Assembly: GCA_016194975.1 (NCBI GenBank)
Contig: JACQAM010000012.1
Span: 1-64,000 of the forward strand
DNA: 64,000 nucleotides
Direction of reading: 5' to 3'
Source of the DNA: Bacteroidota bacterium
GTDB taxonomy: Bacteria; Bacteroidota; Bacteroidia; Palsa-965
In this document: positions 1 through 64,000 of the stretch, piece after piece
How positions within the stretch are numbered: the first letter of the stretch is position 1
Layout: each line of letters opens with the position of its first letter
The notes under the pieces: model-generated
Seen by the model: the letters and a program-made list of their open reading frames with translations, nothing else
Told to the model about the DNA's origin: nothing
The model's database searches: none
Translations under genes and position numbers: made by a program

Positions 1-1
1 A

Positions 2-2090
2 AATAGTTTTTCATCGTCATCGCAAAATCCTTCAATCGCAGGAGCAACTGTTGCAGCGAGCGGAACTTATTCTGTGAATGTTACTGTTGCCGGATGTACA
101 AGTTCAAATGCAACAACAAGTGTTACTGTAAATCCGATTCCTGTTACACCTACTGCATCGAGCAATTCACCGATATGCGCAGGATCAACACTTAATCTTT
201 TTGCAAATACAATTGCAGGTGCGACTTATTCCTGGACAGGGCCAAATGGATTTTCATCATCATCGCAAAATCCTTCTATCGCCGGAGCAACTGTTGCAGC
301 GAGCGGAACTTATTCTGTGAATGTAACAGTGAGTGGATGTACCGGATCCGACGGAACAGTAGTTGTTACTGTCAATACAATTCCTGCTCCGCCTACTGTG
401 TCGAGTAACACTCCTGTTTGTACCGGAACACCGTTGAATCTTTTTGCAAGTACCATTGCGGGTGCAACTTATTCCTGGACTGGGCCGAATGGATTTTCTT
501 CTGCATTACAAAATCCGACCATTGCCAGTGCAACACTTCCTGCTGCCGGCACTTATTCGGTAACAGTTACAGTTGGTGGATGTGCAAGCAGTTCGCCTGC
601 GACAACAACAGTTGTTGTAAACGCAACACCAAATCCTCCGACGATCACAAGCAACTCACCTTTGTGTGTAGGTGCAACACTTAATATTAATTCAAGCTTT
701 GTTGCAGGCGCCACTTATTCCTGGACAGGGCCTGCAGGATTTTCTTCATCAACGCAAACAAACAGTATTCCGAATGTCACTTCTGCCAATGCAGGAATTT
801 ATTCGGTGAACGTAACAGTGAACGGATGCACAAGTGCAAATGCAACATTCAATGTTGTGATCCATCCGATCCCGAATCCGCCTACCGCATCGAGCAACAG
901 CCCTGTTTGTACAGGAAATACATTGAATCTTTTTTCAAGTTTTGTTGCAGGAGCAACCTACAACTGGACCGGGCCGAATAGTTATTCGGGCACCGGTCAG
1001 AATCGAAACATAACCAACATTACACTTGCCGGTGCAGGAACATATTCTGTGACGGTAACAGTTCTCGGTTGCACCAGCACTTCAGCTGGAACGACTACTG
1101 TAGTTGTGAATCCGACTCCGGCACCGCCAACTGTTTCGAGTAATTCTCCGATATGCGAAGGATCAACTTTGAATCTCACTGCTTCTAATGTTGCAGGAGG
1201 AACTTATTCCTGGACAGGGCCGAATGGATTTACATCAACTACACAAAACCCTTCTATACCTGCTGCTATACTTGCGGATACAGGAACTTATTCCGTAACA
1301 GTAACTGTAGGCGGATGCCCGAGTGTGGCTGCATCAGTGAATGTTATTATTAATCCGATTCCATCTGCACCATCTCCATCAAGTAATTCTCCGATATGTG
1401 CAGGATCAACTCTTAATCTTTTTGCAACCAATGTTGCAGGCGCAACTTATTCTTGGAACGGACCAAATGGATTTTCATCATCATCGCAAAATCCTTCGAT
1501 TGTTTCGGCAACAACTGCAGCAACGGGAACTTATACTGTGAATGTAACAGTGAATGGATGCACGAGTGTTGACAGTACAACTTTTGCTGCAGTCAGTGCA
1601 ACACCGACCACGCCAGTTGTGTCGAGCAACAGTCCTGTTTGTGCAGGAACAACTCTGCAATTGTTGGTGGATACAATTCCGGGAGCAACTTATTCCTGGA
1701 GTGGGCCGAATGGTTTCTCATCAACTTTGCAGGATCCGACGATTCCGAATATCACTGCTGCAGGAGCAGGAACTTATACTGTAACTGCAAACAACGGATG
1801 CGCGAGTGTTCCGGGAACAACAACTGTGGTGGTGAATGCAACTCCGAATCCACCGGTTGCTTCGAACAACGGACCGTTGTGTTCCGGATCGAATCTGAAT
1901 CTGAATTCTTCGAATGTTGCAGGAGCAACTTATTCCTGGAGCGGGCCAAATAGTTTCTCAGCATCAACGCAGAATACATCAATACCCGGAGCCACGTCCG
2001 CAGATGCGGGAACTTATTCTGTGACGGTAACGGTGAATGGATGTACGAGTAATGCAGCAACAACAAATGTTGTTATCAATACTCCCGCTG
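2..2090 (+). repeat. Coding tandem array of Ig-like repeats (about 246 bp period)
   Basis: Successive units carry near-identical DNA. For example, bases 1-100 match bases 245-345 closely, with the same codons in most positions. The period is about 243-249 bp. The repeats are in frame and encode the Ig-like domains, so this is a coding array and not a CRISPR or satellite. High identity at synonymous sites suggests recent duplication or gene conversion. Confidence 0.85.
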
Positions 2091-5000
2091 TTGTGAATGC
2101 CGGGCCTGATGTAACTGTTTGCGATAATAATCCGGCAGTTTTGTTGTCGGGAACTTCTTCGACAGGAAGCGGAATATGGTCAACTTCCGGGACAGGAATT
2201 TTTTCGCCTGGAAATACTGCACTCAACGGAACCTACAATCCAAGCAGCGCGGATACCACTGCAGGCAGTGTTACATTGACACTTACTTCAACTGCGAATG
2301 GAGCTTGTCCTTCTGCAAATGATCAACTTGTTATAACAATAACTGACGGGCCGGTTGCAAATGCAGGAGCGGATCAAACGGTGTGTGCAAATAATGCTGC
2401 AGTATCATTGGGTGGAAGCATTATTACAGCAACAGGCGGACAGTGGAGTTCGAGCGGCACAGGAACATTCACACCTTCTTCGACGACTCTTAATGCAACT
2501 TATAATCCTTCCGCAGCGGATACTGCTGCCGGAACCGTGACGTTGTATTTGAGCACAACCGGTAACGGACAATGTTTTGCAGCAATCGACTCAATGATCA
2601 TTACCATCACCAATGCGCCGCTGGTAAATGCGGGAAGTAATATTTTCGTTTGTGCAAATAATCCGAATGCAGCGTTGAGCGGAACATCTTCAACCGGAAG
2701 CGGAACATGGAACACGAACGGAACCGGAACATTCACACCGAATGCAACTACACTCAACGCAACTTATGTTCCTACCAATGCTGATACTGCTGCTGGAAGT
2801 GTACTTGTGTGGCTCACCAGTACGGGTAACGGAAATTGTCTTGCAGTCCAGGATACAATCACCATCACATACACACAACCGCCTACTGTTTATGCAGGAG
2901 AGGATCAAACGGTTTGTGCGAATAATGATTCTGTTTATCTCGCAGGAACTTCATCAACCGGAAGCGGAATATGGACAACTTCCGGAACAGGAACATTTGT
3001 ACCGAATGCAACTACCAACAACGCAACGTATGTTCCTTCTGCTGCCGATACTGCTTCCGGATTTGTGACATTGACATTTACAACTACAAATAACGGTGGA
3101 TGTCTTGCAGTCAGTGACCAGGTGGCGATAACAATTACTCCGGCGCCGATCGTGAATGCCGGACCTGATCAGAGTATCTGCGGTAACAATGCCGTTGCTG
3201 TACTGAATGGTTCGTTCTCCGTTTCTATGGGTGGTGTATGGTCTACAACCGGAAGCGGAACATTTACACCAGCGAACACCGATATGAATGCTTCGTATGT
3301 TGCAAGTAGTGCCGATACCACTCTGGGATTTGTAGATATTATACTTACAACAACCGGAAACGGAGTTTGCAATCCTGTATCTGATACGATGGTGCTCAGT
3401 ATTTCAAATGCACCGCATGCGATTGCAGGGCCGGATATTATTTCGTGTATCAACAGTCCGAATACACCGCTGAACGGTACAACTTCTACAGGAAGCGGAA
3501 CGTGGAGTACAGCGGGAACGGGAACATTCACACCGAACGCCAGTACGCTTAATGCAACTTATATTCCTTCCGCCGCAGATACCACAGCCGGATCAGTGAC
3601 GTTGTATTTAAGCACAACCAATAACGGAACTTGTAATCCTGTAACTGATACGCTCATCATAACATTCGCTCCAGTGCCAACAGTCACGACAAGTCCTGAT
3701 CAGACTGTTTGTGCGAATAATGATCTTGTTTCCGTAACTGGGAGTTCAAGTACAGGATCAGGATTCTGGACCACATCGGGAAGCGGAACATTTGCACCCA
3801 CAGCACTCGTTACCAATCCTGTTTACACACCATCAGCATCCGACACAACCAACGGAAGTGTATTGTTGACTTATCATGCATCGAACGCGTGCACACCTGT
3901 TACTTCCACGATCACCATCACGATCACACCTGCGCCTTACGTACTCGCTGGTGCGGATCAGAGTGTGTGCGCGAATAATGCCAATGTAATTCTGTCGGGA
4001 TATGTTGGCGGAGGAACGAATACGGGTGACTGGAGCACTTCCGGTTCAGGAACATTTTCTCCGTCGAGCTCAAGTCTCAACGCGACTTATTCACCGAGTG
4101 CAGCAGATACCATTGCAGGAAGTGTATTTCTCATTCTCACATCAACAGGAAACGGAATATGCAATGCCGTTAGCGATACTGTTGTTCTCACGATCACGCA
4201 TCAGCCCGACGCGAATGCGGGACCTGATATGAGTGCGTGCGCAAATAATGCAACAGCATTGAACGGAACAATAAGTGGTGGAAGCGGAACAGGAATATGG
4301 ACAACACCAAATGGAAACGGAACATTCTCGAATGCAACTTCACTCACTTCAACATACACACCTTCGAACAGCGATACGCTTGCAAGCCCGATTATGCTCA
4401 TTCTTACTTCAACAGGAAACGGAGGATGCACTGCCGATGCAGATACCATGTTCATCACAGTGACGCCGGGTCCGGTTGTCTTTGCTGGAGTTGATCAAAC
4501 TGTTTGCGCAAATAATCCGGATGTGAATCTCAACGGATCAGTAACCATCGCAAGCGGAGGAATCTGGAATACTACCGGCAACGGAGTATTTATTCCCGGA
4601 AATACAGTGATGAATCCGACTTATTTACCGGATACTTCTGATGTGAATAACGGAAGTGTTGTGGTGTATCTCACCTCAACAGGCAATGGTTTGTGTTCTC
4701 CTGTTGTTGACAGCATGACTATTTTCTTCTCTCCATCTCCATTGGTGAATGCGGGAGGAAATCAGAATATCTGTGCCGGAAATACTGCTGTTACGCTCAA
4801 TGGAACGATCAGCGGGGGAGCAACAACAGGAATCTGGACAACACTCGGCAGCGGAACATTCACGCCTAACGATTCAACATTGAATGCAACTTATAATTTA
4901 AGTGCAGCCGATACTTCTGCCGGAACAGTAACACTCATCCTCACTTCCACGAATAACGGAACATGTAATCCGGATGCAGATACGATGCAGATCATCATCA

Positions 5001-6307
5001 CACCGATCGCAACTGCATTCGCCGGAAATGATTCTACGATTTGTGCAAACACCGGTGGATATGTGCTCAACGGAAATGTCATTGGTAATTCCGGAACAGG
5101 ATACTGGACAACTTCAGGCAGCGGAACATTCACACCCGATAGTTCTGCACTGAATGCAACATACGTTCCATCGGGAACAGATACCAGTTCAGGTTCTGTA
5201 ACACTTGTACTCGTTGCAACCAACACGTGCATACCATCGTCCGATTCAATTGTGCTTTCTTTCATTCCTGCATCGATTGCGCAGGCAGGGCCTGATGTCG
5301 TGATCTGCGGAGGAGGAAACGTACTGCTGAATGGAAATATTTCCGGTGCTACAGGCGGACAATGGTCCACTTCCGGCGACGGAACTTTTTCACCATCCTC
5401 TTCTGTACTCAATCCTGTTTACACGCCAGGAACAAATGACACGGCTTCCGGAAATGTAACGTTGTATTTTAGTACAACCGGCAGCGGCATCTGCAGCGGC
5501 GTCACCGATTCCATGCAGATCACGATCGGTCATAAGCCGGATGCGCAGTTCAGCAGCGGAGTACTTTGTAATGGCGTTGCAGGATCGTTCACTGATCTTT
5601 CCACCGTGGTCAACGACAGCATCGTGAACTGGAGCTGGACATCGGGAACAGATACCTCTTCATCGCAGAATCCGAATTTCGTATATACTACGAATGGAAA
5701 TCAATCGGTGACACTCATTGTTATTTCATCAGCAGGATGTTCCGATACGATCACGAAAACTGTGAATGTGAATCCTTCTCCTGCCGCTGATTTCAGTTCT
5801 GCGCTTACTTGCCCGTTCAATGCAGCGTTCACTGATTCTTCTACCATTTCAAGCGGAACGATCATCACCTGGAACTGGAGTTTCGGAGATTCTACTTTCA
5901 GTTCGTTGCAGGATCCTACGCATACTTACAACGACACCACATGGTATCACGTCACACTTGTTGTAACTTCTGATTCAGGATGCGTTTCATCTTACAGCGA
6001 CAGCATACTGTTTGTTCCGTGCGAAGAGCATGTTACTCCGCCGGGAGTTCCGACTGCATTCACACCGAATGGCGACAACGTCAATGATATTCTGTTTGTG
6101 AAAGGCGGACCGTTCACGCAATTCGAGTTCCGGGTGTTCAACGAATGGGGCAACCAGGTATTCGAAAGCAATTCACAGACGAATGGTTGGAACGGAACTT
6201 ACCGTTCGAAACCACAACCTGCCGGAACTTATGTGTGGACACTTGTTGGAGTTACTGCTGATAATAAATATGTGAACATGTCCGGCGGAGTAAATCTTAT
6301 CCGGTAA
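2..6307 (+). CDS. Giant secreted repeat protein with T9SS type B C-terminal domain (5' end outside window)
   Basis: The frame is open from base 2, so the gene begins upstream and the GTG at 74 is not its true start. About 2100 residues are visible. First come one partial and eight full Ig-like repeats of about 82 residues, each with a GATYSW core and a SNSPxCxG opening. Next are thirteen repeats of about 88 residues opening with AGxDxTVCANN, then two PKD-like domains (WSW and WNWSFGD cores). The protein ends in a gliding-motility-associated type B sorting domain of about 85 residues (AFTPNGDNVND, FNEWGNQVF). Such proteins are exported by the type IX secretion system and shown on the cell surface, typically as adhesins. 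A PorP/SprF gene follows 12 bp downstream, as is common for type B substrates. The ligand is unknown. Confidence 0.93.
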   Translation, partial: NSFSSSSQNPSIAGATVAASGTYSVNVTVAGCTSSNATTSVTVNPIPVTPTASSNSPICAGSTLNLFANTIAGATYSWTGPNGFSSSSQNPSIAGATVAASGTYSVNVTVSGCTGSDGTVVVTVNTIPAPPTVSSNTPVCTGTPLNLFASTIAGATYSWTGPNGFSSALQNPTIASATLPAAGTYSVTVTVGGCASSSPATTTVVVNATPNPPTITSNSPLCVGATLNINSSFVAGATYSWTGPAGFSSSTQTNSIPNVTSANAGIYSVNVTVNGCTSANATFNVVIHPIPNPPTASSNSPVCTGNTLNLFSSFVAGATYNWTGPNSYSGTGQNRNITNITLAGAGTYSVTVTVLGCTSTSAGTTTVVVNPTPAPPTVSSNSPICEGSTLNLTASNVAGGTYSWTGPNGFTSTTQNPSIPAAILADTGTYSVTVTVGGCPSVAASVNVIINPIPSAPSPSSNSPICAGSTLNLFATNVAGATYSWNGPNGFSSSSQNPSIVSATTAATGTYTVNVTVNGCTSVDSTTFAAVSATPTTPVVSSNSPVCAGTTLQLLVDTIPGATYSWSGPNGFSSTLQDPTIPNITAAGAGTYTVTANNGCASVPGTTTVVVNATPNPPVASNNGPLCSGSNLNLNSSNVAGATYSWSGPNSFSASTQNTSIPGATSADAGTYSVTVTVNGCTSNAATTNVVINTPAVVNAGPDVTVCDNNPAVLLSGTSSTGSGIWSTSGTGIFSPGNTALNGTYNPSSADTTAGSVTLTLTSTANGACPSANDQLVITITDGPVANAGADQTVCANNAAVSLGGSIITATGGQWSSSGTGTFTPSSTTLNATYNPSAADTAAGTVTLYLSTTGNGQCFAAIDSMIITITNAPLVNAGSNIFVCANNPNAALSGTSSTGSGTWNTNGTGTFTPNATTLNATYVPTNADTAAGSVLVWLTSTGNGNCLAVQDTITITYTQPPTVYAGEDQTVCANNDSVYLAGTSSTGSGIWTTSGTGTFVPNATTNNATYVPSAADTASGFVTLTFTTTNNGGCLAVSDQVAITITPAPIVNAGPDQSICGNNAVAVLNGSFSVSMGGVWSTTGSGTFTPANTDMNASYVASSADTTLGFVDIILTTTGNGVCNPVSDTMVLSISNAPHAIAGPDIISCINSPNTPLNGTTSTGSGTWSTAGTGTFTPNASTLNATYIPSAADTTAGSVTLYLSTTNNGTCNPVTDTLIITFAPVPTVTTSPDQTVCANNDLVSVTGSSSTGSGFWTTSGSGTFAPTALVTNPVYTPSASDTTNGSVLLTYHASNACTPVTSTITITITPAPYVLAGADQSVCANNANVILSGYVGGGTNTGDWSTSGSGTFSPSSSSLNATYSPSAADTIAGSVFLILTSTGNGICNAVSDTVVLTITHQPDANAGPDMSACANNATALNGTISGGSGTGIWTTPNGNGTFSNATSLTSTYTPSNSDTLASPIMLILTSTGNGGCTADADTMFITVTPGPVVFAGVDQTVCANNPDVNLNGSVTIASGGIWNTTGNGVFIPGNTVMNPTYLPDTSDVNNGSVVVYLTSTGNGLCSPVVDSMTIFFSPSPLVNAGGNQNICAGNTAVTLNGTISGGATTGIWTTLGSGTFTPNDSTLNATYNLSAADTSAGTVTLILTSTNNGTCNPDADTMQIIITPIATAFAGNDSTICANTGGYVLNGNVIGNSGTGYWTTSGSGTFTPDSSALNATYVPSGTDTSSGSVTLVLVATNTCIPSSDSIVLSFIPASIAQAGPDVVICGGGNVLLNGNISGATGGQWSTSGDGTFSPSSSVLNPVYTPGTNDTASGNVTLYFSTTGSGICSGVTDSMQITIGHKPDAQFSSGVLCNGVAGSFTDLSTVVNDSIVNWSWTSGTDTSSSQNPNFVYTTNGNQSVTLIVISSAGCSDTITKTVNVNPSPAADFSSALTCPFNAAFTDSSTISSGTIITWNWSFGDSTFSSLQDPTHTYNDTTWYHVTLVVTSDSGCVSSYSDSILFVPCEEHVTPPGVPTAFTPNGDNVNDILFVKGGPFTQFEFRVFNEWGNQVFESNSQTNGWNGTYRSKPQPAGTYVWTLVGVTADNKYVNMSGGVNLIR
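2095..5535 (+). repeat. Coding tandem array of AGxDxTVCANN repeats (about 264 bp period)
   Basis: Thirteen in-frame units of about 88 residues each open with a Cys-containing AGxDxTVCANN-like motif and contain GTGTFTP and NATYxPSxADT segments. The DNA is more diverged between units than in the preceding Ig-like array, which suggests this block is older or less homogenised. Confidence 0.85.
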
Positions 6308-6319
6308 AAAACTGTAGCC

Positions 6320-7315
6320 ATGAAAAAAATAATTTCCCTTTTTTCCACGCTTGCAGCCTTCACAGTGATCGCTGCGCAGGATTTTCATTTCTCGCAGTAC
6401 GATATCACGAACCTGATCATGAGTCCGGCATCAACAGGAATGTATGACGGGCAGAAAGGGGACTATCGCGTGACTTCCGATTTTCGTTCGCAGTGGAAAG
6501 CGCTCGGGATAAAACCGTACACGACCGCGTATATTTCTTACGATATGCTTTTGCATAAGTGGAATAATAAATTCGGAGTAGGCGGGTACCTTGTGGAAGA
6601 TCATTCGGGTGTGGGAAAATTTCAAACGCTGAATGCAATGGCATCGGGTTCGTACAACATTATGGATGGAACGAATGAACATTATCTCACTGTAGGATTG
6701 CAGACCGGAATTTTCTACAAAAGTTTCGATCAGAATTCCTATACGTATGATGTGCAATGGGACAATTCAACCGGAACATTCGATCAGAATATTTACAATC
6801 AGGAAAATTTTGCAAGAACATCGATGGTGAAATTCGATGCGGATCTCGGTGTGCGTTACCGGTACATGCCATTGCATAAAAAATATCATCCGTTCGCTTC
6901 ATTCTCTTTATATCACCTCACCGTTCCCAATGAATCGTTCACCGAAGTGAAAAGCAGGGTGCCGTTGCGTGCAAATTATATTGCAGGATGTGATTATGAC
7001 ATCAATGAAAATTTTTCGATACAACCGCGCATACTTTATATGAATCAGCGAAAAGCGCATGAACTGAATTTCGGTGTGCTTGCGTTTTACAAAATAAAAG
7101 GATCGTCGCTTGATGCACTTGCAGGAGTGGATTACCGTGTAAAAGATGCGGTGGTGTTTCATCTCGGTTTCCGCCAGGGGCAATCCATTTTCCGTTTCAG
7201 TTATGATCTGAACACCTCTTACCTGAGCAATTACAGCGGTGGAAGAGGAGCTTGGGAATTTTCTTTGCTGCTCATGGGCACAAAAGGAAAACCTATTCTT
7301 CTTCCGATGTTCTGA
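6320..7315 (+). CDS. PorP/SprF family type IX secretion outer-membrane protein
   Basis: This 331-residue protein has a signal peptide ending near AAQDFHFSQYD. The family hallmark QDFHFSQYDxxxLxMSPASTG stretch follows, then alternating beta-strand sequence typical of a PorP/SprF barrel. In known T9SS biology, SprF is needed for secretion of the type B substrate SprB, and PorP anchors the PorK/N ring and the surface machinery. It starts 12 bp after the giant substrate gene and is surely co-transcribed, which suggests a dedicated partner for that adhesin. A second family member lies at 57019-57960. Calling it sprF specifically would be inference. Confidence 0.92.
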   Translation: MKKIISLFSTLAAFTVIAAQDFHFSQYDITNLIMSPASTGMYDGQKGDYRVTSDFRSQWKALGIKPYTTAYISYDMLLHKWNNKFGVGGYLVEDHSGVGKFQTLNAMASGSYNIMDGTNEHYLTVGLQTGIFYKSFDQNSYTYDVQWDNSTGTFDQNIYNQENFARTSMVKFDADLGVRYRYMPLHKKYHPFASFSLYHLTVPNESFTEVKSRVPLRANYIAGCDYDINENFSIQPRILYMNQRKAHELNFGVLAFYKIKGSSLDALAGVDYRVKDAVVFHLGFRQGQSIFRFSYDLNTSYLSNYSGGRGAWEFSLLLMGTKGKPILLPMF

Positions 7316-7461
7316 TCATCGGGAGTGCATCTGATCGAAAGTTTTAGCACTTCTTTACTGCCTTTTAGAAAAATGAAGGATTGCATCTTGTGAGATACGG
7401 ATTTGTGAAATAATGAAGGTTGTACTTTAATACAACTACGTTCCTGTGAACTGATCCGCTT

Positions 7462-8376
7462 TTACCAACGGTAACGTTTCGCTTTTCCTCCGTTGAACAA
7501 TTGCATGGCGGGCGCAAGATTGATCCCGATGTACGCCTCTGCGCGGGAGTAGGTGGGCGTGTACCAAGCGATTCCCCAATGAAAAATGCCGTAACCGGAG
7601 TTGAAGAATATTCCGACTGCATTTGACTTGATGGCAAAGATGTCGTTGAATTCGCTGATCGGCCTGAACATCCATTCTATACTTACGGGACCAACGATGT
7701 CTGCCAGCAATCGTAAATAGGGTTTGCGTGGTGCGAGTCCGACGTTGAAGCTTATTCCCGGCCCGATGGTGTAATTCGTGTAATCGATGTGGCCAAGATG
7801 AATAACCGGAATTGCGGGTGAGATAGAATGGATCTTCATTGTTTCGCGATTCGATTTATTCGGTAGGTTGATCGTGAGCAGGTCGGGCTGGAAACGCAAA
7901 TACATGCACCATGTTTCTGTAGAATTTTTTATCCGGATGGCGATACGATAAATTTCCCATTCACGTTTCCTGATTTTTTTCACGCGATCCAGAAAATTGG
8001 TTGCAGTTGAAGAATCACTCACAAGTGCTACATAAGGAACACTGTCTGTCGATTCACGATTCTCGAAAGTGTAAATAAAATTCCCGGGAAGAGAAAGACG
8101 CATTTCCACCGAATCATTTTCTCCTGCAATAGTGAACGGATCCGACGTGAGCAAAGTAAAATGCCCTGTAGAACCGGGATCATTACGGTTAACGTATTTT
8201 TTGCTGATGAGATCAGTTTCCGGAATGAAACTTCCTTCCCGGTGTACAGCAAGAATTCCGTCGCGTGCAATGATGAAACGGAAGGGCGAATTTGTTCCGG
8301 CAAAAGAGAATTCACTAAAGAAAAAAATAAAAATGAACAGCAGGAAGAACGGCCGGCGTGTTTTAAGTTTCATCAT
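7462..8376 (-). CDS. Secreted protein of unknown function
   Basis: This 304-residue protein has a clear N-terminal signal peptide (RRPFFLLFIFIFFF, cleavage near SFAG). The rest alternates short hydrophobic and polar strands; the C-terminal third, with GPGISFNVGLAPRKPY and GYGIFHWGIAWY, looks like the strands of an outer-membrane barrel or periplasmic beta protein. I do not recognise a family. Two ATG codons are adjacent at the start (8376 and 8373). It is convergent with the upstream PorP/SprF gene and is transcribed alone. Confidence 0.75.
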   Translation of the reverse strand: MMKLKTRRPFFLLFIFIFFFSEFSFAGTNSPFRFIIARDGILAVHREGSFIPETDLISKKYVNRNDPGSTGHFTLLTSDPFTIAGENDSVEMRLSLPGNFIYTFENRESTDSVPYVALVSDSSTATNFLDRVKKIRKREWEIYRIAIRIKNSTETWCMYLRFQPDLLTINLPNKSNRETMKIHSISPAIPVIHLGHIDYTNYTIGPGISFNVGLAPRKPYLRLLADIVGPVSIEWMFRPISEFNDIFAIKSNAVGIFFNSGYGIFHWGIAWYTPTYSRAEAYIGINLAPAMQLFNGGKAKRYRW

Positions 8377-8467
8377 CGTTTTTTTGATCAGTGAAAAGTA
8401 ATAAGGCAGGCCGCTCCGTGCCGGCTATTCAAAATAAAATATGAACGTTATAGTGTTAAGAGGGAAG

Positions 8468-8568
8468 ATTACAGATAGTACAGATACCTCCCGCAAGATC
8501 GCTTCTCCCGAATAAATTCTGGATCGCGATGACCGACGCTCCATCTGTATATCTGTACTATCTATAAT
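8468..8568. repeat. Imperfect foldback element with 19-bp arms
   Basis: The left arm is 8468-8486 and the right arm 8550-8568; each contains AGATAGTACAGATA and its complement (perfect over 14 bp at 8473-8486 and 8550-8563, one mismatch over 19 bp). The loop is about 63 bp. It resembles the larger element at 38423-38541 in its ATTACrGAT opening, so the two may be one dispersed family. Confidence 0.6.
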
Positions 8569-8663
8569 TTTCTCACCCAAAAAAAAATTAGGATGAAGAT
8601 GAATGCCCTGGTGCCTGGTTTTATTTGAAAAAAAGTATTGAATATTTGGCAATCATAAAATTA

Positions 8664-8679
8664 ATCGTAATTTTACGAT
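8664..8679. promoter_or_regulatory. Probable ArsR operator upstream of arsR
   Basis: The palindrome ATCGTAA-TT-TTACGAT lies 12 bp before the arsR start codon. A matching palindrome sits before arsM (9028-9045), giving a shared consensus ATCGTwAnnTwACGAT. Position and symmetry fit binding of an ArsR/SmtB dimer. Confidence 0.72.
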
Positions 8680-8691
8680 AAATAGTGAACC

Positions 8692-9024
8692 ATGGGAATT
8701 GCCAGAAAAGATGAATTCACAGTGCGCGACAATCGTACCGCGCGTTATGCAAAGGCGCTCGCGCATCCGGCGCGCGTGGCAATACTGCAGCATCTTCTTA
8801 AAAAACAGAGTTGCGTATGCGGCGATATCGTGGAGGTTCTGCCTCTTTCCCAGAGTACAGTTTCGCAACACCTGAAAGAACTGAAAGAGGCGGGACTTAT
8901 CAAAGGTGATATTGACGGGGCGAAAGTCTGTTACTGCATTGACGAAGCAGAATGGGAAAATGCAAAAACGAGTATAAATGCGCTGTTCGATGCCTTCCGG
9001 AAAAGTAAGGCGAAGTGTTGTTAA
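8692..9024 (+). CDS. arsR: ArsR/SmtB-family arsenic-responsive repressor
   Basis: This 110-residue winged-helix protein has the family core: AxALAHPARVAILQHLL, a metal-site SCVCGDIV with Cys41 and Cys43 at the start of the recognition region, and the helix QSTVSQHLKEL. A terminal Cys pair (109-110) could complete a three-thiol arsenite site. ArsR represses its own operon and is released by As(III). Palindromes lie just before this gene and before the next one, which supports autoregulation. The gene leads an arsR-arsM-arsC operon. Confidence 0.9.
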   Translation: MGIARKDEFTVRDNRTARYAKALAHPARVAILQHLLKKQSCVCGDIVEVLPLSQSTVSQHLKELKEAGLIKGDIDGAKVCYCIDEAEWENAKTSINALFDAFRKSKAKCC

Positions 9025-9027
9025 ATC

Positions 9028-9045
9028 AATCGTTATCTAACGATT
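9028..9045. promoter_or_regulatory. Second ArsR-type operator, between arsR and arsM
   Basis: AATCGTTA-TC-TAACGATT is a perfect palindrome with 8-bp arms in the 33-bp gap between arsR and arsM. It matches the site upstream of arsR. It could be an internal operator giving arsM and arsC their own regulated promoter. Confidence 0.72.
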
Positions 9046-9057
9046 AAAAATAAATCT

Positions 9058-9894
9058 ATGAAAACCAACGAAGAACTCAAACAGATCGTGAAAGAAAAAT
9101 ATTCTGCGATCGCATCACAATCCAAAGAACAGAATGAAACTTCGTGCTGCGGTGCGGGCGAATGCTGCACGGTTGACTACGCAGTTTTCAGTGAAAATTA
9201 TGAAACGCTTAAAGGATATAATTCGGAAGCTGATCTTGGCCTGGGCTGTGGAATTCCTACGGAATTTGCGCTCATCAAAGAAGGCGATGTGGTAGTTGAT
9301 CTCGGCTCGGGCGCAGGAAATGATTGTTTTGTTGCACGCGCAATCGCCGGTGAATCGGGAACGATCATTGGCATTGACATGACGGAAACCATGATCGCGA
9401 AAGCAAAAGCCAACGCAGAAAAATTAGGATTCGATAATGTGCAATTCCGTCTTGGAGATATTGAAAAAATTCCGCTGTCGGCAGAACGTGCCGATGTGGT
9501 GGTGAGCAATTGCGTGCTCAATCTTGTTCCTGATAAAGAAAAAGCATTCTCCGAAATTTTCCGCATCCTGAAAAAAGGCGGACACTTCAGCATTTCCGAC
9601 GTCGTGATTAAAGGAGAACTTCCTTCCGGACTAAAGAATGATGCGGAAATGTATGCCGGTTGCGTTTCGGGAGCAATCACGAAAAAGGAGTATCTGCAAC
9701 TGATAGAAAAAACCGGATTCAAAAAGGTGATCGTTCAGAAAGAACGTGCAATAAAAATTCCGGGTGAGATCATGGAAAAATATTCAGAGACGGAGGAAAT
9801 GGAAAAATTCACCAATGGAGAAACCGGGATTTTCAGCATTACGGTTTACGGAGAAAAAACAAATGAATGTTGCGGAACAGATTGTTGTAAATGA
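9058..9894 (+). CDS. arsM: Arsenite S-adenosylmethionine methyltransferase
   Basis: This 278-residue protein has a Rossmann methyltransferase fold with SAM motif I at 81-89 (DLGSGAGND). The three conserved arsenic-binding cysteines of ArsM are visible as Cys64 (GLGCGIP), Cys152 (SNCVLN) and Cys202 (YAGCVSG). Extra Cys pairs occur near the N terminus (SCCGAGECC) and at the C terminus (ECCGTDCCK), as in other bacterial ArsM proteins. It methylates As(III) to volatile methylarsenicals in the cytoplasm. It lies between arsR and arsC and is preceded by an ArsR-type operator. Confidence 0.93.
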   Translation: MKTNEELKQIVKEKYSAIASQSKEQNETSCCGAGECCTVDYAVFSENYETLKGYNSEADLGLGCGIPTEFALIKEGDVVVDLGSGAGNDCFVARAIAGESGTIIGIDMTETMIAKAKANAEKLGFDNVQFRLGDIEKIPLSAERADVVVSNCVLNLVPDKEKAFSEIFRILKKGGHFSISDVVIKGELPSGLKNDAEMYAGCVSGAITKKEYLQLIEKTGFKKVIVQKERAIKIPGEIMEKYSETEEMEKFTNGETGIFSITVYGEKTNECCGTDCCK

Positions 9895-9946
9895 TCAGTA
9901 TGCACAAGCTGTAATTTTCATTCTGCAGTTTTCAGAAAAAAATAAG

Positions 9947-10357
9947 ATGAAGAAGATACTCGTTCTCTGCACCGGAAACAGTTGCCGTTCCCAGATGGCG
10001 CATGGCTACCTGCAGAAATTCGCCGGCGACAAAGCAGAAGTTTTTTCTGCCGGAATAGAAACGCACGGCTTGAATCCAAAAGCGGTCGCCGTGATGAAAG
10101 AAGATGGTATTGATATTTCTCATCACACTTCGAATAATGTGAATGAATATGCGAATATAGATTTTGATATTGTGATCACTGTTTGCGATAATGCGAATGA
10201 AAAATGTCCTGTTTTTCCTTCACGCGCAAAAAAGACCCATCGCAACTTTCCTGATCCGGCAAAAGCAAGAGGAAGCGACGAAGAGATCATGAATCAATTC
10301 AGGAAAGTGCGCGATGAAATAAAAAAGTGGTGCGGGGAATTTGTGAAAGAATTGTAG
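9947..10357 (+). CDS. arsC: Thioredoxin-coupled arsenate reductase (LMW-PTPase fold)
   Basis: This 136-residue protein has a phosphatase P-loop CTGNSCR (Cys8 to Arg14) and a redox pair Cys80 and Cys87 in the VCDNANEKCP segment. This is the hallmark of the Staphylococcus pI258-type ArsC that reduces As(V) to As(III) using thioredoxin. The start ATG at 9947 is chosen because the upstream in-frame extension overlaps arsM and is not conserved-looking. The stop codon lies inside the left arm of a foldback element. The product feeds ArsM. No ArsB or Acr3 efflux pump is present in this window. Confidence 0.93.
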   Translation: MKKILVLCTGNSCRSQMAHGYLQKFAGDKAEVFSAGIETHGLNPKAVAVMKEDGIDISHHTSNNVNEYANIDFDIVITVCDNANEKCPVFPSRAKKTHRNFPDPAKARGSDEEIMNQFRKVRDEIKKWCGEFVKEL

Positions 10358-10446
10358 AAGCTATCTCAAAATTGCGTTTTAGGATTTTTTCACCGCTAAG
10401 GCGCAAAGAGCGCGAAGCCTCATTGGTAATTTTGAGATAGCTTCTA
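10355..10446. repeat. MITE-like foldback element with perfect 19-bp terminal inverted repeats
   Basis: The left arm TAGAAGCTATCTCAAAATT (10355-10373) is the exact reverse complement of the right arm (10428-10446). The 54-bp interior includes CACCGCTAAGGCGCAAAG, related to fragments near 16670 and 27180. The left arm supplies the arsC stop codon, which suggests insertion at the gene end. I could not establish a target-site duplication. Confidence 0.75.
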
Positions 10447-10667
10447 GTTGAAATGTTCCGGTAAATTTCACCGGTAAAACACGACTGGGAAAGCAGCCAT
10501 GCGTTATTGATTCCATTTTCGGCACCCGCCTGCTTGCCCGTGCCATTACGGACGGGAGTGACGCAGTCGGGCAGGGAGAATAAAATAATTAAATGCCGCA
10601 AAAATGCGGAAATAAAATTTTAGATGCGGAGAATAATTCGTATAATTACCGCATAATTGCGGAGAAA
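10447..10667. other. Spacer between foldback element and Fic gene
   Basis: The spacer contains a GC-rich potential hairpin near 10525-10577 (CGCCTGCTTGCCCG against CGGGCAGGG), followed by two CCGC...GCGG palindromes. The upstream in-frame extension of the Fic ORF (from 10593) reads through these palindromes and is probably not translated. Confidence 0.55.
10596..10662. promoter_or_regulatory. Paired 14-bp palindromes, probable operator of the Fic gene
   Basis: CCGCAAAAATGCGG (10596-10609) and CCGCATAATTGCGG (10649-10662) share the form CCGCAnnnnTGCGG. Their centres are 53 bp apart, about five helical turns, with a TGCGG half-site between them at 10625-10629. The second ends 5 bp before the ATG at 10668, so a bound protein would cover the ribosome-binding region. 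The gene's own C-terminal winged helix is the obvious candidate ligand. Confidence 0.65.
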
Positions 10668-11783
10668 ATGCCGAGGTATATACACGAAAATGCAAAATGG
10701 CCGGAACTCACCTGGGATACAGACGAACTGCTGCCCCTGCTCATGAGTATACGCCACAAGCAGGGACGCTTAAAAGCACATCTGCACCTGCTCGGATTCG
10801 CCATGCGCAACGAAACCGATCTGCAAACACTCACACAGGATGTACTCAAGTCAAACGAAATAGAAGGAGAATTCCTGGATGCACAGCAAGTACGTTCGTC
10901 CATAGCGAGACAATTGGGAATGCACATTGCGGGACTCATACCTTCCGACAGAAATGTTGACGGCCTCGTAGAGATGATGCTCGATGCAACGCGCAACTAC
11001 AAAGTCCCATTGACAAAAAATCGCTTGTACGGATGGCACTCATTACTTTTTCCGGAAGGCAGAAGCGGCATGCACAAAATAACAGTTGGAAAATGGAGAC
11101 GCAATGACAAAGGGCCGATGCAGGTTGTTTCGGGCGCCATGGGAAAAGAACGCGTGCATTATGAAGCGCCGGATGCAACACGGGTGCGTCATGAAATGAA
11201 ATTATTTCTGAAGTGGTTCAACACCGATAAAAAAACAGATCCTGTTTTGAAATCGGGCGTTGCACATTTCCGCTTTGTAACTATACATCCGTTTGATGAC
11301 GGGAATGGCCGCATGGCGCGCGCCATAGCGGATATGCAACTCTCGCGCGCGGACGGTGAAGCGCAACGCTACTACAGCATGTCGGCGCAGATACGCGTGG
11401 AGCGGAAAAATTATTACGAGATGCTGGAAAAAACACAGAAAGGAAATACCGATATAACCAAATGGTTGCTGTGGTACCTCACGTGCCTCGACCGCGCATT
11501 GAACAAAACTGACCAGCGATTAAATGTTGTTTTGAGAAAAGCAGAATTCTGGGATACACACACGCGCACTTCCATCAATGAGCGCCAACGTGCGATGATC
11601 AATAAACTTTTCGATGGCTTCGAAGGGAAACTCACTTCTACCAAATGGGGAAAAATAACCAAGTGCTCGGCGGATACCGCTCTGCGCGATATACAAGACC
11701 TCATGAAGAAAAAAATTCTGAAAAAAGAAAATGCAGGCGGAAGAAGTACGAGTTATGGGTTGAGGGAGAATAGGAGCGATTAA
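10668..11783 (+). CDS. Class II Fic AMPylase with C-terminal winged helix
   Basis: This 371-residue protein opens with a DUF4172-type region (WPELTWD, then QGRL). It carries the inhibitory helix motif SNEIEG (Ser62 to Gly67, pattern SxxxEG), placing it with Fic proteins inhibited by an N-terminal helix. The catalytic motif HPFDDGNGR is at 207-215 and is intact, with the catalytic His and ATP-binding Arg. The last ~45 residues form a winged-helix segment (CSADTALRDIQDL, then GRSTSYGL). Such proteins transfer AMP to target hydroxyls. The ATG at 10668 is preferred because conserved sequence begins there and palindromes occupy the upstream extension. The target is unknown. Confidence 0.9.
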   Translation: MPRYIHENAKWPELTWDTDELLPLLMSIRHKQGRLKAHLHLLGFAMRNETDLQTLTQDVLKSNEIEGEFLDAQQVRSSIARQLGMHIAGLIPSDRNVDGLVEMMLDATRNYKVPLTKNRLYGWHSLLFPEGRSGMHKITVGKWRRNDKGPMQVVSGAMGKERVHYEAPDATRVRHEMKLFLKWFNTDKKTDPVLKSGVAHFRFVTIHPFDDGNGRMARAIADMQLSRADGEAQRYYSMSAQIRVERKNYYEMLEKTQKGNTDITKWLLWYLTCLDRALNKTDQRLNVVLRKAEFWDTHTRTSINERQRAMINKLFDGFEGKLTSTKWGKITKCSADTALRDIQDLMKKKILKKENAGGRSTSYGLRENRSD

Positions 11784-11904
11784 CAGAAAAAAATGTGTGG
11801 TGAACTTTTGTGGAGTGGGAAGATAATGCGCTATTCAGCAGAATAGGGGAATTATTTTTTGAAAAGGGAAGTTGTGCAACAAGCACTGCTGTTATGGGTA
11901 GTTT

Positions 11905-12198
11905 TTATTCATTAATAACTCTTAATTCGTCTGAGAGGTTTAAAATGTTTGTGTGAAAGAAAAATCCTGCGTGTATTTTTTTCTTGTCGAATACTGCAAC
12001 GATGTCAACATCACTACCTGAGAATGGAATAATTGCCTTCTCTCCGTCCAATATTTGAAGATAATGTTTTAAAAATTCTTCTGCCGATTCATTATTGGTG
12101 GGAACAAGAATTAATTCTTCAATTGTGGCTCCTTTATCCTGCTTACCGAGGAGATGCTTGTTTTTTTCTTTTAGTAAAATCGCTTGTTTAAATTCCAT
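11905..12198 (-). CDS. Small protein of unknown function
   Basis: This 97-residue soluble protein is Lys-rich at the N terminus and has the segment SGSDVDIVAVFDKKK in the middle. The start overlaps the end of the upstream gene (12188-12865) by 11 bp, so the two are probably translationally coupled. The segment resembles the DhDh part of a nucleotidyltransferase active site, but the required upstream G-S motif and spacing are missing, so I do not assign that function. Base composition is more AT-rich than in neighbouring core genes. Confidence 0.6.
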   Translation of the reverse strand: MEFKQAILLKEKNKHLLGKQDKGATIEELILVPTNNESAEEFLKHYLQILDGEKAIIPFSGSDVDIVAVFDKKKIHAGFFFHTNILNLSDELRVINE

Positions 12199-12865
12199 TG
12201 TTTAGGTTTTTGTCTGAATAGCTGGAAGTGTTTGTAGTTTTCGGAGAGGGTGTCAGGGTACAGTTAATATATATTTTTGCTTCATTCATTTTGTTCGGTT
12301 GCTCAAAATTCATATTAATAACTTCCTCACATGCGGATTTAAAGTCTTCATAAAGCTCATCAGCATTAAAGTTAATTTCTCCAGTCTGTTCGAGAATGGT
12401 TGGTTTTTCATCTGTTCCGTGTGAAAGAGAAACGTTGTCTCCTGGCGCACAGGCGTGAACTAAACCACAACGAAACTCTCGGTAAAGGTTAAAATTTGGT
12501 CGAGAGAGTAGGGGTCTATATTTTTTAAAAGCTTCGAGGGTCTCTATCACATTTTTGAAATTTGGTCCGGAAACGCATTCAGCATTCCAGCCTGTTGGAT
12601 TATTGCTGTCTATGCACTTGCCTAAAAATTCCATTCCGCTACTTATGCAAATGAAGCCAAGCCATGGTGATGTTTTTACCACCGCTGCCAATTCAGTTAT
12701 TAAAACTTGTCTAATGAAATGTTTAGGAAACATTGGTAGACTGATTTGAATCGTATGCGATTCGGTTGTCGAACTAAACGCAACTTTAGCGTTGTCAATT
12801 TGTTCATTTGAAAATCCTTGTTTTGTAAGGGTTTCTCTAATCTCATTTTTCTGCTCGTCCGTCAT
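12188..12865 (-). CDS. Unrecognised protein with HEPN-like Rx4H motif
   Basis: This 225-residue mostly helical protein contains YREFRCGLVHACAPG, where Arg132 and His137 form an Rx4H motif preceding a short turn, as in HEPN-fold proteins. It has no signal peptide or membrane span. The C-terminal 40 residues are polar and low complexity. It overlaps the downstream small gene and follows another Rx4H protein on the same strand. A HEPN ribonuclease or HEPN-like non-catalytic role is an inference from the motif alone. Confidence 0.6.
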   Translation of the reverse strand: MTDEQKNEIRETLTKQGFSNEQIDNAKVAFSSTTESHTIQISLPMFPKHFIRQVLITELAAVVKTSPWLGFICISSGMEFLGKCIDSNNPTGWNAECVSGPNFKNVIETLEAFKKYRPLLSRPNFNLYREFRCGLVHACAPGDNVSLSHGTDEKPTILEQTGEINFNADELYEDFKSACEEVINMNFEQPNKMNEAKIYINCTLTPSPKTTNTSSYSDKNLNNGI

Positions 12866-12931
12866 GTGATGTTTATTTTAAATAGATCGTCCGCAAACGT
12901 TAGTGGTTTCAGTCTTTAGTTTTCGTTAATT

Positions 12932-13570
12932 TCAAACGAAAAGCGAATTATTAATAAATATGTCGTAAGCAAATATGCTTTTTAACCTTTTATAAACCTC
13001 AATCATTTCCTCAGTCCCCCAAATGATTTGTTCACCTAAATTATGTTCAGTTGTTTTAAATTCCAATGTTAAGATTTTGTAGTCAAGTAAATTTTTTTTG
13101 TTATACTGCCCGTCATAATGAATCATTGAGTTTCGAACATTATGCAAAAATGTTAAAAATAATTTGTCGTCAGATTTTAAGAACCTGTTCAAAATATTCA
13201 GTGGTTGATTATATTGTTTGTCAAAAAATGCAGGCAAATGTCTGCCGTTAACGTTTTTTTTGCGTAATACATTGTCAAGATAAATACAAAAGCTAGCAGA
13301 ACAAGAATATAAATCACTAATGAATATTCGCCTGCATTCGGTCGTCATTTGATCGTAATTTTTATTTATTTCTCCACTTGGATATATTATTCTTAAAATA
13401 GTTTTAGTTGGTGGATGGTCTGTCACTGTAACGTCAACAGGTGTGAGTTCATTTTTCAATACCGCAAGAAGAGCATACTTTACTTTAAACCGTTCATAAA
13501 CATTATCAAGGTCAGAATGGAAGGTATTGACTACCTGCTTTGCATAATCTATCTTATTCATTTGTGTCAT
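12932..13570 (-). CDS. Unrecognised protein with HEPN-like RNxxxH motif
   Basis: This 212-residue protein is AT-rich at DNA level. The motif HNVRNSMIHYDG has Arg146 and His151 spaced as in the RNxxxH signature of HEPN domains, and it follows a long helical segment. It is the first gene of a minus-strand set of three, with a 66-bp gap to the next. No toxin-antitoxin partner family was recognised. Function is unknown. Nuclease activity would require the His and Arg, both present. Confidence 0.6.
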   Translation of the reverse strand: MTQMNKIDYAKQVVNTFHSDLDNVYERFKVKYALLAVLKNELTPVDVTVTDHPPTKTILRIIYPSGEINKNYDQMTTECRRIFISDLYSCSASFCIYLDNVLRKKNVNGRHLPAFFDKQYNQPLNILNRFLKSDDKLFLTFLHNVRNSMIHYDGQYNKKNLLDYKILTLEFKTTEHNLGEQIIWGTEEMIEVYKRLKSIFAYDIFINNSLFV

Positions 13571-13714
13571 AAAATTACCCCTAACTCGCTTATACCCGTC
13601 ATAAAAGTTCGGTTATCCGTCCTGCTTTGGGTGGATAAGCGACACTGAACTTCGGGTTATTCGTAAACGAAATTTACTCAAAATTTTCCGCGCTTCAAAC
13701 TCCCATTTCCTTTC

Positions 13715-13722
13715 TACATTTG
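13715..13722 (+). promoter_or_regulatory. -7 promoter element for VIT1/CCC1 gene
   Basis: TACATTTG matches the Bacteroidota -7 consensus TAnnTTTG. It lies 40 bp before the start codon. A clear -33 TTTG is not seen. Confidence 0.5.
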
Positions 13723-13762
13723 TTCAGAGAAACTAATTTCGAATTTCAAATCTCCAATTCGC

Positions 13763-14458
13763 ATGACACACGAAGAAGAACATTTCCACGGCAGCGAAGT
13801 AGTGCGCGATATCGTGATCGGCATGTCGGACGGACTCACTGTTCCGTTTGCACTCACTGCAGGATTAAGCGGTGCGGTACACAATAATTCTATTGTGATC
13901 ACGGCGGGTATTGCGGAGATCATTGCCGGATCGATTGCGATGGGATTGGGCGGATATCTTGCTGGAAGAACTGAAGCCGATCATTATTCTGCCGAACTGA
14001 AAAGAGAATATTACGAAGTAGATAATTTGCCGGAAAAAGAAAAAGCGGAGATCGAAGAAATTCTTTCCGAGTATAATATTTCTGATCGCGTGAAAAAAGA
14101 ATTTGTGAATGAACTCGCAATGGATAAAAACAAATGGGTGGAGTTCATGATGAAGTTTGAATTAGGATTGGAAAAACCGGATGTGAATCGTGCACGGAAT
14201 TCTGCGATGATCATTGCGGGTTCTTACATTGCCGGTGGATTCATTCCACTGCTCGCGTATTTTTTCACGCAAACTCCGCAGATGGGATTATATTTTTCTT
14301 CAGGAGTGACGATCGTTGCATTGGCGCTCTTCGGATTTTTCAAGAACAAAGCGATCGGAGAAAATCCCTGGAAAGGTGCGTGGAAAGTTACGCTCATCGG
14401 AATTCTGGCAGCGGGATCTGCATTCGCCATTGCGAAACTTGTGAGCGCGCACGTGTGA
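13763..14458 (+). CDS. VIT1/CCC1-family Fe(II)/Mn(II) transporter
   Basis: This 231-residue membrane protein opens with a His/Glu-rich head (EEEHFHGSEVVRD) followed by IGMSDGLTVPFALTAGLSG, the conserved first transmembrane segment of the VIT1/CCC1 family. There are about five hydrophobic spans: one near 20-40, a second with IAEIIAGSIAMGLGGYLA, and three in the last 90 residues. A charged cytoplasmic stretch of about 70 residues lies between spans two and three, corresponding to the metal-binding helices of plant VIT1. The family exports or sequesters ferrous iron and manganese. The gene stands alone, downstream of a TACATTTG box. Confidence 0.9.
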   Translation: MTHEEEHFHGSEVVRDIVIGMSDGLTVPFALTAGLSGAVHNNSIVITAGIAEIIAGSIAMGLGGYLAGRTEADHYSAELKREYYEVDNLPEKEKAEIEEILSEYNISDRVKKEFVNELAMDKNKWVEFMMKFELGLEKPDVNRARNSAMIIAGSYIAGGFIPLLAYFFTQTPQMGLYFSSGVTIVALALFGFFKNKAIGENPWKGAWKVTLIGILAAGSAFAIAKLVSAHV

Positions 14459-14476
14459 GAAAAAATTTCTGAACGA

Positions 14477-15079
14477 TCAGCAACAATCTTTTCCGGTTTG
14501 CTTCGACGGGCACTTCACCGTTCCGTAACTGCAATAAACGCAGCAGTCGCCCTGTTTGGGTTTTAAAACAGTTTTACAATTTTCACATTCATAATAAAAC
14601 TGGCAGGCATCGGTCGGCATCAATTCTTTTTTCTTATGTCCGCACTTGGGACAGGTGATCGTGGATTCCAGTTCAATTGTTTTGCCATCGACCAATGCGC
14701 ATGTTGCACAGGCAGTTTTATTTTTCCAGTTGATGAAAAAATTCAGCACGGTTGCAAAAAGTAATCCGAACATCCCGGAATAGATCAGCACATTGTTGAA
14801 GCTGAAGTTGTAGGAATAAAAAATAATTGAACCACTGATCAGCCCGATGATAAAAGGAAAAATATTTTTGTGCTGCCGGAAAGAAATGAAAAATCCTATA
14901 AGGGAAATGAGTACTAATCCTTCAAAAATATATTCCGTCCAGCCGCCGAAAAGTTCAGTTGAGCCGAGCCCGAATGCAGAAAAGACAAAAGCAAAAAGCG
15001 GAAAGCAGCAGGGGGTAGCGAGCGCGGCAAGAAACAATCCGATCGTTCCGATCTTGTCAAGGTTTGACGCGAGTTTCAT
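14477..15079 (-). CDS. MerC-domain membrane protein with C-terminal zinc-ribbon tail
   Basis: This 200-residue protein has four hydrophobic spans in the first 120 residues. The first carries ATPCCFPLFAF, the Cys pair typical of MerC-type mercury transporters. The C-terminal 80 residues are Cys-rich: ACATC, TCPKCGHKKKE, YECENC and GDCCVYCSYG. These look like two metal-binding zinc-ribbon-like knuckles. MerC moves Hg(II) across the inner membrane, but no merA or merR is near, so the substrate here is uncertain. It is convergent with the VIT1/CCC1 gene (18-bp gap). Confidence 0.78.
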   Translation of the reverse strand: MKLASNLDKIGTIGLFLAALATPCCFPLFAFVFSAFGLGSTELFGGWTEYIFEGLVLISLIGFFISFRQHKNIFPFIIGLISGSIIFYSYNFSFNNVLIYSGMFGLLFATVLNFFINWKNKTACATCALVDGKTIELESTITCPKCGHKKKELMPTDACQFYYECENCKTVLKPKQGDCCVYCSYGTVKCPSKQTGKDCC

Positions 15080-15114
15080 AATCGGGAGATGAAGTAAAAA
15101 TTATTTCCGAATCT

Positions 15115-16578
15115 CTATTCCGTGAAAATGATCCTGCAACAGAATTTTTCCAATGTTGTTTCATCTGTCACTTCTGCAAAATAAATTCCGGCGTCGAACT
15201 TATTCACCGTCATTTTTTCCTGCCCGCTGATCACCGACGATTCCATTTCTTTTCCATTCACATCAAAAATTTTCAGAACGCCATCGTGATGATCCAAACA
15301 GGAAAGATCGATCGTCGCAACATCCGAAGAAGGATCCGGAAATACTTGCAGCGATCGATGAGAAATATTTTCCGCAATTCCTGTTGGCGTGATCGTTCCG
15401 TAACGATACATCACATTCCCGGAAGAAAGATCGGTCCAGCAAATATGAAATGTATTGGAAGAATAAGCAATGTGCGGATTTCTCTGATCGTTCGCAGTTG
15501 TGGTGTTGATGACCGATTCATTATTGATCAATCCACTTGCGCCGGTTGTTGACCACGTGAAATAAGAATCGATGTTGGAAGAAGCATCCTGTTGCCACAC
15601 CACACCCACCGTATCATTCTTTCCCGCGGAGAATGGATAATTCTGAATTACACTCGAAGGATAATTTGGTGCGATAGTTTGAATAAATCCCTGCTGGCTT
15701 GTTGTGATGTTGAATGTGCTGAGATAAACTCTGTCGTCGCCCGAAGCTCCGCTCATGAATACCGTGTACAAACTATCATTCCACAAAAAAGGATCGGGCC
15801 CGGTAGAAGGACACGCCGATAACATCCAGTCGGTATTGTCCACATCAATTCCGGTCGTGAAAGTCATTCCTCCATTGGTAGAAATTCCTGCCCACATATC
15901 GCGGCGATTATTATTATTTCTTCTCCACGTTGCCGCTTGCGTATTTCCATTCACCGTAACATAACCCGGGCAACAATCGCAAACAATACTTCCACCAAGA
16001 TTACTCACATTCACCGGCGTAGAAAAAGTTGCACCACCATCATTTGAATTTGAAACAGCATATCCTGCCGTTGCCCAAGCAGTGTCAAAAGTCATGTACA
16101 TCACAACAGGATTTCCTGCTGCAGTAACTGCAACAGATGGAAAACGATCGTACGGCCCTTGTCCAATATCCACTTGCGTTGGCAATGTCCACGTAACTCC
16201 GCCATCGGTAGATTTCACAATGTAAATGTTGTTCGACATTTCCGGCTGCACTTTGAAAACAACATAAACTGTATTTCCATAAGCAGCGATATCGGCGCCA
16301 GCCCACGTGTCAATGAAAGGATCGTATCCCATTGGCGTAACCTGCACGGGAGTTCCGAAACTACTTCCGTTCCATCGCGCAACAAGGAGTGGTTGTGTTG
16401 CAGTACCACCTCCCCACATGATCACGGGAATATTTCCTGAAGTGACGGCAATTCTCGGCCGAACATTTCCATACACGCTTCCGTTATCTACGGTGATCTC
16501 GTTGCTCCACGTGATCGTTGATTGAGAAAAAGCGGAGAGTGAAAAAAGTGATACGAAGAAAAGTAGTTTTGTTTTCAT
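15115..16578 (-). CDS. Sialidase-like beta-propeller protein with T9SS type A sorting tail
   Basis: This 487-residue protein has a signal peptide (FFVSLFSLSAFSQ). Repeated Asp-box-like segments follow (STDGGVTW, SNDGGATFSTPV, STNGGMTFTTG), as in BNR/sialidase propellers. A CDCCPG motif sits mid-protein. The last 80 residues form a type A sorting domain (LQVFPDPSSDVATI, then DVNGKEM and FDAGIYFAEV). It is expected to be exported by T9SS and attached or released at the surface. True sialidase activity is not shown, because the catalytic Arg triad cannot be confirmed from motifs alone. Confidence 0.83.
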   Translation of the reverse strand: MKTKLLFFVSLFSLSAFSQSTITWSNEITVDNGSVYGNVRPRIAVTSGNIPVIMWGGGTATQPLLVARWNGSSFGTPVQVTPMGYDPFIDTWAGADIAAYGNTVYVVFKVQPEMSNNIYIVKSTDGGVTWTLPTQVDIGQGPYDRFPSVAVTAAGNPVVMYMTFDTAWATAGYAVSNSNDGGATFSTPVNVSNLGGSIVCDCCPGYVTVNGNTQAATWRRNNNNRRDMWAGISTNGGMTFTTGIDVDNTDWMLSACPSTGPDPFLWNDSLYTVFMSGASGDDRVYLSTFNITTSQQGFIQTIAPNYPSSVIQNYPFSAGKNDTVGVVWQQDASSNIDSYFTWSTTGASGLINNESVINTTTANDQRNPHIAYSSNTFHICWTDLSSGNVMYRYGTITPTGIAENISHRSLQVFPDPSSDVATIDLSCLDHHDGVLKIFDVNGKEMESSVISGQEKMTVNKFDAGIYFAEVTDETTLEKFCCRIIFTE

Positions 16579-16766
16579 GAGATTGGTTTTGCGGAATAGC
16601 TAATATAGGAAAAGGGACAATGCAATTTTACAATTCGGTGAAGTTGGTTAAATAAAATATGGATCAGGAACCGCTAAGGCGCCCTTCAATTCTTCAGGGC
16701 AGGATCCGGCACGAAGTTGGATCACTGGAGAGAACATAAATTCCTTGATTGATCAATCTGCAATTC

Positions 16767-18917
16767 TCAGAATGCAAAACGGTAAACTAATTTCGCAACG
16801 CCTGTTGTAGATTGCGGGCGGAACATATCGAGTTGTTTGATGTTATCGTGTCCCTGATTATAAACAAAATAAAGATCGGATCCGATACGCGGGATCCAGT
16901 GCAGGCGGAAATTCAAACGCATAAGATCGTCGAATGAATTGTACTGGCCGAAAACAGAGATGTCGATCTTCGTAGTGAATGCATAATTAAAATACAAAGC
17001 GATCTCGTTCGTTGCCACATTTCCCTTCTGGAAACGGACAAGATTGTAATTATAATCAGCATTCATATTCATGTGTCTCGAAAAATTCACACCCAAGCTT
17101 GCATTATAGTTCTGGATCTTCCCGGTGTAAAAAGTTCCCCAGTTGTAATACGTGTCGAACCAGAATCTTCTTCCGTGAAAAGTGGAAAAAGCAAATTCAG
17201 AAACATGCATGAAATAATGTCCCACGGGAATGTAAATACTGTCGGTGATATTGAATTGTTCATCAAGACGATCATAAGTCTGTCGGAGATTCACTTCGAA
17301 TGATTCGCCCGATTTGAATTCGGCGCCGACAATTCTTGTTTCATTATAAAACGATTCGAACTGGTGTGTACTCTGTGTTCGCAATGCAGCAAGTTCGAAC
17401 GGTTTGAAATTCATTTTGCGAACACCGTATTTTGTAAAAATGCGCGGCATGATCACGAGATGCCAGTTGAATGCTTCGTAATTTTTACGCTGGATGAATC
17501 CGAGCTGCGGATCGAAATTCTGCTGGAGACTGGAAACAGCAATGAAATGATCGACGAGGTCGTTCGGGTAATCAGAATAAATGCGGTAAGCCAAAGAATT
17601 TTTTTCTGCGCGAAAATCATTCATGCTTTGCGCGATGTTTCCTGCCACCACAAGATTCCGGTGATGAAGAAATTTCGAAGTGGTATAACTTGCATCGATG
17701 CCGGCCACCTGGTTGCTCGTTCCTGCTCCCGCCTTATTCGTAAAAATTCCTCCGATGTAAGATTGTGGGCCGACGTCGCGTTTGTAACGAAGAACAAGAT
17801 CGTTGTGACTGCTGGTCGTGTCGAATTTTCCTTCCTGTATGTCGAGTAAACCAATATTGTTTTTTCCGACTTTCCCGAACACGCGTGTGCCCGCAATGAT
17901 GGGAACAGTTTGCAATTGTTCAATGCCGATGGTTCGCGTATAGAAAACCGTGTTGCTGTTTCCCATATAGAATTCAAAACTGTTATAACCTTCGAGAAAA
18001 AAATCGCGCTTCTCCGGGTAATCGATCGCAAAGCGTGAAAGATTAACGGGAATGCGATCACTTTCTATTTGTGCGAAATCAGTATTCGCAGTGATATTCA
18101 TTTTCAGGGTAGGAGTGAGGTTGATGTTGAGATCGCCGCCGATCTTGTATGGATAAGTAAATCCATTGCTGCGTTCGTAATTCCATCCGCCAAGCGCGTA
18201 CGGTTTAAATTCAAAATGTTTTGCGTAACCAATGTTTCCGATCCCGGACAAAGTTCCTGCATTCACCAATGAAAAAATACTATAATCGCGGCTCCATCCC
18301 TGCCAGAGATCTTCTTCATTTTTTCTTTTGATATCGCGTTCGAAATTCACTGCCCAGTGATGAAGTGAATCTTTATTGAACTGCAATGTGCTGAATGGAA
18401 TTTTTATTTCTGCGAACCATCCGGTAGAATTTCTCGAAGTCTTCGCATCCCACACTCCATTCCAGTCCATCGTGCCTTCTTCTCCATTCGAGATCAATTC
18501 ATCGGCGCGTGCGCCATTCGGATTGATCACAAATAAATATCCGTTGCGGCGATCATTGAAAGGAGAAAGTGCAACCTGGAAATTATCATCCGACCAATAA
18601 TCAAAATCGCGCTGCATGAATTTCGCCGACATCATGGAAGGATCATTCATGTAACAATTGATCGCGAAGTAAATTGCAAATTTATCGTAAGCAATGCGGA
18701 CTTCTGTTTTTTCACTTGCAGCTTCACCGAAGTTCAATTCGCGCTGGGTGAAATTATTTATAGGCGCGATGTGTTGCCAAACGCTGTCATCTGTTTTTCC
18801 ATCGAGAAGAATTATACCCGGATAATAATTTGCATCAATCGTATCGGGCAATGCATGTTGCGCAACCAACCCGGCCGGTAATAAAAAGAAAATAAGAAAA
18901 GCACGGAAAAATTTCAT
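16767..18917 (-). CDS. DUF5916 family outer-membrane protein with CBM9-like N-terminal domain
   Basis: This 716-residue protein has a signal peptide (LIFFLLPAGLVAQ). An N-terminal domain of about 180 residues follows, with the CBM9-like pattern LDGKTDDSVWQ, AYDKFAIYFAINCY and NGYLFVINPNGARAD. The remaining ~500 residues are rich in alternating aromatic strands and end in LVYRFAF, typical of a beta-barrel terminus. The family is common in Bacteroidota and has no settled function. It is the last gene of a tight minus-strand run, 25 bp after the outer-membrane protein gene upstream. Confidence 0.87.
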   Translation of the reverse strand: MKFFRAFLIFFLLPAGLVAQHALPDTIDANYYPGIILLDGKTDDSVWQHIAPINNFTQRELNFGEAASEKTEVRIAYDKFAIYFAINCYMNDPSMMSAKFMQRDFDYWSDDNFQVALSPFNDRRNGYLFVINPNGARADELISNGEEGTMDWNGVWDAKTSRNSTGWFAEIKIPFSTLQFNKDSLHHWAVNFERDIKRKNEEDLWQGWSRDYSIFSLVNAGTLSGIGNIGYAKHFEFKPYALGGWNYERSNGFTYPYKIGGDLNINLTPTLKMNITANTDFAQIESDRIPVNLSRFAIDYPEKRDFFLEGYNSFEFYMGNSNTVFYTRTIGIEQLQTVPIIAGTRVFGKVGKNNIGLLDIQEGKFDTTSSHNDLVLRYKRDVGPQSYIGGIFTNKAGAGTSNQVAGIDASYTTSKFLHHRNLVVAGNIAQSMNDFRAEKNSLAYRIYSDYPNDLVDHFIAVSSLQQNFDPQLGFIQRKNYEAFNWHLVIMPRIFTKYGVRKMNFKPFELAALRTQSTHQFESFYNETRIVGAEFKSGESFEVNLRQTYDRLDEQFNITDSIYIPVGHYFMHVSEFAFSTFHGRRFWFDTYYNWGTFYTGKIQNYNASLGVNFSRHMNMNADYNYNLVRFQKGNVATNEIALYFNYAFTTKIDISVFGQYNSFDDLMRLNFRLHWIPRIGSDLYFVYNQGHDNIKQLDMFRPQSTTGVAKLVYRFAF

Positions 18918-18942
18918 TCGTTTATTTTAACCGAAAAAAATT

Positions 18943-19707
18943 TCAATCTACGCCCTTCGATCTTCCACCGGCAGCAAACCGGTAACCCACCTGCAAACTT
19001 ATGCACATATCTTTTATGAATAAAGTATTCGTGTCCACTTTTCCCGTGTAAATGAAACGCGAGAGATCGTACTTGAACATGCTTTCGAACGTAAGAAACC
19101 GTTCGCTGAAGCCGAACCGTTTTTCAAAACCAAATCCTGCCATGAGCACGTGATTGATATTCGTGCCGAGCAGGTGATTTTCAAATGCGAGGGTTGTTGG
19201 CCCGCCCCAGATTCCATTCCCGGTTGAATTCTGTACTACGTTCGAACTTGCGCTGAGAAATATTTTCGGGGAATATCCTCCCATCACAAAAAATATTGTT
19301 CTTGCACTCGATTCATCGCTCATCAATCCAAGGCGCCCGATAATGGGAAGATACATTTCCATTGTGCGCAGCGTATGCGTGTACCCGAATGAACGATCGT
19401 AAATTGTGGAATAACCCGGCGCGAAATAATAGGTGTTGAAAGAACAGGATTGAGAAACTACTTCGAGACCGAATTGAACGTGCGCATTTTTAGACGGATA
19501 AAAATGAATCCTGAATTCGCCACCGAAACCAATTCTTGGAACTGCGGGATCACTGTGGCGTGGATCTGTTTTGAAAAATGAAACGATGCCTTCGGCGGAA
19601 TAAGAGAAACCATATTTTGGCCCGCCGATCATGCGCGGGTAAGGATAGGCATGTACGCATTGCGCGGAAAAGATAAAAATGAAAAAAGAAATGAGAACAC
19701 TTTTCAT
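18943..19707 (-). CDS. Outer-membrane beta-barrel-like protein
   Basis: This 254-residue protein has a signal peptide (VLISFFIFIFSAQCVHAYP). Alternating strands follow, for example GGEFRIHFYPSKNAHVQFG and LMAGFGFEKRFGFSERF, ending in SLQVGYRFAAGG. The start at 19707 is chosen because ATG overlaps the upstream stop codon as ATGA and sits directly before the signal peptide; the longer upstream frame is shadow. It is translationally coupled to the amidohydrolase gene. The specific family is not recognised. Confidence 0.8.
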   Translation of the reverse strand: MKSVLISFFIFIFSAQCVHAYPYPRMIGGPKYGFSYSAEGIVSFFKTDPRHSDPAVPRIGFGGEFRIHFYPSKNAHVQFGLEVVSQSCSFNTYYFAPGYSTIYDRSFGYTHTLRTMEMYLPIIGRLGLMSDESSARTIFFVMGGYSPKIFLSASSNVVQNSTGNGIWGGPTTLAFENHLLGTNINHVLMAGFGFEKRFGFSERFLTFESMFKYDLSRFIYTGKVDTNTLFIKDMCISLQVGYRFAAGGRSKGVD

Positions 19708-21392
19708 TTTGCAGCGTAAACTTTTTTTCCGCCGATAAAAGTAAAAAGCACTTTCGTCAATGGAATATTTTCTTCCGGGCAATTCATAATATCAGTATCA
19801 ACCAGAATGAAGTCGGCGAATTTTCCCGTTTCGACACTTCCTTTTTCATTTTCTTCGAAATTAGAATACGCCGCCCAGCGTGTCATTCCATACAACGTAT
19901 TTCTTCTTGATAAAGCATTTTCCATTTGAAATCCATTCGGTGGAAAGTGTTCCGGATCTTTTCTTGCAACCGCAGCATAAAAAGTATAAAAAGGATTGAT
20001 GTTCTCCACCGGGAAATCGGTTCCGAGCGCAACTATTCCTGCAGAATTAAGAAGATCATTGTAGGCATAAGCAGAATGAATTCTTTTCGGGCCAATTCTT
20101 TTTTCCGCCCAGTACATATCACTCGTTGCATGTGTTGGCTGCACAGAAGGAATGATTCCGTATTCACCGAAAAAAGGAAGATCTGTCGGCGCAACTACCT
20201 GCGCATGTTCAATTCTCCAGCGTTGCAGAGAATCTTTCAAGAGTGAAGAATAAATTTTCAGGATAAAATGATTCGCTGAATCACCAATGGCGTGCGTGCA
20301 AACCTGGAAACCTTTGTCGGCGCACAATTTCATTTTCCCGCTGTAATGTTGAGGAGAACTCAGCAGAAAACCTTTCCAGCCGGGCTGATCATTGTAATTG
20401 GAAAACAAACAAGCGCCACGGGAACCAAGCGCGCCATCGGCATAGAATTTAAATGAACGCACATCGAGCTGATCAGTTTTGTAAGGGCCATGCAATAAAT
20501 AATAATCGTAATTCGGTGCGCTGTCGCTGAGCATCGCATAAATTCTCATTTTCAGTTTCCCGTTTTTCTGCAATTGATCGATGAGATCTATTTTATCTTT
20601 CAGCAATCCTGCATCATCAACGGTTGTCAATCCAACTGCGAAACAATTTTCCTGCGCCTGCATCAATGCAGTGGTGACTGTATTATTATCCGGCTGCGGA
20701 ATTATTTTTTCAACGAGATCCACGGCGTTATCAATGAGAATACCGGTCGCTCCTCCATTCAGAAATACAGTTTTATGGTTGATGCTTTTTCCTTCAATCA
20801 TCTCGTGCAGAATTTCTCCGCCGGCAACTTCAGTTGAATCTGTTATGTGTGCAAGATCGAGCGCACGCTTATTCGCGAGCGCCGCATGCCCATCCACGCG
20901 CTTGAGAAAAACAGGTGTGTTCGGAAAAAGAGAATCGAGAATTTTTTTCGTCGGGAATTCTTTCATCGCCCAATCGTTCTGATCCCAGCCGCGGCCAATG
21001 ATCCACGGATTTTTATTTGTAGCAGAATATTTTTTCACCCGGTCAATTACTTCCGCAAAAGATTTTGTTCCCACGAGATCACATTCCTGCAAACCCAAAC
21101 CGTAATTCACAAAATGACAATGTGCATCAATGAGTCCCGGAAGAACTGTTTTTCCTTTGGCGTCAATGGTGGAATCGGCATCATACATCGCGCCGATGCT
21201 TTCATTGGTTCCCACGGCAATGAATTTCCCATCTTTCACCGCAAAACTTTCGAGCACAGCAAATCCTCCGTCGGCCGTATAAATTTTTCCATTTTTGAGA
21301 ATAAGATCAGCGTGTTGTTTTTTTGTTCCGCAGGAAAAGAAGAACAGGAGTGAGAAAAAAAGGAAGAAACAATTGCGCATAAAATTTCTCAT
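19704..21392 (-). CDS. Exported amidohydrolase-family protein (YtcJ-like)
   Basis: This protein of about 562 residues has a lipoprotein-type signal (FFLFFSLLFFFSCG, lipobox Cys). The amidohydrolase fold includes ILKNGKIYTADGG at the start, the metal ligand motif DAHCHF, a mid-protein HAIGDSA and a C-terminal GTDFPVENINPFYTF. This architecture matches the YtcJ-like group of metal-dependent hydrolases acting on C-N or amide bonds. The start at 21392 is preferred because it forms an ATGA overlap with the Rieske gene stop. The substrate is unknown. Confidence 0.88.
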   Translation of the reverse strand: MRNFMRNCFFLFFSLLFFFSCGTKKQHADLILKNGKIYTADGGFAVLESFAVKDGKFIAVGTNESIGAMYDADSTIDAKGKTVLPGLIDAHCHFVNYGLGLQECDLVGTKSFAEVIDRVKKYSATNKNPWIIGRGWDQNDWAMKEFPTKKILDSLFPNTPVFLKRVDGHAALANKRALDLAHITDSTEVAGGEILHEMIEGKSINHKTVFLNGGATGILIDNAVDLVEKIIPQPDNNTVTTALMQAQENCFAVGLTTVDDAGLLKDKIDLIDQLQKNGKLKMRIYAMLSDSAPNYDYYLLHGPYKTDQLDVRSFKFYADGALGSRGACLFSNYNDQPGWKGFLLSSPQHYSGKMKLCADKGFQVCTHAIGDSANHFILKIYSSLLKDSLQRWRIEHAQVVAPTDLPFFGEYGIIPSVQPTHATSDMYWAEKRIGPKRIHSAYAYNDLLNSAGIVALGTDFPVENINPFYTFYAAVARKDPEHFPPNGFQMENALSRRNTLYGMTRWAAYSNFEENEKGSVETGKFADFILVDTDIMNCPEENIPLTKVLFTFIGGKKVYAAK

Positions 21393-22471
21393 GAATTCAT
21401 GAATTCGCAAATGAGACGATGAAAATGATGTGTTCCTGTTTCGCGCGCCGGGGAATATCTTCCGTTTTTATAGAAAGAAGAACGGATACCTTTCTGCACA
21501 TCTTCAACGATCGATTCATCTTCACGTTCCACTTTATCAAGATCGGCGCCAGCACCACGATCGGGTTTGTTCTCTTTCCAGGTGTAAGTGATGAAAGAAA
21601 CTTTAGTGAGATCAGGAGCCAGCGGGCGTACGATATTTATTGAAAGTCCCCAGGGATAAAAGTTGAACATGAGGTTTGGAAATATCCACCAGTAATAAGC
21701 AGCGATCTTTTTTCCATGATCGGGATGATCTTTTGGTAATTCGAAAATTTCATCTCCACCGCGCGAAAGTCCGAGTTGCAGAACGGAATAAGGAAAAAGT
21801 TCCGTGGAATAGGAATTGTAATCAAGTACAGCAGCGAGTGACTGATGAACGTACGGAATATGGAATCCTTCGAGGTAATTCTCGCAATACAAAGCCCAGT
21901 TTGCTTTCACCACGTAATCGCGGGAAAGAATTTCATGATGACTGAATTCTGTCAAAGGAAGAAAACTCATTCTTTTTTTCATATCGCCGAGAACATCGCC
22001 GGCAGAAATTTTTGCATCAATGGAAGCAAAAAGAAATTGTTCCCATTGTGAAAAAGGAACTTGTGACAAATTATCTTTTTCCGAAGGGAAATTTTCCACG
22101 CCTTCGAATTCGGGCATGGAAGAAAAATCTCCATTCAGTTTGAATTTGCGCCCGTGATAACGACAGCGAATGTGGCTGGCAGTGCAGGCAGCGTCCACTA
22201 AAATATTTCCACGGTGCGTGCACACATTCGAAAGACAATGCACGTGGTCCTCTTTATCACGGACAAAAAGTATAGGATCATTGCAGAATCCTTCGAGAAA
22301 TAATTTCGGCGAAAGTTGTCCCTGCAGGCGCACCAGGTTTTTATCGCCGATGTATTGCCAGGTGGAAGAAAATATTTTCTTCTTTGAGATCTCAAAATTC
22401 TCCCTGCTGTTGTAGAAAGAAGTATCGAGTGTTTCAGCTTTGCGGATGTCAGGATCGACAAAAAATTTCAT
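21389..22471 (-). CDS. Rieske [2Fe-2S] aromatic-ring-hydroxylase-type oxygenase alpha subunit
   Basis: This 360-residue protein has a Rieske centre formed by Cys84-His86 (CTHRG) and Cys103-His106 (CRYHG). The mononuclear iron site is suggested by His204 and His209 in NYLEGFHIPYVH, with an acidic ligand near VEDVQKG. This layout resembles ring-hydroxylating dioxygenases and choline- or carnitine-type monooxygenases. The reductase partner is not in this window. It sits between an SDR gene (52-bp gap) and the amidohydrolase (ATGA overlap), so it belongs to one operon. Confidence 0.9.
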   Translation of the reverse strand: MKFFVDPDIRKAETLDTSFYNSRENFEISKKKIFSSTWQYIGDKNLVRLQGQLSPKLFLEGFCNDPILFVRDKEDHVHCLSNVCTHRGNILVDAACTASHIRCRYHGRKFKLNGDFSSMPEFEGVENFPSEKDNLSQVPFSQWEQFLFASIDAKISAGDVLGDMKKRMSFLPLTEFSHHEILSRDYVVKANWALYCENYLEGFHIPYVHQSLAAVLDYNSYSTELFPYSVLQLGLSRGGDEIFELPKDHPDHGKKIAAYYWWIFPNLMFNFYPWGLSINIVRPLAPDLTKVSFITYTWKENKPDRGAGADLDKVEREDESIVEDVQKGIRSSFYKNGRYSPARETGTHHFHRLICEFMNS

Positions 22472-22523
22472 TGGGTGGATTAGAGATTTGTACGAACCAT
22501 ACTGATTAAAGATTGAGACGGAT

Positions 22524-23294
22524 TCAGGATGACTTTCTGACCAATGTAGTTGAATTCGCCTGCGCTGCGGGCATGATCACAATGTCATTGATATTTACAT
22601 GAGCAGGGCGACTCGCGATCCACCATGTTGTATCCGCAATATCTTCCGCACTCAGCGCTTCGAATCCTTTGTAAACTGTTTTCGCTTTTTCTTCATCGCC
22701 TTTAAAACGCACAAGTGAGAATTCTGTTTCCGCCATTCCCGGCGCGATCTGCGAAACACGGATGTTGTGATGAACCATATCCACGCGCATTGCTTTTGTC
22801 AATGCATCAACGGCATGTTTAGTTGCGCAGTACACATTTCCATTGGCATAAACTTCTTTCCCGGCAATGGAACCGATGTTGATGATGTGTCCGCATTTCC
22901 GTTCGATCATCAGCGGTGCAATGCTGCGCGTCACGTACAAAAGTCCTTTCACATTGGTATCGATCATCTGTTCCCAGTCGTCGGGCGATCCTTCCTGCAC
23001 GGGAGATAATCCTGCTGCAAGCCCGGCATTATTGACAAGAAGATCTACGTTCTTCCATTTTCCGCTGAGCGATGCAACTGTTTTTTTTACTTCTTCGTTA
23101 TTGCGTACATCGAATGCGAGTGACAGAACATCAATGGAATATTTTTCTTTCAGTTGTCGCTCCAGCATTTCGAGACGCGTTTTCCTTCTGCCGGAAATGA
23201 TCACATTCCATTTCTCCGCAGCAAATTTTTCTGCTATCGCTTTTCCGAATCCGGCTGTTGCACCGGTAATGAATGCTGTTTTTATTGCTGACAT
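22524..23294 (-). CDS. Short-chain dehydrogenase/reductase
   Basis: This 256-residue classical SDR has the NAD(P) motif TGATAGFGKA near the N terminus, NNAG in the middle, and the catalytic YCATK (Tyr-x-x-x-Lys). It ends in a short positively charged tail. It resembles YdfG-type 3-hydroxy acid dehydrogenases. It starts 9 bp after the permease stop codon and is followed by the Rieske gene, so it probably acts in the same catabolic or modification pathway. The substrate is not determinable from sequence. Confidence 0.9.
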   Translation of the reverse strand: MSAIKTAFITGATAGFGKAIAEKFAAEKWNVIISGRRKTRLEMLERQLKEKYSIDVLSLAFDVRNNEEVKKTVASLSGKWKNVDLLVNNAGLAAGLSPVQEGSPDDWEQMIDTNVKGLLYVTRSIAPLMIERKCGHIINIGSIAGKEVYANGNVYCATKHAVDALTKAMRVDMVHHNIRVSQIAPGMAETEFSLVRFKGDEEKAKTVYKGFEALSAEDIADTTWWIASRPAHVNINDIVIMPAAQANSTTLVRKSS

Positions 23295-23303
23295 GATGCA
23301 GGA

Positions 23304-25301
23304 TCAGGAATTGGAAGTTTGTGCAAGACGGCTATTCTTCCTGCTGTAAGTAAAATAAATTACGAGTCCGATGATGAGCCAGCCCGTGAACCACAACCAG
23401 TTTTTCCATCCGAGTTCCGACATCATGTACAGGCAACACAAAAGTCCGAGTACAGGAATGAGAGAAAGTTTGCGGCTGATGGAACGATACACAATGAAAA
23501 GTGCAACCAAAAGGAAAACCCACATGGGGATATTGTGGAAGAAAACATTGAAACCCGATTCATATTTTATTTTGTCATCGTCCACAGAAGCTCTCACGAT
23601 CCTCACATATTCTCCATTGTTCACCGCAGCTGCGAGATCTGTTGTTGCAACACTGTCGGAATTATTTTTCACTTTGGCAACTGTAGCAGAATCGAAAGCA
23701 TCCGGTTTGGAAGCAGCGAGTGCAATGAGTTTATTCCTGATAGAAAGTGTTTGCGCGGGCGTTGTCATTTTCAATAATGTGTCGCTGTCAAAAACTTTTT
23801 GTGATCTGAAAAATTCTTTGGTGGAATCGGGAGAAAATTTCACGCACACCACTGTGAGCGCCACCGCGAGTACTGGTACAATGTAACGCGCGCTCACATA
23901 AGGCAATCGGAATTTTCCACGCGGCGCATTCGGATCCGCATCGAGGCGCAACACGCCTGCGCACACGAGCACGAAAGCGAAAAGTGTTCCGAGACTGCAT
24001 ACGTCGGTAACGAAACTCAGGTCGAGAAAAAAAGCAGGAATTCCCACCATCAATCCGGTCATGATCGTTGCGAACGATGGCGTGCGGAATCGCGGATGAA
24101 TTTTTGAAAATCTTTTTGGTAATAATCCGTCGCGGCTCATGGTAAGCCATATTCGCGGTTGCCCCAATTGAAAAACAAGAAGCACACTTGCCATTGCCAC
24201 AACGGCGCTCACCGCAATAATATTTTTCAGCCATTTCAGTTGTGCAAATTTTTCAAACACATGTGCGAGCGGATCCCCGACATTCAATTCTTTATAGCTC
24301 ATCATTCCCGTGATCACGAGCGCAATGATGACGTACAAAACGGTGCAGATAACAATGGAATAAAGAATTCCTCTCGGCAGATCGCGCTGCGGATTTTTAC
24401 ATTCTTCTGCAGTAGTGGAGATCGCATCGAAACCAATGTAGGCGAAGAACACTGCAGAAATTCCGCCGAGTAATCCCCCGACTCCATGTGGAAGAAACGG
24501 ATGCCAGTTATTTGTGTCAATATAAAATGAACCGAAGACAATGACCATGATCACCACCACCAATTTTATTCCCACCATGATGTTGCTCGCATTGCGCGAT
24601 TCTTTCATTCCGCGATAAACGAGCCACGTAATGAGTACGATGATCGACAGCGCAGGAATATCGAGCACGAAATGAAAACTTCCGATAGCAGGCGCATTTT
24701 TCCACGCAAGATATTTCGAAACTTCGCCGCCGAAATCCTGCGAACCTGCAAGCACATTGAGTTTGCTTCCGGAAGAAAGCATTTTCGAAATATTATTGAA
24801 TCCATTATGCGCAGTGAAATAATCCATAGTCATCCATTCCGGCATGTGCCAGTGATGCCCGTGAAAATTGATGCTGTTGAATAAACTCGTGAAATAATCG
24901 CTCCATGAAATTGCAACGGTAATATTCCCGATCGCATATTCCATAATGAGCGCCCAACCGATGATCCACGCAAAAAGTTCTCCGAACGCTACGTACGAGT
25001 ACGTGTATGCGCTTCCTGACACGGGCACGAGCGATGCAAATTCTGCGTAGGCGAGTGCTGCAAAACTGCAGGCGACCGCGGTGAAAATGAAAAGAAGAAT
25101 AACACCGGGTCCGCCGAGATAACTTGCTTTTCCAATGGTGGAAAAAATTCCTGCGCCAATGATCGCCGCAATTCCGAAAGCAGTGAGATCGCGAACGCCG
25201 AGTGTTTTGTGCAATTTTCCTCCCGATGCTTCAGCGTCAATATCTGCATTGCGCATGATCTGTTCAACAGATTTTTTCCGGAAGAGTTGTTGGAATGACA
25301 T
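23304..25301 (-). CDS. APC-superfamily cationic amino-acid permease
   Basis: This 665-residue membrane protein has about 12-14 hydrophobic spans and the family motif GAGIFSTIGKAS near residue 50. It resembles the YfnA/CAT group of amino-acid transporters. Two features are unusual: an insertion of about 45 residues after the third span (NGFNNISKMLSSGSK region) and a hydrophilic insertion of about 90 residues before the last two spans, both probably on one side of the membrane. A CAAATGTA box (TACATTTG on this strand) 40 bp upstream fits a promoter for the six-gene run. Confidence 0.9.
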   Translation of the reverse strand: MSFQQLFRKKSVEQIMRNADIDAEASGGKLHKTLGVRDLTAFGIAAIIGAGIFSTIGKASYLGGPGVILLFIFTAVACSFAALAYAEFASLVPVSGSAYTYSYVAFGELFAWIIGWALIMEYAIGNITVAISWSDYFTSLFNSINFHGHHWHMPEWMTMDYFTAHNGFNNISKMLSSGSKLNVLAGSQDFGGEVSKYLAWKNAPAIGSFHFVLDIPALSIIVLITWLVYRGMKESRNASNIMVGIKLVVVIMVIVFGSFYIDTNNWHPFLPHGVGGLLGGISAVFFAYIGFDAISTTAEECKNPQRDLPRGILYSIVICTVLYVIIALVITGMMSYKELNVGDPLAHVFEKFAQLKWLKNIIAVSAVVAMASVLLVFQLGQPRIWLTMSRDGLLPKRFSKIHPRFRTPSFATIMTGLMVGIPAFFLDLSFVTDVCSLGTLFAFVLVCAGVLRLDADPNAPRGKFRLPYVSARYIVPVLAVALTVVCVKFSPDSTKEFFRSQKVFDSDTLLKMTTPAQTLSIRNKLIALAASKPDAFDSATVAKVKNNSDSVATTDLAAAVNNGEYVRIVRASVDDDKIKYESGFNVFFHNIPMWVFLLVALFIVYRSISRKLSLIPVLGLLCCLYMMSELGWKNWLWFTGWLIIGLVIYFTYSRKNSRLAQTSNS

Positions 25302-25340
25302 TCAGAATTTTTTGTTGCGGCGGGAATGTAAAGAGCCGGA

Positions 25341-25348
25341 CAAATGTA
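25341..25348 (-). promoter_or_regulatory. -7 promoter element for the APC permease operon
   Basis: On the minus strand this reads TACATTTG, matching TAnnTTTG. It lies 39 bp before the start codon. No good -33 TTTG is visible 19-21 bp upstream. Confidence 0.45.
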
Positions 25349-25432
25349 CTAAAAGTGGGGCGGAAATTGTTTGGGAAAGTTTGGTGAATGGGGAAAGGGA
25401 GTTTCGAGTTCGGAGTTTCGGATTTTTCCATT

Positions 25433-25534
25433 TCAATTCATCAGCACAATTTTCTGCGTCGCCGAAATTTTTCCGTTCACTTCCAGGATGCAGAAATAAA
25501 TTCCGTTGGAAAGATTTTCTCCGTTAAACGGAAG
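25433..25534 (-). pseudogene. Orphan T9SS type A sorting-tail fragment
   Basis: Translated on the minus strand from just after a TAG stop, this stretch gives 33 residues including LSNGIYFCILEVNGKIS and TQKIVLMN before a TGA. That is the typical end of a type A sorting domain. No upstream reading frame is joined to it, so it looks like the remnant of a deleted cargo gene between the membrane-protein gene and the permease. Confidence 0.62.
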
Positions 25535-25613
25535 CTAGTAATTTCCTTTTTCTGTTTCCGTTTATTAAAAGCAATTTTTTTTAAAAACTATTCTTAAACA
25601 AATCTTCTCTATT

Positions 25614-27107
25614 TTATTTTTTCTTTTTAAAATAAGAATTGATCCGTTCAGCATCGATCAAGGAAAGTAATCCTATCATGAGCAAAGGCAAAGCGGCAAT
25701 GCGGTAACGAACGAGTGCACCGAGAACCGGTGTAGTGATTCCCATAACGAGCAATAGTAAAAGAGAAAAGGTAAAACAAAAACCGGTGAACGGCGGAGAG
25801 ATGGGTTTCGCTTTCCATTTGAACATCATGAACAGCAGCAACACAAGAAAAATATTTTCAAGGATCGGAAAAAGCATCATCACATTTTTTCCTTCCCACG
25901 GATACGGGCGTAGGAGTGCGTGCAACATTGCCAATGGAGTTGCCCTGATAAAACTGCGCACGTTGGGTTGCAGCTCATTCATTCCCATTAAACTTCCTGC
26001 TCTCGGAAAATCGGTGAGCATTCGGTAATCGGCGTAATCATGACTTTTCTTTACAAAAACAGTATCGGAAAAATCAGGATAGAAATACCAGTAATAATAA
26101 TTTGCGCCTTCGCGTATGTGAAAAGTGGAATCATTCACTTTCTGCAGATCTTCATGATGATCGCTTGCAATGAAAGCAACCACAGAATCGCTGAGCAGAT
26201 AAGTTCCACCGCGCGCAAGACGGAGAAAATCATTTTGTTTCCACGCAAGAATCTTCAGCGGATCGTAAGTGGGTTTGATGAATTTAACGGTCAATCCTGC
26301 AATGAGAAAAAGTGTAACGGTAAGAAGATATTTTGAAAAAATATTTTTTCCGGAACGGAGTGTCCAGCCAAGTCCTGTGAGGGAAGGAAGCAATGCAGCG
26401 AGTACATAGAATTTGGTAATGAAAAGTATCCATGAACAGATGACAATGTAAAGCAGGCGATGAAGTTTGTTGTCGGTGAACCAGAGAAACGACTGGTAAA
26501 TAATAATTCCGAGTGTGAAGATCATGAGTCCTTCTTTCAGCACGCCTGAGGTCCAGAACAGGAGTGAAGGAAGAAGAAAAATAATTGCGGCGGAAAAATA
26601 TTTCCATCCGCGGATGAAAGGAAGAATAACGCGGAAAAGTGCGCACAGCCCGATGAAGGCAAGCATGCACATGAAAAGCGAATGAATATGATAATTTCCC
26701 AATGAAAAAAGGCGGAGGATGGCGTTGAATCGAATAAGAATATGTGCATCGTTGGCCAGGTTATTATCGAACTGCTGGTTCCAGAAATTCATCCGGTGAT
26801 AATAATGTTCATCGTAATAAGTGGTGCCGGCGCCAATGCCGCTTACCATGTGAAAATAATCGGAAGGATGATCGTGCAGGGCGTCATACATCACCTGGCT
26901 GTCGTTGAAATATTTCCAGATGTCGGAATTTTTTTTGTCGGCGTAATGAAAAGAATAAACCCACCAGAGGGCAAAACCGGCAGCGACTTTAGCAAGAAAA
27001 AAAAACGGGGGCATCCACGGTTTCAGTTCTTCAAAGCGGAAAAATTTCACTTTGAGAATCAGAAAAATAAAAAGGCAGAGATAGATAAAGAAAAGTAACC
27101 AGGACAC
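25614..27107 (-). CDS. Polytopic membrane protein, possibly GT-C glycosyltransferase-like
   Basis: This 497-residue protein has about 11-12 hydrophobic spans, with a large hydrophilic segment after the second span (DSQVMYDALHDHPSDYF, YDEHYYHRMNFW) and another near residue 320. Alternation of long hydrophilic loops and clustered spans resembles GT-C-type glycosyltransferases or O-antigen-associated membrane proteins, but I see no definitive motif. The frame starts at GTG 27107. It is transcribed toward the permease operon and appears monocistronic. Confidence 0.7.
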   Translation of the reverse strand: MSWLLFFIYLCLFIFLILKVKFFRFEELKPWMPPFFFLAKVAAGFALWWVYSFHYADKKNSDIWKYFNDSQVMYDALHDHPSDYFHMVSGIGAGTTYYDEHYYHRMNFWNQQFDNNLANDAHILIRFNAILRLFSLGNYHIHSLFMCMLAFIGLCALFRVILPFIRGWKYFSAAIIFLLPSLLFWTSGVLKEGLMIFTLGIIIYQSFLWFTDNKLHRLLYIVICSWILFITKFYVLAALLPSLTGLGWTLRSGKNIFSKYLLTVTLFLIAGLTVKFIKPTYDPLKILAWKQNDFLRLARGGTYLLSDSVVAFIASDHHEDLQKVNDSTFHIREGANYYYWYFYPDFSDTVFVKKSHDYADYRMLTDFPRAGSLMGMNELQPNVRSFIRATPLAMLHALLRPYPWEGKNVMMLFPILENIFLVLLLFMMFKWKAKPISPPFTGFCFTFSLLLLLVMGITTPVLGALVRYRIAALPLLMIGLLSLIDAERINSYFKKKK

Positions 27108-27252
27108 GACTGCAAATTACGGGAAAATCTACTTGAGTTTCTGCTTGATTTTTCCTTTGTCTTAGTGGCCAATCTTTTTTGCCACAAAGGCACAAAGGCG
27201 CGAAGATTCACAGTGAAATATTTAAAGCGTTTCACTACGAGAATATGTTTTT

Positions 27253-27735
27253 TCACTCCCTGTTTTTCGAATCAATGATTATTGTCACCGGCCCGTCATT
27301 GATCAATTCCACTTTCATGTCGGCGCCGAATTCCCCGGTATGAATTTCTTTCCCGAGATCAGCGCAAAGTTGTTTTACGAAATTTTCGTAGAGTGGAATG
27401 GCAATTTCCGGTTTTGCAGCTTTGAAGTAAGAAGGGCGATTTCCTTTTTTTGTGGAAGCATGCAGGGTGAATTGTGAAACGCACATAATTTCTCCGTTCA
27501 CATCTTTCACCGATAAATTCCCGACTCCGCTTTCGGTTCGACGGGCAGGCATGATTTCTGCGGCATCCGGAAAAATCCGCAGATTGATAATTTTCTGTGA
27601 AAGCCAATGAATATCTTCCATTGCATCTGCTTCTTCTATTCCAACAAGCACAAGCAAACCATTCCCGATCGACGATTTTATTTTGCCATCGATGGTAACA
27701 GTAGCGCTGCTTACTCTCTGAATGACGACTCTCAT
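27253..27735 (-). CDS. dtd: D-aminoacyl-tRNA deacylase
   Basis: This 160-residue protein starts MRVVIQRVSSATVTIDG, the standard family N terminus. It contains the catalytic SQFTLHAS motif and the cross-subunit motif NDGPVTIII near the end. It removes D-amino acids from mischarged tRNAs in the cytoplasm. A tandem repeat with 14-bp units separates it from rsgA upstream. Confidence 0.93.
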   Translation of the reverse strand: MRVVIQRVSSATVTIDGKIKSSIGNGLLVLVGIEEADAMEDIHWLSQKIINLRIFPDAAEIMPARRTESGVGNLSVKDVNGEIMCVSQFTLHASTKKGNRPSYFKAAKPEIAIPLYENFVKQLCADLGKEIHTGEFGADMKVELINDGPVTIIIDSKNRE

Positions 27736-27747
27736 TATCGAAGCTCT

Positions 27748-27812
27748 AAGTTCTCAACTCCAAGTTCTCAACTCTAAGTTCTCAATTATAAGTTCTCAAC
27801 TCCAAGTTCTAT
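27748..27812. repeat. 14-bp tandem repeat between rsgA and dtd
   Basis: About 4.6 copies of a unit close to AAGTTCTCAACTCC run from 27748 to 27812, reaching into the rsgA stop codon at 27809-27811. Unit variants differ by one to three bases. No long inverted partner was found. Confidence 0.8.
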
Positions 27813-28750
27813 TCGTACTCCTTTTCCAATTCCTCTCCATTTAAAATCTGCAGATAACATTCGTACCTCGTGAGTGCAATTTCACTTTTATCTACTGCAT
27901 CGCGCACGGCGCACCCGGGTTCGCTGTCGTGCAGGCATGCTTTGTATTTGCACTGGCCCAGGCGCGCGCGCATCTCGGGAAAAAAATGTGCGAGTTCGTT
28001 TTTCTCAATGTCAACGATGCCGAGTTCTTTTATTCCGGGCGTGTCGATGACGAATGTATTTTCTCCGAGCGCGTGCATCTCCGTAAAAGTAGTAGTGTGC
28101 ATTCCCTTGTTGTGCGCTTTGGAAATTTTCCCGGTCTTCAGTGAAAGCGAAGTGTCGAGCGAATTGATGAGTGTGGTTTTCCCGGAACCGGAATGTCCGC
28201 AGAGCAGATTTATTTTTCCTTTCATCTTTAATTTCATCACTTCCACATCTGTTTTTTCATTGGCAGAAATGATGGAACAGGGGTAACCTAAAGATGAATA
28301 AAGAATCATGAGTTGTGCGAGATATTCCATTTCTTCTTCATCCATCAGGTCGCGCTTGTTGAAAATAACGGAGGCCGGAATTCCGTATGCTTCTGCCGTC
28401 AATAAAAAACGATCGATGAATCCGAGTGAAGTTCTTGGGTGATGAAGAGTCGCCATCACATAAGCATGATCGATATTGGCAGCGAGAATATGTGTTTGCT
28501 TGGAAAGTTTTGTAGAACGGCGGATGATGTAATTTTTCCGTTCATGAAGATTCACAATGAATCCTGTGCCGTCCTGGTGTTGTTCCACCTCCACGTGATC
28601 ACCCACCGCGATCGGATTCGTGTTTTTCGTATTCACACCTTTCACACGGAATTGGCCCATGATGCGGCACTCGAGTTCTTTTCCATTTTCGAAACGAACC
28701 GTGTACCAGCTCCCGGTCGATTTAGTAACGATGCCTTTCAGGTTGATCAC
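27809..28750 (-). CDS. rsgA: Ribosome small-subunit-dependent GTPase A
   Basis: This 313-residue circularly permuted GTPase has an N-terminal OB-fold (GIVTKSTGSWYTVR). The G4 motif NKRD near 145 precedes the P-loop GHSGSGKTTL near 185 and the G3 DTPG. A C-terminal zinc knuckle (CKYKACLHDSEPGC) follows. RsgA aids late 30S assembly. The start codon is GTG, placed by the N-terminal alignment. A complete -33/-7 promoter ends 4 bp before it, so the transcript may be leaderless. Confidence 0.95.
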   Translation of the reverse strand: MINLKGIVTKSTGSWYTVRFENGKELECRIMGQFRVKGVNTKNTNPIAVGDHVEVEQHQDGTGFIVNLHERKNYIIRRSTKLSKQTHILAANIDHAYVMATLHHPRTSLGFIDRFLLTAEAYGIPASVIFNKRDLMDEEEMEYLAQLMILYSSLGYPCSIISANEKTDVEVMKLKMKGKINLLCGHSGSGKTTLINSLDTSLSLKTGKISKAHNKGMHTTTFTEMHALGENTFVIDTPGIKELGIVDIEKNELAHFFPEMRARLGQCKYKACLHDSEPGCAVRDAVDKSEIALTRYECYLQILNGEELEKEYE

Positions 28751-28754
28751 TCTT

Positions 28755-28785
28755 CAAAGATAACGGCGCGAATACAAGCAGCAAA
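28755..28785 (-). promoter_or_regulatory. rsgA promoter with -7 box 4 bp before start codon
   Basis: On the minus strand, TTTG (28785-28782), 19 bp and TATCTTTG (28762-28755) fit the Bacteroidota consensus exactly. Only AAGA separates the box from GTG. Transcription starting 5-7 bases after the box would begin at the start codon. Confidence 0.72.
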
Positions 28786-28818
28786 TATCATTTCAAAATA
28801 AAAAAACTTATTGGGAAT

Positions 28819-29268
28819 TTATTTCTTCGGTTTGGCTTTCGCAGCCGGCGCTTTTGCAGGAGCCACATAATTTCCGCCGGCATCGAAGGTCATCTTTTTA
28901 CCTCCTACGCTTGCGGTGTAACTGACTTGTCCGTTTGCCCTGGTGATCTTATAAACATTCAGCACATTCTTTCCCGCATCATGAGTGAGAATATAATTCC
29001 GGGCTGCCTCGGGTAAATTCGCCTGGTCGATCATGAGTTCTTTCTGAATATAAATTCCATTTTTGGCGAAGATCGCTTTCATAGTATGTATGTCGAGAGA
29101 AAAGTCGGCTTCATAATCCACTCCTCTCATCATCCATTTGGTATTTTTAGCAGCGGGAAAAAGGGAATCAAATTTATGCTGCACTATCGCGGGTACTTTT
29201 ACTGCGGACTGTGCATACGACGTTGCGAAGGAGAACGCCACGACGAGAAATAAAAAAAGCTTTTTCAT
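28819..29268 (-). CDS. Secreted PepSY-like protein
   Basis: This 149-residue protein has a signal peptide (LFLFLVVAFSFATSYAQS). One PepSY-like (formerly DUF2874) domain follows, with the pattern VQHKFDSLFPAAKNTKW and later YKITRANGQVSYTASVGGK. The C terminus is Ala/Lys/Pro-rich (KAPAAKAKPKK). Proteins of this type are common periplasmic small proteins in Bacteroidota with no assigned activity. It is divergent from gldA. Confidence 0.85.
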   Translation of the reverse strand: MKKLFLFLVVAFSFATSYAQSAVKVPAIVQHKFDSLFPAAKNTKWMMRGVDYEADFSLDIHTMKAIFAKNGIYIQKELMIDQANLPEAARNYILTHDAGKNVLNVYKITRANGQVSYTASVGGKKMTFDAGGNYVAPAKAPAAKAKPKK

Positions 29269-29455
29269 TTTCTGGTGTTTTGTTGCTACAAATTACTGAG
29301 AAATTCGCCATGAATTTTTACCGGGGCGTGGTATTTTTATCAACTGCTTTTCATTTAAGATCCCGGTGTTCGGGGAATTTTTCCAATTTTAAATACTTAA
29401 CAGAAATCTCTCTTCCATTTGTGTAATTTCGTCATGCACCAAACGTTTCTTATTC

Positions 29456-30361
29456 ATGTCCATTAAAGTAGAATTCATCAGCAAGGTTTACGGAGAGCAG
29501 CGTGCCCTCGACAATGTTTCATTCGAAGTGAAGAGCGGGGAGATCGTAGGATTTCTCGGGCCGAATGGTGCAGGAAAATCCACGATGATGAAAATTCTGA
29601 CCTGTTTCATTCCGTCAACTGCGGGGCAGGCGTGGGTAAATGATTTTGATGTGATGGAACAATCGCTCGAAGTGAGAAAAAATGTCGGTTATCTTCCCGA
29701 ACATAATCCGCTTTACCCGGATATGTACGTGAAAGAATATCTCGCGTTCATTGGCGGATTGCACCATTTATCGAATATCAATGCCCGTATCAAAGAGATG
29801 ATCGACATCACAGGATTGGAAGTGGAACAACACAAACGCATTGGCGCATTGTCAAAAGGATATCGTCAGCGCGTGGGACTTGCGCAGGCGCTCATACACG
29901 ATCCGAAAGTTCTTATTCTCGATGAACCTACAACAGGACTCGATCCGAATCAGCTTACGGAAATCCGGGAACTCATCCGCAACATTGGCAAAGAAAAAAC
30001 GGTGATGCTTTCGACGCACATTATGCAGGAAGTGGAAATTTTATGCAACCGCGTTATCATCATCAACAAAGGAAGAATTGTTACCGACCAGGAAACAGAA
30101 ACACTTCAGCAGGTGGAAGAGAACCGCATGGTGATCCATGTGGAATTTGATAAACCGGTCGCTCTGCATTTACTCAGTAAAATTTCCGGTGTGGAGAATG
30201 CGAAAAATGTGAAGGATAATTCATGGCAAATCATCACCAAGCCCGATAAAGATATTCGCCCCGAACTTTTTAAATTCGCTGTGGAAAACGGACTTTCTAT
30301 TCTTGAAATGAATCGCGAAGAACGGAAACTGGAAGATGTGTTCAAGGAACTTACGAAGTGA
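29456..30361 (+). CDS. gldA: Gliding-motility-type ABC transporter ATP-binding protein
   Basis: This 301-residue ATPase has Walker A GPNGAGKS at 35-42, the signature LSKGYRQR at 132-139, and Walker B VLILDEP at 152-158. A long C-terminal regulatory domain follows, and the whole fits GldA of Flavobacterium and relatives. GldA works with GldF and GldG permeases, which are not nearby in this window. It is monocistronic with a 91-bp gap to the next, convergent gene. Confidence 0.9.
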   Translation: MSIKVEFISKVYGEQRALDNVSFEVKSGEIVGFLGPNGAGKSTMMKILTCFIPSTAGQAWVNDFDVMEQSLEVRKNVGYLPEHNPLYPDMYVKEYLAFIGGLHHLSNINARIKEMIDITGLEVEQHKRIGALSKGYRQRVGLAQALIHDPKVLILDEPTTGLDPNQLTEIRELIRNIGKEKTVMLSTHIMQEVEILCNRVIIINKGRIVTDQETETLQQVEENRMVIHVEFDKPVALHLLSKISGVENAKNVKDNSWQIITKPDKDIRPELFKFAVENGLSILEMNREERKLEDVFKELTK

Positions 30362-30453
30362 TTTGAAAATTAATAATGTGCTGATGAATGAATGTGTGGA
30401 TGTGAGAATTCAAAGTTGAACTTTCAGAATTTATTCCAGACAATATTCATTTC

Positions 30454-30999
30454 TCAAATATCTCTGAATTTGTGAACTACTTTCAGCCGTTTTTTTCCAT
30501 CACTTGTTTTATACATCACTTTTTCTTCTTCACATGCAGGTGATAAACGCGCGCTCAGAAAAAATCCAAGAAAAGTTACCAGTCCCGCAAAGGAAGCCGC
30601 AATAATAAATGGCACCGGATTTATAGGATGTTGATTCATTGCTACGACCATCACCGCTATCACTCCGATAAAACCACACGCACCGATGATGCTTACCCAC
30701 ACGTAAAGATTGACCCTGTAACTGAGAACGACAGCTAATCCGAATCCGGTCCAGAGAATTCCACCGATACTGAAACTCAGAAAAGATAATATTGCCCCGG
30801 TTCCGAGAATGACAGCGAGAATAATATTCAGCCAGCCCCATTTTTTTCTTGCGGCAATGGATGGTGTTGCCTGCAAAACAGAAACGATGGTTTTACTTTC
30901 TTTACACTGATCGACGACGTAATTATAGATCTCCTGTTTTGATATGCCTTCTTTTATTTTCTGAGTTGCGTAAGCCCTGATTTGTGATTCATTTATCAT
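30454..30999 (-). CDS. Four-span membrane protein of unknown function
   Basis: This 181-residue protein has an N-terminal amphipathic helix with IRAYATQKIKEGISKQEIYNYVVDQC. Four hydrophobic spans follow between about 50 and 155, then a basic C-terminal tail (YKTSDGKKRLKVVHKF). It is convergent with gldA and divergent from metK. No family was recognised. Confidence 0.72.
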   Translation of the reverse strand: MINESQIRAYATQKIKEGISKQEIYNYVVDQCKESKTIVSVLQATPSIAARKKWGWLNIILAVILGTGAILSFLSFSIGGILWTGFGLAVVLSYRVNLYVWVSIIGACGFIGVIAVMVVAMNQHPINPVPFIIAASFAGLVTFLGFFLSARLSPACEEEKVMYKTSDGKKRLKVVHKFRDI

Positions 31000-31069
31000 A
31001 GGAAAGTTTTTTGAGGTGAACTGTTTTACTGCATAAGCCGATACAGTTCCTAAAGCTACAGGAATTCGA

Positions 31070-31103
31070 AGATTTGATCCCGATAACTATCGGGATCAAA
31101 TCT
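31070..31103. repeat. Perfect 15-bp inverted repeat upstream of metK
   Basis: The left arm AGATTTGATCCCGAT (31070-31084) and right arm ATCGGGATCAAATCT (31089-31103) are exact complements around an AACT loop, followed by TTAAAAA. The inner TCCCGATAACTATCGGGA is a stable palindrome. It sits between the divergent genes 30454-30999 and metK, just upstream of a weak -7-like box TACTTTAG (31114-31121). Confidence 0.75.
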
Positions 31104-31147
31104 TTAAAAACCGTACTTTAGCGGACTCAAATTCAAAACCATTTTTC

Positions 31148-32410
31148 ATGTCCTATCTCTTCACTTCCGAATCAGTTTCCGAAGGCCATCCCGACAAAGT
31201 TGCGGATCAGATCTCCGATGCACTCATTGACAATTTTATTGCTTACGATCCTACTTCCAAAGTGGCGTGCGAAACTTTAGTCACTACCGGGCAGGTTGTT
31301 CTTGCCGGCGAAGTGAAATCGCGTGCGTATCTCGACGTGCAGGAAATTGCGCGCGAAGTGATCCGCAAGATCGGTTACACCAAAGCGGAATATATGTTCG
31401 AAGCAAATTCATGCGGGGTTTTTTCTGCGATCCATGAGCAGTCATCTGATATCAACCAGGGCGTGGAAAGAAAAAATCCGGAAGAGCAGGGCGCCGGCGA
31501 CCAGGGAATGATGTTCGGCTATGCCAATCGCGATACTGATAATTATATGCCGCTTCCATTGGAACTTTCACATCTTCTCCTCGAAGAACTGGCAGAGATA
31601 CGTCGAGAAGGAAAAGTGATGAAATATCTTCGCCCCGATTCCAAAAGCCAGGTAACGATTGAATACAATGATCATCACCAGCCGATCGCCATTGACACGA
31701 TTGTGATTTCAACACAGCACGACGATTTTGGTTCTGAAAAAGCCATGCAGGACAAGATCAAAGAAGATGTCATCAATATTCTTATTCCGCGCGTTAAAGC
31801 AAAACTTCCGAAGCGTGTTCAATCATTGTTCGGCAAGAAAATAAAATATCATGTGAATCCTACAGGAAAATTTGTGATAGGCGGTCCGCATGGCGATACC
31901 GGTTTGACCGGAAGAAAAATCATCGTAGATACTTATGGAGGAAAAGGCGCGCATGGTGGTGGTGCTTTCTCCGGAAAAGATCCTTCGAAAGTGGATCGCT
32001 CTGCTGCTTATGCTACACGCCACATTGCAAAACATCTCGTAGCTGCAGGCGTGTGCGATGAAGTGCTCGTGCAGGTAGCATACGCGATCGGTGTCGCAAG
32101 GCCGGTCGGATTGTATGTGAATACCTATGGAACTTCAAAAGTGGATATGAGCGACGGAGCGATCGCAAAAAAAATAGAATCTGTTGCAGCATTCGACATG
32201 CGCCCTTATTTCATTGAGAAAAGATTCAATCTCCGCACACCGATCTATAGTGAAACGGCTTCGTACGGACACATGGGAAGAAAATCGCACACCGTCACAA
32301 AAATTTTCAACAAAGGAAAAGAGAACGAGAAAAAAGTGACTGTGAAGTTATTTCCCTGGGAAGAATTGAATGCGGTGAGTGAAGTGAAAAAAGCGTTCGG
32401 GTTGAAATAG
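31148..32410 (+). CDS. metK: S-adenosylmethionine synthetase
   Basis: This 420-residue enzyme carries the family motifs [17 protein letters not shown] at the N terminus, [12 protein letters not shown] near 115, and [22 protein letters not shown] in the catalytic core. It makes SAM from methionine and ATP. The length fits the family. SAM-using genes in the window include arsM and the CFA-synthase-family methyltransferases. A palindrome and weak promoter lie upstream; no recognisable SAM riboswitch was found. Confidence 0.97.
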
Positions 32411-32422
32411 AAGATGGAAGAT

Positions 32423-32491
32423 AGAAGATGGACTTATTTTTCCTGAGGGAACTAATTCATTTTTCTAATACTGCTGCAAGTCCATCTTCCT
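32423..32491. terminator. Hairpin between convergent metK and HIT genes
   Basis: GAAGATGGACTT and AAGTCCATCTTC form a 12-bp stem around about 45 bp, in the gap between two convergent genes. The loop is long, so this could be a bidirectional terminator or just a repeat; no U-rich tail is evident on either strand. Confidence 0.42.
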
Positions 32492-32494
32492 TTT

Positions 32495-32983
32495 TCATTT
32501 ACCCCATTCCCGCTTAAGAAGCGAAAATAAATTACTCCATTCCTCTTCCGTTCCATCAAACAATCCATTCGACCAGGTGAATACTTCCGACGGTTTCAGG
32601 TTGAGATTCATTACGGGAATAATATTGAAATGAATATGCGGACAGGTCATCGGTAAATTCTGTTCCGATCCTACACTCGCTATATAACAGCGTGCCGGAG
32701 AAAATTTTTTTTCAAGAATGCGCGCCGCTTTCAATGCGTGCTCATTCATGTTTTTCCAGGTTTTATCTTTCAATTCAGAAAATTTTTCGGAATGAATTTT
32801 TGCAGCAACAATGATTTGTCCCCAGAAACGCGGATACCTTGAAAGAAAAACAATAGTTTCCTCATCTTCTGCAACGGTAAATTCTGATTTTGTTTTCAGT
32901 AATTCACAGAGGAGACAACTTCTATTTGAATTTTCCATTTGCAAACGGGAGAGCGCTTCTTCTTTTGAAATGAAATGCGGCAT
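32495..32983 (-). CDS. HIT-family protein (histidine triad variant)
   Basis: This 162-residue protein has a CxxC pair (SCLLCEL, 23-26) near the N terminus. The C-terminal core TCPHIHFNIIPV has His116 and His118 but Asn120 where the third His of the HxHxH triad normally sits. The middle His, the usual catalytic nucleophile, is present. It would bind nucleotides. It follows the secreted protein gene 32986-33954 by 2 bp, so they are coupled. Confidence 0.75.
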   Translation of the reverse strand: MPHFISKEEALSRLQMENSNRSCLLCELLKTKSEFTVAEDEETIVFLSRYPRFWGQIIVAAKIHSEKFSELKDKTWKNMNEHALKAARILEKKFSPARCYIASVGSEQNLPMTCPHIHFNIIPVMNLNLKPSEVFTWSNGLFDGTEEEWSNLFSLLKREWGK

Positions 32984-32985
32984 GA

Positions 32986-33954
32986 TCAGTTTCCTATTTG
33001 TTTTTTCTGATCATTAAAAGCTTTGTTCATGGCAGCAGAGATCGCTTTCATGCGTTCAGCTTTAAAGAGATAATAATCATTCGTGAAAGCAATAGAATTG
33101 GAATAAGATCCATAAACAGATCCAGGGGAATAATTACTGTAACAATAGTTTGTTCCTACATAACCGTAATAAAATTTATTCCCGTTTTTCGGTTGAATAA
33201 GATAATTTTCAAGATCTGACAGTGCGCCGATTTCTTCCTGCATCTCATTCTTAATTTTATCAGTTCCGTATTCCAAGGAAACGATCATCGCTTCATGACA
33301 GATCACATATTCACGGTACTGGATCTGAACATTGTGCATTCGCATGGGCTTGCCATACGTTCCCCGAACCCCGGTTTTGTCTCCGGTTTTTTGTCCCGCA
33401 AAATAAACTGCAGCGATTCTTTCCGAATGATTCAGAACAAAATTCTCATCCAGTTTATTTCCGTAACAATCTTCATAACGGAAAATAGTATCGCAATACG
33501 GAGTAAAAGCAACAATGATGGCGCTGTCTTTCAAAGTTATTTTTAATAATTGATCGCCGTACTTTTCATTTTCCCATCCCATTACCGTCGGCCACGCGCT
33601 TGTCCACGCAAATCTTTTTTTCGCATAGCGCGTTTCCCGCAGTAATCGCGCAGTTTTGATCGTATCGTAGATCGAATCCGAAAGTACAAGGTCATAATTG
33701 GAAGGCCCGTTTTTCGGCGAGATGCTTCTTGATAATATTTCTTCCCCGCCGCGCAACGCTTCTATTTGTTCGGGTGTTGTCCACGTATAAAATTCTTTCC
33801 TGCCGAAATGACTAATGTCCACCGTGTATTTTAAAATTCTTTTTGCAAGAGTAGAATCATCATTGAAGAGAATGCTCTTAATATTCTTGTTCGTTCCCCG
33901 AAAGGCGAAAAGAAAAAAAATAAAAACAGGCAAAACGCAATTCAGCTTTTTCAT
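32986..33954 (-). CDS. Secreted protein, paralogue of the 36062-37063 product
   Basis: This 322-residue protein has a signal peptide (PVFIFFLFAFRG). It shares an extended pattern with the gene at 36062: KEFYTWTTPEQIEAL against KKFYCWLSQQELDSV, LRETRYAKKR against LRESRFGRRR, and DSAIIVAFTP against DSSLIVVFTP. No family was recognised. It is followed by the HIT gene with a 2-bp gap. Confidence 0.77.
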   Translation of the reverse strand: MKKLNCVLPVFIFFLFAFRGTNKNIKSILFNDDSTLAKRILKYTVDISHFGRKEFYTWTTPEQIEALRGGEEILSRSISPKNGPSNYDLVLSDSIYDTIKTARLLRETRYAKKRFAWTSAWPTVMGWENEKYGDQLLKITLKDSAIIVAFTPYCDTIFRYEDCYGNKLDENFVLNHSERIAAVYFAGQKTGDKTGVRGTYGKPMRMHNVQIQYREYVICHEAMIVSLEYGTDKIKNEMQEEIGALSDLENYLIQPKNGNKFYYGYVGTNYCYSNYSPGSVYGSYSNSIAFTNDYYLFKAERMKAISAAMNKAFNDQKKQIGN

Positions 33955-34120
33955 CCGGAATGATTCGACGATCTAAGTTAGTGAATAGGGGGAGAAATAA
34001 CGGCAAATACCAATATGGAAATACATCCATGAAATTTTATCCTTTCTGGGAACGTAAGAATTATTTTTTTTCATTTCATTCCCCAGGTTAAATTCAGAAC
34101 TTTACATCAAAATAATATTC

Positions 34121-35080
34121 ATGAGAAAAATTTACCTGTCACTCTTTATCATTCTGCCTTGCGTTATGCGCGCGCAGGCTCCCGTTGGGCACATGTGCGA
34201 AGACTGCAATCATCTTGTGATGAGTATGCAATTCAGCGGAATTTACATGGACACTTCGAGGTATTACATGGTTCCTGATACATCGTACGCAAATAATCTC
34301 TGGCAGATCGGCTATCCGGCAAAAAATTATTTTAATTCTTCCATTCTTTTCGGCCAGGGAGCAATGGTCACAGATACGATTAATCCTTATCCCGTAAATA
34401 ATATTTCTGTTTTCGAAGTTGCGTTTGCCAATTGTTCACCATTCACCGCTGCATGGAATTGTGGCGGTTATTGGGGGCCGTGGATTTCCATCAATGGATA
34501 TATCGATTCCGATTCGCTGCATGACGGTGGAACAATTCTTGTTTCGCACAGTGGAAGTCCGTGGAGAAATATTCTTGACGATACGCTTCCTTATTCGGTG
34601 ATGGGAGATTTTTACACGGTAAATGATACTGTTTCCGCTTTGCATCAACCTGGATTTTCGGGGCACCGGATGCTAAGTACAGAATTCTTTTATAATCCTG
34701 AATACGTGAATGCATTCGATACGATCCGGCTGCGTTTTGTTTTTGCGAGCGATTCTATTCCTGAATCAAAGGATGGATGGATGATCTCCTATATGCAGAT
34801 CGACGGGATTTTTGAAGGCATTGAAGAATTTATAAAGGACGGGTTGATCGATGTGTACCCGGTTCCGGCAAATGCACAATTGAATATCTCCAGGAAAACA
34901 AAAAGCGGTGCGGCAGGAGAAGTGACGATCTACGACATGACCGGGAAAATCATTTACTCTGAAAAAATATTTGATGACAAACCGATCGACGTGAGTAAAT
35001 GGCCGAATGGAAATTATCTTGTTAAATATGTGGAAGGCAAAAAGGGGACTGGTCGGACCATAACTGTTTTGCACCAATGA
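34121..35080 (+). CDS. T9SS type A cargo protein of unknown function
   Basis: This 319-residue protein has a signal peptide (LSLFIILPCVMRAQ). A Cys-containing start (CEDCNHL) and a central beta-rich domain of unrecognised type follow. The last 75 residues form a type A sorting domain (IDVYPVPANAQLNI, then YDMTGKIIYSEKI, WPNGNYLVKYVEG). It should be exported through T9SS. It is the first gene of a plus-strand pair with 35118-35606. Confidence 0.8.
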   Translation: MRKIYLSLFIILPCVMRAQAPVGHMCEDCNHLVMSMQFSGIYMDTSRYYMVPDTSYANNLWQIGYPAKNYFNSSILFGQGAMVTDTINPYPVNNISVFEVAFANCSPFTAAWNCGGYWGPWISINGYIDSDSLHDGGTILVSHSGSPWRNILDDTLPYSVMGDFYTVNDTVSALHQPGFSGHRMLSTEFFYNPEYVNAFDTIRLRFVFASDSIPESKDGWMISYMQIDGIFEGIEEFIKDGLIDVYPVPANAQLNISRKTKSGAAGEVTIYDMTGKIIYSEKIFDDKPIDVSKWPNGNYLVKYVEGKKGTGRTITVLHQ

Positions 35081-35117
35081 AGTAATTCCTTCCAGGTTTC
35101 TGAGTATTTTCGGTGTG

Positions 35118-35606
35118 ATGAGAAAAATATTTTTCCCTGCCATTTTCATTCTTGTTGTTTTTGCTGCATGTGTTCCCAGGAAGAATGTGCAGGGTAATGC
35201 AGATCTTTCATCAGACAGAACCGTTACCGTTCAGTTTCATCCTTTCTGGGGAGGAATGGCTTCGTGTGAACTCGAAAGAAAAAAAGGGAAAGACCAGTTG
35301 ACATTTTCTTATCTCGAAAAAAAGAATGGAAGCGATACCACTGAAAATGCATTCGTCGATATTTCTACAATGCAAGCCGATTCCATTTTTTCCGCTTCCG
35401 AAAAAATAAACTGGACGCAAACAATTTCTGATGGCAATGCTGATCCGAAAGCGGGAATGAAGATCGATTTTATTTATAAAAAAGGGAAACGTGTTCAGAA
35501 TTTTCACTGGGAACGTTTGAATAGTGTGAATGATCTTCCTGCCGATGTGAAAAATGTTCTTAACCTCATGAATGAAAAGGCACCTGATAATTTTAAAATG
35601 TTTTGA
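35118..35606 (+). CDS. Lipoprotein of unknown function
   Basis: This protein of about 162 residues has a lipobox signal (FILVVFAACVPRK). The body contains HPFWGGMASCELER and a mixed charged C terminus. No family was recognised. The ATG at 35118 is chosen rather than the GTG at 35115. It follows 34121-35080 by 37 bp. Confidence 0.72.
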   Translation: MRKIFFPAIFILVVFAACVPRKNVQGNADLSSDRTVTVQFHPFWGGMASCELERKKGKDQLTFSYLEKKNGSDTTENAFVDISTMQADSIFSASEKINWTQTISDGNADPKAGMKIDFIYKKGKRVQNFHWERLNSVNDLPADVKNVLNLMNEKAPDNFKMF

Positions 35607-35624
35607 GGAAGTACGAATTACGAA

Positions 35625-35690
35625 ATGCACGACTGTACGAATTGCGAAATACACGAACTACGAAATAAATAATTTTAAGAAGTACGAAGG
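35625..35690. repeat. Direct repeats between 35606 and the csaA-like gene
   Basis: ACGAATTACGAAAT and close variants recur about every 10-25 bp (ACGAA/TACGAA words). They form a local low-complexity array with no coding potential. Similar private arrays occur elsewhere in the window. Confidence 0.65.
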
Positions 35691-35716
35691 AAACATCCTC
35701 TAAGAACTTTCAACTC

Positions 35717-36046
35717 ATGGCAACATTTCATGATTTCGAACAACTGGATATCCGCGCAGGAACAATTTTAAAGGCAGAAGATTTTCCGGAAGCGCACAAA
35801 CCGGCGTTGAAATTAGTCATCGGGTTCGGCGAGCTCGGTGAGAAAAGATCTTCAGCGCAGATCACAAAACTGTACACGAAAGAAGCGCTCATAGGAAAAC
35901 AAATTATCGCTGTTGTGAATTTTCCGCCGCGGCAAATAGGCCATTTTATTTCTGAAGTTCTTGTGCTTGGAGTTTACGGCGATGAAGGAGAAGTGATCTT
36001 ATTGCAGCCGGAACGCGAAGTGAAGAATGGAGAAAAGATCGGCTGA
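35717..36046 (+). CDS. tRNA-binding-domain protein, CsaA-like
   Basis: This 109-residue protein is a single EMAP/tRNA-binding OB-fold: FEQLDIRAGTI near the N terminus, VIGFGELGEKRSSAQIT mid-protein, and VVNFPPRQIGHFISEVLVLG. It fits CsaA, reported to have export-related chaperone and tRNA-binding activities. Its end is 15 bp from the convergent gene 36062-37063. Confidence 0.9.
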   Translation: MATFHDFEQLDIRAGTILKAEDFPEAHKPALKLVIGFGELGEKRSSAQITKLYTKEALIGKQIIAVVNFPPRQIGHFISEVLVLGVYGDEGEVILLQPEREVKNGEKIG

Positions 36047-36061
36047 TTGTTTTTCTGCAAC

Positions 36062-37063
36062 TCACCGCACGCCACGCGAAGGAAATTTTTCTACCGGATC
36101 TTTTTGTTTGATCCAGCTGTCGCGCAGAAAATGAATTTCTCCTTCCACATTGGCAGAACACGGGCGGCTGGCATCTTCATCAATGCGGATGCAATTCCAG
36201 TAGAGTTGCGTAATGTTCATTTCACTTTGCTGTTTCTCCCACGCATCTTCGCCCGAACCGGTAATAAAATGTTTGTCCGTTTCTTCGTTCTTCAGCCACG
36301 CATCGCCAAGTAACATATAGGTCAGCTCCTGCAGAATTTTATCCTGCAACCCCGGAACAGCATGATGCCAGGAACGGATCATCGTTTCATTCACAATAAA
36401 AAATGTCCGGAATGATTTTTTGTCTTTCGATTTTTTATTCAATTTATTTTTGTGGTCGTCTTTATTACCGGCAAGAGAGAAATCAGTTTCATCTTCGAAA
36501 AAAATGCCGGCGATCCTGGAAGAATGATCAAGCGCTTCATTCGCCTGGAAAATATTTCCATTCATATCGAAAACTTTCCATGGATGCTTTTCCCGCGGGG
36601 TAAACACAACGATGAGCGAAGAATCTTCCAGATCAATTTCCACCAGTTGATCAGACCCGCTCATTTGGCCGCGATCCAGTTCTCCCCAGATGTTTACCCA
36701 GGCATCACGTCTCCTTCCGAAACGGCTTTCTCTCAGCATGAACGCCATCTGATCTTTTTTAAATTTTTCCGAATTCAGTTTCTGCTCAAGATCAATGTTC
36801 ATCACAGAACCCGGCGCATAATTCCGCAGCAGCATATTCTGCGATCTCACCGAGTCGAGTTCCTGTTGCGACAGCCAGCAATAAAATTTCTTCGCAACAG
36901 GTTTATTGCTGAACACCGCTTCTTTGTTCAACCAGAATATCATAATGGAATCGGTGGTCGTGAGTGTGTCGTGTGAAACAGCAATTCTGCGTGCGGAAGA
37001 ATGTTCGGGAAAAATTCCGATAAAAAAAATAAAAGGCAACAGAGCAATTCCCGCTTTACGCAT
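36062..37063 (-). CDS. Secreted protein, paralogue of the 32986-33954 product
   Basis: This protein of about 333 residues has a signal peptide (ALLPFIFFIGIFPEHSSA). The start at 37063 is chosen at the ATG that begins the signal peptide, because the longer frame overlaps the der stop region. It shares the pattern FTP, RESRF, DSSLIVV and SSRIAGIFF with the gene at 32986, so the two are paralogues. It follows der by 19 bp on the same strand. Confidence 0.77.
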   Translation of the reverse strand: MRKAGIALLPFIFFIGIFPEHSSARRIAVSHDTLTTTDSIMIFWLNKEAVFSNKPVAKKFYCWLSQQELDSVRSQNMLLRNYAPGSVMNIDLEQKLNSEKFKKDQMAFMLRESRFGRRRDAWVNIWGELDRGQMSGSDQLVEIDLEDSSLIVVFTPREKHPWKVFDMNGNIFQANEALDHSSRIAGIFFEDETDFSLAGNKDDHKNKLNKKSKDKKSFRTFFIVNETMIRSWHHAVPGLQDKILQELTYMLLGDAWLKNEETDKHFITGSGEDAWEKQQSEMNITQLYWNCIRIDEDASRPCSANVEGEIHFLRDSWIKQKDPVEKFPSRGVR

Positions 37064-37082
37064 GAAGGAAAGATAGAGGAAT

Positions 37083-38387
37083 TTATTTTTTTCTGAGCAC
37101 AATGCTGATCGGGACTCCGTTGAAATCGAAATGTTCTCTCAGTTTATTTTCAAGAAAACGTTTGTAGGATTCCTGTACGTACTGCGGGTGATTGGCGAAA
37201 AAAGCAAAGACGGGTGTTTTAGGCGGCAGCTGCGTCGCATATTTTATTTTCACATAACTCGCTTTCACCGATGGAGGAGGAGTGTGCTCGATGATGGGCA
37301 GCATCACATCGTTCAGCTCCGAAGTGGAAATTCTTTTTTTTCTGTTTTCAAAAACTTTCATGGCGATCTCGAGCGATTTCAGAACGCGCTGTTTGGTAAT
37401 TGCCGAAGTGAAAATGACCGGGACATCTTTGAACGGGCGTATCTTCTCAAAAATTTTCTCTTCAAATTCTTTTGTGGACTTGTGATTCTTTTCCACGAGA
37501 TCCCATTTGTTCACCAGGATCACGATCCCTTTTTTATTATTCACCGCCAGCTGGAAAATATTCATATCCTGTCCTTCAAATCCTTCTTCGGCATCTACGA
37601 CGATCATGCACACATCACAATCTTCGATAGCGCGGATCGTGCGCATCACAGAATAGAATTCGAGATCCTCGTGCACTTTTGTTTTTTTGCGCAAACCTGC
37701 GGTATCCACGAGTATCACATCAAATCCAAAGCCGGTGAAATGCGTGTCGATGGAATCGCGCGTGGTTCCTGCGATCTCCGTCACAATATGTTTCTCCTCG
37801 CCAAGCAGTGAATTCACAATGGAAGATTTTCCTGCATTCGGCCTGCCAACGATTGCAACACGCGGAATATTTTTTTCCGGCGCTGTGCTTTCCGGTTTTA
37901 AAAATTTCACCAGTTCATCCAGTAATTCCCCGGTGCCGCTCCCGTTCGATCCCGACACAGGCCACGGATCGCCGAGCCCGAGCTGGTAAAATTCTGAAGC
38001 AAGAAAAATTTTATCGCCGGTGTCCACTTTATTCGTGACCAGGAAAATTTTCTTTTTGTTGCGTCGCAGGATATCAGCAACTATTTCATCGAGAGGAGTG
38101 ATCCCTTCTTTTGCATCCACCACGAAAAAAATAATGGAAGCTTCTTCAATGGCGATCTTCACTTGTCGGCGAATCTCCTCTTCAAAAATATCTTCGCTGC
38201 CTTCCGCATATCCGCCGGTGTCCACCACTGAAAAAAATTTTCCATTCCATTCCGCGTGGCCGTACTGGCGATCGCGCGTAACGCCCGAGATCGAATCCAC
38301 GATCGCCTGCCTGTGCCCGACAAGCCGGTTGAACAAAGTTGATTTTCCCACATTGGGCCTTCCTACAATTGCAATTAATTCTGACAT
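37083..38387 (-). CDS. der: Ribosome biogenesis GTPase Der (EngA)
   Basis: This 434-residue protein has two G domains: GRPNVGKST at 9-17 with DTGGY, and GRPNAGKSS near 180 with DTAGLRKK, NKWD in the second. A C-terminal KH-like domain ends the protein (FDFNGVPISIVLRKK). Der acts in 50S assembly. It starts after a 4-bp gap from a TATCTTTG box. Upstream is era (stop at 38548), with a 28-bp inverted repeat in between. Confidence 0.97.
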   Translation of the reverse strand: MSELIAIVGRPNVGKSTLFNRLVGHRQAIVDSISGVTRDRQYGHAEWNGKFFSVVDTGGYAEGSEDIFEEEIRRQVKIAIEEASIIFFVVDAKEGITPLDEIVADILRRNKKKIFLVTNKVDTGDKIFLASEFYQLGLGDPWPVSGSNGSGTGELLDELVKFLKPESTAPEKNIPRVAIVGRPNAGKSSIVNSLLGEEKHIVTEIAGTTRDSIDTHFTGFGFDVILVDTAGLRKKTKVHEDLEFYSVMRTIRAIEDCDVCMIVVDAEEGFEGQDMNIFQLAVNNKKGIVILVNKWDLVEKNHKSTKEFEEKIFEKIRPFKDVPVIFTSAITKQRVLKSLEIAMKVFENRKKRISTSELNDVMLPIIEHTPPPSVKASYVKIKYATQLPPKTPVFAFFANHPQYVQESYKRFLENKLREHFDFNGVPISIVLRKK

Positions 38388-38391
38388 GCGG

Positions 38392-38399
38392 CAAAGATA
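38392..38399 (-). promoter_or_regulatory. der -7 box 4 bp before start codon
   Basis: On the minus strand TATCTTTG is followed by CCGC and ATG. It exactly matches TAnnTTTG. No -33 TTTG is visible at the usual distance, so strength is uncertain. Confidence 0.6.
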
Positions 38400-38422
38400 G
38401 GAAGGATTTGGGCGGGGGGAGG

Positions 38423-38541
38423 ATTACGGATTTTTACGGAATACAGATTACAGATTGAGAACGATTACAATAATCTTCTCTCAAATACCTGGAAGGAAAT
38501 CGAGAAGTATCAGTAATCTGTATTCCGTAAAAATCCGTAAT
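38423..38541. repeat. Foldback element with perfect 28-bp arms between era and der
   Basis: The left arm (38423-38450, starting ATTACGGATTTTTACGG) and right arm (38514-38541) are exact reverse complements. The loop is about 63 bp. The element lies between the era stop and the der promoter. It resembles the element at 8468-8568. Confidence 0.8.
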
Positions 38542-38547
38542 TCTCCC

Positions 38548-39426
38548 TCACAAATAACCGTATCGCTTCAACTGCCGCTCACTGTCCCGCCACTCTTTAT
38601 CGACTTTCACGAACAATTCAAGAAAAACTTTTTTCCGGAGGAATTTTTCCAGGTCGAGCCGCGCTTGTGTTCCCAGGTTTTTTATTGCTGCGCCACGGTG
38701 GCCGAGTATAATCCCTTTCTGCGATTCGCGCGATACAAAAATATTGGCACGGATCTTCACGAGTGTTTCTCCTTCTTTGAAATCTTCCACTACCACTTCG
38801 CAGCAATAAGGAATTTCCTGGTCGTAATACAATAATATTTTTTCGCGAACGATCTCTGAAACAAAAAACCGTTCGGGCTTATCGGTCATTTCATCTTTCG
38901 GAAAATAAGCGGGATGCTCAGGGAGAAGTTCAATTATTTTTTGGAAAACATTTTCTGTGGCCTGCCCCTTTAGCGCGGAAATGGGAATGATCTCTGCTCC
39001 GGGAAATTCTTTTTTCCATTCTTCTTTTTTCTGCCCCACTTTATTCTCTTTCACCAGGTCGGTTTTATTGAGCAGAACGATCACCGCAGCTTTGCTGCCT
39101 TTTATTTTTTCAAAAGTTTTTTCTTCAATTTTCCGGTCGTCAGTGAGATCAATAACGAGCAGGAGAATATCGGCATCGGCGAGCGCCGTTCCCACGAACT
39201 GCATCATTCCTTCCTGCAATTTGTATTTCGGAACCAGGATGCCCGGCGTATCGGAATAAACGATCTGGAAATTTTCCCCGTTCACAATTCCCATAATGCG
39301 GTGACGGGTAGTCTGCGCTTTCGAAGTGATGATGGAAATCCTTTCGCCCACGAGCGCATTCATCAGCGTACTCTTGCCTGCATTCGGATTCCCGATAATA
39401 TTTACAAAACCTGCTTTGTGATTCAC
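38548..39426 (-). CDS. era: GTPase Era
   Basis: This 292-residue protein has the G1 motif GNPNAGKST at 12-20, DTPGILVPKYKL (G3), NKTD (G4), and a KH domain with GHRGAAIKNLG near 250. Era binds 16S rRNA and acts in 30S maturation. The GTG at 39426 gives the usual N terminus (MNHKAGFVNI). A TAACTTTG box ends 4 bp upstream. It precedes der on the same strand. Confidence 0.97.
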   Translation of the reverse strand: MNHKAGFVNIIGNPNAGKSTLMNALVGERISIITSKAQTTRHRIMGIVNGENFQIVYSDTPGILVPKYKLQEGMMQFVGTALADADILLLVIDLTDDRKIEEKTFEKIKGSKAAVIVLLNKTDLVKENKVGQKKEEWKKEFPGAEIIPISALKGQATENVFQKIIELLPEHPAYFPKDEMTDKPERFFVSEIVREKILLYYDQEIPYCCEVVVEDFKEGETLVKIRANIFVSRESQKGIILGHRGAAIKNLGTQARLDLEKFLRKKVFLELFVKVDKEWRDSERQLKRYGYL

Positions 39427-39430
39427 ATTG

Positions 39431-39438
39431 CAAAGTTA
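39431..39438 (-). promoter_or_regulatory. era -7 box 4 bp before start codon
   Basis: On the minus strand TAACTTTG is followed by CAAT and the GTG start. It matches TAnnTTTG. No clear -33 TTTG was found. Confidence 0.6.
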
Positions 39439-39490
39439 CCCGTTTGCAGTTTACGGTTTTCAGTTATTCTAAATTCTAAATTCTAATTTC

Positions 39491-39580
39491 TCGGAGCGGT
39501 GGCTTTATCACTTCGAATTACCACCATTCCCCCTGCAGCGTTCACGCATACGAGGCCCGCTGCATGGGGGCTACAGGGCG
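39491..39580. repeat. GC-rich intergenic fragment with hairpin (copy 1)
   Basis: The fragment opens with CGGAGCGGTGGCTTTA and contains CCCCCTGCAGC against GCTGCATGGGGGC, a near-perfect 11-bp stem. A related copy occurs at 53526-53625. Family identity is unknown. Confidence 0.45.
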
Positions 39581-39718
39581 ACGGCATCACATTTATTTTC
39601 CTTCATCACCTCCTTGCTTTTCATTCACGCACATACATCGCGCATAACAAAACAGAAGGATGAAATTTTAACAGCATCTAAAACTAAGATCGCGCCAACC
39701 CCGTATCTTGTACAAGTA

Positions 39719-39726
39719 TAAATTTG
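39719..39726 (+). promoter_or_regulatory. -7 box for the lipid-modification cluster
   Basis: TAAATTTG matches TAnnTTTG and lies 19 bp before the TTG start at 39746. No -33 TTTG was found at the normal spacing. Confidence 0.45.
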
Positions 39727-39745
39727 CAGTTAAAAATATTATTTT

Positions 39746-41023
39746 TTGGAACGTCTCGCCATCATAGGAACAGGAATTGCCGGAATGGGCTGCGCTCATT
39801 TTCTCCAAAAAGATTTTGACCTTACGCTTTATGAGAAGAACGATTATGTGGGCGGGCACACGAATACGATTTCCGTAAATGAAAACGGGAAAGAAATTTT
39901 TTTCGATACAGGTTTTATGGTCTTCAATCACTCCACCTATCCTTATCTCACAAAACTTTTCAATGAGCTTAAAGTAGAAACCAAAAAAACGAGTATGTCG
40001 TTTTCGGTTCAGCATGTTCCGGCAGGGCTTGAATATTGCGGAAGTGGCTTCAACGGATTATTTGCGCAACGGAAAAATATTTTCTCGCCGAAATTCATTC
40101 GCCTCCTTAAGCAGATCTCCCGATTCAATAAAATTGCAAATGACCTTATTACCGCAACAACGGAAAACGAAAAACAAGAAACTGAAAACCTAAGGACAAC
40201 CATATCCCGGTTCTGCAATGAATATCATTTCGATGATGAATTCCTTTACAAATATCTTATTCCTATGAGCGGCGCCGTGTGGTCAACCCCGCCCGACAAG
40301 ATGCTTGATTTTCCTGCGATGACGCTTATCCGTTTTTTTTATAATCATGGTTTTCTCGGTTTGAATACGCAGCACCAGTGGTGGACAGTGGCCGGTGGAA
40401 GTAAAAATTACCGCGATAAGATCATTGCTCCGTTCAAAGAAAAAATAAAAGTGAACGACGCGGTGCGTAAAGTCCGCAGAGAAGCCGGGGGAATAACGGT
40501 TGTTTCTGAGCGCGGAGAAATAAAATTCGACAAAGTGATCTTCGCATCACACGGTGATGAAACCTGCGCGATGCTTGAAAATAAAAATGAATCGGAGGAA
40601 AAATTACTTTCCTGTTTTCATTACCAGAAAAACAAAGCCACCGTTCACACGGATGAAACAGTTATGCCAAAGACAAAACGTGCATGGTCGTCGTGGAATT
40701 ATCGCATCACTTCAAAAAGTATTTCTGAACCTTCCACGATCTACTGGATGAATTCGTTGCAGGGTGTTTCGGATAAGAAAAATTATTTTGTTTCCATCAA
40801 CGATTCCGGTGAAGTGAACCCGAAGAAGATCATTCGCGAATTAAATTACACGCACCCGCTTTTCGATACGGCTGCCATTGACGCTCAGAAAAAATTGCCA
40901 CAACTGAATGAAAAAGGCCCGGTGTATTTCTGTGGAAGTTATTTTCGCTATGGATTTCATGAAGATGCATTGCTGTCGGCTGTTGATTTGTGCGAACATA
41001 TTCTCGGCCGGAAAGTTTTGTAG
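39746..41023 (+). CDS. FAD-dependent oxidoreductase of the CFA-synthase gene cluster
   Basis: This 425-residue protein has a Rossmann FAD motif GTGIAGMG at 8-15, then YEKNDYVGGHTNT. It contains FDTGFMVFN and ends with GSYFRYGFHEDALLSAVDL. It resembles amine-oxidase-like flavoproteins found next to DUF1365 and cyclopropane fatty-acid synthase genes. The start is TTG. It leads the cluster 39746-44755. It may act on an unsaturated phospholipid chain; the exact reaction is not shown by the sequence. Confidence 0.9.
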   Translation: MERLAIIGTGIAGMGCAHFLQKDFDLTLYEKNDYVGGHTNTISVNENGKEIFFDTGFMVFNHSTYPYLTKLFNELKVETKKTSMSFSVQHVPAGLEYCGSGFNGLFAQRKNIFSPKFIRLLKQISRFNKIANDLITATTENEKQETENLRTTISRFCNEYHFDDEFLYKYLIPMSGAVWSTPPDKMLDFPAMTLIRFFYNHGFLGLNTQHQWWTVAGGSKNYRDKIIAPFKEKIKVNDAVRKVRREAGGITVVSERGEIKFDKVIFASHGDETCAMLENKNESEEKLLSCFHYQKNKATVHTDETVMPKTKRAWSSWNYRITSKSISEPSTIYWMNSLQGVSDKKNYFVSINDSGEVNPKKIIRELNYTHPLFDTAAIDAQKKLPQLNEKGPVYFCGSYFRYGFHEDALLSAVDLCEHILGRKVL

Positions 41024-41037
41024 ATGATTAGATTAAA

Positions 41038-41880
41038 TTGGCAGGAACAAATATTTTTACCCGGCAGGCAACACTACAAACAAAATTGAAAGGCTATCTC
41101 TATAGGGCAAAGGTCATGCACCACCGTTTTGAGCCGAAGAAACACCGGTTTCATTACAATGTATTCATGTTCTGCATAGACCTTGATTCGCTCGATGAGG
41201 ATTTGAGAAAAATTTCTTTCGTGGGCAGGAATCGCTTCAACTTATTTTCATTTTACGACAAAGATCATCCTGTGAATGAGAACGGAGAACGGAGGGAGGA
41301 AGGAGGAGTGAGAGCTCAGTTAAATATTTATCTCAGGTCGAACGGTGTTTTAGAGCCGCCGGCGAAAGTTTTGCTCATTACCAATTTACGCTTGCTCGGT
41401 TACGTTTTCAATCCGGTTTCATTTTATTTCTGTTATGATGAGAAGGGTAAACCGCTTTGTGCTGTTGCTGAAGTGCAGAACACATTCCGTGAAATGAAAA
41501 TGTATTTTATCGGGAAAGAAAAATTCGATGGGAAGGAATTTCACTTGCGCACCACGAAATACTTTTACGTGTCACCTTTCATCGATCACGACGCCGAATT
41601 TGATTTTCACCTCGAATTGCCGGGAGAAAAAATGAATATCCGTATCGATGATTATAAAAATGAAAAACGATTATTCATCAGCACGCTTACCGGGAATAAA
41701 AAAGAACTCACTTCCGGACGCATACTCGGATATTTTTTCCGCTTCCCGCTCATTACGCTCAGAATTATTTTTCTCATTCACTGGAATGCAATGCTCCTGT
41801 GGTTTAAAAAAATCCGCTTCTTCAGGAAAAAAGAATTCCCGGAATTACAGCGTGATGTGATGAGGAAGTATAAGCAGTAG
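41038..41880 (+). CDS. DUF1365 domain protein
   Basis: This 280-residue protein contains the DUF1365 N-terminal pattern LYRAKVMHHRFEPKKHRFHYNVFMF, then SFYFCYDEKGK and FYVSPFIDHDAEF. A TTG start at 41038 is used; a shorter TTG at 41086 would begin next to the conserved region and is equally possible. The family is linked to CFA-type lipid modification by gene neighbourhood. It follows the flavoprotein by 14 bp. Confidence 0.87.
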   Translation: MAGTNIFTRQATLQTKLKGYLYRAKVMHHRFEPKKHRFHYNVFMFCIDLDSLDEDLRKISFVGRNRFNLFSFYDKDHPVNENGERREEGGVRAQLNIYLRSNGVLEPPAKVLLITNLRLLGYVFNPVSFYFCYDEKGKPLCAVAEVQNTFREMKMYFIGKEKFDGKEFHLRTTKYFYVSPFIDHDAEFDFHLELPGEKMNIRIDDYKNEKRLFISTLTGNKKELTSGRILGYFFRFPLITLRIIFLIHWNAMLLWFKKIRFFRKKEFPELQRDVMRKYKQ

Positions 41881-41982
41881 TTTGCCCTGCGAATCCGGAG
41901 TGCAATCGGGAGCAGGCGGGGCAGTAGGCGGAATATAGTAAGCGGGAGTGCTGTAAAAATTGCCGCTTCGAAAAAATAGCTG

Positions 41983-42110
41983 CAGGGCATCTCTAAAAAC
42001 ACAGAAATGCAAGGCGGGCAAGCCCGAAAAACCGGAATTTACTATTCGTAAATGAGGATTTTGAGGGCGTAGCCCCAACGCAGCAGTTCGAAGTTATTAG
42101 AGATGCCCTG
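41983..42110. repeat. MITE-like foldback element with 13-bp arms
   Basis: CAGGGCATCTCTA (41983-41995) and TAGAGATGCCCTG (42098-42110) are exact reverse complements flanking 102 bp. The interior has a GGGCAAGCCC-type hairpin. It has no transposase gene and probably moved with help from one elsewhere. It lies in the gap before the lipoprotein gene. Confidence 0.7.
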
Positions 42111-42174
42111 TATTTACGCCGACTTCCCGAAATAGTTAGCCATCGTTGTATATCTTAGCTACTGCAAATCCATC

Positions 42175-43497
42175 ATGCGATTCCGTCTTTTTTTCATTCT
42201 TATTCTTCCGTATTTATTTTCTTCCTGTTATCACAAAGATGTGATGAACGACAGGGCAGATGATGTGGTGCAGGCATTTTTTTATTCGGGAAAGGAAGGA
42301 AAATTCATCATTACCAAGGAGGAAATTTTTCAGGCAACGAGCAAAGAGTCAGACGGCGCTTCGACTAATATTTCCGGTTATGCCGAGTATCGTATTTCTT
42401 CGTATGATCTTGCAACAGGAAAATTAGTTGGCCGTGTGGATATGGAAGAAGGAATTGAAAAAGCTTTTATCATTCTCGGGGCATCACCGGGAAAAATATG
42501 GATCTACAGTGTGAATTCGGAACTCGGTTTTCATTGCCGCGATCCGAAAACACTCGAAGTGATCGCTGATGAAAAAACACTCGAATCAAAAGCCCCGTTC
42601 AACAGTTTTATTTTCGCAAGGCCGGAGTGGGTGAAGCTCGGGCAGTTCTATGGTATGAATCAGGAAAACGGATTTGTGATGCTCACCGATATGCAGGGTT
42701 TTCATTATTATTTCGACCCTGCAAAAAATACGATGGAAAAAACTGAGGATGAGATCAGGAATTTTCCTGCCGATGCAAATTATCTCAACAGCAGCGCTTA
42801 TTTCAGCGATGGAATGTTTGTTTCGCTCAGCAATGATATCCGGAAAAAACTGATGGTGAAGAATGAAGATTCTACTGCAAAATTCACTTATCTCGATGCG
42901 GCACTTGTTATTGATAATGATCCGGTGCACGATGCGCAGAGGAAACTAAATTACATCGACAGCATTAAACGGCTTCAGAAAATTGTGGACGATACGCTTC
43001 ATTCTATCTATGACCGGTACCCGGAATTGAAAAATGATGTGATGATGTTCAACGCGAAAAGTGTGCAGGAAAGTGAAACGAGAAATAAAGTGCGCGACCT
43101 GCAGCGTGCAACCGATGATTACGGGCGCGAAATAAGAAAGATACAGAAGGACAAACGGTACATGGTGGACTATCCTGCCCTGAGTGATGGAAATAAAAAT
43201 TTCTTCGTGATCTATGCCAGTGATGTTTCCGATACGGCAAGAATTTTTATAGCGAAAGAAAAACTGGAAAATAATTCGATCTCGGAAATATGGAAAGTGA
43301 AACTGAAAGATTTTTACCGCGATCCTGAAAAAGCAAACAGCAAAGGAGCTTTTGCCAATGTATTCAATGATGGCGATCCGCAGTTCCATTACCAGTGGTT
43401 CGATACCGGCGATGGAAAAATTGTGATCATTTCCCAATTGCAGATGATCTGTATCAATTCTTCGAATGGAAAAATTATCTGGGAAAAACCATTGTAA
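42175..43497 (+). CDS. Lipoprotein of unknown function in the lipid-modification cluster
   Basis: This 440-residue protein has a lipobox signal (FFILILPYLFSSCYH). The mature part contains WIYSVNSELGFHCRDPKT, WVKLGQFYGMNQENGF and a final segment ICINSSNGKIIWEKPL, the last resembling one blade of a PQQ/propeller-type repeat. A charged coiled segment lies near 280-320. It sits between DUF1365 and the CFA synthase gene and is transcribed with them. No family was recognised. Confidence 0.76.
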   Translation: MRFRLFFILILPYLFSSCYHKDVMNDRADDVVQAFFYSGKEGKFIITKEEIFQATSKESDGASTNISGYAEYRISSYDLATGKLVGRVDMEEGIEKAFIILGASPGKIWIYSVNSELGFHCRDPKTLEVIADEKTLESKAPFNSFIFARPEWVKLGQFYGMNQENGFVMLTDMQGFHYYFDPAKNTMEKTEDEIRNFPADANYLNSSAYFSDGMFVSLSNDIRKKLMVKNEDSTAKFTYLDAALVIDNDPVHDAQRKLNYIDSIKRLQKIVDDTLHSIYDRYPELKNDVMMFNAKSVQESETRNKVRDLQRATDDYGREIRKIQKDKRYMVDYPALSDGNKNFFVIYASDVSDTARIFIAKEKLENNSISEIWKVKLKDFYRDPEKANSKGAFANVFNDGDPQFHYQWFDTGDGKIVIISQLQMICINSSNGKIIWEKPL

Positions 43498-43519
43498 AGA
43501 ATTTTACGTAAATGAAAAC

Positions 43520-44755
43520 ATGAGCACTGTAGCGGCAACATATTCACCAGGATTTTATGAGCGTACCGTACTCGATATGCTCGGAAAAATGGAGTACGGT
43601 AATCTGTCGCTTCGTTTGCCATCGGGAGAAAGGCTGGATCTCGGCAATGGTTCGGGAAATATTTCTGCTGAAGTTGAAATTACCGATCCCGATTTTTTCC
43701 GCCAATGTGTTTTGTTCGGTGATGTTGGTTTCGGTGAAAGTTATGTGAATGGTTTGTGGGAAACATCTTCAGTCACCAATGTCATCAAATGGTTTTTGCT
43801 GAATATCGACCAGGCGCCAAATGTTTCCGGTAGCGAAGTAAAAACTTTTGCACTCGGATTGCTGCGTATTTTCAACAAACTTTATCATGTGAAACGTGCC
43901 AATACAACTGCGACCGCGAAAAAAAATATTGAAGAACATTATGATCTCAGCAATGATTTTTTTGCAGCATGGCTCGATCCGACTATGACTTATTCTTCCG
44001 CTTTTTTTGAACGCGAAAATTATTCGCTGGAAGAAGCGCAGCAGGCGAAATATGATCGTCTTGCTAAGCTGATGAATTTAAAACCACAACATCATGTGCT
44101 CGAGATCGGGAGCGGGTGGGGTGGAAATGCAATTCACATGGCGAAGAATTATGGATGCGCGGTCACGAGCATTACTATTTCAAAGGAACAACAGAAACTC
44201 GCGGCGGAAAGAGTGGCTGCTGCCGGCTTGAGTGAGCGCGTTAAGGTTGTGTTGCAGGACTACCGCAATATGGAAGGCCAATTCGATCGCATTGTAAGTG
44301 TAGAAATGCTGGAAGCAGTAGGCGCACAATTCTACGATATTTATTTCCGGCAGGTGCATCGTCTGCTGAAGAGAAACGGCGTCGTTGCGTTGCAGGTGAT
44401 TACTTGTCCCGATTCGCGCTTTGAAGAATTGCGCAAGGGTGTTGACTGGATACAGAAACATATTTTTCCGGGATCACTGCTTCCTTCTGTGGGTGCGCTC
44501 AATCGCGCGATCAATAACACGGGCGATCTCACGCTTGTAGATATGAAAGATCTCGGCCAGGATTATGCGCGCACGCTCGCTGTGTGGAGAGAAAATTTCA
44601 ACCGTGAAAAAGAAAAAATAAATGCGCTCGGCTTCGATGAACGTTTCCGCCGCAAATGGAATTATTATCTCTCCTATTGTGAAGCGGCGTTTGCAATGAG
44701 AAATATCAACGTGATGCAGATGGTGTACAGCAGGCCGAATAATCTTTCGTTCTAG
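43520..44755 (+). CDS. cfa: Cyclopropane-fatty-acyl-phospholipid synthase-family methyltransferase
   Basis: This protein of about 411 residues has a SAM motif VLEIGSGWGGNAIHMA near 195, followed by VTSITISKEQ and later SVEMLEAVG. It ends YCEAAFAMRNINVMQMVYSRP, typical of CFA synthases. The start at 43520 is preferred to the longer frame overlapping the lipoprotein gene. These enzymes transfer a methylene from SAM to unsaturated acyl chains in phospholipids. A neighbouring FAD protein and DUF1365 gene fit a modified-lipid pathway such as cyclopropane or furan fatty acids. A second CFA-like gene is at the right edge. Confidence 0.93.
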   Translation: MSTVAATYSPGFYERTVLDMLGKMEYGNLSLRLPSGERLDLGNGSGNISAEVEITDPDFFRQCVLFGDVGFGESYVNGLWETSSVTNVIKWFLLNIDQAPNVSGSEVKTFALGLLRIFNKLYHVKRANTTATAKKNIEEHYDLSNDFFAAWLDPTMTYSSAFFERENYSLEEAQQAKYDRLAKLMNLKPQHHVLEIGSGWGGNAIHMAKNYGCAVTSITISKEQQKLAAERVAAAGLSERVKVVLQDYRNMEGQFDRIVSVEMLEAVGAQFYDIYFRQVHRLLKRNGVVALQVITCPDSRFEELRKGVDWIQKHIFPGSLLPSVGALNRAINNTGDLTLVDMKDLGQDYARTLAVWRENFNREKEKINALGFDERFRRKWNYYLSYCEAAFAMRNINVMQMVYSRPNNLSF

Positions 44756-44756
44756 T

Positions 44757-44816
44757 TATGAGTTATGAGTTATGGGTGAAATTGAATTTCAGAATAACCC
44801 ATAACTTATTTCCGGA
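44757..44816. repeat. 8-bp tandem words and inverted partner after cfa
   Basis: The 8-bp word GAGTTATG recurs from 44757 onward, ending in GAGTTATGGGT. Complements of GTTATGGGT follow at about 44796-44805 (AACCCATAAC), giving a stem that could terminate the cfa transcript. Confidence 0.5.
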
Positions 44817-44821
44817 ACCCA

Positions 44822-44829
44822 TAACTTTG
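44822..44829 (+). promoter_or_regulatory. -7 box for the rluF-like gene
   Basis: TAACTTTG matches TAnnTTTG. It lies 15 bp before the GTG start at 44845, giving a predicted leader of about 8-10 bases. A -33 TTTG is not seen. Confidence 0.5.
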
Positions 44830-44844
44830 CAATTAAATTAACCT

Positions 44845-45564
44845 GTGTCAAAAACAATTCGTCTTAGAACTTTCATTGCGCGTCATTTCAATCTCTCCAA
44901 CCGGAAAGCAGATCTTATGATCGGGGAAGGGCGTGTGCGTGTGAATGGGGAAGCGGAATCGCCGGCGTATAAAATTGAATCATGGTGCGAAGTTGTTGTG
45001 GATGGAAAAATAATTCAGCCGCTTAAAGAATTTCACTATGTGCGTTTTTACAAACCGCGCGGAATTGAGTGTACACTCAATGAAGAAATAGAAAATAACC
45101 TGAGGACAGTTTTTAATTTCCCGGTGAAATTATTCCCGGTTGGGAGACTGGATAAAGAATCGGAAGGGCTTCTGCTGATGACCGACGACGGCGATCTATA
45201 CAGCAAAATCGCATGGAGCGAAAAAGAAAAAGAGAAAGAATATTTTGTGACTGTGCATAAAGAGATCGATGATGATTTTGTAAAAAAAATGTCAGGCGGA
45301 ATAGAAATACTCGGGAGGAAAACAAAACCGGCAAAAATTATTCCCTTGAAAGAGGATCCGTTTTCTTTTCACATGATCATCACACAGGGAATGAACAGGC
45401 AGATAAGAAGAATGTGTTACAAGCTGGGATTCGGTGTTCGTGTGCTGAAGAGAATCCGTATCGATAATATTTTTCTTGGGGAATTGGAAAGTGGAGAATG
45501 GGAGGAAATTCAGTTGTCAGCGGCAGTAGGCAGTAATCAGCGGCAGTTGTCAGCGGCAATTTAG
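44845..45564 (+). CDS. Pseudouridine synthase of the RsuA/RluF group
   Basis: This 239-residue protein has an S4 domain (RTFIARHFNLSNRKADLMI, RVRVNG), the catalytic GRLDKESEGLLLMTDDG, and TQGMNRQIRRMCYKLGF. The last motif resembles RluF, which modifies 23S rRNA. The start is GTG. Its last 16 residues (LSAAVGSNQRQLSAAI) are encoded by short DNA repeats and overlap the end of the convergent epimerase gene, so the natural C terminus may be earlier. Confidence 0.88.
   Translation: MSKTIRLRTFIARHFNLSNRKADLMIGEGRVRVNGEAESPAYKIESWCEVVVDGKIIQPLKEFHYVRFYKPRGIECTLNEEIENNLRTVFNFPVKLFPVGRLDKESEGLLLMTDDGDLYSKIAWSEKEKEKEYFVTVHKEIDDDFVKKMSGGIEILGRKTKPAKIIPLKEDPFSFHMIITQGMNRQIRRMCYKLGFGVRVLKRIRIDNIFLGELESGEWEEIQLSAAVGSNQRQLSAAI
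45520..45562. repeat. GTCAGCGGCA-type direct repeats spanning a stop codon
   Basis: The word CAGCGGCA occurs three times within about 40 bp at the 3' end of the rluF-like gene. The repeats cover its stop codon (45562-45564) and the stop of the convergent epimerase gene (from 45550). Confidence 0.7.
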
Positions 45565-46416
45565 AAGACTTTCTTTCCAGCTTCGTAATTCGATCCCTAG
45601 TTTTTCCAGGTCTTTTTTCGACGAAACTTTTTCCATTTGCTTTAAACCGAGTAAATTATCTTTTGTGACCGGCAATTCAATTCCCATGGAGGAAGCTGTA
45701 CTGATCAGAAAAGAAGCGATCCCGAAACCGGCTCGGACGAATCTTGGTTTTTTGCCGAGTTTTTCGCAGAGCAGTGAATAGAATTCACGATAGGCAATGG
45801 GTTCATCTTCGGCGATCACGAATTTTCCGGTTTGTTTTTCATTGCTAATTTTCCGGATCGCATGCACGAGATCATCGATGTGAACAGTTTGCACCGGTTG
45901 TTTCCCATCGCCGAATAACGGAATGATATTTTTCTTTTCCAGGTATTTTTTCATCGACGAGAAAAGTCCGCCATTGCCGAGAACAAGTCCTGCGCGCACT
46001 ACGCACGAATCTTTCCCTGAAAAAAGTTTTTCAATTTCAAATTTCTGTTTCCCATATTCCGATAACGCATTCTCCTTCGAGGAAAGCGAAGAAATAAAAA
46101 TCTGGTGACAATTCAGTTGTCCTTTGAGATGATCGAGAATAAATTTTGTCGCTTTAAGATTTATTTCGGATATATTTTTTCCTTTTTGCTGCTTTACGTA
46201 TCCTGCGTGAATGAATGCATCGAATTGTTCTCCGAGTCCGGGAAGTGAAGGATTTTCAAAATCGAAAGGAATATACTTTACGCCATTGATCTTTCTCTCC
46301 GGAATTTTCCTGGCAAGCGCCGTAACTTCCCACCCTTCACGAAAAAAAATATTCTGCACATGAGATCCGATGAATCCTGTTGCGCCGGTGAGGAGAAGTT
46401 TTTTTGTAGCGGGCAT
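45550..46416 (-). CDS. NAD-dependent epimerase/dehydratase-type protein
   Basis: This protein of about 288 residues has the Rossmann motif LLTGATGFIGSH at the N terminus, then LNCHQIFISSLSS and YGKQKFEIEKLF, where the Tyr and Lys fit the YxxxK catalytic pair of extended SDRs. The start at 46416 avoids an upstream shadow and leaves a 4-bp gap to the GMC gene. Its convergent neighbour overlaps it by 15 bp. Substrate unknown. Confidence 0.88.
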   Translation of the reverse strand: MPATKKLLLTGATGFIGSHVQNIFFREGWEVTALARKIPERKINGVKYIPFDFENPSLPGLGEQFDAFIHAGYVKQQKGKNISEINLKATKFILDHLKGQLNCHQIFISSLSSKENALSEYGKQKFEIEKLFSGKDSCVVRAGLVLGNGGLFSSMKKYLEKKNIIPLFGDGKQPVQTVHIDDLVHAIRKISNEKQTGKFVIAEDEPIAYREFYSLLCEKLGKKPRFVRAGFGIASFLISTASSMGIELPVTKDNLLGLKQMEKVSSKKDLEKLGIELRSWKESLLNCR

Positions 46417-46420
46417 TTTT

Positions 46421-48028
46421 TCAGTTCCTGGAATTGTTTGCAGCAATATGCGCATTAGCCATTAACGAAAGCGTTAATCCTTTAGCAGGGAGAAAAGTAA
46501 ATCCCGATCCATCGGCTACAAAAACATTTTTAGTTCCGTACAATTTTCCGGACGGATGAAGTGAGAATTCTTTTTCTGTTTCAGAAAACGGCAATATTCC
46601 TGCATAATGAATACTTGCACCTGCGGGAGGTTTTACTGTTTTTAATTTCCATGCACCGAGTTTTCGTAAAGCCACGGCGTATTCTTTTTCACGAAGTGAA
46701 ACTTCCTGATCTGCTTCACCGCGGTTATAGTCGGCATGAAGGCGATCTCCCGTTGGTGAATTCGGATCGTTGCTCAGAAAAAGATGTTGTCCTTCATGAA
46801 AAATTTCCGGGTGATGAATTCCGGCAATGACAAGAGCAGGAGCAATATGTTGCATAAAAATTCTTCCGTCGCGGAAATTTAGCGGCGTTTCACGGATCAA
46901 ACGGAAAAGCATCAGCGACCGATACGTGTAGAGCGAAGCCATTGCAATATCATTTTCTTTTCCGTCGCGATCATGAAAAAGTGAGAGTTGGGCAAAACCA
47001 AGTTCTTTTTCATTCATTCCTTTTCCCAGTCGCGAAGGAACAATGCAGGGCATATACGTGTAAGGATTGCAGAGCAGCGGAAGTTTTTTTTGTTTTCCTC
47101 CTGCGAGAGAACGCATAACGATCCGCGCAGTTCCGAGTACACCCGGAGCCAGAAGGAGTTTGCGGCAGGAAAATATTTTATTTTCGTTCGCGCCTATGCG
47201 CAGCGCATGTACGCGAATGAGATTTTCTTCTTCTGAAAAATGGGTGACCAACCAGCCGCTCTCATAGTGCACGTTATTTTTTTTCTTCAGTTCATCGATC
47301 GTGAATGCAGGACGATAAGCAGCTTTTTCAAGATCATCGTAAAAATCCATATCGCGCAAAGCAATTGGGCGCCTTCCGTTTTTTTCTTCAGTCAATAAAG
47401 CTAACGCCGGCCTCCCGAGAAAAAATCCTTTTTCATTGAGGATTTTTCTTTTTGCTCCATATTTTTTCTGAAGAACTTCCGCTGTTGCATCGGGTGGAGG
47501 AGAAGGTTGAAGATCGCGGAGATAAGCGCCGGTGAATTTCCTGGCGTCGTCGTCTGTGCTGCAAATTCCTATTCTATCAGCGATTATTTGATAACCCGCT
47601 TTCATTTTATCAATGGGAAGTCCGGCGAGTTTCAATTCATTATCAGAAAAAACGCAACAACCTAATCCCCATCCGCCTCCGAGTCCGCCGGGAGAAAGGC
47701 TTTCCATCGGGAAAAAACTTTCACTGGAAAGCGGAAGATATTTTTCAACCTGCGCAACCAGGTGCATGCGCGCCGGCGTGAGTTGCGCGCCTGTGCCTAA
47801 TTCATCTTCCGGAATGGATTCAAAATCATCACCGAGAAAATAGCGATGCTGTTCTTTGTCGTTAGCACGTAATTCAGAAAAAGTTTTTGCCGGTTGTAAT
47901 TCCCCGTAATGATCATCACGCACTCCGCCATCGATGATTAGAATTTCTTCTCCCGCGTCAGCGAGCGTCTGTGCGGCCATTGCGCCCGTGCATCCGCTGC
48001 CGACAATTATGTAATCTATAATCTCCAA
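46421..48028 (-). CDS. GMC-type FAD oxidoreductase
   Basis: This protein of about 535 residues has a FAD-binding start (YIIVGSGCTGAMAAQ), LSPGGLGGGWGLG, and a C-terminal SIHYAGILPF with ADGSGFTFLPAKGLTLSLMANAHIAAN, giving the His and Asn of the GMC active site. The TTG at 48028 is preferred over the longer ATG frame at 48091, because the upstream extension comes from repetitive sequence and a TACTTTCG box lies 5 bp before the TTG. The pair with the epimerase is an operon. Confidence 0.84.
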   Translation of the reverse strand: MEIIDYIIVGSGCTGAMAAQTLADAGEEILIIDGGVRDDHYGELQPAKTFSELRANDKEQHRYFLGDDFESIPEDELGTGAQLTPARMHLVAQVEKYLPLSSESFFPMESLSPGGLGGGWGLGCCVFSDNELKLAGLPIDKMKAGYQIIADRIGICSTDDDARKFTGAYLRDLQPSPPPDATAEVLQKKYGAKRKILNEKGFFLGRPALALLTEEKNGRRPIALRDMDFYDDLEKAAYRPAFTIDELKKKNNVHYESGWLVTHFSEEENLIRVHALRIGANENKIFSCRKLLLAPGVLGTARIVMRSLAGGKQKKLPLLCNPYTYMPCIVPSRLGKGMNEKELGFAQLSLFHDRDGKENDIAMASLYTYRSLMLFRLIRETPLNFRDGRIFMQHIAPALVIAGIHHPEIFHEGQHLFLSNDPNSPTGDRLHADYNRGEADQEVSLREKEYAVALRKLGAWKLKTVKPPAGASIHYAGILPFSETEKEFSLHPSGKLYGTKNVFVADGSGFTFLPAKGLTLSLMANAHIAANNSRN

Positions 48029-48054
48029 TGATACGAAAGTACGAATTGAGAATG

Positions 48055-48130
48055 GAAGAAACTGAGAATAGAAGAAGTTGAGAATTATCATTCATAGTTC
48101 CATCCTCCCATTCTCAGTTCTTATTCTTCA
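48055..48130. repeat. Inverted GAGAAT-type repeats upstream of the GMC gene
   Basis: Direct words GAATGGAAGAAACTGAGAAT and AGTTGAGAAT are followed, after about 25 bp, by complements ATTCTCAGTTC. They form a stem between the 2TM gene (stop at 48114) and the GMC gene, and may terminate the upstream operon. Confidence 0.5.
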
Positions 48131-48440
48131 GTTTTTCAAATTCTTTTTCAATAGCATCCCATTTATTACTCACATAAGAATTGTAATAATCGAATGCAAC
48201 ACCAATTCCCCATCCCAGTGTCATGAAGATCGGCCAGGGAAACATCCATCGGTGCATGTGACCATTGACATCGACAGAAGCCATTCCATCCATTTCTGGT
48301 CCGTGGTGTATCCATTGCAGGATCCAGACGGCCCAAACGAACGCGTTAATGATGAGATAAACAAAAAGATGGCGGCGAAAACTAACGCGCTTCTTTGCGA
48401 TCTTCCAGAGGAGTTGATCTTTTTCGGTGAGGTTTTCCAT
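48114..48440 (-). CDS. 2TM domain membrane protein
   Basis: This 108-residue protein has two hydrophobic segments, with RRHLFVYLIINAFVWAVW in the first and PWPIFMTLGWGIGVAFDYY in the second. A short HHGPEMDGM loop is between them. It fits the 2TM domain of histidine-kinase-linked or stand-alone proteins. The gene is last in the run 49359-48114. Confidence 0.85.
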   Translation of the reverse strand: MENLTEKDQLLWKIAKKRVSFRRHLFVYLIINAFVWAVWILQWIHHGPEMDGMASVDVNGHMHRWMFPWPIFMTLGWGIGVAFDYYNSYVSNKWDAIEKEFEKLKNKN

Positions 48441-48482
48441 AGTGGTTTGTTTTTAGATTTTGATGTTTTCTGTGGTCATTCC

Positions 48483-48770
48483 CTATTTAAGATAATCCTG
48501 AATTGCGGATACATATTCTTTAAAAGCTTTTGTTCCTTTCGATGTGATCCTGCAAATAGTGAGCGGATAATTATCGCGAAATTTTTTTTCTACATCAATG
48601 TAACCCGTTTCTTTCAGTTTCTGTATTTGTATACTGAGATTGCCAGCGGTTGATTCTGTTTTTTCTTTCAGGTAATTGAATTCCGCTTCTTTCACGGAAA
48701 TGAGAATGGAAACAACGGCAAGACGCAGTTGCGAATGAAGAACAGGATCGAGATCTTTAAACGGCTTCAT
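48483..48770 (-). CDS. Small winged-helix transcriptional regulator
   Basis: This 95-residue protein has a winged-helix core: LRLAVVSILISVKEAEFNYLKE, then TAGNLSIQIQKLKETGYIDVEKKF and RITSKGTKAFKEY. It resembles the HTH_34/MarR-like regulators often found with small membrane proteins. It overlaps the end of the upstream membrane gene by 14 bp and may regulate the trio. Confidence 0.88.
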   Translation of the reverse strand: MKPFKDLDPVLHSQLRLAVVSILISVKEAEFNYLKEKTESTAGNLSIQIQKLKETGYIDVEKKFRDNYPLTICRITSKGTKAFKEYVSAIQDYLK

Positions 48771-49359
48771 TATTTTCCCGTTTGTATTTCGCGTTCAGCA
48801 AATGGCCGGGAACAATGTAGCCGGCAAGAACAGCGAAGGAAAGCAACAGGATCAACTCGTATGTGTGAATGTAAAATCCTGCAATGGAACAGCACCAGTC
48901 TATGATGCCGCCAATGATGAGGGGGCGGAATTTCAATGCACCTCCCGAAATGAACAGCCACATTCCGTACACCATCATGATCATCGGGTAAGCAAGTTCC
49001 CAGCCGCCGAAGTAAGAAGAGAAAACAAGAACAATGAATAATGCTACCATGAATGCAATGCCCACATATTTCAGCAATTCGCCGGTGTATGTTTTCACTT
49101 GCTCTCTCTTACTTCTTCTCTTTCCGGCGATCGTGGAAATAATTCCGCCAGCCGGCATTAGAATGGCCCACGTAAGTGAACTCTGGTTGGGATAACCAAG
49201 TTTAATAAGCACATATTGTCCTACACTCGCCGCAAACACAAGCCACCCCCAGAGTAAAAAGAAAAATCCGTTGTCGCCTACTTTTCCCTGTGTGCGGCTG
49301 ATCATTTTCTGAATGATGAGGAGACTCTCCTGTTCATTCATAGGTGGATCTGTTTCCAT
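48757..49359 (-). CDS. Multi-span membrane protein in a small regulator operon
   Basis: This 200-residue protein has about six hydrophobic spans. A cytoplasmic N terminus (NEQESLLIIQKMISRTQGKV) and a charged KRRSKREQVK loop are visible. No family was recognised. Its 3' end overlaps the winged-helix regulator by 14 bp, so translation is coupled. The gene set looks like a membrane-protein and regulator module. Confidence 0.82.
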   Translation of the reverse strand: METDPPMNEQESLLIIQKMISRTQGKVGDNGFFFLLWGWLVFAASVGQYVLIKLGYPNQSSLTWAILMPAGGIISTIAGKRRSKREQVKTYTGELLKYVGIAFMVALFIVLVFSSYFGGWELAYPMIMMVYGMWLFISGGALKFRPLIIGGIIDWCCSIAGFYIHTYELILLLSFAVLAGYIVPGHLLNAKYKRENNEAV

Positions 49360-49391
49360 TTAATTATAATTTTAATTGAAATTGATCAGGA

Positions 49392-50426
49392 TCAGTTTGA
49401 AATTGTTTTGATGATAATTATATCGTGGCCTGGCGCGGATGAAATAATGCGAACGATGAGCATTTCACCGGGAGAAATATTCCGAAGCGAAAAACCGGTC
49501 TGCGATCCTTCGGTTTTACCTGTGAAAGAATTCTGCGCAAGCAATTTTCCATTTATGTCAAAAAGCTCTGCCGTATAGTTTTTTCCGTTTTCAAAATTTC
49601 CATTCACCGACAAAACACCATTTTGCTCATATAGATAAGCGTGGAGCATTTCATCGTGGCTGGCAATACCGGTCGCATTTTCGAAGAGGAGCGTTCTTGC
49701 AGTTACCGTGGTGTCATTATAAACGGAAGAATTAACGATGGTACTGTCGTAACGAAAAATAGCGGCATGACTATTCGCCTGGAACCATGCAATGGAAACG
49801 ACCTTTACAGTCATGATTATTCCGAATGAAAGCGAAGTATCAGTAAAATACTGAGAGAACTTTACACGGCAAACATTTGTGTAGGTTCCGGAAGGCAGCG
49901 TTAAAGTTCCATACGAATCTGCATCGGTCGTGGACCAACCTGAACCGGAATAATTCTGTGCAGAAATAGTATAGGCATGACGCATATTGTCGGTCATAAA
50001 ATCTCCGTATGCAAAAGGGCGTGTGATGGAAACGTAGGGATCGGAATAAGTCATCACCATTCCGTTTACAGAATCAACCAGTCCCACCATGATACTGGAG
50101 TCAGCGGTCATTCTCTGAAATATTTTTGTGCCGTCACTGTTCCGTTCACAAACATTCGCTCCGGGATAAGTGGCGGCATAGGATGTTTGAGATGGAAGAA
50201 TAGTATTTTGTGTCAACGTATCTGTGAATGACAAACTGCTGAAGTTCCACGTTGAATTCGGGCCCTGTGCAATGGGGCCCACGCTCAGCGGATCAATATT
50301 TCTGTATTGCGCACTTGCGCCGGGCATGTAATAATCGGCGTTCAGAAGTACGGGCGGTTGCGCGTGCGTGAGAAGCGGAAAGAAAATCGCTGCTGCGAGA
50401 ATGATTTTTTGTGTAATGGTTTTCAT
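49392..50426 (-). CDS. T9SS type A cargo protein of unknown function
   Basis: This 344-residue protein has a signal peptide (IILAAAIFFPLLTHAQ). A beta-rich domain with TSYAATYPGANVC and YAYTISAQNYSG-type strands follows. The last 75 residues resemble a type A sorting domain (VLSVNGNFENG, AELFDINGKLL, PGEMLIVRI). No catalytic motif was recognised. Confidence 0.78.
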   Translation of the reverse strand: MKTITQKIILAAAIFFPLLTHAQPPVLLNADYYMPGASAQYRNIDPLSVGPIAQGPNSTWNFSSLSFTDTLTQNTILPSQTSYAATYPGANVCERNSDGTKIFQRMTADSSIMVGLVDSVNGMVMTYSDPYVSITRPFAYGDFMTDNMRHAYTISAQNYSGSGWSTTDADSYGTLTLPSGTYTNVCRVKFSQYFTDTSLSFGIIMTVKVVSIAWFQANSHAAIFRYDSTIVNSSVYNDTTVTARTLLFENATGIASHDEMLHAYLYEQNGVLSVNGNFENGKNYTAELFDINGKLLAQNSFTGKTEGSQTGFSLRNISPGEMLIVRIISSAPGHDIIIIKTISN

Positions 50427-50480
50427 GTTGGTTGTGATTTGTGAGTTATGATTTGTGAGTTATGAGTTATGAGAAGTTGT
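50427..50480. repeat. GTGAGTTATGA-type direct repeats
   Basis: GTGAGTTATGA and GAGTTATGA words recur about four times upstream of 49392-50426. They resemble the repeats near 44757 but are not identical. No gene is seen. Confidence 0.6.
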
Positions 50481-50512
50481 TATTTGGAATTTTTGTTTTG
50501 GAATTTGTCATT

Positions 50513-51193
50513 TCATTTACATTGTGCCAGCATATCGTCCGCTTGTTTTTTTCCCCATTTAGGATGAATGCTGCTTGCCGGTACGAATGTTCCGAATTTT
50601 TTTTGTGCATCTTCCAGTATCGGTTTCGCTTTGTCTTTTCCTCCACCGAAAGCTTTCGGTGTATAAAATAATCCTTGTCCGCGCAACAAATAAATTCTGG
50701 GATTTTCCGCATTGAATTTCTGAGCAGAGTCAAGTAACGATGCCGACTGGGGTCCGTCTTTCGATCCGCGCGACATTGGATTCACGCGTATGCGCGATGA
50801 AAAACACAAGGAACGCAGAATGAAAATTTCTGACTTCTCTGTATTCACTGTATCCCATCGTTTGTCCGGGTTAAGTGAATCGGCGTGATCAAGCATCGAC
50901 CAGGCCTGGTCGCAATAGTCATCTACTTTTTTTGTATCGCAGGTGAATGATTCCATGATCAGGCAGAGCGACATGTAATAAGAAGGCAACCATTCTTTCT
51001 TCTCGGCATTTCCCAACCGCTCGAATCCGTTGTAACATTGCTGGTATGTGGATGGAAGTGTGGCCGTATCGAGCACAGCGATCTGTTTTTCCATTGCTGA
51101 AACGAATTTCGGACTCATGGAATTTTTTGCGGTGTCTGTCTGCGAATTAGCATTCAGCGGGAACAGGAGTAATAAGGGAAGAAGATGTTTCAT
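50513..51193 (-). CDS. Secreted TPR-like protein of unknown function
   Basis: This 226-residue protein has a signal peptide (PLLLLFPLNANSQ). Helical repeats resembling tetratricopeptides are visible, for example YQQCYNGFERLGNAEKKEWLP and AQKFNAENPRIYLLRGQGLFY. It lies 112 bp after the TonB receptor on the same strand. No family was recognised. Confidence 0.75.
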   Translation of the reverse strand: MKHLLPLLLLFPLNANSQTDTAKNSMSPKFVSAMEKQIAVLDTATLPSTYQQCYNGFERLGNAEKKEWLPSYYMSLCLIMESFTCDTKKVDDYCDQAWSMLDHADSLNPDKRWDTVNTEKSEIFILRSLCFSSRIRVNPMSRGSKDGPQSASLLDSAQKFNAENPRIYLLRGQGLFYTPKAFGGGKDKAKPILEDAQKKFGTFVPASSIHPKWGKKQADDMLAQCK

Positions 51194-51264
51194 GTTTTTA
51201 TTTTTAAGTTTCGGGTTTTAAGTTACTGGTGACTGGTTAATTAATCGATCAATCTATTCTAATT

Positions 51265-51320
51265 ATATTCTCAATTCTCAATTCTCACCTCTCAGTTCTC
51301 ATCTCTCAGTTCGTATTATT
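51265..51320. repeat. ATTCTCAATTCTCA-type direct repeats
   Basis: TTCTCAATTCTCA and CTCTCAGTTCTCA words recur in the gap between the TPR-like and TonB genes, running up to the TonB stop region. The period is 8 or 16 bp. Confidence 0.6.
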
Positions 51321-53450
51321 AATCACATCTTTTCTCCGGTCTGTTCCGAAACTCATGAACATGCCAATGAAAAAAGTACGTTTCGATTGAGGAGCTATCG
51401 ATTCGCGGCGTGCTCCATCATAAGAATAACGGTAACCGTAAACATTATTGAAGCCGGGAACGTTGGTCACTGAAACTACAATTACCGTAAATGCTCCTGC
51501 TATTTTTGTCAGGTAACTTGCATTGAGATTGATGACATGATAATCATAGGTTTTGTCGCCGAGATATACCGGATTATTGGGATTGTAATAGGGCCTTCCG
51601 CTCGAATAAGTATAGGTGAATCCTACCGATGTCATGATCTTGGGAAAGAATTTTTTAATGACAATATTCGCATTGTGCGTGGAAACGAATGCCGGAGTCG
51701 CCTCAACGGGAAAATCACGATAAAGCCGTTTTGAATCGACGTAGGTGTACGAGATCCAGTAATCTACATTTTTGAAAGTTTTTTTGTCGCGCCAGAAAAC
51801 GTCGAAGCCCTGCGCGTATCCGTGGCCTCCATTGGTGTAAGAAGGAAAAAATGTAACGAGGTCATCGTACTTTTTGTAATAAGCTTCCACACGCAGCGTG
51901 ATGCTGTCATCCACATGCTGAAAACTCAGAATGTAATGCGTTGCTTTTTCAAACCCGAGAGCAGTGGTACGGTAAAGAATATCATTGGTCGGCTTCTGGT
52001 AGAAATCTCCGTAAGCCATGCTCAGCTGATTATTTTTTCCCGCGCGCATAGCGAGCGATACGCGAGGTGCAACATTTGTTTTTGCAAGAAGCGAACTGTT
52101 TTCCGCGCGCCCGCCCACACGTGCAACGAATTTCGGCCCGAGATAAATATCGGCTTCGCCGAAACCGGAAATATAATTATCATACATGTTTGTATTGTAC
52201 TGATCGAAGCGGCTTTTGTCAATGAAATACTGGTATTCTGCACCGAAACGGAATTGATCGCGCTTCAGAAAATATCTTGTGCCCATTAATTTTCCCTGCG
52301 AAAGTGCATTGTACGAACGGATCGTATCGGTATTCGCAAGAATTTCATTGTGATCGAAGGCCGTAGAAACCGCTGCATCCATTCTCCATTTATCACCGAA
52401 ATATTTCCGGAAACTCAGATTCGTGTAGGCATCCGAATTCCGAAGATCGAAAAGGGAGCGGTATCCATTCACACTGTCAATATCCGGACGCTTCAGTGCA
52501 AGATCTCCATAATTGAAATATCCGTAGAATTTAAGAATGGAAGTCTCGCCGAATTTTTTCCTGAAGTTCACCGATGCTCCGTCAAACTGCGGCATTCGTA
52601 TATAATTATCTTTCTGTTTTACCAATGTATAATAAGGCGCAAGATTTGTATAATTAAAATCGAATCCGGCCGACATATTTTTATCGGCCCACAGGTGATT
52701 GTGGCCCGCGCCGATTCCCACAGAAGAAAATGCAAGCGTGGAAGCCGATTCGGTCGGGAGATCCTGCGTCTCGAGCACGAGCGCCGACGAGAGCGCCTGC
52801 CCGTATTGCGCGGAATAACCGCCGGTAGAAAAAACAGTTCCTTTAAAAAGAAAAGGGGAAAATCTTCCGCGCGATGCAATATCAGGAACAGAAGAGAAAA
52901 AAGGATTATTCACATTCAGCCCGTCAATGATCGTCTTCGTTTCGTTTCCCGTTCCGCCGCGCACAAATAATCCTTCCTGCTCTCCCACTTTTGTTGCGCC
53001 GGGAAGCGTTTGCACCGCTCCGTAAATATCTCCCTGCCCTCCGGCTGTTGTCACTATGTCGAGTGGTTTTAAAACTGTTGTTCTTTTTTCATCGCTCGCT
53101 TCTATGGTGCCAGCCGAGATCGTCACCACTTCCAGTTCATTCGCAATGGCTTTTAAAACAAAATCCATTTTCACGTCTGTTCCGTTCAGCGTAATTGGTT
53201 TTTGCACTTCTTCAAATCCCACCTGGTGGCAGATGAGTGTGAACGTTCCGGTTTCATCGGTCGTGAAAGAATAATTTCCTTTATCGTCTGCCGAAGCTCC
53301 GTCGTACGTGTCTTTCAGAATGAGATTTGCATAAGGAACGGGTTGTCCTTTGGTATCGCGCACTGTTCCACTCACCGTGGTGGAAGCAAAAATTCCGTTG
53401 CTGAAAAAGATCAGCGCCAGCAGAAGTGTGAATTTCAAATGTGTTTTCAT
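51306..53450 (-). CDS. TonB-dependent receptor with carboxypeptidase-regulatory-like domain
   Basis: This protein of about 714 residues has a signal peptide (LLLALIFFSNGIFA). A regulatory-like domain (VSGTVRDTKGQPVPYANL) at about 25-110 is followed by a plug with TTAGGQGDIYGAVQTLPG and FVRGGTGNETKTIIDG, then a large barrel ending YDGARRES and FIGMFMSFG. The start at 53450 is preferred because it directly precedes the signal sequence. It would import a ligand across the outer membrane. A full promoter lies 24 bp upstream. Confidence 0.92.
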   Translation of the reverse strand: MKTHLKFTLLLALIFFSNGIFASTTVSGTVRDTKGQPVPYANLILKDTYDGASADDKGNYSFTTDETGTFTLICHQVGFEEVQKPITLNGTDVKMDFVLKAIANELEVVTISAGTIEASDEKRTTVLKPLDIVTTAGGQGDIYGAVQTLPGATKVGEQEGLFVRGGTGNETKTIIDGLNVNNPFFSSVPDIASRGRFSPFLFKGTVFSTGGYSAQYGQALSSALVLETQDLPTESASTLAFSSVGIGAGHNHLWADKNMSAGFDFNYTNLAPYYTLVKQKDNYIRMPQFDGASVNFRKKFGETSILKFYGYFNYGDLALKRPDIDSVNGYRSLFDLRNSDAYTNLSFRKYFGDKWRMDAAVSTAFDHNEILANTDTIRSYNALSQGKLMGTRYFLKRDQFRFGAEYQYFIDKSRFDQYNTNMYDNYISGFGEADIYLGPKFVARVGGRAENSSLLAKTNVAPRVSLAMRAGKNNQLSMAYGDFYQKPTNDILYRTTALGFEKATHYILSFQHVDDSITLRVEAYYKKYDDLVTFFPSYTNGGHGYAQGFDVFWRDKKTFKNVDYWISYTYVDSKRLYRDFPVEATPAFVSTHNANIVIKKFFPKIMTSVGFTYTYSSGRPYYNPNNPVYLGDKTYDYHVINLNASYLTKIAGAFTVIVVSVTNVPGFNNVYGYRYSYDGARRESIAPQSKRTFFIGMFMSFGTDRRKDVINNTN

Positions 53451-53473
53451 TGGTAAAACCTGTGATTCGGGTA

Positions 53474-53505
53474 CAAACATAGAGTAGTTTATGTTATAAA
53501 CCAAA
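53474..53505 (-). promoter_or_regulatory. TonB receptor promoter
   Basis: On the minus strand TTTG (53505-53502), 20 bp and TATGTTTG (53481-53474) match the Bacteroidota consensus. The box lies 23 bp before the start codon, so the predicted leader is about 17 bases. Confidence 0.7.
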
Positions 53506-53525
53506 TTTAAATCAAAATATTTTTT

Positions 53526-53625
53526 TGGAGCGGCGGCTTCTTCTCATTAAAATTCCTGCATTCCCGCTACCACCAATCCCGAACGTGTTCGGGAAGTGGC
53601 GGTATCGGGGCTAAATAAAATGGTA
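53526..53625. repeat. GC-rich intergenic fragment with hairpin (copy 2)
   Basis: The fragment opens TTGGAGCGGCGGCTTC and has TCCCGAACGTGTTCGGGA as a perfect palindrome, with CCACC and GTGGCGG arms around it. It resembles the fragment at 39491-39580 in its GGAGCGGyGGCTT start and GGGGCTA end. Confidence 0.45.
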
Positions 53626-53725
53626 CGGTGCATCAAATTTTCTTTGCGCGCAAAAGCCATCCCGCGGATTTCCACAACTCAAACAGCACCCATTCTCCCA
53701 TTGGCAACATTGATCCGTTAGCACA

Positions 53726-54052
53726 TTATTTTAATTTCTCATTCCCCTTATGCCTCTTCCCATCACGTTTCGTTTTTTTTTCAAGATTTTTCTTCAGCGC
53801 TTTTTCAAGATCCACACCGGTTTGATTCGCAAGACAAATTAAAACGAACAGCACATCGGCCATTTCATCCTCGAGTTTTATTTTCCTGTCCGATTTTTTA
53901 AATGACTGCTCGCCGTATTTTCTTGCCATAATGCGTGCCACTTCACCCACTTCTTCCATGAGAATAGCAGTATTTGTGAGTTCATTGAAATAACGAACGC
54001 CGTATTTTTTTATCCAGCGGTCAACAGTTTTTTGTGCTTCGGAAATTTTCAT
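53726..54052 (-). CDS. MazG-like nucleotide pyrophosphohydrolase
   Basis: This 108-residue all-helical protein has the acidic EEVGE motif (LMEEVGEVARIMA) and EDEMADVLFVLICL, together the ExxE and ExxD Mg-binding set of the MazG/NTP-PPase fold. The C terminus is Lys/Arg-rich. It hydrolyses nucleotide triphosphates, likely as a house-cleaning enzyme. A TATCTTTG box ends 4 bp before the ATG. Confidence 0.9.
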   Translation of the reverse strand: MKISEAQKTVDRWIKKYGVRYFNELTNTAILMEEVGEVARIMARKYGEQSFKKSDRKIKLEDEMADVLFVLICLANQTGVDLEKALKKNLEKKTKRDGKRHKGNEKLK

Positions 54053-54056
54053 AGAT

Positions 54057-54064
54057 CAAAGATA
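54057..54064 (-). promoter_or_regulatory. MazG-like gene -7 box 4 bp before start codon
   Basis: On the minus strand TATCTTTG is followed by ATCT and ATG. No clean -33 TTTG is visible at 19-21 bp. Confidence 0.6.
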
Positions 54065-54214
54065 GCTGCCCTGATTTAACAATTTCTGTTGCGTTTACCT
54101 ATGAGTTAACACCGTAAAATAAATTGTTCATAATTCCGGCCCCCGTTTAATGTACACCATTTCCACATCAGATTAATTCAATTACATTAGCACTCAAACC
54201 AAATAATAGACTTT

Positions 54215-54769
54215 ATGAAAAAAATTATCCTCTCCTGCGCGGCGCTCGTTATGGCCGCGTTCATGTTCAACTCCTGTTCTATGGAGAAACGCCAGTACAT
54301 GAAAGGTTATCATGTTGAATGGAACCACAACAAAGAAATTACAACAACAAACAACAACAATAACGATGTTGCAAAACAGGTGGGAGTGCTTCCATCTCAA
54401 ACAGCGAACACCGTTGCAGCAAATGAAAATCAATCTGCTGTTGCGACTGTAGCTAATGCAGCGCGTGTTGCTCCTGTTGTTAAGAAAAACGCAGTTGCAA
54501 ATATTATTCCTGCTATTGCTTCGCATAAGGCAGTAAATGCTGCTCCTTCTGCAGTTGTGAAAAAAGCACCGACAAAAAGCAAAAGTGCAGGGCACGGCGG
54601 ACCGAGCAAAGGACTGCTCATCGTTCTTGCTATTTTTATTCCATGGCTTGCTGTAGGACTTGCAACAGATTGGGACGTGAAGAAAGTGATCATCTGTGTT
54701 CTTCTTGGATTCCTTTTCTGCCTGCCAGGAATTATTTACGCGATCGTCGTGGTCAATAAAAATTCCTGA
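54215..54769 (+). CDS. Lipoprotein-like protein with C-terminal Pmp3/YqaE domain
   Basis: This 184-residue protein has an N-terminal lipoprotein-type signal (AALVMAAFMFNSCS), then a long Asn/Thr/Val/Ala-rich low-complexity spacer. The last 55 residues form two hydrophobic spans (LIVLAIFIPWLAVGLATDWD, VIICVLLGFLFCLPGIIYAIVVV) typical of the stress-related Pmp3/YqaE family. It is followed by the DUF2752 gene with a 9-bp gap. Confidence 0.85.
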   Translation: MKKIILSCAALVMAAFMFNSCSMEKRQYMKGYHVEWNHNKEITTTNNNNNDVAKQVGVLPSQTANTVAANENQSAVATVANAARVAPVVKKNAVANIIPAIASHKAVNAAPSAVVKKAPTKSKSAGHGGPSKGLLIVLAIFIPWLAVGLATDWDVKKVIICVLLGFLFCLPGIIYAIVVVNKNS

Positions 54770-54778
54770 TAGTTTTCA

Positions 54779-55084
54779 GTGAAACGATTATTGTTTTGGA
54801 TTTTAGCGGGGGGAATAGCAATTACGCCAGTCGTGTTGCTTATTCTCCCCGCTGATTTTTTTGATCATGGTGAAGTGCTTTGCCCTTCCGTTTATTTTTT
54901 CAATCGTACTTGTTTCGGGTGCGGAAGCACACGCGCAGTCATGCACATGCTTCATTTCGATTTCAGGAAAGCATGGGAATTCAATAAACTCAGTGTGGTT
55001 GTTGTTCCGTTCCTCACGTACATGTATTTCAGTCTCATCGTAAAATTTGTTCGCAGAGCAAGGGGTATTCCGAAAAAAAGCTGA
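54779..55084 (+). CDS. DUF2752 membrane protein
   Basis: This 101-residue protein has two hydrophobic segments around CPSVYFFNRTCFGCGSTRAVMHMLHFDFRKAW, where the CFGCGSTRA and HFDFxxAW pattern marks DUF2752. The start is GTG. It follows the Pmp3-like gene by 9 bp and is convergent with the PorE-like gene (19-bp gap). Function unknown. Confidence 0.88.
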   Translation: MKRLLFWILAGGIAITPVVLLILPADFFDHGEVLCPSVYFFNRTCFGCGSTRAVMHMLHFDFRKAWEFNKLSVVVVPFLTYMYFSLIVKFVRRARGIPKKS

Positions 55085-55103
55085 AGGAGAGATCTTCACT
55101 TCC

Positions 55104-57008
55104 TTACTGAAAAATTTTCGTCACCTTGAATTCAGTTCTACGATTCCACTGGTATTCTTCCTCCGTGCATTTCACTCCATTCACACAACGATTGAGCGGA
55201 ACAGTTTCTCCATAACCTTTCGCTGTAATGCGATCGCGGCTTATTCCCCTGGAAACAATATAATCTACAGCCGACTGCGCACGTTTCTGTGAAAGGGTCA
55301 TGTTATATTTATCGCTTCCCCGGCTGTCGGTGTGCGAACTCAATTCAATTTTTATTTGTGGATTATCCTGCAGAATCTTCACGAGTTTATCGAGTTCCAC
55401 TGCCGCATCAGGACGAATGTTCCACTTATTGTAGTCGTAATAAATATTTTCAAGCCGGATCGGTTTATTGATCACGATTTTTTCTGCAAGAAGTGTGATG
55501 TAAGATGTGTCGCTGAATGTTCCTTTGAATCCTCCCGTTGTCAATCCGCCGAAGCAAGTGAAATATTCTGTTCTGTGAATGCAGAAGCTATAACCGGTAG
55601 TTGAATCGGCAGGAAAGAAAATGGTGCCATCATTATCCGTAACAAGATTGAAAGTTTTTCCGGTCGTACTGTTTTTTACTTCGATGGTTGTTGCGGTAAG
55701 TGCATCGCCGGAAGATTTGTCTCTCACATTTGTTTTCACAAAAAACTGCGGTGTGCGTCGCACAAAACTATAGATCCTGTCCGATCCATCGGCATTTTCG
55801 CGATTGCTGGAAAAATATCCGCTCGTTCCGTTTTCATTAAACACAATCCCGAAATCGTCAGCGGAAGAATTGAACGGTGCGGAAAGCCGTTCCGGTTTTA
55901 CAGGAAGACTGTTTTCCATTGCGCAGCGGAAAATATCGAGTCCGCCGGCACCGGTCATTCCATCAGAAGAAAAATAAAATTCATCTTTCCCATTCGTGAT
56001 ATTATGAATGGTCGGAAACATTTCGTTGCCATTGGTGTTAATGGAATTTCCTGCATTCACCGGTTTGCTCCATTGACCGTTCACGAAGTTGGAATAATAA
56101 ATATCGGTACCACCCATTCCGCCGGGCATATCAGAAATAAAAAACATTCTTTTTCCGTCGGAAGTCAATGAAGGATGGCCACAGGAATATTCAGTACTGT
56201 TGAAAGGAAGTGAACTCACATCGGTCCAGTTATCATTTGTTCCATGCGCCTGGCAGATCTCGAGATGATTATCGTTGTTCTTCGCCTGGCCGGGTTTATT
56301 GTTCACCATTCTGCTGCGTGTAAAATACATCATGTCGCCCGAAGGAGAAATGATGGCGGTGCCTTCGTGCAGGTTGCTGTTGACAGTACCGGAGAGTGGA
56401 GAAGGAATTTTATCGATGGTGTTCGCTTCAAAAATATCGAGGTAACCGTTTCCAGTCCAGTTATCGGTTTTCATTCCGGGTTGCAACGGAGCTTCTGCAG
56501 TAAAATAAATTTTCCCGTTGGCGATGAACGGGCTAAAGCAGGCAATATCTGATGTGGAAGAAAAAACTACAGGCTCCACAATATAAAATGGATTGGCTGT
56601 AGAAAATTGCCCGGGATTTTTGCAGGAGGCAAGTTTGTTTTTTGCGGCTACATCATACGGCGATGATTGAAGATAATCTTCCAGCAACGCGATCGCATCA
56701 TTGTATTTTCCTTCTTCCTGCAGCACTTCGGCATAATGAAGTTTATCGGCAGGAGAAGCGGCGGATGATTGGATGGCTCTCGAATACCATGTATCAGCTT
56801 CGGTTTCCTTATTCATTTTGCGATAACAATCTGCAAGATGAAGCATAGCCATATCATTGGTTTCCGATTTCAGAATATTTTCATACAGTTTTGCGGCAGA
56901 TGCATATTCATAATTACCGTATTCTTTTTCTGCTTCTTTCATCATTTTATTTCCGCACGATGAAAAAAATAAAAGCAGCGTTACAATAGAGATAGAATAT
57001 TTTTTCAT
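55104..57008 (-). CDS. PorE-like TPR/PD40/OmpA lipoprotein
   Basis: This protein of about 634 residues starts with a lipobox signal (LLLFFSSCG). TPR-type repeats follow (NYEYASAAKLYENIL, DAIALLEDYLQSSPYD), then a PD40 propeller (MMYFTRSRM, MFFISDMPGGMGGTDIY, FYFSSDGMTGAGGLDIF). A CarboxypepD-like domain and an OmpA C-terminal domain (SHTDSRGSDKYNMTLSQKRAQSAVDYI) end it. This order matches PorE of the T9SS, which ties outer-membrane parts to peptidoglycan. The start at 57008 is chosen at the signal peptide; the long upstream frame overlaps porP/sprF. It follows that gene by 10 bp. Confidence 0.88.
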   Translation of the reverse strand: MKKYSISIVTLLLFFSSCGNKMMKEAEKEYGNYEYASAAKLYENILKSETNDMAMLHLADCYRKMNKETEADTWYSRAIQSSAASPADKLHYAEVLQEEGKYNDAIALLEDYLQSSPYDVAAKNKLASCKNPGQFSTANPFYIVEPVVFSSTSDIACFSPFIANGKIYFTAEAPLQPGMKTDNWTGNGYLDIFEANTIDKIPSPLSGTVNSNLHEGTAIISPSGDMMYFTRSRMVNNKPGQAKNNDNHLEICQAHGTNDNWTDVSSLPFNSTEYSCGHPSLTSDGKRMFFISDMPGGMGGTDIYYSNFVNGQWSKPVNAGNSINTNGNEMFPTIHNITNGKDEFYFSSDGMTGAGGLDIFRCAMENSLPVKPERLSAPFNSSADDFGIVFNENGTSGYFSSNRENADGSDRIYSFVRRTPQFFVKTNVRDKSSGDALTATTIEVKNSTTGKTFNLVTDNDGTIFFPADSTTGYSFCIHRTEYFTCFGGLTTGGFKGTFSDTSYITLLAEKIVINKPIRLENIYYDYNKWNIRPDAAVELDKLVKILQDNPQIKIELSSHTDSRGSDKYNMTLSQKRAQSAVDYIVSRGISRDRITAKGYGETVPLNRCVNGVKCTEEEYQWNRRTEFKVTKIFQ

Positions 57009-57018
57009 AAAATTATTT

Positions 57019-57960
57019 TTAGAAGAAACGTGGTGAGTGATAGCGTACTGCCTGATCTTTGATAAAATCCCATGCAAGCATGATTTCGTGCGAACCGGAA
57101 TTGTAATTCCTGAGATGCGTGAGCGACATGTCATAAGCGTAACCGATGCGGAGATTTTTTGTCGCCTGGTATTCCGTCATAGCGATCACTCCATCTCCGC
57201 TTCGATATGTTCCGCCGATCCAAAGAGTTTTGTAGAAGAAAAAATTCAGGCTGTAATCAAATTCAACAGGCGCCAGCGGAGTATATTTTACAAGCACAGA
57301 TGGTTTAATATCGAGGTTTTTTCCTGCGGGAATTGCATAACCTGCCGTTGCAAAATAATGGCGTTCCAGCATCGGGATATTTTCAGAAGCAAGATTGAGA
57401 GCCGTTCCGGGTTTGTAACTGATGACATTGGGAATCGAAATTCCTGCATACATTCTTTTCGTGTAAAAATAAATTCCTGCACCGGCAATCGGCAAAATTT
57501 TTCCGTTGATGTTGCTGGTGAATACAGGATCGGCCTGGTCCCAGATCGTGAGATCTGTAAGTTTTGCACGATAATAAGTTTCGCCCGCACGTATGCCCGC
57601 CGCGATCGTTGCTTTCTCACCGAGTTTCAGGTGATACGAAAGTGACGCAGAAATTTCACTTCTGTCAGTAACACCGATGTGATCATTCAGAATGATTCCG
57701 CCAATGCCGATATTTTTTCCGTGCACCGGCATATCGAAACTCAGGTAAGACGTGTAGGGCGATCCATCGAATCCCACCCACTGCTTTCTTCCGAGCGCAG
57801 TGATGTTGGCGTAATCATGACTCCCGGCATAAGCGGGATTAAGGAAGTGTCCGCTGAACATGTGCTGACTCACCATGGGATCCTGCTGTGCGGAAATTTT
57901 CATTGGCAGGGCGAGAAGTATCATCGCCGCAAATGCCTGTATGAGATTTTTCATTTTCAT
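57019..57960 (-). CDS. PorP/SprF family outer-membrane protein (second copy)
   Basis: This 313-residue protein has a signal peptide (AAMILLALPMKISAQ) and the family start QQDPMVSQHMFSGHFLNPAYAGS. Beta-strand repeats of a barrel follow. It is a second PorP/SprF family member and lies between the SprB-type giant (20-bp gap) and the PorE-like gene (10-bp gap). The order suggests a type B substrate, its specific PorP/SprF partner and an anchoring lipoprotein in one operon. Confidence 0.93.
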   Translation of the reverse strand: MKMKNLIQAFAAMILLALPMKISAQQDPMVSQHMFSGHFLNPAYAGSHDYANITALGRKQWVGFDGSPYTSYLSFDMPVHGKNIGIGGIILNDHIGVTDRSEISASLSYHLKLGEKATIAAGIRAGETYYRAKLTDLTIWDQADPVFTSNINGKILPIAGAGIYFYTKRMYAGISIPNVISYKPGTALNLASENIPMLERHYFATAGYAIPAGKNLDIKPSVLVKYTPLAPVEFDYSLNFFFYKTLWIGGTYRSGDGVIAMTEYQATKNLRIGYAYDMSLTHLRNYNSGSHEIMLAWDFIKDQAVRYHSPRFF

Positions 57961-57980
57961 TTTATTTTCAGATTGAACTT

Positions 57981-60900
57981 TTATCTGCGTATGTCGATGT
58001 AACCGTTGAGCACTTTCTGTCCGTCAGAAATGTTGAGGATCACGAAATAAGTACCGTCAGGAAGTTTGTCGCCGGAAGAAGTGGTGCCTTCCCATGTGTT
58101 CATGTAATCATCCGCCTGCCACACTTTATTTCCCCAGCGATTGAAGACTTCAATTTTATTCTGAGGAAAAGCTTCGAGTCCGTGTACCACGAAGAAATCA
58201 TTGTTTCCGTCTCCGTTCGGTGAGAAACCGGTTGGCATCTGCAACACGAATGGTTCGCTGAGCAGAATTGATGTTGTAGTGCTGCATCCGTTCGCGTCTG
58301 TGATGATGACGAAATAATTTCCGGCAGGAATGTTTGATTGATCTTCAGTAGAAGCGCCGTTGCTCCATGCATAAGTGTATGGAGTAACACCACCGTTCAC
58401 AGTGATCTGAATGGATCCGTCACTTCCACCGGAGTAAGTGACGTTGAATCCGTCAGTCTGCACCGGGCTTGAAACGCTGCTGCTCATTGGAGAATTGTCG
58501 GTGAGTAGAATGGTATCGCCAGATGAACAATTGTTCGCGTCAATTACATTCACTGTATACGATCCGGAAGCGAGCGCTGAAATATCCTGCGTGCTTTGTC
58601 CGTTCGACCAGGTGTAAGTGTAAGGTGCAAGTCCGCCGTTAACACTCAGATCAATTGATCCGTTGTTATCGCCGAAGCAGAGTGGGTTGAGACTTGTGTT
58701 CGAGAGAATCATAGGTGACAATTGCGAGATGACAAATGAATTGGTGAGTACACATCCGTTCGCATCGGTTACGCTTACAGAATAAGATCCTGAAGTGATC
58801 GCGGAAATATCTTCTGTTGTCGCGCTGTTTGACCAGGAATAAGTGTAAGGATTTACTCCGCCACTCATGGTAATATCAATTGATCCGGTATTGAATCCGT
58901 TGCATAAGACATTTTGTTGTGTGGAAGTAAGCCCGAGCGCAACAGGTTGAGTGAGTGTGACGGCTAATGTACTTGTGCATCCATTCGCATCAGTGACATT
59001 TACAGAATATGTTCCCGCGCTCAGATTATTCACATCTTCGGTAACAGCGCTGTTGCTCCACACGTAGGTGTACGTGGGTGTTCCGCCTGCGCTCGTGATG
59101 TCAATTGTTCCATCTGAATTTCCTGCGCAACCGATATTGTAACCGTTGTAATTACTCAGTGCAGTAATCGAAGTAGTGAGTAGTGTTGGTTCTGTCAATG
59201 TGAATGAAAGATTATCACTGCAGCCGTTCGCATCAGTGACCGTCACCGAATAATTTCCGGATGAAAGATTGCTTACATCTTCAGTTGTTGATGCATTGCT
59301 CCAGTAGTAAGTGTATCCGCTCGTTCCGCCACTTGTTGTTACATCAATAGCGCCTGTGGAATTCTGAAAACAAGTGAGATCTGTTGTAACTCCGGATGTG
59401 ATCAGATCTGTTGGCTGAGTGATCGTGATGCTCGACGTAAGCTGACATCCATTCGCATCTGTGAACGTTACAGAATATGAACCTGAAGAAAGTGAACCGA
59501 GATCTTCTGTTGTATTTCCATTCGACCAATTGAAAGTGTAAGGTGATACGCCACCGCCAGGAGTAAGATCTGCTGCGCCAGTCGCATTTCCAAAACACAA
59601 CACATTCGTTGGTTGAATATCAGCGATCATTGCAGATGGTTCTGTAAGTGTTACAGAAGATGTAGTAGTACATCCATTCGCGTCGGTGATCGTGACAGAA
59701 TATATTCCTGCGGCAAGTGAAGAAATATCTTCTGTTGTAGAACCGTTACTCCAGTTGTAAGTGTAAGTTGTTACACCACCATTCACTGTTAAATCCACTG
59801 ATCCGTTTGAAGAACCATTGCAGCTTACATTATTTCCGTTGAATCCGGAGAAAGCAACAGTAGAAGAAGTGAGTACAGTTGGCTGTGCGAGTGTGAAGTT
59901 GAGCGTGTCCGTGCATGCGAGCGCATCCGTGATGACAACACTGTAAGTTCCTGCAGCGATGTTGCTGAGATCTTCTGTTGTCGCTCCGTTAGACCATGAA
60001 TAAGTGTAAGCGCCACTTCCTCCGATTGCACTCAGATCAATTGATCCGTCTGTACTTCCATTGCAGGAAACCTGGAATCCGCCTGCGAATGAAGAAGTAA
60101 CTCCTGAAGGAATGATCTCATTCGGAATGCTGATCGGTTCCGTTACAGAAACGCATCCGCTCGAATCTTTTACGATAATGTTGTAACTGTTTCCTGTTGC
60201 AAGATTTGTTGTGAAAATATTTGCGCCGAGATACGTCACTCCATTATCGAATGAAAAATAAAGCGGGCCGCCATTTCCACCGGTTGCAGTTAGTGTTACC
60301 GGAATAGATGTTACACCGTCAGCGATGCATGGATTGAAAGAAACAGTTTGAATATCTACAGCAGGTGGAATGACAAGTGTAGTTGCTGCCGGAGTTGTGC
60401 ATCCGTTGTTATCATGAACGACTACCTGGTAAGATTGTCCTACAGCGAGCATCGTATTGTAAATTCCGCTTCCGAGAAATGTAATACCATTATCAAATGA
60501 AACCTGGTAAGTAAGATTAGATCCGCCGGAAGGATAAACTGTCACCGAAGAAAGTCCACTGCCGGGAGCAGGACAAACTTTAATTATAGAATCAATATTC
60601 ACATCAGCAGGTTCGTTGATCGCGACATCAAATGGATTGATGAGTCCGCATCCGTTTGCATCCGTAATAGTGAGTGTGTAATTTCCGAATGTGAGTCCGC
60701 TGATATCCTGCGTTGTTGCGCCAGTACTCCAGTTGTACACATAAGGTGTAACACCTCCGCTCATGCTTACGTCGATCGCTCCGTCATTTCCTCCATGACA
60801 AGTTACTTGTGTATTGGAAGAAGTTGCAAGGAGTATAGCAGGTTCGGTGATGATGGTAGTTGCTGTTGTTGTGCAACCATGCGAATCGGTAATGAGTACG

Positions 60901-63431
60901 CTGTATGTTCCGGTTGAAAGATTTGCCTGGTCTTCTACACCAAGTCCATTCGACCAGGAATAAGTATAAGGGAAAGTTCCTCCTGAAACAGTTTGTTCAA
61001 TCGTTCCATTGAGCGAACCATTGCAACTGATGTTTGTAGGAGAGAGAACACTGCTCAGAGCAGATGGCTGAGTGATGGTGAAGTTGACAAAGTTCGTGCA
61101 GTTGTGCGCATCAGTAATTGATAAACTGTAATTACCCGCGCTCAGTCCATTAACTGTTGAAGTTGTTGCACCATTGCTCCACAAATAAGAGATCGGGTTG
61201 TTAGCGAATAAAACGATCGCGGTTGCTGTACCATTATTTCCACCATTGCAGGAAACCGCAGTCGCCGCAACGGCAACAGTAAGATTATTACAAGGAGGTT
61301 GAGTGATCTGAACGCTATCGATCAATGTGCAATTGTTCGCGTCATGCACGAGCACGGAATATGTTCCCGCAACAAGCGTGTTGATGGAAGAAGTAGTTGC
61401 AGCATTACTCCATGTGTAAGTGTAAACCGGAGTTCCACCTGAAATATTCGCTGCAGCGCTTCCATCATTACCACCAATCGCTGTAACGTTTGTGTGCGTC
61501 ATAGTATTTATGAGTTGTGTTGGTTGCGTGATGGTAACGTTCACCACTTTGGAACAATTGTTCGCGTCGGTAACGAGACACTGATATGCTCCAGCTGTGA
61601 GTCCGGTTGCAACTTGTGTTGTTTGAAATAAAGGATCACTCCACAGATATGTGTAGGATGGTGTTCCGGCAATAACAGTTGCAGTTGCTGTGCCTGATGC
61701 ATTTCCATTGCAGAGAATATTTGTACTTGACGCAACAACGTTGTACGCGTTGCATCGTGGTTCATTCACGACAATGCTCGAAGCGATCTGGCATCCGTTC
61801 GCATCTGTTGCTGTTACAACATATACTCCATAGATAAGACCGGAAATGGTAGAAGTAGTTCCGCCATTCGACCAGAGGTAAGTATATGGAGCACTTCCAC
61901 CACTAACATTGGCAGTAGCAGTTCCATCGTTGCCACCATTTGTTGAACATGGAGTACTCGAAGTAATAATGGAAAGCGAAGAAGGTTGTGTGATCGTTCC
62001 GCAATCGGTGCTGATGCATCCGAGATTATCCATTACAGAAAGACAATATGTTCCAGCAGCTGCGGAAATATTCGCAGTCACCGCACCTGTGCTCCATGAA
62101 TAAGCATAAGGTGTTGTTCCACCTGTAACAGTTGAAGTGAGCGCTCCAGTACTACTACTGCAACCTACATTCACGTCGGGAACAGTCACAACAAGTGGTG
62201 AAGGAAAATGTAATGTCACCTGATCTGTTGCTGCGGAACATCCGCCACCCGCACCAGTTGAAGTGAGTGTGAGTGTAACTGCTCCCGAAGCGATCTCCGC
62301 TGCAGTTGGAGTATATCCGACAGTGAGTGAAGTATTGTTTGGAACAAATGTTCCTGCACCACCGGTCCAGATTCCACCTGTTGCATTCGTTACTGTTCCG
62401 CTAAGAACTGCAGAAGGAGTTGTTGGACACAAGGTCTGATCCGCACCTGCATTCACAGTCGGAGGAGGAACTGCTGTAACAGGAACACTGATGTGTAAAG
62501 CAGGACAGTGAAGTGAATCATAAAGAATATCTCTTATTTCAAGACTGTATGTTCCTCCAAGTGTCGCGTTGTATGTTGTAGAAGTTCCAACTGTAATGAG
62601 TGAAGTATTTCTCCATGTGTAAGAGTATGGAGATTGTCCGCCGGAAACTGATCCGGTAAGAAGCACGCCCGGTCCATTGGTACAGAAGGTAGCCGAACTC
62701 GGAGTTACACTTCCTGCGAGAGTGCTCATATTATAGATGCGCACAACTCCGCACGTCGCTACATATCCGCAAAGTGTCGCGATCGGTGTTCCGCATATTC
62801 TGTAATCAATGAATGCCGGTGCACCAACTGCAGGAGTGTACAACACCGTATCACATTGACTGATGCAACTGAGATAACTATTGTATTGTCCTGGCGCGCC
62901 CGGAAAAATGGATTGCCATGTGATCGAACTTTCTACAAGTCCGAGTACATGTATTGGCAGATTGCAACCGATGCGCGTTGTATCATTATGCGGGAACAGT
63001 GGTTTTGGAATCGATTTGATGTAATATGTATTTGTATTGTTTCCCGGTTTACAAAAAGTAATGTGATGCGGACCAACTCCTGTTATACAAACAGGCGAAC
63101 CAACTGCAACCGGTGGACCGCAATTGATCTGGTAATACATGGATCCGGAAGGAATGGCTTGTGATGGATCGTGAATAATATCGAATCCCATTTCAACCAT
63201 CGCGGCACCGGTGTCGAGCGTTACATCGAATGAAGTGCAATTGTCTCCTCCTGTTGCGGTGCAGCAATGTCCGTTCCGGGAATGAGTTGGAGATGTCCAC
63301 CATCCGTTCGGCTGACCCGTCAGGTCAACGTTGAAGAATGGAACCGAAGGATCGCAGGATGCATTCTGTGCTTTGAGATCAAATTCGCTTACTACTAGAA
63401 GCAGGAGAGAAAGAAATAAAAATTTTCGCAT
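57981..63431 (-). CDS. Giant SprB-repeat surface protein with T9SS type B C-terminal domain
   Basis: This protein of about 1816 residues has a signal peptide (LFLSLLLLVVSEFDLKAQ). A Cys-rich N-terminal domain of about 240 residues follows (13 Cys). The body contains about fifteen SprB-type repeats of roughly 75 residues (CNGxxxGxI, GGxxPYTYxWSNG, DISxLxxGTYSVxVTDANGC) plus two variant units. It ends with a type B sorting domain (GFSPNGDGNNDFF, FNRWGNKVW, YFVILNISD). SprB is the mobile cell-surface adhesin of gliding in relatives, but homology at this level does not prove motility. The ATG at 63431 directly precedes the signal peptide. Confidence 0.93.
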   Translation of the reverse strand: MRKFLFLSLLLLVVSEFDLKAQNASCDPSVPFFNVDLTGQPNGWWTSPTHSRNGHCCTATGGDNCTSFDVTLDTGAAMVEMGFDIIHDPSQAIPSGSMYYQINCGPPVAVGSPVCITGVGPHHITFCKPGNNTNTYYIKSIPKPLFPHNDTTRIGCNLPIHVLGLVESSITWQSIFPGAPGQYNSYLSCISQCDTVLYTPAVGAPAFIDYRICGTPIATLCGYVATCGVVRIYNMSTLAGSVTPSSATFCTNGPGVLLTGSVSGGQSPYSYTWRNTSLITVGTSTTYNATLGGTYSLEIRDILYDSLHCPALHISVPVTAVPPPTVNAGADQTLCPTTPSAVLSGTVTNATGGIWTGGAGTFVPNNTSLTVGYTPTAAEIASGAVTLTLTSTGAGGGCSAATDQVTLHFPSPLVVTVPDVNVGCSSSTGALTSTVTGGTTPYAYSWSTGAVTANISAAAGTYCLSVMDNLGCISTDCGTITQPSSLSIITSSTPCSTNGGNDGTATANVSGGSAPYTYLWSNGGTTSTISGLIYGVYVVTATDANGCQIASSIVVNEPRCNAYNVVASSTNILCNGNASGTATATVIAGTPSYTYLWSDPLFQTTQVATGLTAGAYQCLVTDANNCSKVVNVTITQPTQLINTMTHTNVTAIGGNDGSAAANISGGTPVYTYTWSNAATTSSINTLVAGTYSVLVHDANNCTLIDSVQITQPPCNNLTVAVAATAVSCNGGNNGTATAIVLFANNPISYLWSNGATTSTVNGLSAGNYSLSITDAHNCTNFVNFTITQPSALSSVLSPTNISCNGSLNGTIEQTVSGGTFPYTYSWSNGLGVEDQANLSTGTYSVLITDSHGCTTTATTIITEPAILLATSSNTQVTCHGGNDGAIDVSMSGGVTPYVYNWSTGATTQDISGLTFGNYTLTITDANGCGLINPFDVAINEPADVNIDSIIKVCPAPGSGLSSVTVYPSGGSNLTYQVSFDNGITFLGSGIYNTMLAVGQSYQVVVHDNNGCTTPAATTLVIPPAVDIQTVSFNPCIADGVTSIPVTLTATGGNGGPLYFSFDNGVTYLGANIFTTNLATGNSYNIIVKDSSGCVSVTEPISIPNEIIPSGVTSSFAGGFQVSCNGSTDGSIDLSAIGGSGAYTYSWSNGATTEDLSNIAAGTYSVVITDALACTDTLNFTLAQPTVLTSSTVAFSGFNGNNVSCNGSSNGSVDLTVNGGVTTYTYNWSNGSTTEDISSLAAGIYSVTITDANGCTTTSSVTLTEPSAMIADIQPTNVLCFGNATGAADLTPGGGVSPYTFNWSNGNTTEDLGSLSSGSYSVTFTDANGCQLTSSITITQPTDLITSGVTTDLTCFQNSTGAIDVTTSGGTSGYTYYWSNASTTEDVSNLSSGNYSVTVTDANGCSDNLSFTLTEPTLLTTSITALSNYNGYNIGCAGNSDGTIDITSAGGTPTYTYVWSNSAVTEDVNNLSAGTYSVNVTDANGCTSTLAVTLTQPVALGLTSTQQNVLCNGFNTGSIDITMSGGVNPYTYSWSNSATTEDISAITSGSYSVSVTDANGCVLTNSFVISQLSPMILSNTSLNPLCFGDNNGSIDLSVNGGLAPYTYTWSNGQSTQDISALASGSYTVNVIDANNCSSGDTILLTDNSPMSSSVSSPVQTDGFNVTYSGGSDGSIQITVNGGVTPYTYAWSNGASTEDQSNIPAGNYFVIITDANGCSTTTSILLSEPFVLQMPTGFSPNGDGNNDFFVVHGLEAFPQNKIEVFNRWGNKVWQADDYMNTWEGTTSSGDKLPDGTYFVILNISDGQKVLNGYIDIRR
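58240..62250 (-). repeat. Coding SprB-type repeat array
   Basis: About fifteen in-frame units of roughly 220-250 bp encode the SprB-like repeats. They are spaced regularly but vary in sequence, and two units near 60200-60500 have a different core (DNGITFLG). This is a coding array, not a CRISPR. Confidence 0.83.
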
Positions 63432-63597
63432 GTGATGTGTTATTAAGACAGGGCAAAGAAAGTCAGCACTGCATTTACACCACATGATCGTGGTTGCTGC
63501 GAACAGTGATTAATGTCACGTTTGGATAAAAGGAAGGGAAAATAAAACAGGACGAAAATTTATCCGCCGTGTTTTATTGATAATTGTCAGTTAATGA

Positions 63598-63682
63598 TCA
63601 GCGACTCACTTGAACTTTTCCAGTCTTCGAAGTTTTTCCATCACTGATTCTGTAGAAATAAATTCCAGGAGAACGTACTCTT
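63598..63682 (-). pseudogene. Orphan T9SS type A sorting-tail fragment adjoining the CFA-like gene
   Basis: Read on the minus strand in the frame shifted from the CFA-like gene, this gives RSPGIYFYRISDGKTSKTG then KVQVSR and TGA, a typical type A sorting tail end. It starts immediately at the stop codon of the CFA-like gene. No upstream cargo frame is joined. It is most simply a remnant of a deleted gene. Confidence 0.6.
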
Positions 63683-64000
63683 CTATTTCCCCAGCAAATA
63701 ATGCCCCACGAACCATTCTTCTCCATTCTTATAGCCCCACAATTCTGCGCACGACATGTAGAACACGCGCCAGTACACCCACCATTTTTTTGCATTTTCA
63801 TTTCCGTAGGTTTTCCCGAATAACGGAAGAATGGAATTTTTATTCCGGTCCATATTTTCCAGCCACGCCTCGGAAGTTTTTGAATAATGCATCCCGGAAA
63901 CGCGCCAGTGTTTTTTCACTTTCAGATCTTCATTCCAGTAATAGAGATAATGATCGGAAGGCATCATTCCGCCCGTGAAAAAATAGCGCGACATCCAATC
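63683..64000 (-). CDS. CFA-synthase-type methyltransferase C-terminal part (cut by window end)
   Basis: About 105 residues are visible on the minus strand, entering from the right edge. Segments RYFFTGGMMPS, HYSKTSEAWLENMD and WWVYWRVFYMSCAELWGYKNGEEW match the C-terminal region of cyclopropane-fatty-acyl-phospholipid synthases. The N-terminal SAM domain is outside the window. It differs from the cfa gene at 43520, whose C terminus lacks these motifs, so two distinct family members exist here. It ends at a TAG stop. Confidence 0.82.
   Translation of the reverse strand, partial: DWMSRYFFTGGMMPSDHYLYYWNEDLKVKKHWRVSGMHYSKTSEAWLENMDRNKNSILPLFGKTYGNENAKKWWVYWRVFYMSCAELWGYKNGEEWFVGHYLLGK

Follow-up and report, generated by a model that had tools for sequence, protein, structure and literature searches.

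Gliding Bacteroidota place both moving and fixed adhesins on their surface by means of one secretion system, and the question of how each kind is sorted is raised here by three adjoining genes, encoding a giant type B substrate of the T9SS, a PorP/SprF-family shuttle and a PorE-like lipoprotein. They lie in the window, that is, the whole stretch of 64,000 nucleotides that was analysed, which is C12:1-64000 of a genome (G000) of 4.10 Mb and 99.8% completeness. The sequence-only reading took the three genes for a complete surface-adhesin module, and the open reading frames are found where it placed them, on the minus strand and with the short gaps that it gave (Table 1). They are co-directional, with no gene between them, as in the PorE-linked type B operons of F. 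johnsoniae, and are probably read as a single transcript. A scan for promoters and terminators gave no more sites than were found in shuffles. A second pair of giant and PorP that the same reading used for comparison (2-7315) is also present, and does lack a PorE-like gene; the adjoining gene at 7462-8376 is on the opposite strand.

Table 1. Features of the window, and related loci (L) in the genomes (G) used for comparison.
Feature	Position	Strand	Size	Remarks
Trio (putative operon)	55104-63431	minus		order: substrate, PorP/SprF, PorE-like
Giant T9SS substrate of type B; probably a surface adhesin	57981..63431	minus	1816 aa	
Gap between substrate and shuttle genes	57961..57980	minus	20 nt	
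PorP/SprF-family shuttle	57019..57960	minus	313 aa	
Gap between shuttle and PorE-like genes	57009..57018	minus	10 nt	
PorE-like lipoprotein	55104..57008	minus	634 aa	
Second type B substrate (comparison pair, outside the module)	2..6307	plus		PKD/Ig domains and CHU_C; cut by contig start
Second PorP/SprF (comparison pair)	6320..7315	plus		tail LLPMF (no cysteine); PorE-like gene absent
PorP-TSP3-OmpA fusion	L190:4033-5754			one chain
PorP-TSP3-OmpA fusion	L191:4043-5845			one chain
PorP-TSP3-OmpA fusion	L201:3183-5129			one chain; G091
PorP-TSP3-OmpA fusion	L335:1525-3480			one chain; G033
PorP-SPOR fusion	L302:2476-3858			G041; behind a type B gene
SPOR-ended PorE-like protein of the C7 trio	L084:5828-7936			also in G001, G003, G006, G007

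Published accounts of the arrangement as such exist from F. johnsoniae and P. gingivalis (PMC12618676, PMC9143113), and the window holds a further example of it. In F. johnsoniae each type B substrate comes out of the SprA translocon together with a PorP/SprF-like shuttle, to which it remains bound (PMC12618676, PMC9143113). One account describes five operons of a type B substrate, an SprF-like shuttle and a PorE homologue, including Fjoh_3952-Fjoh_3951-Fjoh_3950 (PMC12618676). These resemble the window trio in gene content, in order and in having a dedicated shuttle, although the genome and the body of the adhesin differ, and the likeness is to the published description rather than to the sequences. 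The CTD tested from a PorE-linked operon, not reported to be mobile, formed static foci only (PMC12618676). The CTDs of SprB and Fjoh_4750 are mobile, and that of Fjoh_1123 partly so; the mobile substrates lack a PorE-like gene. SprB-SprF itself shares with the window the SprB repeats, the type B sorting domain and a PorP-family shuttle encoded directly downstream. However, SprF has no PorE-like neighbour, and it carries a C-X-C tail that is disulfide-bonded to GldK of the gliding track and is needed for sustained movement (PMC12635249), whereas the window shuttle has a PorE-like neighbour and no cysteine. In P. gingivalis a complex of the same three kinds of protein, PorE-PorP-PG1035, has been isolated (PMC9143113), with PorE as the bridge from PorP to peptidoglycan. 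P. gingivalis has a single PorP and a single type B substrate, and its PorE is required for general T9SS function, whereas the PorE-like protein of the window is one of several paralogues.

The giant has a signal peptide, an N-terminal part of about 400 aa without a Pfam match, a series of SprB repeats (15 above threshold, spaced by about 75 aa; PF13573, 6e-139) and finally a type B sorting domain (CHU_C/TIGR04131), which forms residues 1731-1814 of the 1816. Both models of the sorting domain score above their cut-offs (TIGR04131, 55.4 bits against 35; CHU_C, 93.8 against 27), and the protein is thus a type B T9SS substrate with SprB repeats, as had been proposed. The giant shares its repeats with SprB, yet such repeats are widespread in this genome: there are at least 150 matches to them, spread over many open reading frames, and together with 21 PorP genes these make up a large type B surface repertoire.

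The middle gene had been read as a PorP/SprF barrel, and both family models agree (TIGR03519, 258.7 bits against a cut-off of 90.6; PF11751, 6e-75). AlphaFold predicts 14 β-strands followed by a loose tail of residues 300-313 (pLDDT 73, from four sequences). The best fold matches among outer-membrane barrels are to the F chain of the T9SS structures 8gl6 and 6h3i. The tail after the last strand ends in SPRFF, and there is no cysteine anywhere in the protein, so that the C-X-C of the track-bound SprF is missing from its periplasmic tail.

In the third protein, the sequence itself shows an FSSC that resembles a lipobox. Profile searches find TPR, PD40 and OmpA matches in the order known from PorE, so that the domain assignment of the sequence-only reading withstands an HMM search. 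The AlphaFold model (pLDDT 80) fills in the remainder, with TPR helices at 35-135, a β-propeller at 142-417, a β-sandwich at 421-508 in the place of the CRD-like domain, and an OmpA_C domain at 517-632. Its best match in the PDB, and the closest solved structure, is 6TOP, the complex of the P. gingivalis PorE OmpA_C domain with peptidoglycan. In 6TOP the peptidoglycan fragment is held by the side chains of D576, N584 and R591 (PMC7192894). These correspond to D561, N569 and R576 of the window protein, with identical spacing, and the three residues are invariant among its relatives where complete genes were compared.

The domain order of PorE is therefore present, as the sequence-only reading claimed, but an identity with PorE is not. 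Against the PorE model NF052230 the protein scores 424 bits, below the curated cut-off of 600. Its best NCBIfam match is to the CHU_0125 family of OmpA-like proteins (NF053607), at 468 bits over the full length but below the cut-off of 620. The highest PorE scores in the genome (531 and 493 bits) belong to two tandem copies on contig C24, neither of which adjoins a PorP. On a tree of 100 PorE-like proteins this pair falls within a clade of 22 rows without PorP neighbours (SH-aLRT 99), and the window protein in a separate group of 51 rows (support 85), of which nearly all are PorP-linked; of the two members scored as unlinked, at least one (L104) has an adjoining PorP that is cut by the contig end. 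The possibility that it is the core PorE of this genome was rejected both by the curated cut-off and by the tree. By its domain order and predicted peptidoglycan site, the protein is PorE-like but of a paralogue lineage rather than the core PorE. Tandem PorE-like genes, like those on C24 (G000:C24:26722-31028), also occur in relatives (L108, L130).

The linkage of the three genes is conserved. In G000 a PorE-like gene lies directly downstream of four of the 21 PorP genes (on C12, C20, C7 and C3). With about 25 PorE-like genes among some 3,500 genes, the gene number being assumed, about 0.08 same-strand adjacencies would be expected by chance (P about 1e-6). The survey was then of 214 PorPs from 22 Bacteroidota genomes, comprising nearly all PorPs of 12 relatives within the class and genomes of a phylum sample that have clear PorPs. 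A PorE-like gene is directly downstream in 59 of the 214, and in 54 of these 59 a type B substrate gene is also found upstream. The window's own trio recurs in two genomes of the same genus, G001 (61% identity over the PorE-like protein, with the PorP cut by the contig end) and G003 (54%), and at loci L160, L161 (Crocinitomicaceae) and L162. By the PorE-like protein, the relatives are metagenome bins of Flavobacteriales/Bacteroidia and one Crocinitomicaceae bin. The C20, C3 and C7 trios are likewise kept in five genomes of the window's family. The genes flanking the trio are not conserved in most relatives.

Two further arrangements were noted among the loci. Ahead of the C20 trio (L082:4978-9842), a short SprB/CHU_C protein of 249 aa is preceded by a protein of 1361 aa that combines collagen repeats with an endosialidase-chaperone domain (Peptidase_S74). 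At L177 and L186 (G079 and G075), a low-scoring PorP-like domain lies inside frames of 1527 and 970 aa with long repetitive C-termini, which start one base behind the type B gene.

The sequence-only reading suggested comparing the phylogenies of PorP/SprF and the PorE-like protein with that of the substrate. For the 36 trios with the common PRFF-type tail, pairwise distances are correlated between PorP and PorE (r = 0.75), PorP and CTD (0.57) and PorE and CTD (0.53). The PorE or CTD partners were then permuted among trios of the same genome, and none of 5000 shuffles reached the observed value for any of the three pairs. Since a shuffle within the genome preserves species relatedness, the signal is one of specific pairing.

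A link from PorP to the cell wall is suggested by natural fusions. Four PorPs (L190, L191 and L201 in G091; L335 in G033) are single-chain fusions with TSP3 repeats and an OmpA domain, and one (L302 in G041) is a fusion with a SPOR domain; each of the five lies behind a type B gene. SPOR domains bind the glycan strands of peptidoglycan. In five genomes the PorE-like protein of the C7-type trio also ends in SPOR instead of OmpA, and the PorP of this trio groups with the PorP-SPOR fusion on the PorP tree. From these sequences it appears that the wall-binding part can be exchanged, being OmpA or SPOR, and either a protein of its own or part of the PorP chain. It is difficult to account for fusions and swaps of this kind unless the third component serves to tie the shuttle to the wall. 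Together with the peptidoglycan-binding residues and the match to 6TOP, they uphold the link between PorP and the wall. No report of an interchangeable wall-binding part was found in the searchable literature, from which subscription journals are mostly absent.

We therefore consider, with a probability of roughly 0.75, that the trio is one operon for a statically wall-anchored adhesin with its own PorP shuttle and PorE-like tether. The giant would enter the periplasm by its signal peptide and leave it by SprA, the general translocon of the T9SS, whose gene lies elsewhere, the type B CTD being the giant's address. The adjoining PorP/SprF would be a dedicated shuttle that takes the CTD from the translocon and stays bound to it as an outer-membrane anchor. 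The PorE-like lipoprotein would bind PorP on its periplasmic side, and the OmpA domain of the lipoprotein would bind diaminopimelate in the peptidoglycan. The three proteins would form one complex, and the adhesin would presumably be static, fixed to the wall and not carried along a gliding track. A wall-fixed adhesin is the simplest reading because the CTD of such a trio is static elsewhere, because SprF moves by means of its C-X-C, and because the window shuttle has no cysteine. In direct support there are the gene order, the domains, the peptidoglycan-binding residues, a linkage that is both conserved and partner-specific, and the absence of track-linking tail cysteines. On this evidence the trio is a real, conserved module, and static anchoring is the best reading of it. 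The PorE-like protein may be dispensable for the anchoring, given that in P. gingivalis the complex of PorP and substrate forms without PorE (PMC9143113). The idea of an export and anchoring unit is thus borne out as regards domains, linkage, co-evolution and the link to the wall, but the unit is not self-contained, because export must use a core T9SS encoded elsewhere (SprA and GldJ on C8; PorK/L/M/N, with two PorPs, on C26), and its PorE-like protein is from a paralogue clade apart from the core PorE.

An adhesin with SprB repeats could still serve motility, since the genome has GldJ and may glide. The trio would then be a gliding system like SprB-SprF, with the giant propelled on the GldJ/GldK track and the PorE-like protein having some other role, for example in the T9SS machine. 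The repeats and type B domain of the giant fit this, as does the presence in the genome of GldJ, which scores above its cut-off, and of GldK, L, M, N and SprA. However, the shuttle lacks the tail that SprF requires for sustained movement, the mobile substrates of F. johnsoniae are without a PorE-like gene, and SprB repeats occur in many other frames of the genome, so that we regard it as unlikely. Rather less likely again is that a general PorE, anchoring the PorKN ring for all substrates, lies beside the adhesin pair by chance. The shared order of four domains and the 424-bit match agree with this, as does the co-purification of small amounts of PorK and PorN with PorE-PorP from P. gingivalis (PMC9143113). 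Against it, the score is below the PorE cut-off, the best PorE matches are on C24, in their own clade and away from PorP, and the genome has four different PorP-linked PorE-like copies. A further reading, that the genes lie together through descent alone and share no function, is very improbable. The lack of conserved flanking genes around the trio in most relatives has been counted in its favour, but it would have to accommodate four trios in one genome where about 0.08 are expected, a linkage maintained across families, partner-specific co-evolution, and PorPs fused to wall-binding domains.

If the adhesin is anchored to the wall in this way, the shuttle might carry a mark of its destination. 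PorE-linked PorPs of the main lineage terminate in (S/T)PR(F/Y)F, and their last 20 residues are free of cysteine. A PorE-like gene is linked to 37 of the 41 PorPs with this tail, compared to 22 of the 173 others, and a 38th tail-bearing PorP (L275) is followed by a PD40-PKD-OmpA gene that the PorE-like profile missed. For the 12 genomes that were added once the motif had been noticed, the counts are 22/25 and 14/110, although some of these loci had been glimpsed before and the count is not blind. Fisher values for both comparisons count relatives more than once. On the PorP tree the tail-bearing proteins essentially make up a single clade (43 rows, support 90), so that one event may underlie all these counts, and an analysis of phylogenetically independent pairs yielded only 2 supported pairs, too few for power.

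Tail cysteines give a less uniform picture. In the f49 genomes G079 and G075 they are found in 0/11 PorE-linked but 7/9 unlinked PorPs (Fisher p 0.0005), and in a nested pair there (L175, L183) the PorE neighbour has been lost, while the tail has become C-X-C. Outside these two genomes, 13 PorE-linked PorPs have a tail cysteine. They include the C3 trio of the window's family, which in five genomes combines a PorE-like gene with the tail NCPRL. Most unlinked PorPs of that family, which have no PorE-like partner, also lack a tail cysteine. A strict switch, in which a tail cysteine means track and PorE means wall, was considered; it fits G079 and G075 but fails on the 13 cysteine-bearing linked PorPs and on the PorPs with neither. 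The lack of a cysteine does not by itself make a PorP wall-bound, because many PorPs of this genome also lack the PorE-like partner.

It is a tentative suggestion, and one that we consider rather less than even, that the (S/T)PR(F/Y)F tail is a destination tag at which the PorE-like wall anchor docks, replacing the cysteine tail by which other PorPs are hooked to the moving GldK track, with the wall-binding part swapped freely in evolution. Because the tail is mostly from one clade, its function as a wall tag is unproven, and it is put forward as a candidate. If true, the tail would predict from sequence whether an adhesin is fixed to the wall. In the literature that could be searched, which mostly lacks subscription journals, no report of this tail in wall-linked PorPs was found. 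The shared tail and the interchangeable wall-binding part thus appear to be what is new here. The wall-linked shuttles are seen as a class-wide lineage: they have a C-tail in common, their partners change in step with one another, and two unrelated wall-binding domains occur naturally fused to them. The survey puts the question of adhesin sorting in an answerable form.

It is worth adding two observations on PorPs of this genome. The PorP of the second pair in the window, which has no PorE-like neighbour and whose tail lacks a cysteine, represents a third state outside the model of wall and track. On contig C8 (L085:5430-8020), the GldJ gene lies directly behind a PorP whose tail ends in CKPKKKKFRTVSCPSF, and both the pair and the tail are also found in several relatives.
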